The notes beneath the pieces were generated by a model. It was given only the letters and a program-made list of their open reading frames with translations, did not search any database and was not told the origin of the DNA. This document shows positions 1-20,680 of a DNA stretch of 20,680 bases, piece by piece. Source of the stretch: a virus; IMG/VR virus record IMGVR_UViG_3300020171_000149, positions 1 through 20,680 of that record, one strand, 5' to 3'. The first letter of the stretch is position 1. The number at the start of each line of letters is the position of its first letter. The translations under genes were made by a program, and so were the position numbers.

Positions 1-42
1 GTTTTCGTTCGGCAGAACAGCACCGTTATTGTCTTCCGACAT
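1..42 (-). CDS. 5' end of a leftward gene, cut by the window edge
   Basis: Fourteen codons are visible, beginning MSEDNNGAVL and running off the left edge. The start is supported by the AT-rich leader and by a stem-loop (58-73) ending 15 nt before it, an arrangement seen before many genes here. It lies downstream of portal in the leftward operon, where scaffold, protease or capsid genes are common, but too little is visible to assign a product. Confidence 0.5.
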   Translation of the reverse strand, partial: MSEDNNGAVLPNEN

Positions 43-57
43 AAGTTAATTTATTAT

Positions 58-73
58 AGAGCTTATTTGCTCT
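58..73 (-). promoter_or_regulatory. Start-proximal stem-loop before the gene at 42
   Basis: On the minus strand AGAGC pairs with GCTCT around the 6-nt loop aaataa. It ends 15 nt before the ATG at 42 and is followed by an A/T-only spacer with no Shine-Dalgarno sequence. The same stem with a near-identical loop precedes the rightward gene at 20022. Confidence 0.6.
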
Positions 74-85
74 TAATCATTTTAA

Positions 86-202
86 GGAGTTTAGTCTCCA
101 ATTCGCACCAAAAAACTGACGCGAGAGGTGTCAGCCAGAGATAGATAGTAAGTTCGCAAAAACCATCAAAAGCTCTAGCTAACAGCTTTCGAGTGCGAAC
201 TT
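86..202. ncRNA. Multi-helix structured intergenic element
   Basis: This gap between two leftward genes holds several exact inverted repeats: GGAG/CTCC (86-89/96-99), TTCGCAC/GTGCGAA (102-108/193-199), CTGAC/GTCAG (116-120/130-134), AAGTTCGC/GCGAACTT (150-157/195-202) and AAAGCT/AGCTTT (169-174/184-189). The second and fourth share one arm, so they are alternative folds. It contains GATAGATAGT on the plus strand, as does the element at 20518-20678. Transcription of the leftward operon would put it in a minus-strand RNA, but that match leaves the strand open. No known RNA family is recognised. Confidence 0.5.
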
Positions 203-211
203 ATGAATTGT

Positions 212-439
212 TTAGGTTAAGTCTCTTTTAATTCCTGATACGGTATTACCTTTGTTAAAACCAACTTCTTTTAAGAACTCCACCAGTAATTCGTATGCTT
301 TACGGTTAGCAAGACTGTTGATTGCTATTGTCTGAAAGTCACTAGATATGGGGAAGTCAAGTAATAAATCATCTAGTTTGCCTTTTATCAGTTCTTCTAC
401 TTCTGCCCATTCTTCGTGTAGTGTTATGTTTTGTATCAT
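212..439 (-). CDS. Small phage protein of unknown function
   Basis: A 75-residue acidic, soluble protein with no signal or membrane segment. It starts two bases after the portal stop, so it is almost certainly co-transcribed and translated in the leftward packaging operon. Residues from about 40 (ending AYELLVEFLKEVGF) look helical. No family is recognised. The position directly after portal suggests a head or assembly accessory protein, but that is inference from synteny only. Confidence 0.65.
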   Translation of the reverse strand: MIQNITLHEEWAEVEELIKGKLDDLLLDFPISSDFQTIAINSLANRKAYELLVEFLKEVGFNKGNTVSGIKRDLT

Positions 440-441
440 AA

Positions 442-2223
442 TTATTGTGCTAATTGTGGTACTGGCATTCCACCAGCTAATTGTCCAGCCATTGGTAATT
501 GCTGTGTTTGTGGTTTAGCGACTCTAAAATCTACATCGTTGAATCCGCTTATATCCATTATCTTTTGCATTGCTGGGTGTTCTAGCATTTCTGGATTACC
601 ACCAACCATTTGCATTATGGAAGCTAGTGTCTGCAATGTAGCTTGTTTGTTCATACTCTCACCTGTAATATCTACTTCAACTGATTTATCAAAGTCATAA
701 AACTTTTCTGGTACTTCAAAGTATAGATGTTCTTTTCCTTCCATTCTTTGAGATAAGATTTGTTGTGCCATATCAACCTCTTCTTGTGTTGGTTTTCTTC
801 CAGTGTTTAGAATGAAGTCTTTTATCTTTGAAAGCAGGTGATTTGATTTAAATCTCTCATTGACCCATTCCATCTCTTCTTTGTCTGTAAGCTCTAAAAT
901 ATGTTCCTTGTTAAGGTCTTTTGATAGTTCTGGGATAATCCAATCTTCAAATACTTCCTCTAGGAATAGACCAATGTTTTCTCTAACAAAGTCAAACAGC
1001 TTATTGGCATTTTGATTTATTAGCATTCCTAAACTAAATGGAGTTCCAGAAGGTAAACTTTCTCCAGTAGTAACTTCAAAGGAATTAGCTAAGTTATTAG
1101 CCAGAGCTTCTATTTCTTGACTTATAACATTGCTTTCGCCTATTCCTTTGTTGGTTGTATCAATACGAGCTAAATCACTCTTTACCTTTATAATATCGCC
1201 ATTTACTAGGTCTGTGAGTATATTACGAGCAACTGTTTCATCACCTGTCTGGAATAATACAAGGTTGGCTAGTTTGAGAGCTAACATTACTTGATTGATT
1301 TCTTCGTTCTTCATTATCTGGCTTTCTCTCAAATCTTCTATAATACCTACACCAAGCCAACGACCTTCTTCTCTATCGTAATGACATTCTTTGTAAGGGA
1401 TTTCTTTGATTTCTTTTTTAAACAGTAAGAGTCCTTCCTTCTCCGCTTCTTTATCAGTGTTGGCTTTAGTTCCTTTTTCAGGGCTTACAATAATATAATT
1501 TGCTAAAACAAACTTGTCTGGGTCACCTTCTTCTTTGAAGGTGGATTCTGGTATATCACCGTAGAACTCTTTGATGTGGATATATTGAGCAGTGCCTTTG
1601 TTTTGTTCTTCTGCTGTTGCATCAACATAGTTTTCTTTACGGAAGTCTCTGAATGATTTGATTGCTAGATTGATTTTATCTATATCCCAGCCTCGTTTTA
1701 CTTCTTGCTTTAGTTCCCAAGGAGTATAAAAATGGTCTTCTATAACCCAGCCAGACATCTTTAGGCTCTGTGCTGAAGGGTCGCATTTAAGGTTCTTTAG
1801 GTCAACTGGTCTAACAATTTCATCGCCAACTACCTTTTTAAGCACAAAAGTACCATACTTAGGTGTCTTCATTGCTATCTCATTGAATAGAATGCCTAGA
1901 CTTCTTTCTTTCATCCAGCGTCTTATATCTCGTCTCATCAACCAAGCCTTGTAATAATCTTTTGGATTCTTAGCTCGTATGTTAATGTCTTTGGTGTCTA
2001 GGTCAATGTTTTTGGCTGCGTTCTTAACTCTAGGTTTGCCGATGTTATAGAAAAACTTATAACCAAATTCATCAGTATTGCCATTACGGAACTTAGATGA
2101 ATAATATCTTTGGTTCTCTTTGATAGTTTCTAGTTGGTCAAAATTATAACCATCAACTATCTCTACTGGTGTATGTAGAAAGTCGTGTTCAAATTGTTCG
2201 ACTATTTGAAATATATTTTGCAT
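442..2223 (-). CDS. Phage portal protein
   Basis: A 593-residue protein of typical portal length and composition, just downstream of the large terminase, where portal genes usually sit. Portal proteins form the dodecameric ring at one capsid vertex through which DNA is packaged and ejected and to which terminase docks. Support here: size, position after TerL, charged N-terminal half, a mid-protein helical stretch around residues 290-345 (ESQIMKNEEINQVMLALKLA) with the amphipathic character of the portal stem region, and a low-complexity Gln/Pro/Gly-rich tail (PQTQQLPMAGQLAGGMP). No catalytic motif is expected. The start ATG follows an A/T-rich stretch without a Shine-Dalgarno sequence. The assignment rests on general sequence character and synteny. 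A minor head protein is the alternative, but length argues for portal. Confidence 0.85.
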   Translation of the reverse strand: MQNIFQIVEQFEHDFLHTPVEIVDGYNFDQLETIKENQRYYSSKFRNGNTDEFGYKFFYNIGKPRVKNAAKNIDLDTKDINIRAKNPKDYYKAWLMRRDIRRWMKERSLGILFNEIAMKTPKYGTFVLKKVVGDEIVRPVDLKNLKCDPSAQSLKMSGWVIEDHFYTPWELKQEVKRGWDIDKINLAIKSFRDFRKENYVDATAEEQNKGTAQYIHIKEFYGDIPESTFKEEGDPDKFVLANYIIVSPEKGTKANTDKEAEKEGLLLFKKEIKEIPYKECHYDREEGRWLGVGIIEDLRESQIMKNEEINQVMLALKLANLVLFQTGDETVARNILTDLVNGDIIKVKSDLARIDTTNKGIGESNVISQEIEALANNLANSFEVTTGESLPSGTPFSLGMLINQNANKLFDFVRENIGLFLEEVFEDWIIPELSKDLNKEHILELTDKEEMEWVNERFKSNHLLSKIKDFILNTGRKPTQEEVDMAQQILSQRMEGKEHLYFEVPEKFYDFDKSVEVDITGESMNKQATLQTLASIMQMVGGNPEMLEHPAMQKIMDISGFNDVDFRVAKPQTQQLPMAGQLAGGMPVPQLAQ

Positions 2224-2240
2224 ATTTTTGACACGAACTT

Positions 2241-2387
2241 TTAAGTTAATCTTTTATTAAATTTATCAACTCTTTTAGAGCGTTTTTTTCTTAATTCTTT
2301 TTCTCTTAGTTCTTTCATTCCTTCTTCTATCTCTCTTGCTACAGAGCGTCTACCAAACTTTGATTTCTTTTTAAACTTTTTAAGCAT
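2241..2387 (-). CDS. Small, very basic protein between TerL and portal
   Basis: A 48-residue ORF, MLKKFKKKSKFGRRSV... to ...KFNKRLT, overlapping the end of the TerL gene by 8 nt and ending 17 nt before the portal start. It fills the only gap between the two large genes, and its overlapping start fits the style of this operon. It is about 45 percent Lys/Arg with an alternating Lys/Glu helical centre, so nucleic-acid or terminase/portal contact is possible but unproven. No family is recognised. Confidence 0.6.
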   Translation of the reverse strand: MLKKFKKKSKFGRRSVAREIEEGMKELREKELRKKRSKRVDKFNKRLT

Positions 2388-3681
2388 AACGATTGTCTTG
2401 ATTCTTTAAGCGATTGTATTGTTTTCTATAAAACTCTGATTCACTTCTCTCTGTGAAGTCGTTTGTCATATTTTCCCAGACAAGAGAACAATATCTGTGT
2501 ATATCTGCTTTATGATTAGTCCAATCGTGGTAAGGTTCTTCAATAAACATTCCTCTTTTTTCATCCCAGCGTTGTCTGTATTGACTAATAGCGTCAAGCC
2601 AGAAAGAGCAGTTACCTGTGTCAACCCATAATCTATTAAATAAAAGCCTTCCTTGTTCTATGCCGTGTCCAACTCTCATACTAGGAACGACTTCAAAATC
2701 TATTCCTAAGTCTTTTGCTGTGTCTAATTTTGTTTTACCAGTTCCTTGTTCTGTGTGATTTATATCGTGAGGTGCAAAGTGTTTTCCGTAAAGGTAAGGT
2801 CGTTCTTGTAGTATCTTTATAGCCTGTGGTAAACCGTCTTTGTTGCTTCCTTCCCAGTAATCAATCATTCTTACTTCATTGCCTGTTGCTTGATAGAATC
2901 CTATTGCTAGGTTGCTTCCTACGCCTAAATCCCAGACTGTATGTACTGCTAATTGCTCGTCATAAGGAACTACTTTAAATCTACCTGATCTATGTAATTC
3001 TCCTATCTGTCTAGCGTAGTAAGCTCCTTTTATGGAAGATTCAAAGCTACAATACCATTCTTGTTCAAACTCATCTTCGCTCATTGTGTTTCTTGCTTGC
3101 TCAAGCTCTTTAGGGTCAATTAAACCAGTGTCATCTACTGTTAATTTAAGTGAAAGCCAATCTTCTTTTTGTAGTCCTTCGTTATATAATCTATGAAACT
3201 CGTTTTTTCCTTTTGGTGTTCCAATCCAGATAGCGTAACCTTTGTGGTCTGCTAAAGCTGGTCTAATAATTTCTGAAAAGATATTGCTAGGTTGTTGACT
3301 ATATTCGTCAAAGATTACTCCCCATAATCCTATACCACGAAGAGAGTCTGGATTGTCTGCACCGTATAATGTTATTCTACTACCATTTTTAAAATCTGCT
3401 CTTAGTTCTGATTCATTAAACTTTACGCCATCTATTTTACCAGCGTATTCTTTTAAAATATCCCAAGCAACATTTTTACTCTGCTTGTAGGTTGGAGCTA
3501 TATAAGCAAATTTTGTCTTTTTGTTTTGTACTGCATCTCTGATAAGATGATTCAGGCAAGCTACTGTTTTTCCACTTCTTCTATGTGCAACTACTACCTT
3601 CCACCTTAGTTTACTCTCGTGAAGTATCTTAGTCCAAATCCTCGGAGTGTAAATTATTATCTTTGTAGTTTCCCCAGTCAT
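2380..3681 (-). CDS. terL: Terminase large subunit (packaging ATPase-nuclease)
   Basis: A 433-residue protein that would drive ATP-dependent DNA packaging and cut the concatemer. In order: Walker A VAHRRSGKT (about 31-39), Walker B GVIFDE with the catalytic Glu (about 121-126), a coupling motif IWIGTPKG (about 151-158), then an RNase H-like nuclease domain with acidic residues in VWDLG (Asp251), APHD (about 303-306) and HKADIHRY (about 390-397). Length matches compact TerL proteins. Its start lies inside the end of the upstream terS gene (53-nt overlap), implying translational coupling. It acts at the portal vertex with TerS. Nothing is missing, so it should be active. Confidence 0.96.
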   Translation of the reverse strand: MTGETTKIIIYTPRIWTKILHESKLRWKVVVAHRRSGKTVACLNHLIRDAVQNKKTKFAYIAPTYKQSKNVAWDILKEYAGKIDGVKFNESELRADFKNGSRITLYGADNPDSLRGIGLWGVIFDEYSQQPSNIFSEIIRPALADHKGYAIWIGTPKGKNEFHRLYNEGLQKEDWLSLKLTVDDTGLIDPKELEQARNTMSEDEFEQEWYCSFESSIKGAYYARQIGELHRSGRFKVVPYDEQLAVHTVWDLGVGSNLAIGFYQATGNEVRMIDYWEGSNKDGLPQAIKILQERPYLYGKHFAPHDINHTEQGTGKTKLDTAKDLGIDFEVVPSMRVGHGIEQGRLLFNRLWVDTGNCSFWLDAISQYRQRWDEKRGMFIEEPYHDWTNHKADIHRYCSLVWENMTNDFTERSESEFYRKQYNRLKNQDNRYA

Positions 3682-4069
3682 AGAAATTATTTATTGTAAG
3701 ACTATCTTGTTCAATTCTTTTCTTCAATGTATTGTACTCTTTTATTGCTCCCAATTTTGTTTTTAGGTCTGCGTGTTGGTTTATGAGAAAAAGATGTTGC
3801 TTATCTACATTTTGTTCATTAAAACCACCTTCTTCTAACAATTCGTTTATTCTATTGACTATGTTAATCTTTGTTAATAGTTGACTTGCACTACTTCTAG
3901 CACTTGCGTAAGCTCCTTTTTTAGTTAAATCTATTTCATAAATCTCTATATATGTTTGTGTTCCATTACCAAAAAACTCCTTATCTCCATTTACATAGGT
4001 TTGACAAAATGCCTCGTGTTTTGCATTAAGGAGTGGTGCATTTTTTTTTGTTCTTTTAGTAGTTCCCAT
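3629..4069 (-). CDS. terS: Terminase small subunit
   Basis: A 146-residue protein directly upstream of and overlapping TerL. The N-terminal half has the pattern of small terminases: LNAKHEAFCQTYV, then GNGTQTYIEIY, then AYASARSSASQLLT and INIVNRINELLEE, i.e. a helix-turn-helix-like DNA-recognition region. The region QHADLKTKLGAIKEYNTLKKRI (about 105-126) is the usual helical oligomerisation segment. TerS recognises the packaging site and regulates TerL. No pac site was identified here. Confidence 0.9.
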   Translation of the reverse strand: MGTTKRTKKNAPLLNAKHEAFCQTYVNGDKEFFGNGTQTYIEIYEIDLTKKGAYASARSSASQLLTKINIVNRINELLEEGGFNEQNVDKQHLFLINQHADLKTKLGAIKEYNTLKKRIEQDSLTINNFYDWGNYKDNNLHSEDLD

Positions 4070-4070
4070 A

Positions 4071-4265
4071 TCATATTGTTTTCTTTTTTCTACTATAGAA
4101 TATTGGTTTCTTGTATTTTTTATTTAGTTTTTTGTCTAGGTAGATATAAAAATCTTTTAAGTTCTCTATGGTGTTGTGTTCACATTCTTCTAGTAAGCCG
4201 TTTTCAATTAACACAGAACCGCACCTTGAACACATTACATTGAACTTAAGTCGTTCGTCTTTCAT
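4071..4265 (-). CDS. Small Cys-rich protein
   Basis: Using the ATG at 4265, whose ATGA overlaps the TGA stop of the upstream gene, the product is 64 residues (MKDERLKFNVMCSRCGSVL...). A longer reading from 4304 exists, but it would overlap the upstream gene by 43 nt. The CSRCG and later CEH groups suggest a single small zinc site; the C-terminus is strongly basic (KKYKKPIFYSRKKKTI). It ends one base before the terS start. Function unknown. Confidence 0.65.
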   Translation of the reverse strand: MKDERLKFNVMCSRCGSVLIENGLLEECEHNTIENLKDFYIYLDKKLNKKYKKPIFYSRKKKTI

Positions 4266-4498
4266 ACAATCAAAGGCTCTGGGACATCTGTTTGGTATAT
4301 CCATTTGCCTTCTTCTACTCTTAGGAGGTCATAGAATGGGTTGTATTCTTCTGTAATGGTGTTTTTACCTGGGTAATAGTTGCAGATAAGGAACTCTTGG
4401 TCGTAGTGCTTGAGCTTAACTACTTCGCCTAATGGATATTTATAGACTACTGATTGTTTCTTTTTTTGTTCTTCTAGTTGTTCTGGTGTTTTTTCCAT
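4262..4498 (-). CDS. Small phage protein of unknown function
   Basis: A 78-residue protein. The N-terminus is polar and helical (TPEQLEEQKKKQ). It is followed by a compact beta-like segment (YPLGEVVKLKHYDQEFLICNYYPG) ending with WIYQTDVPEPLIV, which resembles small SH3-like barrel proteins but is not assignable. It starts one base after the upstream gene ends and overlaps the next by ATGA, so it belongs to the leftward operon. Confidence 0.7.
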   Translation of the reverse strand: MEKTPEQLEEQKKKQSVVYKYPLGEVVKLKHYDQEFLICNYYPGKNTITEEYNPFYDLLRVEEGKWIYQTDVPEPLIV

Positions 4499-4499
4499 A

Positions 4500-4769
4500 T
4501 TATTTTTTAGGTGATAAGTCTTCTACTTCTACTTTTTTAACTTCTATAATTCCAGACGCAAGGTTAATCATAAATTGAGCTCCTTTTTCTACTTTGTATT
4601 CTTCTGCTAATATATTCAGATAGTTCTGGTATTCGTTCTCAAGTAGTTTGGTGGTTAAACGCTGTTGGTCTATGATTTGCGCTCTTAATTGAAGATTGCG
4701 TAGTTCTTGGTCGCTTACTTTTGGTTTGTTTTTGTCTCTTTTTTGAGCAAGTTTGTCTAGTTTTACCAT
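4500..4769 (-). CDS. Small coiled-coil protein
   Basis: An 89-residue, highly charged protein. Residues about 15-60 read as a continuous amphipathic helix (QELRNLQLRAQIIDQQRLT), then a short hydrophobic segment (QFMINLASGIIEV) and an acidic-basic tail. No catalytic motif. It is packed between neighbours with gaps of 1-4 nt in the leftward operon. Structural accessory roles are possible, but none can be assigned. Confidence 0.7.
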   Translation of the reverse strand: MVKLDKLAQKRDKNKPKVSDQELRNLQLRAQIIDQQRLTTKLLENEYQNYLNILAEEYKVEKGAQFMINLASGIIEVKKVEVEDLSPKK

Positions 4770-4773
4770 ATTT

Positions 4774-5019
4774 TTAGAGTTTAATTATATTTTCTATGAT
4801 TTTAAAAATTGCTATTGCGTAAAGTATTAGTGCAGTAGTAAAAACAAAGAAGTAAATCTTGTCTATTCTTTCTGCTTTTTTCTCGCAGTTCTTGCAGTTT
4901 ATTACCACCACCTCATCCCCTCTTTCCGTGCCGTAATAAGCCTCTTGCGCTTCTTCTTTTCTGCATTCTGGACACTTGGGGGTTTCTCTAATTTGTGATT
5001 CTGATTCTTGGTCTGCCAT
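4774..5019 (-). CDS. Zinc-ribbon protein with C-terminal membrane segment
   Basis: An 81-residue protein. Two Cys pairs, CPECR (about 16-20) and CKNC (about 42-45), form a likely zinc ribbon. Residues about 55-78 (YFFVFTTALILYAIAIF) are a single membrane-spanning helix. This makes it an N-in membrane-anchored zinc-ribbon protein, a type also seen at 9186-9647. Its first 118 nt overlap another frame (4902-5087), which also looks coding. Function unknown. Confidence 0.7.
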   Translation of the reverse strand: MADQESESQIRETPKCPECRKEEAQEAYYGTERGDEVVVINCKNCEKKAERIDKIYFFVFTTALILYAIAIFKIIENIIKL

Positions 5020-5087
5020 TCGGAGTAAAATTTATCTTTTAGTAAATCTTGTACTTCGGGACTGATTAGGTCTTTGACTAATGCCAT
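4902..5087 (-). CDS. Overlapping small ORF of unknown function
   Basis: A 61-residue ORF. The first 25 residues (MALVKDLISPEVQDLLKDKF) look like normal protein; the rest is Lys-rich and lies in the alternative frame of the next gene. Its start lies 10 nt inside the end of the membrane ORF at 5078-5191, consistent with coupled translation. Either this is a true overlapping pair, or one gene was split by a frameshift near 5019 that would join this N-terminus to the zinc ribbon. Confidence 0.45.
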   Translation of the reverse strand: MALVKDLISPEVQDLLKDKFYSEWQTKNQNHKLEKPPSVQNAEKKKRKRLITARKEGMRWW

Positions 5088-5191
5088 ATATTTCCATTAA
5101 AGACTGTTATCATAAAATATATCCAGACTGCTATTACTAGAGAGAACACTAAAAGTAATGCTGGTGTTCCTATTGGCTCTTGGTAGGACAT
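5078..5191 (-). CDS. Tiny membrane protein, first gene of the leftward operon
   Basis: A 37-residue ORF, MSYQEPIGTP followed by one long hydrophobic helix (ALLLVFSLVIAVWIYFMITV) and a short tail. The ATG lies 9 nt after the terminal helix of the structured leader element 5201-5280. The composition is that of a single-span membrane peptide. It is the first ORF after the leftward promoter. A holin or other membrane role is possible but not shown. Confidence 0.55.
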   Translation of the reverse strand: MSYQEPIGTPALLLVFSLVIAVWIYFMITVFNGNIWH

Positions 5192-5200
5192 ATTATTTAC

Positions 5201-5280
5201 AATCAAGGGCAGGTAAACTACAGGGTTTGCCCTTGTTGAATCTCTATACAGTATTAGAGCTTCCTTAATTACCCTTGATT
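5201..5280 (-). ncRNA. Structured element at the end of the leftward leader
   Basis: AATCAAGGG (5201-5209) is exactly complementary to CCCTTGATT (5272-5280). The same arm can pair locally instead: CAAGGGCA (5204-5211) with TGCCCTTG (5228-5235). An inner hairpin CTCTA/TAGAG lies near 5242-5259. The two long pairings exclude each other, so this looks like a two-state switch just upstream of the first leftward start codon. Confidence 0.5.
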
Positions 5281-5390
5281 ATAAATTATAGTTCAGAAAT
5301 TATTTTTACCTGCTCTCATTAGTTTTGCTCTGGCTTGTTGCCATATTTTTATTTTCCGCACAATCTAGTTATGCGTTTATCATCCAAAAT

Positions 5391-5419
5391 AAAAAAAGGC
5401 AAAACTTAATAAGCTTACC
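5391..5419 (-). terminator. Terminator-like hairpin in the leftward leader
   Basis: On the minus strand GGTAAG...TTTTGCC pairs (with G-U pairs and a one-base bulge) around a short loop and is followed directly by seven Ts, then ATTTT. It sits about 180 nt after the predicted start of leftward transcription and 200 nt before the first gene, so it would act as an attenuator. Its 5' arm GTAAGC is also complementary to upstream GCTTAC (5529-5524 on the minus strand), a possible antiterminator pairing. Confidence 0.45.
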
Positions 5420-5446
5420 CTCGGTTTAAAAATGTTTTGTTTTGAT

Positions 5447-5579
5447 ATGCCATAGCAAGCGGGAAATTACGGCATTAAAATACACCTGATACTTTCAACC
5501 AACTCCACTATCTAAGCCTTGGTGTAAGCCTGAGCCGACACTAGGTAACGATACCGAAGCCATTGCTTATGATTGAAAG
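5447..5579 (-). ncRNA. Folded 5' leader of the leftward transcript
   Basis: Exact complementary pairs: ATGCC/GGCAT (5447-5451/5471-5475), TACACC/GGTGTA (5481-5486/5521-5526), CTTTCAA/TTGAAAG (5492-5498/5573-5579) and GGTA/TACC (5544-5547/5552-5555), plus CATAGCAA with TTGCTTATG (one bulge; 5451-5458/5563-5571). Some of these cross, so pseudoknots or alternative folds are implied. It begins within about 20 nt of the predicted transcription start and has no ORF. With 5391-5419 it would form a sensor-plus-terminator leader. The rest of 5281-5446 is AT-rich with no gene seen. Confidence 0.45.
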
Positions 5580-5602
5580 AACTAGGAGTAATTTCTACGA
5601 GT

Positions 5603-5631
5603 ATTATAGTACAAAAAAAATGTTTTGTCAA
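5603..5631 (-). promoter_or_regulatory. Leftward promoter, perfect sigma70-type consensus
   Basis: On the minus strand, TTGACA (5631-5626), a 17-nt spacer and TATAAT (5608-5603). It points at the packaging operon, with a leader of about 400 nt before the first ATG. It is back-to-back with the rightward promoter at 5669, with a DnaA-box-like inverted repeat between them. Confidence 0.85.
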
Positions 5632-5637
5632 GTTTAC

Positions 5638-5660
5638 TGTGGATAAAAAAGTTATCCACT
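5638..5660. promoter_or_regulatory. DnaA-box-like inverted repeat between divergent promoters
   Basis: GTGGATAA (5639-5646) and TTATCCAC (5652-5659) form a perfect 8-bp inverted repeat with a 5-nt centre. Read with its flanking T, the left half is an exact DnaA box (TTATCCACA on the minus strand). The repeat is 6 nt from the leftward -35 and 9 nt from the rightward -35. It could be an operator, a replication origin element, or both. Confidence 0.65.
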
Positions 5661-5668
5661 TCCTACTC

Positions 5669-5697
5669 TTGACAGACTAGTTTGATTATGATATACT
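5669..5697 (+). promoter_or_regulatory. Rightward promoter P1
   Basis: TTGACA (5669-5674), a 17-nt spacer, TATACT (5692-5697). The -10 box is embedded in an inverted repeat, ATATAC-tag-GTATAT (5691-5705), a possible repressor site. The 10-mer TTATCCACTT begins exactly 17 nt before the -35, as at promoter P2. It would transcribe the membrane protein gene at 5801. Confidence 0.8.
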
Positions 5698-5707
5698 AGG
5701 TATATAG

Positions 5708-5739
5708 AGATTTGGAAGAGGTAATACCAAACCAAATCT
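5708..5739 (+). promoter_or_regulatory. Leader hairpin after P1
   Basis: AGATTTGG (5708-5715) pairs exactly with CCAAATCT (5732-5739), with a small GGT/ACC pairing in the loop. It starts only a few bases after the predicted transcription start, so it would cap the 5' end of the transcript. It has no U-tract, so it is not a terminator. A second hairpin, ATAAAAG/CTTTTAT, runs into the ATG at 5801 and could mask it. Confidence 0.5.
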
Positions 5740-5800
5740 ATCAGCGCGAAAAACAACTACACGAGTATGCTTTTAATAAACTGATAAAAGAAAACCTTTT

Positions 5801-6028
5801 ATGAAAACTAGAAAATACAATACACCAACACCAAGATACCTGTTTGAGACAAGATATTTCCTTGAATGGGTAAGACCTCGCTGTCAGTTCTTATTCTTAG
5901 CTTGGTTAATAGTAATGGGATTCTTATTCCTCTACACACAAAACTATTGTGAGATGTTAAAGTTAGACACTCTTGTAAGAGAGCAGGAAATGATAAATAA
6001 TTTAATGTTTAGAGTATTGTGGTTCTAG
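5801..6028 (+). CDS. Small single-span membrane protein
   Basis: A 75-residue protein, first gene of the rightward transcript. A basic N-terminus (MKTRKYNTPTPRYLFETRYF) precedes one hydrophobic span (FLFLAWLIVMGFLFLYT, about residues 31-47), then a helical tail. Positive-inside residues suggest N-in topology. There are two Cys and no motif. Early phage membrane proteins of this size often act on the host envelope (exclusion, lysis control), but no role can be assigned. The ATG is partly inside an AT-rich hairpin, which may limit translation. Confidence 0.65.
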   Translation: MKTRKYNTPTPRYLFETRYFLEWVRPRCQFLFLAWLIVMGFLFLYTQNYCEMLKLDTLVREQEMINNLMFRVLWF

Positions 6029-6038
6029 TAAGCTACCA

Positions 6039-6106
6039 CCAGTCTCAATCATTAGGTTCGCTACCGATGCGAAAGGCTCTGCCCTAGTGAGAAATGAAGG
6101 GACTGG
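6039..6106 (+). ncRNA. Compact three-way-junction structured element
   Basis: Closing stem CCAGTCTC/GGGACTGG (6039-6046/6099-6106, one G-U), second stem TCATTAGG/CCTAGTGA (6049-6056/6083-6090, one G-U), hairpin TTCGC/GCGAA (6057-6061/6069-6073) and a possible GGC/GCC hairpin (6075-6083). It is GC-richer than its surroundings and has no ORF. It lies between two small rightward genes and has no U-tract, so it is not a simple terminator. It matches no known RNA family I recognise. Confidence 0.55.
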
Positions 6107-6119
6107 CGATAACTTATTA

Positions 6120-6139
6120 ACTAACCTATAATAGAATAA
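6120..6139 (+). repeat. 20-bp direct repeat, copy 1
   Basis: ACTAACCTATAATAGAATAA is identical to 6317-6336. The two copies flank the small gene at 6145-6321; copy 2 overlaps its stop codon. Each holds TATAAT, but no good -35 was found at the correct distance. Confidence 0.8.
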
Positions 6140-6144
6140 ATAAT

Positions 6145-6321
6145 ATGCAAAATATAAAAAACTATATACTAACATTAGATAAAAAAGATTTAGAACAATT
6201 AGTTGAAGATTATTTTAGTTTAATGGATGGTGTATATCACGAAGGTGACTCAACATCTCCAAGCGAAGAAGAAATAAATAGAAGAGATAATCTTAATAAA
6301 AAATATGGTAGTTTTTACTAA
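6145..6321 (+). CDS. Small acidic protein flanked by direct repeats
   Basis: A 58-residue ORF, MQNIKNYILTLDKKDLEQLV to ...KKYGSFY. It is acidic, probably helical, with a Ser/Thr/Glu-rich centre. The AATAATATG start is typical of this genome. The gene is bracketed by two identical 20-bp repeats, suggesting that the unit (leader plus gene) could be duplicated or lost as a cassette. No family recognised. Confidence 0.6.
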   Translation: MQNIKNYILTLDKKDLEQLVEDYFSLMDGVYHEGDSTSPSEEEINRRDNLNKKYGSFY

Positions 6322-6336
6322 CCTATAATAGAATAA
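6317..6336 (+). repeat. 20-bp direct repeat, copy 2
   Basis: Identical to 6120-6139. It overlaps the stop codon of the 58-residue gene and ends two bases before the DnaA-box-like sequence upstream of promoter P2. Confidence 0.8.
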
Positions 6337-6338
6337 CT

Positions 6339-6347
6339 TTATCCACT
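6339..6347 (+). promoter_or_regulatory. DnaA-box-like site upstream of P2
   Basis: TTATCCACT differs from the canonical DnaA box only at the last base. The extended TTATCCACTT starts 17 nt before the -35 of P2, the same phasing as at P1 (5652 to 5669). Confidence 0.55.
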
Positions 6348-6355
6348 TTCAGGAC

Positions 6356-6385
6356 TTGACAAGGTTTAATAAATAATGGTAAAAT
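6356..6385 (+). promoter_or_regulatory. Rightward promoter P2 (replication genes)
   Basis: TTGACA (6356-6361), an 18-nt spacer, TAAAAT (6380-6385) preceded by TGG (extended -10). Transcription would start near 6392, within the palindrome 6389-6398, and proceed through an attenuator-like leader into the initiator and helicase genes. Confidence 0.75.
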
Positions 6386-6388
6386 ATA

Positions 6389-6398
6389 GTCATATGAC
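6389..6398. promoter_or_regulatory. Candidate operator at P2
   Basis: GTCATATGAC is a perfect 10-bp palindrome at the predicted start of transcription. The half-site AGTCATA also occurs as inverted arms at promoter P4 (13789-13814), so one repressor might control both. No repressor gene is recognised in the window. Confidence 0.5.
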
Positions 6399-6410
6399 AA
6401 TAAAGAATCA

Positions 6411-6506
6411 CAACACAATTTATTCAAATCAAGAAACCTGTGTGTTGAATGCTCGTAAAGAGCACGGAAGTGATTCTCCGATTGTCTTCAACACTCAGGT
6501 TTTTTT
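6411..6506 (+). terminator. Attenuator-like leader with three-way-junction terminator
   Basis: Terminator form: AAACCTG, one mismatch, GTGTTGAA (6434-6449) pairs with TTCAACAC, mismatch, CAGGTTT (6487-6502), followed by a T-run to 6506. Inside are two hairpins, TGCTC/GAGCA (6450-6464) and CGGA/TCCG (6465-6480), giving a three-way junction. Antiterminator form: CAACACA (6411-6417) is exactly complementary to TGTGTTG (6441-6447), and ATTCAA (6422-6427) to TTGAAT (6445-6450); both would destroy the terminator stem. The stem ends 16 nt before the initiator ATG. Confidence 0.65.
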
Positions 6507-6518
6507 ATTGGAAAACAT

Positions 6519-7280
6519 ATGGCTAAACAGCGTTATCTAAATACTAAATTTTGGAGCGACCCCTTTATTCAAGATTTAGATTATCAATCAAAATTATTTT
6601 ATCTCTATCTTCTTACCAACGAACATACTAACATTTGTGGTATTTATGAGATAAGTAAAAAAACAATGTCTTTTGAAAGTGGTTTGTCGGTAAAAGAAAT
6701 AGGAAAGAGTATAGATACCCTATCAAAGGGTAAAAAAGTATATTATATTCAAAATTATATAATTATTTGTAATTTTCCAAAACACCAAGACAGTGAAAAA
6801 TCTCCAAAGATAAAACAAGGAATTTTAGCTCTAGTTAGTCAATTACCCGATATATTAGTAAAAGATATGTATACCCTATCTATACCCTATCTATACCCCT
6901 TGAACTATTCTAATCTTAATACTAATACTAATATATTACGCACTAAAAGTGCGAGTAATAAAAAATCTATGGAAACTATCCTATTAGATGAAAATGGTGA
7001 TGAGATAGAAGCCTCACCACCTCACTCAGGGACTTTCGGTAAGTACACCAAAGTAGTCGCAGAACATTATTCCATTGTGCTTGGTAAGAATGTTACAGGA
7101 CAGACTATGGCTCATTCTAAGGAGCTTCTAAGTTTTCTACACGAGAGATACCCTAAAATGGACAACAAACAATTAGCCGACGAGGCTATGGGGGCTATAA
7201 CTCACTTCCAAAGCGACTATGCTAAGAAGAAGATAAAAGACTTTGGGCTAAGAAAAGTAATAGAAAACTATGACAAGTAA
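6519..7280 (+). CDS. Phage replication initiator (winged-helix/DnaD-like type)
   Basis: A 253-residue protein directly upstream of the helicase. The N-terminus, MAKQRYLNTKFWSDPFIQDL followed by FYLYLLTNEHTNICGIYEIS and an SKKTMSFESGLSVKEI helix-turn-helix-like segment, is the pattern of phage replisome organisers that bind the origin through a winged helix. Residues about 140-165 form a polar linker. The C-terminal about 85 residues (TFGKYTKVVAEHYSIVLGKN) resemble helicase-loader-type domains. The gene overlaps the helicase start by 11 nt. Expression is probably gated by the P2 attenuator. Family assignment is from sequence pattern only. Confidence 0.75.
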   Translation: MAKQRYLNTKFWSDPFIQDLDYQSKLFYLYLLTNEHTNICGIYEISKKTMSFESGLSVKEIGKSIDTLSKGKKVYYIQNYIIICNFPKHQDSEKSPKIKQGILALVSQLPDILVKDMYTLSIPYLYPLNYSNLNTNTNILRTKSASNKKSMETILLDENGDEIEASPPHSGTFGKYTKVVAEHYSIVLGKNVTGQTMAHSKELLSFLHERYPKMDNKQLADEAMGAITHFQSDYAKKKIKDFGLRKVIENYDK

Positions 7281-8238
7281 ATATTTAGAACAAATGAAAA
7301 AGAGCGGAGTACCTGATGAGGATATTCCTGTACTAGACTGGGAAGATTATAATACCCTAGTCGCTAAAATAAAAGACGAGCCAGAAATTCCAACGATACC
7401 AACAGCATACAGTGGTCTAACAGAACTCAATGGGGGTTTTGAGCCTGGTCGGTTGTATGTACTCGGTGCTCCACCAAAACAGGGTAAGACAGCTTTTGTT
7501 ATGTCTATGATGTATGAACAGGCTAAAATGGGCGTACAGTCGCTTATATTTTCTTATGAGGTTGGTTGGAAGAATGTAGTTAAGACTTTTATGGCAATGG
7601 AAAAGTTTGATGGCAAAGAAGTTGGTACAATGAAAATACCAATGTATATTCCGATTGAGTTACACCGAGAGGGTGGACAGTTGCAACTCCAATGGTTAAG
7701 AGAAGCAATAGAGAAAGCCAAGAAAAGCGGAGTTGAAATAGTTGTCATTGACTATCTTCACTTTCTGATTCCATATCAGGTAACACAAAACTTTTCAATC
7801 GTAGTGGCTGGTGTTGTAAGGGAAATAAAAAGAATAGCAGTAGATTGTGATATGCCGATTGTCTTGATAGTTGCTATGAAAAAGATAGAGGGCAACACAC
7901 CAACACTCTGGGACATCAGGGACAGCTCAATGATAATGCACGAGGCTGATGACATAATGATTATGTACCGACTAACAGAATCAATGTTAAAAAATAAATA
8001 TAAGCAAAATTTAGATGATGCAAAAGAGGAGGGAAAGTATACTAAGGGTGACAAAACTAGAGTTGATGACCCATTTACTAAATATTCAGTGCTCTCTCTT
8101 GAAATGAGTAGAAAAGCAGGTAACTCTGGAGGAATAACACTCTTCCACAATGGGGCATATTTTAAAGAAATAGATAAAGAACAAGTAAGAACACACTATG
8201 AACTTAGAAAACAAAATGAAGAAGTACCAAAATTCTAG
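7270..8238 (+). CDS. DnaB-type replicative helicase (RecA-fold ATPase)
   Basis: A 322-residue protein matching the C-terminal ATPase domain of DnaB helicases: Walker A GAPPKQGKT (about 66-74), Walker B IVVIDYLHF (about 157-165), a later strand PIVLIVAMKK, and DIRDSSMIMHEADDIMIMYR, which corresponds to the DnaB motif ahead of the DNA-binding loops. The usual DnaB N-terminal domain is absent; only about 50 residues precede the ATPase core, so loading or primase contact must rely on the initiator or other partners. It unwinds DNA at the phage fork. The start overlaps the initiator gene by 11 nt, consistent with translational coupling. Confidence 0.9.
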   Translation: MTSKYLEQMKKSGVPDEDIPVLDWEDYNTLVAKIKDEPEIPTIPTAYSGLTELNGGFEPGRLYVLGAPPKQGKTAFVMSMMYEQAKMGVQSLIFSYEVGWKNVVKTFMAMEKFDGKEVGTMKIPMYIPIELHREGGQLQLQWLREAIEKAKKSGVEIVVIDYLHFLIPYQVTQNFSIVVAGVVREIKRIAVDCDMPIVLIVAMKKIEGNTPTLWDIRDSSMIMHEADDIMIMYRLTESMLKNKYKQNLDDAKEEGKYTKGDKTRVDDPFTKYSVLSLEMSRKAGNSGGITLFHNGAYFKEIDKEQVRTHYELRKQNEEVPKF

Positions 8239-8449
8239 TTACATAGTTGATTGGCTAGTAAAAAATATGGGTTTAGAAATGGCTAAAGAGTTTTCTAAGT
8301 TTGTAATTCCAAAATATAACAGATTCTGGAAACTCAAAGAGTCTTATGAAGAAATACCAACACTTAACCAATGCCTTGACTTTATAGACCAACAATATGA
8401 TATTTACAAACGAGACAATGCCATACAAACTAACTTTAATAAATCCTAA
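8198..8449 (+). CDS. Small protein overlapping the helicase end
   Basis: 83 residues from 8198 (41-nt overlap with helicase), or 77 from the ATG at 8216 (23-nt overlap); neither has a Shine-Dalgarno sequence. The protein is soluble, aromatic-rich and helical (YIVDWLVKNMGLEMAKEFSK). It overlaps the start of the next ORF at 8418. No family recognised; position suggests a replication accessory role. Confidence 0.65.
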   Translation: MNLENKMKKYQNSSYIVDWLVKNMGLEMAKEFSKFVIPKYNRFWKLKESYEEIPTLNQCLDFIDQQYDIYKRDNAIQTNFNKS

Positions 8450-8609
8450 AGGAAAAAAATATGTCTTCTACAAATCCATCACAGAGTTCCTCAGCTACAG
8501 TGAACAATACTTCACCAGCGAAGAAGGATATGGAAAAACACCGCAAACTAATAGGGTCGTATATCCTTTGCCGTCAGTGCGGGGAAACCAGCAACGAGCC
8601 AACTTCTAG
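8418..8609 (+). CDS. Overlapping ORF, possible small protein
   Basis: From the ATG at 8418 the product is 63 residues. The first 38 (MPYKLTLINPKGKKYVFYKS...) look like a real protein; the rest lies in the other frame of the zinc-ribbon gene and looks less natural. It may be a true overlapping gene, or the original N-terminus of the zinc-ribbon protein separated by a +1 shift near 8530. Confidence 0.4.
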   Translation: MPYKLTLINPKGKKYVFYKSITEFLSYSEQYFTSEEGYGKTPQTNRVVYPLPSVRGNQQRANF

Positions 8610-8694
8610 AATTTATTTAGAAGACTTCCGTTATATGGAGCATTGTGTTCGTTGTAGTTTTACTGGTTATTTAAAAGAACATCATCTTATATAG
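8461..8694 (+). CDS. Small zinc-ribbon protein
   Basis: 77 residues from the ATG at 8461, or 54 from the internal ATG at 8530. CRQCGE and CVRCSF form a two-knuckle zinc ribbon separated by about 28 residues. The N-terminal 23 residues of the long form are Ser/Thr-rich low complexity, so the shorter start is plausible. Its stop lies inside the stem-loop 8693-8711. Likely nucleic-acid or protein contact; function unknown. Confidence 0.6.
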   Translation: MSSTNPSQSSSATVNNTSPAKKDMEKHRKLIGSYILCRQCGETSNEPTSRIYLEDFRYMEHCVRCSFTGYLKEHHLI

Positions 8695-8711
8695 CTCACC
8701 CTTAAAGAGCT
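8693..8711 (+). promoter_or_regulatory. Start-proximal stem-loop with repeated leader, copy 1
   Basis: AGCTC pairs with GAGCT around the 9-nt loop accccttaaa minus one c. It ends 16 nt before the ATG at 8728. Stem, loop and A/T spacer (taaactaattaaattgt) recur before the gene at 9186; the spacer alone, without a stem, recurs before 8951. This is a duplicated translation-initiation leader. Confidence 0.7.
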
Positions 8712-8727
8712 AAACTAATTAAATTGT

Positions 8728-8925
8728 ATGGATAAAGAATTATATGAGGTTCTATCTGATTGGGTAGAAAAAGCCAAAGAAGATGACACTTTAGGTTTAA
8801 CTATCTTTGGGAAACACGTTACTATTACTATGGACGATAAGATTGTGCAACCAGATTGGAGTTGTGCAAAGTGTGGAGATATTGGGGATACTTGTGATTG
8901 TATTTATGATGAAGAAAATAAATAA
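8728..8925 (+). CDS. Small acidic Cys-containing protein
   Basis: A 65-residue protein with CAKCG (about 46-50) and CDC (about 57-59) near the C-terminus, a likely small zinc site, in an otherwise acidic sequence (MDKELYEVLSDWVEKAKEDD). One of a run of small Cys-motif proteins with duplicated leaders at 8461-9956. Function unknown. Confidence 0.65.
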   Translation: MDKELYEVLSDWVEKAKEDDTLGLTIFGKHVTITMDDKIVQPDWSCAKCGDIGDTCDCIYDEENK

Positions 8926-8950
8926 TTAAGAGTTAAATTAATTAAATTGT

Positions 8951-9121
8951 ATGAGTAAAATACTTTTTTCCAAACCCATACATTTTGTTGGTTTTGTAAA
9001 GAGAAAATGCCCTAATTGTGAGAAAGAAATATATATTGATACAATGGAAATCAAAGAAAAAGGAGTTTGGAAGTGTATAAAATGTAATACAGCTTTTCTA
9101 ATTAAACTAACTAAACAATAA
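8951..9121 (+). CDS. Small zinc-ribbon protein
   Basis: A 56-residue ORF. CPNC (about 20-23) and CIKC (about 42-45) form a minimal zinc ribbon, with strands KEIYIDTMEI and VWKCIKCNTAFLIKL around it. Its leader aattaaattgt-ATG matches those of the genes before and after, without the hairpin. Function unknown; nucleic-acid binding is plausible. Confidence 0.65.
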   Translation: MSKILFSKPIHFVGFVKRKCPNCEKEIYIDTMEIKEKGVWKCIKCNTAFLIKLTKQ

Positions 9122-9149
9122 TTAAATAACTATAAAGAGTTAAATAAAT

Positions 9150-9169
9150 AGCTCACCCCTTAAAGAGCT
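9150..9169 (+). promoter_or_regulatory. Start-proximal stem-loop with repeated leader, copy 2
   Basis: AGCTC pairs with GAGCT around a 10-nt loop, one C longer than copy 1. It ends 16 nt before the ATG at 9186. The run from the stem to the ATG is otherwise the same as 8693-8730. Just upstream, a stretch beginning aattaaataactataaag at 9120 recurs before the gene at 9663. Confidence 0.7.
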
Positions 9170-9185
9170 AAACTAATTAAATTGT

Positions 9186-9647
9186 ATGAGTCAATGCAAA
9201 CATATTTACAAAGAGATAGACCGTAAAAAAGGAATTATGCACCTTGGGGAAGATATAACCCTAAAGTGTTCAGCGTGTAATAAAATATTAAAACACGCTG
9301 AATTTAATGATGATTATGATGACACCTTTACAAAAGAAAAAGAAAAACTTGATTGCTTGGTAGAAAAAATATTAAAAGAAAAAAGGAATACAGACAATAA
9401 AGCACAAAATATAAGAGAGGAAGAGCTAAGAGAATATCGTGAAGAATTAAGAGAAGAGCTTAAGAGAAAACTAAGACTATTTTTAAACTGGCTATCTCAC
9501 TTTATTATTTCTATATTTATATTGTGCATAGGTGTACCATTTATTTTAGGTACTAAATATTTAATGAATGGAAACGCTATTGTTGGAGCAGTTTTAATTT
9601 GGATTTCTTTTGTTAGTGTTTGGTTTATGTTAAAAAACAATAATTAA
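9186..9647 (+). CDS. Zinc-ribbon protein with coiled coil and two membrane segments
   Basis: A 153-residue protein. N-terminal zinc-binding residues (CKHIYKE, then CSACNKIL), a charged coiled coil about residues 48-97 (REEELREYREELREELKRKL), then two hydrophobic spans (about 102-122, HFIISIFILCIGVPFILG, and about 130-148, AIVGAVLIWISFVSVWFML). It is therefore a membrane-anchored protein with a cytosolic zinc-ribbon/coiled-coil arm. The same plan, smaller, is seen at 4774-5019. Function unknown; a membrane-associated role during infection is possible. Confidence 0.7.
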   Translation: MSQCKHIYKEIDRKKGIMHLGEDITLKCSACNKILKHAEFNDDYDDTFTKEKEKLDCLVEKILKEKRNTDNKAQNIREEELREYREELREELKRKLRLFLNWLSHFIISIFILCIGVPFILGTKYLMNGNAIVGAVLIWISFVSVWFMLKNNN

Positions 9648-9662
9648 ATAACTATAAAGGGT

Positions 9663-9956
9663 ATGAAATGCTACCAGTGTAAAAAAGAAAATGATTTTCC
9701 TTTCGGTGTCTGCACAAAATGTAGAAGAAAGAATACAAAGAATATTAACAAAAAAACTATGAAAATAAATAAACAAGAAATAGAGTTATATTTTATTCAA
9801 TTCTGTTTTATGAAGAACAGGGAGCTTTTACTCAAACAATACCGTAAGATTTATGATGTGCTTCTCAAAAAGTATTTAGAAACCTACAAAGAAGGTAAAA
9901 AAATGCGCCAAGATTTGACGAGCATTGAGAAGAAGTTTTTAATTGAATTTAGATAA
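9663..9956 (+). CDS. Small basic zinc-ribbon protein
   Basis: A 97-residue protein. CYQC and CTKC in the first 20 residues form a zinc knuckle, followed by a basic linker and a helical Lys-rich domain (LLLKQYRKIYDVLLKKYLET). The leader ataactataaaggg-tATG is partly shared with the sequence before 9150. It ends two bases before the next ATG. Likely nucleic-acid binding; not assigned. Confidence 0.65.
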   Translation: MKCYQCKKENDFPFGVCTKCRRKNTKNINKKTMKINKQEIELYFIQFCFMKNRELLLKQYRKIYDVLLKKYLETYKEGKKMRQDLTSIEKKFLIEFR

Positions 9957-9957
9957 T

Positions 9958-10248
9958 ATGACTTATTTAATTTCAAAACTTTATGGCTCTTTATTCTCTG
10001 ATGATATTGTTATTGAAGCCGAGAATAAACAAAAAGCTATAAGAAAGTTTTGTGAACAAGAGAAAATCAAATACAAAACTATTGTCTATGATTGGCAAAG
10101 TTATAAAAAGAAAAAATATATTGATGGATTATCTTTATCAATTAGTATTCAACCAGTAGAAATAAAAGACGGAAAACAATACTATGCTTATTCAAAGAGA
10201 AATAAAAAACTAACAAGAGGATTTTATAATATATTTTTAAGTGAATAA
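9958..10248 (+). CDS. Small protein of unknown function
   Basis: 96 residues from the ATG at 9958, preferred over a TTG at 9943 because ATAATATG is the usual start context here. Alternating strands and helices (MTYLISKLYGSLFSDDIVIE) with a basic centre (YDWQSYKKKKYIDG). No motif recognised. It is spaced one base from its neighbours, within the same transcript. Confidence 0.65.
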   Translation: MTYLISKLYGSLFSDDIVIEAENKQKAIRKFCEQEKIKYKTIVYDWQSYKKKKYIDGLSLSISIQPVEIKDGKQYYAYSKRNKKLTRGFYNIFLSE

Positions 10249-10249
10249 T

Positions 10250-10336
10250 ATGATATTTATAAAAGCACTTATTTTTAAAATTAGACGCTGGTACTTCAGT
10301 GTCTTGGAGGACTACTATGAAAACAACAGTCTGTAA
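10250..10336 (+). CDS. Possible leader peptide before NinG
   Basis: A 28-residue ORF, MIFIKALIFKIRRWYFSVLE..., with the usual ATAATATG start. It overlaps the NinG start by 20 nt, and the NinG Shine-Dalgarno sequence lies within it. Translation here could control NinG by coupling. Too short to be certain. Confidence 0.35.
   Translation: MIFIKALIFKIRRWYFSVLEDYYENNSL
10306..10310 (+). promoter_or_regulatory. Strong Shine-Dalgarno sequence for NinG
   Basis: GGAGG lies six bases before the ATG at 10317. It is the only strong, correctly spaced ribosome-binding site noticed in the window and decides the NinG start over an upstream GTG at 10299. Confidence 0.75.
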
Positions 10337-10817
10337 AACCTGTGACGAGCCAAGAATGCAGGGTAGAAGATTTTGCATCACTTGTATCTTAAAACAAGAA
10401 AAAGAAAAGAAAATAAAGTATCGTGAGAAAGCCAGAGCTAAAAAGAAGCGAGAGGCTAAAAAAGAAAGTAAGTCAACTTTAATCAAAGAACTTGACCGAG
10501 TCTTCTCAATCTTTATTAGACAGCGTGGAAAAGGAAAGTGTATTAGTTGCGGTGCTGTAAGCGAGTGGAAGAATATGCAGTGCGGTCACTACATCAGGCG
10601 TAGTGTTATGAACACCAGGTGGGATGAGGACAACTGTCACAGCCAGTGTATGCCCTGTAACGTGTTTAAATCTGGGAATTATCCAGCCTATACACTAGCT
10701 TTGATGAGTAAGTATGGCGCGGAGATTATAGAAGAACTAAACGAAAGAAGTCAGCAAGTAAGGAAGTGGGAGAAGTCAGAACTAAAAGAAATGATAAAGA
10801 AATATAGCACAAACTAG
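10317..10817 (+). CDS. ninG: NinG/Rap-like recombination nuclease
   Basis: 166 residues from the ATG at 10317. Two N-terminal Cys pairs (C6/C9, C20/C23), a Lys/Arg-rich helical linker, then the NinG core: CISCG (75-79), CGHYIRR (about 89-95), NTRWDEDN (about 99-106), QCMPCN (about 110-115) and SGNYPAYT. This matches the HNH-like fold of lambda NinG (Rap), which aids recombination by cutting branched DNA. All expected Cys/His residues are present. It is the last gene before promoter P3 and belongs functionally with the recombination genes that follow. Confidence 0.85.
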   Translation: MKTTVCKTCDEPRMQGRRFCITCILKQEKEKKIKYREKARAKKKREAKKESKSTLIKELDRVFSIFIRQRGKGKCISCGAVSEWKNMQCGHYIRRSVMNTRWDEDNCHSQCMPCNVFKSGNYPAYTLALMSKYGAEIIEELNERSQQVRKWEKSELKEMIKKYSTN

Positions 10818-10819
10818 CC

Positions 10820-10828
10820 TGTGGATAA
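10820..10828 (-). promoter_or_regulatory. DnaA box upstream of P3
   Basis: TGTGGATAA is the exact reverse complement of the DnaA box TTATCCACA. It lies 17 nt before the -35 of P3, in opposite orientation to the copies at P1 and P2. Confidence 0.55.
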
Positions 10829-10845
10829 CTTCCTGCTTTACCCTC

Positions 10846-10875
10846 TTGACAAGTATCTAGCTAGTGTGATACAAT
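10846..10875 (+). promoter_or_regulatory. Rightward promoter P3 (recombination genes)
   Basis: TTGACA (10846-10851), an 18-nt spacer, TACAAT (10870-10875). The spacer contains the palindrome CTAGCTAG. It would drive the leader at 10892 and the exonuclease, coiled-coil and SSB genes. Confidence 0.75.
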
Positions 10876-10891
10876 ACCTATGTTAGAGAAC

Positions 10892-10996
10892 AGCAGGCGC
10901 ACCCCTACGAGCGTAAGCGAGCAATCAATGGCAACGGATAGCGGAGTTTCGACTCCAATTACCCAGAGCTGGAGATGCCAAGGAACTGTGTCTGCT
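10892..10996 (+). ncRNA. Folded leader of the P3 transcript
   Basis: A 10-bp closing stem joins AGCAGGCGCA (10892-10901) to TGTGTCTGCT (10987-10996) with two G-U pairs. Inside are TGGCA/TGCCA (10929-10933/10976-10980) and a hairpin GGAGT/ACTCC with a TTCG tetraloop (10943-10956). It is clearly GC-richer than nearby genes, has no long ORF, and starts about 10 nt after the predicted transcription start. It shares ACGGATAG with the element at 20518-20678. There is no terminator-like U-tract. No known riboswitch is recognised. Confidence 0.6.
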
Positions 10997-11029
10997 ACTC
11001 TGACAGCCTAAATATTAACCCTAAACTAT

Positions 11030-11194
11030 ATGTCTATATCAAATTGCCCACATTGTAATTCAAACTATGACCAAGATTATAATGTAGAACACGAGGAAGA
11101 ATGCGAGTCTAATCCAGAAAATAGCGATGAAGAACCAGTAGACCATTTTGAAGAAACAATACAACACAGAGAAAATAATTCAGGTTTAATTTAA
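11030..11194 (+). CDS. Small acidic protein with one Cys pair
   Basis: A 54-residue ORF. CPHC near the N-terminus plus HEEEC later resemble a C2-HC-like zinc knuckle; the rest is strongly acidic (NPENSDEEPVDHFEET). It is the first gene after the P3 leader and ends four bases before the next ATG. An acidic DNA mimic is conceivable but not supported further. Confidence 0.55.
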   Translation: MSISNCPHCNSNYDQDYNVEHEEECESNPENSDEEPVDHFEETIQHRENNSGLI

Positions 11195-11198
11195 GTTT

Positions 11199-11564
11199 AT
11201 GGATGACCAAATATTAAAAAATGCACAGTACCGCAAAGGACTTTCAATCGCTTTTTTTAACGCTACTAATTCAGCCATATCGCTTTGTCAAGGAATGAAT
11301 GTTCACGAACCAGAAACACTTAAAAAAGTTATTGAGTTGAGAGATTTCTTTTTAGAAGAACACAAAAGCTATTACGCAGAGGTTATTGCCAGTATCGGAG
11401 TAAATTATAACTCAAAAGAAACAATAGAAAAATTGAAGACAGCGAAAAATATCGATGAACTAAAAAACTTATGGATTGGTTTAAGTGAAGACGAGAGACG
11501 AGATGGCGACATAATTCAAGAAGTTAATAACTTAAAAAAAATCTATGAAAAAGATACAAATTGA
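11199..11564 (+). CDS. Helical protein upstream of the exonuclease
   Basis: A 121-residue, mostly helical, acidic protein (SIAFFNATNSAISLCQGMNV, ETLKKVIELRDFFLEEHKSY). It overlaps the exonuclease start by 20 nt, so it is probably coupled to it. Phage recombination operons often have such a small protein next to the nuclease, but I recognise no family. A nuclease partner or regulator is a guess. Confidence 0.7.
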   Translation: MDDQILKNAQYRKGLSIAFFNATNSAISLCQGMNVHEPETLKKVIELRDFFLEEHKSYYAEVIASIGVNYNSKETIEKLKTAKNIDELKNLWIGLSEDERRDGDIIQEVNNLKKIYEKDTN

Positions 11565-12165
11565 ACAACGAAGTCCAGAGTGGCATCAACTTCGTAAAAC
11601 CCATATTACAGGTACAGTTTTGAAAGGCTTAATGGGAACACCACGAGCAAGACAAGAAGCTATGTACGAAGCCATTGCTAATCGCCTAACAGTAGGAATT
11701 GAAGATGATGAATACGAGAACGCTATGGATAGAGGTACAAGACTTGAACCAGACGCTATTGCTTACTTTGAATTTGAGACTGGCAAAACAATTGAACAAG
11801 TTGGAATATGTAAAAGTGAGGAAATAGAAGGTGTGGCACAAAGCCCCGATGGATATATAAAAGATACCAATGATACCGAAGCTATTGAGGTGAAATCAAT
11901 GGGTGGAAAAAATCACGTAAAACTCTGGCTTACTAACGAAGTACCTGATGAGTATAAATGGCAAGTAATTCAATATTTTGTAGTAAATGATAAACTAGAA
12001 AAACTGTACTTTGTAGGATTTAATCCTGATATTCCAGTACATCCATTACACATAATTGAGGTGGGCAGAGAAGAAAATGAAGATAATATAAAGAAAGCTG
12101 TAGAATCACAAAAAATATTTATTCAAGAAGTTGACGCTATATTGTCAACAATAATTAAGATATAA
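11545..12165 (+). CDS. YqaJ-type (lambda exonuclease-like) recombination nuclease
   Basis: A 206-residue PD-(D/E)xK nuclease that would resect double-stranded ends to give 3' single strands for annealing. Diagnostic segments in order: RSPEWHQLRKTHITGT (about 9-24), GTRLEPDAIAYFE (about 64-76), AQSPDGYI (about 98-105) with the metal-binding Asp, AIEVKS (about 113-118) with the catalytic Glu/Lys pair, and YKWQVIQYF (about 137-145). All motif residues are present, so activity is expected. Length is typical for the family. It is coupled to the upstream gene and followed by a coiled-coil protein and SSB. A recognisable RecT or Erf annealing protein is absent nearby. Confidence 0.92.
   Translation: MKKIQIEQRSPEWHQLRKTHITGTVLKGLMGTPRARQEAMYEAIANRLTVGIEDDEYENAMDRGTRLEPDAIAYFEFETGKTIEQVGICKSEEIEGVAQSPDGYIKDTNDTEAIEVKSMGGKNHVKLWLTNEVPDEYKWQVIQYFVVNDKLEKLYFVGFNPDIPVHPLHIIEVGREENEDNIKKAVESQKIFIQEVDAILSTIIKI
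12130..12149 (+). promoter_or_regulatory. Start-proximal stem-loop inside the exonuclease end
   Basis: GTTGAC pairs exactly with GTCAAC around an 8-nt loop, ending 17 nt before the ATG at 12167. It lies in coding sequence but has the same spacing to the next start as the intergenic stem-loops. Confidence 0.4.
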
Positions 12166-12166
12166 T

Positions 12167-13243
12167 ATGACAACAGAACTAACATTAGTAGATAAAATAA
12201 CAAAAGAGATTGGTTTACCAATTACAGATGCAGAAAAAATCGTAGCCTCATTTAGCAAAGTTGCCAAATCAGTAAAAGAGTGGGAAAAAAAATTAAGTGA
12301 ATTTAATAAAGAACAAAAAGAAGAAATTACAAAAGAAATATGTCAACAAGCAAGAGAATTGAGAATAGAGGGTAAAAATATAAGAATAGACGCTGATAAA
12401 AAGCACAAAGAATTAAAAGAATATTCGTTGCTAACAGGCAGAGCGATTGATGGGGTCAAAAATTTATACAAACTAAAAATATCAGAGCGTGAAGACAAAT
12501 TGGAAAAAATAGAAAAACATTTTGAAATGGTTGAACAAGCGAAAAAAGATAAATTAAATGCAGAACGAGAATTATTACTTAGTAAATACGTTATAGATGT
12601 TTCAATGTATAATTATAAAGAAATGACTGACGAAGTTTTTTCAAACTTGATAGAAACTGTAAAAAAAATTTGGGAAACAGAACAGGAAGCTATAAAACAA
12701 GCTGAATTAGATAGAATTGCAAAAGAACAAGCAGAAAAAGAAGAACAAGAACGTATACGAGTTGAAAATGAGAAATTAAAAAAAGAAGCTGAAGCACGAG
12801 AGAAAGAGCTTGAAAAAGAACGTGCCGAACAAAAAAAGAAATTAGAAGCAGAGCAAGCTAAGGCTAAAAAAGAAGCTGAAGCACGAGAGAAAGAGCTTGA
12901 AAAAGAACGTGCCGAACAAAAAAAGAAATTAGAAGCAGAGCAAGCTAAGGCTAAAAAAGAAGCTGAAGCACGAGAGAAACTTGAAGCGGAAATTAGAGCA
13001 AAAAAAGATGAAGAAGAAAGATTAAGAAAAGAAGAAGAATTGCGTTTAGCAAAAGAAAAAGCAGATAAAATGGAAGCCGAAAAACAAGCACAGTTAGCAC
13101 CTGATAAAGATAAGTTAAAGCTGTATGCAAAAGCATTGAGCGAAGTGGAAATCCCTGAATTACAGACTGAGGATGCTAAAAATACATTACGAGAAGCATC
13201 AAAATTATTAAATCAAGTTTTATTAATATTAAGAATAAAATAA
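12167..13243 (+). CDS. Long coiled-coil protein between exonuclease and SSB
   Basis: A 358-residue protein. The N-terminal about 140 residues are helical (LVDKITKEIGLPITDAEKIV, ARELRIEGKNIRIDADKKHK); residues about 180-310 are an uninterrupted Glu/Lys/Ala coiled coil. The N-terminal half resembles coiled-coil phage proteins found beside recombinases and SSBs (DUF1351-like), from memory only. The coiled coil contains an exact 29-residue tandem repeat (see 12785-12979). Its position, where many phages carry a RecT/Erf annealing protein, suggests a role in the recombination complex. No catalytic motif is seen. Confidence 0.75.
   Translation: MTTELTLVDKITKEIGLPITDAEKIVASFSKVAKSVKEWEKKLSEFNKEQKEEITKEICQQARELRIEGKNIRIDADKKHKELKEYSLLTGRAIDGVKNLYKLKISEREDKLEKIEKHFEMVEQAKKDKLNAERELLLSKYVIDVSMYNYKEMTDEVFSNLIETVKKIWETEQEAIKQAELDRIAKEQAEKEEQERIRVENEKLKKEAEAREKELEKERAEQKKKLEAEQAKAKKEAEAREKELEKERAEQKKKLEAEQAKAKKEAEAREKLEAEIRAKKDEEERLRKEEELRLAKEKADKMEAEKQAQLAPDKDKLKLYAKALSEVEIPELQTEDAKNTLREASKLLNQVLLILRIK
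12785..12979 (+). repeat. 87-bp in-frame tandem repeat in the coiled coil
   Basis: Two consecutive 87-bp units starting at 12785 and 12872 appear identical; a third partial copy of about 21 nt starts at 12959. The unit encodes 29 residues beginning EAEAREKELEKERAEQKKKL. Identity at the DNA level points to recent duplication by slippage or unequal recombination. 29 is not a multiple of 7, so it shifts the heptad phase by one. Confidence 0.85.
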
Positions 13244-13244
13244 T

Positions 13245-13736
13245 ATGAAACTATCAATCAAAACAGGAGGAGGACTACCATACGCAAGAAAAGAAGCGTA
13301 TGAATACGACGGTACACAATACGAAGCAGATTTAAAAACTGGTGATATTGTTAAAATACTAGACAGTGGTGAAACAGAACAGGGAAATTTTGGAGAACAA
13401 ACAGTATTTAAGATTAAAACGAGAAATGGAGATAAAAAACTATCTTTTAATCAGAAAACGATAAATGTACTAATACAGGAATTTGGCGAAGACACAGAAA
13501 ACTGGATGAATAAGGATGTTAAAGTAATTCTTCATAAAACAATCATAGCAGGAAAAAAAGCAATCGTTCCATATCTTGTTACAAGCGATTGGCAAATTGA
13601 CGAATATGGCGATTTATTTAAGGCAGGTGGTGTTGGGACACCTAATCAGCCACAAAACGCCCCAGAAACGCCAAATTTTGCCTCCAGCGAGGCAGATAGC
13701 GGAGATGTGAAAGTAGAAGATATACCTTTTAGTTAG
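13245..13736 (+). CDS. Single-stranded DNA-binding protein (OB-fold)
   Basis: A 163-residue protein. The first about 120 residues alternate short strands (VFKIKTRNGDKKLSFNQKTI, DVKVILHKTI) as in OB-fold proteins. A flexible Pro/Gln/Ala linker (about 127-150) follows, then the acidic tail EDIPFS, the hallmark SSB C-terminus that recruits partner proteins. It follows the exonuclease and coiled-coil genes, where phage SSBs are expected, and would coat resected or replicating single strands. The first ~120 residues do not closely follow bacterial SSB, so it is probably a phage-specific variant. Confidence 0.78.
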   Translation: MKLSIKTGGGLPYARKEAYEYDGTQYEADLKTGDIVKILDSGETEQGNFGEQTVFKIKTRNGDKKLSFNQKTINVLIQEFGEDTENWMNKDVKVILHKTIIAGKKAIVPYLVTSDWQIDEYGDLFKAGGVGTPNQPQNAPETPNFASSEADSGDVKVEDIPFS

Positions 13737-13752
13737 AACCTTAATAAGTTCT
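13735..13752 (+). other. Small hairpin after SSB
   Basis: AGAAC pairs with GTTCT around the loop cttaataa; the left arm overlaps the SSB stop. There is no U-tract, so it is not a clear terminator. Its loop shares CTTAA with the leader hairpins at 8693, 9150 and 15124. It ends just before promoter P4. Confidence 0.4.
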
Positions 13753-13760
13753 AAAACTAT

Positions 13761-13789
13761 TTGACATATTAAAAAGGGTATAGTATAAT
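13761..13789 (+). promoter_or_regulatory. Promoter P4, perfect consensus, before the HNH gene
   Basis: TTGACA (13761-13766), a 17-nt spacer, TATAAT (13784-13789). It sits in the only sizeable gap of this gene cluster and serves the HNH gene with a leader of about 25 nt. Confidence 0.85.
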
Positions 13790-13814
13790 ATGACTATAAT
13801 TAAAATAAGTCATA
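13789..13814. promoter_or_regulatory. Candidate operator at P4
   Basis: TATGACT (13789-13795) and AGTCATA (13808-13814) form a perfect 7-bp inverted repeat with a 12-nt A/T centre, covering the start of transcription and ending 4 nt before the ATG. The half-site matches the palindrome at P2. As RNA it could also fold and hide the start codon. Confidence 0.5.
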
Positions 13815-13818
13815 ATAT

Positions 13819-14298
13819 ATGAAAAAAAAATGTTTCAAATGTGGAATTAAAAAGGATTTAACCGAGTTCTATAAACATCCACAAATGCCAGATGGTAGAG
13901 TAAACAAATGTAAGGAGTGTAACAAGAGAGATGTTAGAGAAAATCTAGCAAAGAAAAAGGAATATTACGCCGAATATGATAGAGGTAGGATAAGAAATAA
14001 CTTTAATTATATTTTCTTACATAGATATTCTGGTATGTTGGCAAGAGTAGATGGGCGAACTAAAAGAAAATATAAAGTTCAAGGAACAAAAATCTGCACA
14101 AAAAAAGAATTTATAGATTGGTGCTATAAAAAAGAAAATTTAATAGCATTCCAAAAATTACACTCTGAATGGGTTAAAAATAATTATTGTAGAAAACTAT
14201 GCCCTTCAATTGACAGAATAAATAATAGTTTAAGCTACATAATTGGAAACATACAGTGGATAACTCAACAAAAAAATTCTGTAAAATACAATAAGTGA
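13819..14298 (+). CDS. HNH-type endonuclease with N-terminal zinc ribbon
   Basis: A 159-residue protein. N-terminal C5/C8 and C31/C34 (CFKCGIKKDLTEFYKHPQMP, then CKECNKR) form a zinc ribbon; a basic helical middle follows. The C-terminal CPSIDRINNSLSY (about 128-140) and NIQWITQQKNSVKYNK (about 144-159) are the signature of a common phage HNH-like endonuclease group. It has its own strong promoter and operator-like repeat inside a cluster otherwise run from P3, typical of a mobile homing-endonuclease-like insertion or moron. No intron or inserted host gene was seen. The product probably nicks or cuts DNA; the target is unknown. Confidence 0.75.
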   Translation: MKKKCFKCGIKKDLTEFYKHPQMPDGRVNKCKECNKRDVRENLAKKKEYYAEYDRGRIRNNFNYIFLHRYSGMLARVDGRTKRKYKVQGTKICTKKEFIDWCYKKENLIAFQKLHSEWVKNNYCRKLCPSIDRINNSLSYIIGNIQWITQQKNSVKYNK

Positions 14299-14299
14299 T

Positions 14300-14629
14300 A
14301 TGCAATTAAAACAGCCAAAACGCACAATTCAACAGAATAAAGCACTTCATCTTTTTTATGCACATTTGGCTGAAGAACTTAACAACGCTGGTCTTGATAT
14401 GAGAAAGACATTGAAACCAGAAATAGATATTCCGTGGTCGCCACAAACTATAAAGGAATACTTGTGGCGACCGATTCAAATTGCACAACTTGGTAAAAGA
14501 AGTACGACAGATTTAAACACAGATGAAATAGATAAGATTTTTGATACTATAAATAGACATCTCGGAGAGAAATTTGGATTAAATGTAGAATTCCCATCAA
14601 TAGAATCACTAATGGAACAAAAACTATGA
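14300..14629 (+). CDS. Conserved-looking phage recombination-cluster protein
   Basis: A 109-residue soluble protein: a basic N-terminus with RTIQQNKALHLFYAHLAEEL, then AGLDMRKTLKPEIDIPWSPQ, EYLWRPIQIAQLGK, and a C-terminal helical region ending near FPSIESLM. I recognise this pattern as a recurrent phage protein next to recombination genes, possibly related to NinB-type proteins, but cannot assign a function. It ends in an ATGA overlap with the next gene. Confidence 0.7.
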   Translation: MQLKQPKRTIQQNKALHLFYAHLAEELNNAGLDMRKTLKPEIDIPWSPQTIKEYLWRPIQIAQLGKRSTTDLNTDEIDKIFDTINRHLGEKFGLNVEFPSIESLMEQKL

Positions 14630-14826
14630 ACCTAAAGAAAAAAACAATTCAAGAACTAAGAAAACTAAGAGGAGAGATAAATGGTGAACTATCAACTAGA
14701 AGTATGCGTGGGTCTTTGACTGATGCTGAGTATAGAGCAGAGATGGGGAGACGCAGAATGATAGGCTGGAAGGAAGCACAAAAGAGAAAACTTGGTGTGG
14801 CTTTCAAAGATAATATTTCAGTATGA
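14626..14826 (+). CDS. Small basic protein
   Basis: A 66-residue basic protein (TIQELRKLRGEINGELSTRS, then AEMGRRRMIGWKEAQKRKLG). The start overlaps the upstream stop as ATGA, and its own TGA overlaps the next ATG. Three genes are thus chained by ATGA overlaps (14300 to 14960), implying coupled translation. Function unknown. Confidence 0.6.
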   Translation: MNLKKKTIQELRKLRGEINGELSTRSMRGSLTDAEYRAEMGRRRMIGWKEAQKRKLGVAFKDNISV

Positions 14827-14960
14827 ACAAATCCAAAGTAAAAAACCGTAAGCATAGTACCAATTACAAATCTGGTAAACAAAGTAAGCTTACAGCCTCT
14901 AAAACACTAAGAAATATTTGTAAGAAGTTAAAAATACCTTATAAGATTAACAAAGAATAA
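14823..14960 (+). CDS. Very small, highly basic protein
   Basis: A 45-residue ORF, MNKSKVKNRKHSTNYKSGKQ..., rich in Lys/Arg/Ser/Asn, coupled by ATGA to the upstream gene and ending one base before the next ATG. Nucleic-acid binding is plausible from charge alone. Confidence 0.5.
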   Translation: MNKSKVKNRKHSTNYKSGKQSKLTASKTLRNICKKLKIPYKINKE

Positions 14961-14961
14961 T

Positions 14962-15123
14962 ATGAAAAAAGTAACCTGGAAAGATGTTTTAGACATCAAA
15001 ACAGATGAACCTGCGACAAAAGAAGACTATGAGAAAGGTATTAAATGGGCAGAGGATGAGATAGAAGAATATGAGGCGTTCATTGAAGAATGTAAAAAAA
15101 GAATAACGAGTTTAATTAAATAA
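14962..15123 (+). CDS. Small acidic helical protein
   Basis: A 53-residue ORF with a strongly acidic helix (EDYEKGIKWAEDEIEEYEAF). It is spaced one base from the previous gene; its stop is followed at once by the stem-loop 15124-15140. No family recognised. Confidence 0.55.
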   Translation: MKKVTWKDVLDIKTDEPATKEDYEKGIKWAEDEIEEYEAFIEECKKRITSLIK

Positions 15124-15140
15124 CCAGAACCTTAATCTGG
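15124..15140 (+). promoter_or_regulatory. Start-proximal stem-loop before 15156
   Basis: CCAGA pairs with TCTGG around the loop accttaa. It begins directly after the upstream stop codon and ends 15 nt before the ATG at 15156. Confidence 0.6.
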
Positions 15141-15155
15141 TGTAAAGTAAAAAAT

Positions 15156-15452
15156 ATGAATATAATTAGATATACTTTGATAATACTACTATTGATAAAT
15201 ATCGGTTTACTTTATCTAAATGGATTAAATATGAAAAAGATTAACCACAATTTATTCATATCTCAACTAGCCGAACCAATATTTAGTTTAGAAACAGAGA
15301 TTGATTATTGCACAAAAGGTGGTCTATGTGAAAAACTCTATCCAAGTAAATGGGAGGGACTATTCTTTGAAAGCTATACAGCAAATAAGGAATCCAAATG
15401 CTTTCAAAGTAACGAAGGAAGCACGGCGTGTATAGTACAGCCTAAATTTTAA
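15156..15452 (+). CDS. Membrane-anchored or exported small protein
   Basis: A 98-residue protein. Residues 1-25 are a hydrophobic N-terminal segment (YTLIILLLINIGLLYL) with few charges before it, either a signal anchor or a signal peptide without a clear cleavage site. The rest is soluble with four Cys (CTKGGLC, then two later), which may form disulfides outside the membrane. It probably acts at the host envelope. Function unknown. Confidence 0.65.
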   Translation: MNIIRYTLIILLLINIGLLYLNGLNMKKINHNLFISQLAEPIFSLETEIDYCTKGGLCEKLYPSKWEGLFFESYTANKESKCFQSNEGSTACIVQPKF

Positions 15453-15472
15453 AAGATATAAAATAACCCCAA

Positions 15473-15573
15473 CCCAGTAATACTAACTGGGACAGACGGA
15501 TTGTAAGTGCTGTCCTCTAGCGAGTTGAGAATACGAGTCAACTAGCGTCAATCCGTCTATCTTAGTTAGTATT
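15473..15573 (+). ncRNA. Structured element with two competing folds
   Basis: Local fold: hairpin CCCAGT/ACTGGG (15473-15478/15486-15491), and GGACAG/CTGTCC (15490-15495/15510-15515). Long-range fold: AATACTAACT (15479-15488) with AGTTAGTATT (15564-15573) and AGACGGATTG (15494-15503) with CAATCCGTCT (15549-15558), two perfect 10-bp stems. An inner hairpin AGTTGA/TCAACT (15523-15528/15538-15543) fits either. It lies between genes and has no U-tract. The 20518-20678 element has the same order: CCCAG hairpin, long stem, then TTAGTTA. Confidence 0.65.
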
Positions 15574-15581
15574 AAATAACC

Positions 15582-15592
15582 CCCTAACAGGG
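15582..15592 (+). promoter_or_regulatory. Start-proximal stem-loop before 15610
   Basis: CCCT pairs with AGGG around aac, ending 17 nt before the ATG. The following gagtaataaataaata recurs before 16407 and 16605, so this leader exists in three copies. Confidence 0.6.
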
Positions 15593-15609
15593 AGTAATAA
15601 ATAAATAAT

Positions 15610-15762
15610 ATGTTATTAGATAATCGAGACAAAATAAATGAATTACTAAACGATATAATTGGTATATCAGACAAATCTTTATATCCTTTTAATGAAGATG
15701 ATAATGATAGGCTAGAAATGATAAATGAGAGAGCCAAAGAACTTGATAAATTATTAACTTAA
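15610..15762 (+). CDS. Small acidic protein
   Basis: A 50-residue ORF, MLLDNRDKINELLNDIIGIS..., acidic and helical, ending RAKELDKLLT. The start is supported by the repeated leader. The opposite strand also has an open frame here, rejected because of the leader and operon direction. Function unknown. Confidence 0.55.
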   Translation: MLLDNRDKINELLNDIIGISDKSLYPFNEDDNDRLEMINERAKELDKLLT

Positions 15763-15768
15763 AACAAT

Positions 15769-16371
15769 ATGAAACAAGGTGGAAAATTGGCTGGTGGAAA
15801 TCCAGCAAGAGGTAGAGTAGAAAATGATTTTTATGCTACTCATCCCGATAGTACAAAAGCACTTTTAGAAGTAGAGGAAATTATCTATCCAGCATTAGAA
15901 CCAGCTTGTGGTGAAGGACATATAAGCAAGTTATTAGATGAAACACAAACAATGTCATTTGATTTAATTGATAGAGGATATTCTGGGATGACAATGAATT
16001 TTTTAGAAGATCTTGGAGATGTTATGGCTAATATAGTTTTTGACACAAGAACGAGAAATGGGGTTCAGACAATTATAACAAATCCGCCATTCAATTTATT
16101 TCAGGAGTTTGTTGAAAGAGCATTAAATATAGCGGGAAAAAAAGTAATAATGTTTGGTAAACTTCAAGCACTAGAAGGGCAGAAACGAGCTACTTTCCTT
16201 GAAACAACACCATTAAAAACTGTCTATGTATTCAAGAAAAGACAACAGCCAATGAGAAACGGAAAAGAATTTGATGAAGTAACAGGAAAAAAAATGAGTA
16301 GTACAATGGCTTTTGCTTGGTTTGTGTGGGAAATTGGATATACAGGAAAACCTACAATAAAATGGATTTAA
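15769..16371 (+). CDS. DNA adenine N6-methyltransferase
   Basis: A 200-residue methyltransferase. NDFYATHP (about 19-26) is the motif X region, EPACGEG (about 44-50) is the AdoMet-binding motif I, and TNPPF (about 104-108) is the catalytic motif IV typical of N6-adenine enzymes. It is short, without an obvious separate target-recognition domain, as in phage orphan methyltransferases. A conserved C-terminal AFAWFVWEIGYTGKPTIKWI follows. No restriction enzyme is adjacent. Likely roles are protection from host restriction or marking of phage DNA; the target sequence cannot be read from the protein. Confidence 0.85.
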   Translation: MKQGGKLAGGNPARGRVENDFYATHPDSTKALLEVEEIIYPALEPACGEGHISKLLDETQTMSFDLIDRGYSGMTMNFLEDLGDVMANIVFDTRTRNGVQTIITNPPFNLFQEFVERALNIAGKKVIMFGKLQALEGQKRATFLETTPLKTVYVFKKRQQPMRNGKEFDEVTGKKMSSTMAFAWFVWEIGYTGKPTIKWI

Positions 16372-16380
16372 TTAAATAAT

Positions 16381-16391
16381 CCCTAACAGGG
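16381..16391 (+). promoter_or_regulatory. Start-proximal stem-loop before 16407
   Basis: CCCT pairs with AGGG around aac, ending 15 nt before the ATG. It has the same leader type as 15582-15609, with the spacer gagtaaataaataat. Confidence 0.6.
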
Positions 16392-16406
16392 GAGTAAATA
16401 AATAAT

Positions 16407-16568
16407 ATGAAAATAGAACTTGATTTACCAAAACCAACACCTACAAAAGAATACTTTTCATTGAGGAAAAAAGTTACTCAAGAGGCAATTAAAAGACATA
16501 AACCAACTAATTGGCAAAACTACTCAATACACTACGAGGGAAATATATTGCGCATTGAGCAAGAATAA
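16407..16568 (+). CDS. Small protein of unknown function
   Basis: A 53-residue ORF, MKIELDLPKPTPTKEYFSLR... to ...GNILRIEQE, slightly basic, with a strand-helix-strand feel. Leader and start are of the repeated type. No family recognised. Confidence 0.55.
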   Translation: MKIELDLPKPTPTKEYFSLRKKVTQEAIKRHKPTNWQNYSIHYEGNILRIEQE

Positions 16569-16573
16569 ATAAC

Positions 16574-16588
16574 CCCCTACTAATGGGG
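16574..16588 (+). promoter_or_regulatory. Start-proximal stem-loop before 16605
   Basis: CCCC pairs with GGGG around a 7-nt loop, ending 16 nt before the ATG. It is the third copy of the leader type at 15582 and 16381. The loop differs while the stem pairing is kept. Confidence 0.6.
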
Positions 16589-16604
16589 AGTAATAAATAA
16601 ATAT

Positions 16605-17084
16605 ATGAGACTAGAAAAATATTATGAAAATTTAAATAATGAAGTAACCATTGGAGATGTTATTCGTGTTCGTGGTTCTACCGATAAAGATGGAATTTAT
16701 ATTATGCTATGTAATGAACAAAAACCCTGTATATCACAAACCGCACAGAAAATAAACATTAGAAGTAATGGTCAATATGAATTCTGTGATTTTGGAGGTC
16801 TAAGTTGTCAAATAGGTGATGAAGATGCCGAAGTAATAATTTTATATAATATATTAAAAACTAATCATAAACTAAATAACAATTGTATGAATTTACAAAA
16901 CAAGATTAAAAAAATTACTAGAAAAGAACCAGAAAAAAGTTTCGTAAAATGTGGTTTTTTAGACGAGTGTGAAAATATTACAGAAGATGGTAAAGACGCT
17001 TTATTATATATTCTATGGAACGAAAAGAAAGAAGAACTAAAAAAATTGGCTTATGAAATTCTTGAAGAAGAAACTAATAGATAG
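16605..17084 (+). CDS. Two-part small phage protein
   Basis: A 159-residue protein. The N-terminal about 94 residues have a beta-like, Cys-containing sequence (DVIRVRGSTDKDGIYIMLCN). The C-terminal 65 begin at Met95 (ATG at 16887, preceded by the familiar attgt) and contain KCGFLDECENITEDGKDALL, a segment I associate with separate small phage proteins. It may therefore be a fusion, or have an internal start. It overlaps the next gene by 32 nt. Function unknown. Confidence 0.6.
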   Translation: MRLEKYYENLNNEVTIGDVIRVRGSTDKDGIYIMLCNEQKPCISQTAQKINIRSNGQYEFCDFGGLSCQIGDEDAEVIILYNILKTNHKLNNNCMNLQNKIKKITRKEPEKSFVKCGFLDECENITEDGKDALLYILWNEKKEELKKLAYEILEEETNR

Positions 17085-17304
17085 ATTTAATTTGGGAGAA
17101 GTCCCTAAACCACAAATATGGTTCAGGTATGGCAAGTGGTCAATCCTTAATTGTGGTGAGTTGAATAAAACACACCCGTTTCCTGATGGTTTATTTATGG
17201 GCTGGGAAGCAATGGATGCTAACCATAATATTATTAGAAAAAACACTTGGAAGGAATTACAGGAAAATATAACCCCAACCCCCACGTTCTTTCTTTATGC
17301 TTAA
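17053..17304 (+). CDS. Small protein of unknown function
   Basis: An 83-residue protein whose start lies 32 nt inside the previous gene. It is rich in Trp and Gly (PKPQIWFRYGKWSILNCGEL, PFPDGLFMGWEAMDANHN), giving a compact beta-like sequence. It ends at an overlap with the next ORF. No family recognised; the composition supports a real gene. Confidence 0.6.
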   Translation: MKFLKKKLIDRFNLGEVPKPQIWFRYGKWSILNCGELNKTHPFPDGLFMGWEAMDANHNIIRKNTWKELQENITPTPTFFLYA

Positions 17305-17653
17305 TAATAAAACTATGTTCGAGAAAAACAAATGTGACACCTGTTCAAAATATCCTAATTGTGGTGTAAGGGAGAGAAATAAAGATATAAAATCTGTAGT
17401 TGCTTGTGCTGAATATATTGTGAAACAAGCATACGATATTGCAATAAAACCTATGCGATACAACCTCAAAAATACAGAAACTTCCGAGGCAGAAACACTA
17501 AAGCATTGCCTAACTGTAATCAAAGCTAAATTAGAGGAAGCAGACCAATTGTTTGAAGCAAGTGAAGATTATCTTTCAACCGCTAAATGGAAAGAAGCTG
17601 AACGATATATCAAAAGTTACATAAAAGAATTATTTAAGCAAAATAACCTATGA
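17297..17653 (+). CDS. Cys-containing helical protein
   Basis: 118 residues from the ATG at 17297, or 112 from the ATG at 17315, which has the better AT-rich context. CDTCSKYPNC plus a later VACAEY suggest a four-Cys zinc site; the C-terminal two-thirds are helical and charged (AETLKHCLTVIKAKLEEADQ). It is coupled by ATGA to the next gene. Function unknown. Confidence 0.6.
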   Translation: MLNNKTMFEKNKCDTCSKYPNCGVRERNKDIKSVVACAEYIVKQAYDIAIKPMRYNLKNTETSEAETLKHCLTVIKAKLEEADQLFEASEDYLSTAKWKEAERYIKSYIKELFKQNNL

Positions 17654-17913
17654 ACTATATATCAGAGACAATCAAAAAGTTTGACAGGGAATTTAATGAG
17701 TATAGTGAGTATTACCACGATGAAATTAAAGCCTTCCTCCAATCAAAGCTAGAGGGATTAAAAGATAAAATACGAGCTGAGTTGCCAGAGGAAAAGAAAA
17801 TAACTGTGATAGATTGCGATTGTAGAATTATAAAAAAACCACCGTTTTGTAGACACGCCGTTGGACATAATGATTGCCTATCAGATATAAATAATATTTT
17901 AGATAATATATGA
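17650..17913 (+). CDS. Small Cys-rich protein
   Basis: An 87-residue protein. A helical acidic N-terminus (MNYISETIKKFDREFNEYSE) is followed by CDCRIIKKPPFCRHAVGHND and a last Cys, a possible Cys/His zinc site. It starts and ends with ATGA overlaps, so it is translationally coupled on both sides. Function unknown. Confidence 0.6.
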   Translation: MNYISETIKKFDREFNEYSEYYHDEIKAFLQSKLEGLKDKIRAELPEEKKITVIDCDCRIIKKPPFCRHAVGHNDCLSDINNILDNI

Positions 17914-18134
17914 AACTAGACAAACTACTAGACTATCTCTGGCAAGCAAGTCCTTGGAATAAAGATAGAATAAAAAAGGAAGTAATAAAAGCAATAAAGT
18001 CTGAAATACGATTGAAAGAAGTACCCTTTGATGATGACCGTGATATGAGCGAAAGAGCAAGGTTAAGAGAGATGCACCAGCTCGGCTATAATCAAGCAGT
18101 TACAGATTTGAATAAAATAATAAATAATATATAA
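17910..18134 (+). CDS. Small helical protein
   Basis: A 74-residue protein, MKLDKLLDYLWQASPWNKDR to ...GYNQAVTDLNKIINNI. The GYNQAVTDLN ending recurs in small phage proteins and resembles YNDGQRDLADRI at 19719-19970, so these may be related helical proteins. Linked by ATGA to the gene before. Function unknown. Confidence 0.6.
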   Translation: MKLDKLLDYLWQASPWNKDRIKKEVIKAIKSEIRLKEVPFDDDRDMSERARLREMHQLGYNQAVTDLNKIINNI

Positions 18135-18135
18135 T

Positions 18136-18468
18136 ATGCGTCAAAATATTAGTCGTGAACAATGGGATGATTTGGGGGATGAACAGAAAAGAAAGCTATT
18201 GAAGATAATGGGAAATGATAATCTTACCCAAATATCTCATTGGCACGATAGTAATGAAAGTATATTTGAATTTTATCAGATGAACATTGGAGCTATGATA
18301 GAGTTTCTAGGGGATGATTTGTCAAGAATTAGTTATGATGGAATTTCTTATGGTGTAACACTAGGAATAGAGTTTGAGGAAACTTTTGGTGGATTTTATT
18401 GTAGTGAAGAACTAGTATTCGCTCTATGGGAAGCAGTTAAACATAAATTAAAAGTAATAAAAAAATAA
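18136..18468 (+). CDS. Acidic protein of unknown function
   Basis: A 110-residue acidic protein. The N-terminus is helical (REQWDDLGDEQKRKLLKIMG); the middle is mixed, with FEFYQMNIGAMIEFLGDDLS and a Gly-rich beta stretch (ISYDGISYGVTLGIEFEE). Sequence composition supports coding. It lies one base after its neighbour. No family is recognised. Confidence 0.65.
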   Translation: MRQNISREQWDDLGDEQKRKLLKIMGNDNLTQISHWHDSNESIFEFYQMNIGAMIEFLGDDLSRISYDGISYGVTLGIEFEETFGGFYCSEELVFALWEAVKHKLKVIKK

Positions 18469-18475
18469 ATAATAT

Positions 18476-18697
18476 ATGAAATGCAAAAAATGTAAACAAG
18501 ATATGGTAGGATTAAAAGGCGATACAACCTGCTTATCTTGTTTTCGTAAAGCCCCAGAGTGTGTCCACTGCCACAAAGTAATGAAACACTCTTATGGTAG
18601 TGAAAGCGGTAAATTTCCTTTCTGCGAAAATCCAGAATGCCCTAATTTAGGTCTTCTCCAGGTCGGAGTAGAAATAAGTTTATTAAATATTAAATAA
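18476..18697 (+). CDS. Double zinc-ribbon protein
   Basis: A 73-residue protein with CKKC, CLSC, CVHCH and CENPECP, i.e. two zinc-ribbon knuckle pairs in tandem. It is about the smallest size for two such folds. It ends one base before the start of the DGR-target-like gene. Role unknown; protein or nucleic-acid contact is likely. Confidence 0.65.
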   Translation: MKCKKCKQDMVGLKGDTTCLSCFRKAPECVHCHKVMKHSYGSESGKFPFCENPECPNLGLLQVGVEISLLNIK

Positions 18698-18698
18698 T

Positions 18699-19709
18699 AT
18701 GCAACACTTCAAATCACTTGCGGACAAGGAAGTCCCTAAAAAATACAACGCAGAATTAAAAAAGTTTCGTGACTATGCTACTAAGATTGGTGTAGATAAA
18801 GATGCTCCAGTTTGTTATGAAGTAAAAGCTGGGTACAATATCAAAAAACACACCCCTTTGTCTGGTAATTGCTATGAAGATTTTAAGTATCTGCAAGACT
18901 GGGAATTTGAAGATGAAACAAAAAATAGTTTAGTTTTCTGGATACCAAAAATACTGCCTGATAGTTTTAACAAAAATGTAAAAGAGCAAAAAGAATTGAT
19001 AAAAGATTTCAGTGATGATTTTGGCAGTGTATCATTATTAACTGGATTGATACTACATCATTTTGAAACTACGAAAGAGAGATTGTGCGATAATGAATAT
19101 ATTAGAACAAGTTCCTGCCTCCGTGTCGGTGGTTTTCGCCTCAGCCTCGGTGACTTTGGACGAGGTGGTCTGCGCTGCGGCGGCTGGCTTTGGGGCGACG
19201 ACGGCTCCGACTCTCTTGGTTGCTTCGCCTGGGGGGTTGTTCCACTGGAAACTTGTAAACCTGATAATAAGCCATCACAAAAACAATTAGCAGAAGCGAT
19301 TAAATACCTAGCAGACGGATTAAAAATTACCAAAATCTTAGACCGTTCTGTAGGAATAAATCTAATCCTAAACGAACCAGAAAAAGACCACGAATGTGAA
19401 GAAGATATTTATGGTAATTGTTATACTTGTGAAAGAAGTATGTTAGAAGAACCATCCGAAAAAGAAGAGTGGGGAGCGTGGAAAATTGTTAGAGATATGC
19501 TAGACAATCCAGACGACCTTGGTATCTACCAAACAAGCAAATGTTATCAAGAGCTTTATGAATTCGTAATGAATCAGAAACAAAAAGCACGAGAGGAAAC
19601 ACGAGATACTCCTATGGGGTATTCCACTATGGGGTATTCCGCTTGGCTTACCGCAGGCGAGAAATTCGGCTACTTAGATTTCTTTCAAGAGCAGTTGAAA
19701 AATAACTAA
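18699..19709 (+). CDS. Protein with mid-chain hypervariable-looking insert (candidate DGR target)
   Basis: A 336-residue protein in three parts. Residues 1 to about 138 are ordinary AT-rich coding sequence (e.g. EFEDETKNSLVFWIPKILPD). Residues about 139-182 are an abrupt Gly/Trp/Asp/Arg-rich insert (LRVGGFRLSLGDFGRGGLRC, then WLWGDDGSDSLGCFAWGVVP). The rest is again ordinary, with a possible Cys motif (CEEDIYGNCYTC). The insert has the spacing of the C-type-lectin-like variable domains diversified by DGRs, where Asn codons of a template become random. The open frame is intact across the insert. The gene is among small non-structural genes, not next to tail genes, so the binding target is unclear. 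Confidence 0.7.
   Translation: MQHFKSLADKEVPKKYNAELKKFRDYATKIGVDKDAPVCYEVKAGYNIKKHTPLSGNCYEDFKYLQDWEFEDETKNSLVFWIPKILPDSFNKNVKEQKELIKDFSDDFGSVSLLTGLILHHFETTKERLCDNEYIRTSSCLRVGGFRLSLGDFGRGGLRCGGWLWGDDGSDSLGCFAWGVVPLETCKPDNKPSQKQLAEAIKYLADGLKITKILDRSVGINLILNEPEKDHECEEDIYGNCYTCERSMLEEPSEKEEWGAWKIVRDMLDNPDDLGIYQTSKCYQELYEFVMNQKQKAREETRDTPMGYSTMGYSAWLTAGEKFGYLDFFQEQLKNN
19113..19244 (+). other. Adenine-poor variable-region-like segment
   Basis: By my count 8 of 132 bases are A, in a gene that is otherwise about 40 percent A, and 36 of 44 codons end in C or T. Codons such as CGC, CTC, AGC, GGC, GAC, TGC and TTT are what results when the first two bases of AAC or AAT codons are randomised, which is how DGRs write variable regions. 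The matching A-rich template repeat and the reverse transcriptase are not in the window. Confidence 0.6.
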
Positions 19710-19718
19710 AACAAACTT

Positions 19719-19970
19719 ATGAAAACAGAATGGGATAAATTTATAAAACTTAAAAAGGAAATCTATAATCTTACCGACGACAAGGCTTGGCAAAACAAAC
19801 ACTTCCTTGGAGACTTAAAACAATTTCATCTTAAAGCAATAGCAGAAGAAAGGAATAAGGTTTTGGAGTCTGTGAAAGAAATGAGACCAGCAGGTGATAG
19901 TTCAACTCACCAAAGTTACAACGATGGACAAAGAGATTTGGCAGATAGAATCATCAACAAACTAAAATAA
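19719..19970 (+). CDS. Small helical protein
   Basis: An 83-residue charged helical protein (EWDKFIKLKKEIYNLTDDKA; ending YNDGQRDLADRIINKLK). The C-terminal pattern is similar to the gene at 17910-18134. No motif for a known function. Confidence 0.6.
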   Translation: MKTEWDKFIKLKKEIYNLTDDKAWQNKHFLGDLKQFHLKAIAEERNKVLESVKEMRPAGDSSTHQSYNDGQRDLADRIINKLK

Positions 19971-19992
19971 CTCCCAACACAAAACAATAAAA

Positions 19993-20008
19993 AGAGCAAT
20001 TAAGCTCT
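19993..20008 (+). promoter_or_regulatory. Start-proximal stem-loop before 20022
   Basis: AGAGC pairs with GCTCT around aattaa, ending 13 nt before the ATG. It is almost the same hairpin as 58-73 on the other strand. Confidence 0.6.
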
Positions 20009-20021
20009 GAAATATAAATAT

Positions 20022-20186
20022 ATGTGGCAAAAAATAGCACATTGGTTACCTAAAAAATTAGTGTACTTTGCTTTCATAAGATTTTGGGCATTTGCAACAA
20101 CACACGATGAAGGATGTAAAATGACACCAGATGAAATGACTTGGAGTAAAGCTAGTGAAATTTGGGAAAGATACAATAAAATATAA
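20022..20186 (+). CDS. Small Trp-rich phage protein
   Basis: A 54-residue ORF, MWQKIAHWLPKKLVYFAFIR then FWAFATTHDEGCKMTPDEMT and WSKASEIWERYNKI. The segment with aromatic residues and ATTHDE resembles a small protein common in phage genomes, known to me only as unknown function. The N-terminal half may associate with the membrane. Confidence 0.65.
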   Translation: MWQKIAHWLPKKLVYFAFIRFWAFATTHDEGCKMTPDEMTWSKASEIWERYNKI

Positions 20187-20201
20187 GAAAATAATATAAA
20201 T

Positions 20202-20215
20202 GGGGACATTACCCC
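20202..20215 (+). promoter_or_regulatory. Start-proximal stem-loop before 20232
   Basis: GGGG pairs with CCCC around acatta, ending 16 nt before the ATG. Here the G and C arms are swapped relative to 16574-16588, so pairing is kept while sequence is not. Confidence 0.6.
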
Positions 20216-20231
20216 TGTAATATATAATAGT

Positions 20232-20513
20232 ATGGAAGATGTAAAAATCATCCCAACAGTAGGTCGTATGGTCTACTACAAAACAAGAGGTTCAGCAGAC
20301 GGAGTTTATCCGCCAACAGTCTTTGCTTCAATCATAACTACAGTTTATGATGATGGTTTAGTAAGTTTAGCCACCTTTGGTGAATCAGGATTAAGATTTG
20401 AGACAAAAGTAACTCTAGGAAATGAACCAGGACAATGGAATTGGATGCCATATCAGAAAGAGCAGGCAAAAAAGACAGAAGAATTAGAAAAGAAATTAGA
20501 AGAAGTAAAATAA
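20232..20513 (+). CDS. Conserved small phage protein of unknown function
   Basis: A 93-residue protein: GRMVYYKTRGSADGVYPPTV, then VSLATFGESGLRFETKVTLG, then GQWNWMPYQKEQ and a Lys/Glu tail. I recognise this pattern from many tailed-phage genomes, where it is annotated only as hypothetical; it reads as a small beta barrel with a helical end. It is followed by the structured element 20518-20678. Confidence 0.75.
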   Translation: MEDVKIIPTVGRMVYYKTRGSADGVYPPTVFASIITTVYDDGLVSLATFGESGLRFETKVTLGNEPGQWNWMPYQKEQAKKTEELEKKLEEVK

Positions 20514-20517
20514 TTAT

Positions 20518-20678
20518 CTCCCAGCTTAATCAACTGGGAGGGTGCAAGCAGTGAGGGCTTCGGCTCTCCTCCACGCCAAGTACGTACGGATAGATAGTTG
20601 CCACATCCCGAAATGAGATGTAGGAGTAACTGTCGTCAAGCAAAGCAGGTAGCTGTTTGCACCCTCTTAGTTAATTAT
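20518..20678 (+). ncRNA. Large structured element at the right end
   Basis: A 5' hairpin CTCCCAG/CTGGGAG (20518-20524/20534-20540); a 14-bp closing stem GAGGGTGCAAGCAG/CTGTTTGCACCCTC (20538-20551/20653-20666, one G-U); hairpin GAGGGC/GCTCTC with a TTCG tetraloop (20553-20568); GATAGTT/AACTGTC (20593-20599/20628-20634, one G-U) enclosing ACATC/GATGT (20603-20607/20617-20621). The first hairpin loop is partly complementary to AGTTAATTA at the end. It is GC-rich against AT-rich flanks and has no ORF. The closing stem ends 14 nt before the window edge, so a start codon may lie just beyond. Confidence 0.65.
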
Positions 20679-20680
20679 AT

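Follow-up and report, generated by a model that had tools for sequence, protein, structure and literature searches.

Described DGR targets and the present locus

The targets of viral diversity-generating retroelements (DGRs) are, in several clades, predominantly tail proteins (PMC8144416). The tentaclins carry the variable region (VR) in mid-protein, where an N-terminal lectin domain is followed by Ig-like domains (PMC10743442). Target genes without a local reverse transcriptase (RT) are present in Nanoarchaeota and were interpreted either as fossils or as genes that are diversified from a distance (PMC4372165). According to an RT-anchored survey of DGRs, remote targets escape it (PMC8144416).

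The window analyzed here comprised an entire virus record (20,680 bases), which was linear and probably a fragment. Related records were up to 40 kb long, the best of them having a terminase that was 50-60% identical, hence perhaps half of such a genome was missing here. The ORF list contained a 336-aa candidate DGR variable protein at 18,699-19,709 on the plus strand, and a candidate VR, an A-depleted patch, was located within it at 19,111-19,243 (plus strand). It was concluded that this patch is, or was, probably a DGR variable region. The conclusion is unproven, since neither an RT, nor a template, nor a relative of the whole protein is in hand. The ORF was filed as a DGR target that looks RT-less and has an unusual architecture, not as a new system.

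The ORF was similar to the VGG-type phage variable proteins (L063, L039, L076 and L060; Mtd of Bordetella phage BPP-1, L028) in its A-depleted patch, which is of about 110-130 nt in those proteins, and in its C/T-ending codons, the in-frame R-V-G-G start, and W.W and G-C later. However, in the VGG-type loci no more than 10 residues separate the patch from the stop codon, a template and an RT lie next to the gene, and the gene is of tail type; none of this was seen here. A mid-protein VR with a further part behind it was shared with the tentaclins and with loci L059, L090, L113 and L130. In the tentaclins Ig-like domains stand behind the lectin domain, whereas none were detected here, and the record fragment had no RT. 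The partial DGR targets of Nanoarchaeota (PMC4372165) and the archaeal variable proteins of L126 and L144 were similar as orphans without tail or membrane features, and some targets there also have no local RT. Unlike them, the present ORF was located on a tailed-phage contig, its patch was not C-terminal and the L126-family profile failed. A kinship with that archaeal family (L.C...DD.S.S.LG..FA) had appeared strong on inspection and in an alignment of three sequences, and was rejected when the profile test gave −1.0 bits, which was equaled by 1204 of 1998 shuffles.

L126 (positions 410-2643 of a virus-collection contig) and L144 (a contig of an archaeal MAG) each had a pair of small variable proteins encoded side by side, neither of which showed tail or membrane features. 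In L126 a single template repeat beside a DGR-type RT served both proteins.

Composition of the patch, its calibration and the template searches

Change-point analysis set the limits of the patch at 19,111-19,243 with a log-likelihood ratio of 37.7 nats; A made up 5% of the patch (7 of 133 nt) and 39% of the remaining gene. The first-pass annotation had reported C/T-ending codons in 36 of 44 positions and 8 A in 132 bases between A-rich flanks; both counts were confirmed by a recount of codons 139-182 (19,113-19,244). The abrupt switch, previously placed at residues of about 139-182, was real, and the sharp 133-nt patch was slightly offset from these limits. The fraction of T remained steady, being 0.29 in the patch and 0.29 and 0.24 in the flanks. 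The depletion was specific to A, as the change-point statistics of the ORF for C, G and T were equal to 7.0, 3.7 and 3.8, respectively.

No other 132-nt stretch of the record was as poor in A as the patch region, where the minimum was 7 A, and the next separate stretch contained 15 A. Random draws of 44 codons from the other genes of the window reached neither the C/T-ending count nor the A count of the patch (0 of 200,000). Contiguous 44-codon windows in those genes had at most 30 C/T-ending codons and at least 30 A, and none was like the patch.

The residues K, E, Q and M were absent from positions 139-181, compared to 28% elsewhere in the protein (p ~1e-6 under independence). Both this absence and the C/T third positions supported the earlier proposal that the residues fit randomized AAY codons. 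The proposal does not hold for the codons TGG (three), CTG, GGG, GGA and CGA of the patch, which cannot be derived from AAY codons and thus would be template constants under the DGR reading.

A detector of repeat pairs that differ at A of one copy was used for calibration, and recovered such a pair in each of ten phage DGR control loci, including Bordetella phage BPP-1 and crAssphage LMMB. Viral contigs were scanned with a DNA motif of DGR-type RTs (A/T favored at degenerate positions), which resulted in 101 loci; a template/variable pair was present in 65 of the first 80 loci and in 81 overall. In the known VRs, A made up 6-21% of the bases, the T fraction was 0.20-0.49 and the median share of C/T-ending codons was 77%; the corresponding values of the patch were 5%, 0.29 and 80%, its A content being slightly under that of every calibrated VR (lowest 6%). 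The first and second positions of its C/T-ending codons resembled those of known VRs, being rich in G, then T and C, with little A. Template adenines were retained at known loci to 27-82%; considering this and the 5% A of the patch, the template would need to be A-poor or very thoroughly mutated.

An A-depletion score placed the ORF at the top of 945 ORFs with 37.5, and the runner-up (32.0) was a confirmed VR. The other ORFs with scores of at least 17 were 17 detector-confirmed VRs, two annotated controls and two RT-bearing loci (L078 and L042) with typical VR motifs, for which the template was not found. The best-scoring ordinary (non-VR) ORF reached 16.1 in this calibration set. As the set was DGR-enriched by design, the ranking measures how specific the score is against about 870 ordinary ORFs and says nothing of prevalence.

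Further, the patch was compared with the 81 templates using an A-aware score, in which a template A may face any base. The best was the template repeat of L063, where CATGTCGGTGGTAACTTCAACAACAACGGTAACTGTGGAC aligned in the same reading frame with CGTGTCGGTGGTTTTCGCCTCAGCCTCGGTGACTTTGGAC at 19,122-19,161 (plus strand; R-V-G-G core) with a score of 23.1. This score was matched by 6 of 1000 codon-shuffled patches over all 81 templates, and the next best place in the window gave 17.5. The best local protein match among the variable proteins was also to the L063 locus (0 of 100 shuffles). This resemblance lends modest support to the DGR reading, without proving homology. L063 was not the cognate template, because some mismatches fell at non-A positions. 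The ORF was not matched by a profile built from 39 VGG-type variable proteins.

No RVT_1 match was obtained in the 20,680-base record, itself a fragment, by a search that was positive for four of four DGR records, and no RT was found in the terminase relatives. The A-difference detector yielded no template repeat within the record fragment, and two degenerate template patterns had zero matches in the viral contig collection. A hairpin just 3' of the VR is known in some DGRs; here, no inverted repeat of at least 6 was present in 19,090-19,340 except a palindrome at 19,096. The original assignment as a DGR target was partly supported, by the calibrated composition and the in-frame L063 resemblance, but not by an RT or a template within the record fragment.

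Gene order and protein architecture

The large terminase gene (2380-3681, minus strand; Pfam Terminase_6N, E 9.9e-17) marked the structural side, and it was located together with a gene for a portal-like protein on the minus strand in the left part of the record. Rightwards from about 5.8 kb, genes for a DnaB-like helicase, a NinG/Rap-like nuclease, a YqaJ recombinase and a methyltransferase were followed by small ORFs. The ORF at 18,699-19,709 was situated among these on the replication side, with its transcription directed away from the terminase and portal genes, and the neighboring small ORFs 3' of the replication genes showed no structural matches. The record ended about 1 kb downstream. 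This gene order favors an accessory, non-virion role, but a tail module could begin just past the contig end. It agreed with the first-pass assignment to an early or accessory gene and was the sole support for it.

Several other elements were observed in the window. A strongly predicted hairpin element occupied the contig end at 20,514-20,680 (arms 20,527-20,551 and 20,653-20,677, z −4.7), and no Rfam family was matched even with E up to 1. The motif TAAATAATATG or its one-mismatch form had 16 occurrences where 2.2 were expected, on both strands and for the most part at the starts of genes, when a Shine-Dalgarno-like motif was found at only 2 of the 25 gene starts inspected in the window. Together, these two observations suggest a host in which translation may be initiated without Shine-Dalgarno sites. 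An 87-nt in-frame tandem repeat (12,779-12,979; two identical copies followed by the beginning of a third) was located in a coiled-coil-like ORF at 12,167-13,243, and an intergenic element like TAAATAACCCCCTAACAGGGAGTAATAAATAAATAT was present in three copies at 15,573-15,611, 16,373-16,411 and 16,566-16,604.

Neither Pfam nor PHROG offered a family for the ORF at 18,699-19,709. Searches of phages, plasmids and viral contigs yielded no relative that matched the whole protein and no second copy of the gene. The N-terminal part (18,699-19,110, plus strand) was A-rich and belonged to no known family according to the family and homologue searches. About 155 residues followed the patch, which therefore was not C-terminal. 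Among the known VRs, 71 of 81 ended at most 10 residues before the stop codon and four, those of L059, L090, L113 and L130, were in mid-protein with more than 300 residues behind. The mid-protein position had been taken as the mark of a different kind of target; the position itself was correct, but precedents were provided by the tentaclins (PMC10743442) and by these 4 of the 81 VRs.

A segment of the C-terminal part, residues 260-296 (19,476-19,586, plus strand), was shared with a free-standing 96-aa protein of another virus contig (L146, 9950-10,240). The identity was 41-44% (E 1.6e-6 at 41%), and tblastn among candidate stretches gave E 3e-7. The small L146 protein adjoins metabolic genes. 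As the segment recurs in a free-standing protein, the C-terminal part has the appearance of a phage domain in its own right. A 15-nt tandem duplication was also observed in it at 19,612-19,640 (CTATGGGGTATTCC twice), resulting in MGYSTMGYS. Pfam scans of the protein parts revealed no structural family, Ig-like domain or DUF6273 domain in the patch flanks. Single-sequence AlphaFold models had pLDDT values of 42 and 48, and strands were present over the patch in both, at a confidence too low to trust.

Proposed mechanism and alternative explanations

We proposed a mechanism in which an RT would copy an A-rich template RNA and misread its adenines. The mutated cDNA would then replace the patch, so that about 30-35 codons would be re-randomized with the remaining protein kept constant. 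The RT and the template would be located either in the part of the phage genome that was not sequenced or in the host. The patch would form the binding surface of a C-type-lectin-like module, and the C-terminal part may be a separate phage domain that was fused behind a once C-terminal variable region. The protein might be active in the infected cell and not in the virion, which was the least certain step; an intracellular role was proposed because the gene lies on the replication side. In its full form, the proposal is that a DGR of a tailed phage, its own or that of the host acting in trans, diversifies the middle of an early or accessory protein that is not part of the virion, against an intracellular partner. 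We regard this full form as tentative and rather unlikely. The partner could be, for instance, a varying host defense or regulatory protein instead of a surface receptor.

The ORF may instead encode an ordinary DGR-diversified receptor-binding protein of the virion, the tail or host-recognition module extending from the right end of the record onward. This was judged equally unlikely. It is consistent with the prevalence of tail proteins among viral DGR targets of several clades (PMC8144416), with the closest template, that of L063, being of the common VGG type, and with the record stopping so shortly past the gene. However, the small neighbors downstream of the replication genes lack structural matches, the terminase and portal genes are located at the far end on the other strand, and neither flank of the patch matches a structural family. 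The recurrence of residues 260-296 in a small free-standing protein near metabolic genes also argues against a virion role.

A fossil was considered unlikely. Here the DGR diversification would belong to the past, the RT and the template would be lost and the gene would now be fixed, so that this sub-case differs from the DGR reading in present activity only. The lack of an RT or a template in this record and the related ones, as well as the interpretation of RT-less Nanoarchaeota targets as fossils or remotely diversified genes (PMC4372165), would agree with it. On the other hand, the A-depletion was sharper than at the calibrated RT-bearing loci, the frame was intact with no decay visible, and the missing part of the genome could carry the RT.

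It was judged quite improbable that no DGR is involved and that the patch is a Gly/Arg/Trp-rich motif with unusual codons, derived, for example, from recent GC-rich foreign DNA, an overlapping frame or RNA structure: although no RT, template or relatives were found and two other reading frames were also open across the patch, GC-rich foreign DNA would lose T too, when T was unchanged, the open frames were explained by the depletion, as no stop codon can be formed without A, RNA structure was not in excess over shuffles (z −0.09), as for known VRs, and a comparable A-specific patch was absent among the ~870 ordinary ORFs. Both an overlapping gene and RNA structure were thus rejected as the cause of the patch. 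The fossil, receptor-binding and intracellular readings overlap with the preferred one, that of a present or past DGR variable region, therefore the degrees of confidence given here do not sum to one.

If confirmed, the preferred reading would provide an example of a phage gene that is not part of the tail module, has its variable region in mid-chain and is diversified by a DGR. Base composition alone can flag targets that are remote from the RT and are missed by RT-anchored surveys (PMC8144416). In the calibration set, an A-depletion score of at least 17 split variable regions from ordinary ORFs, and such a score could be applied to RT-less contigs at scale.
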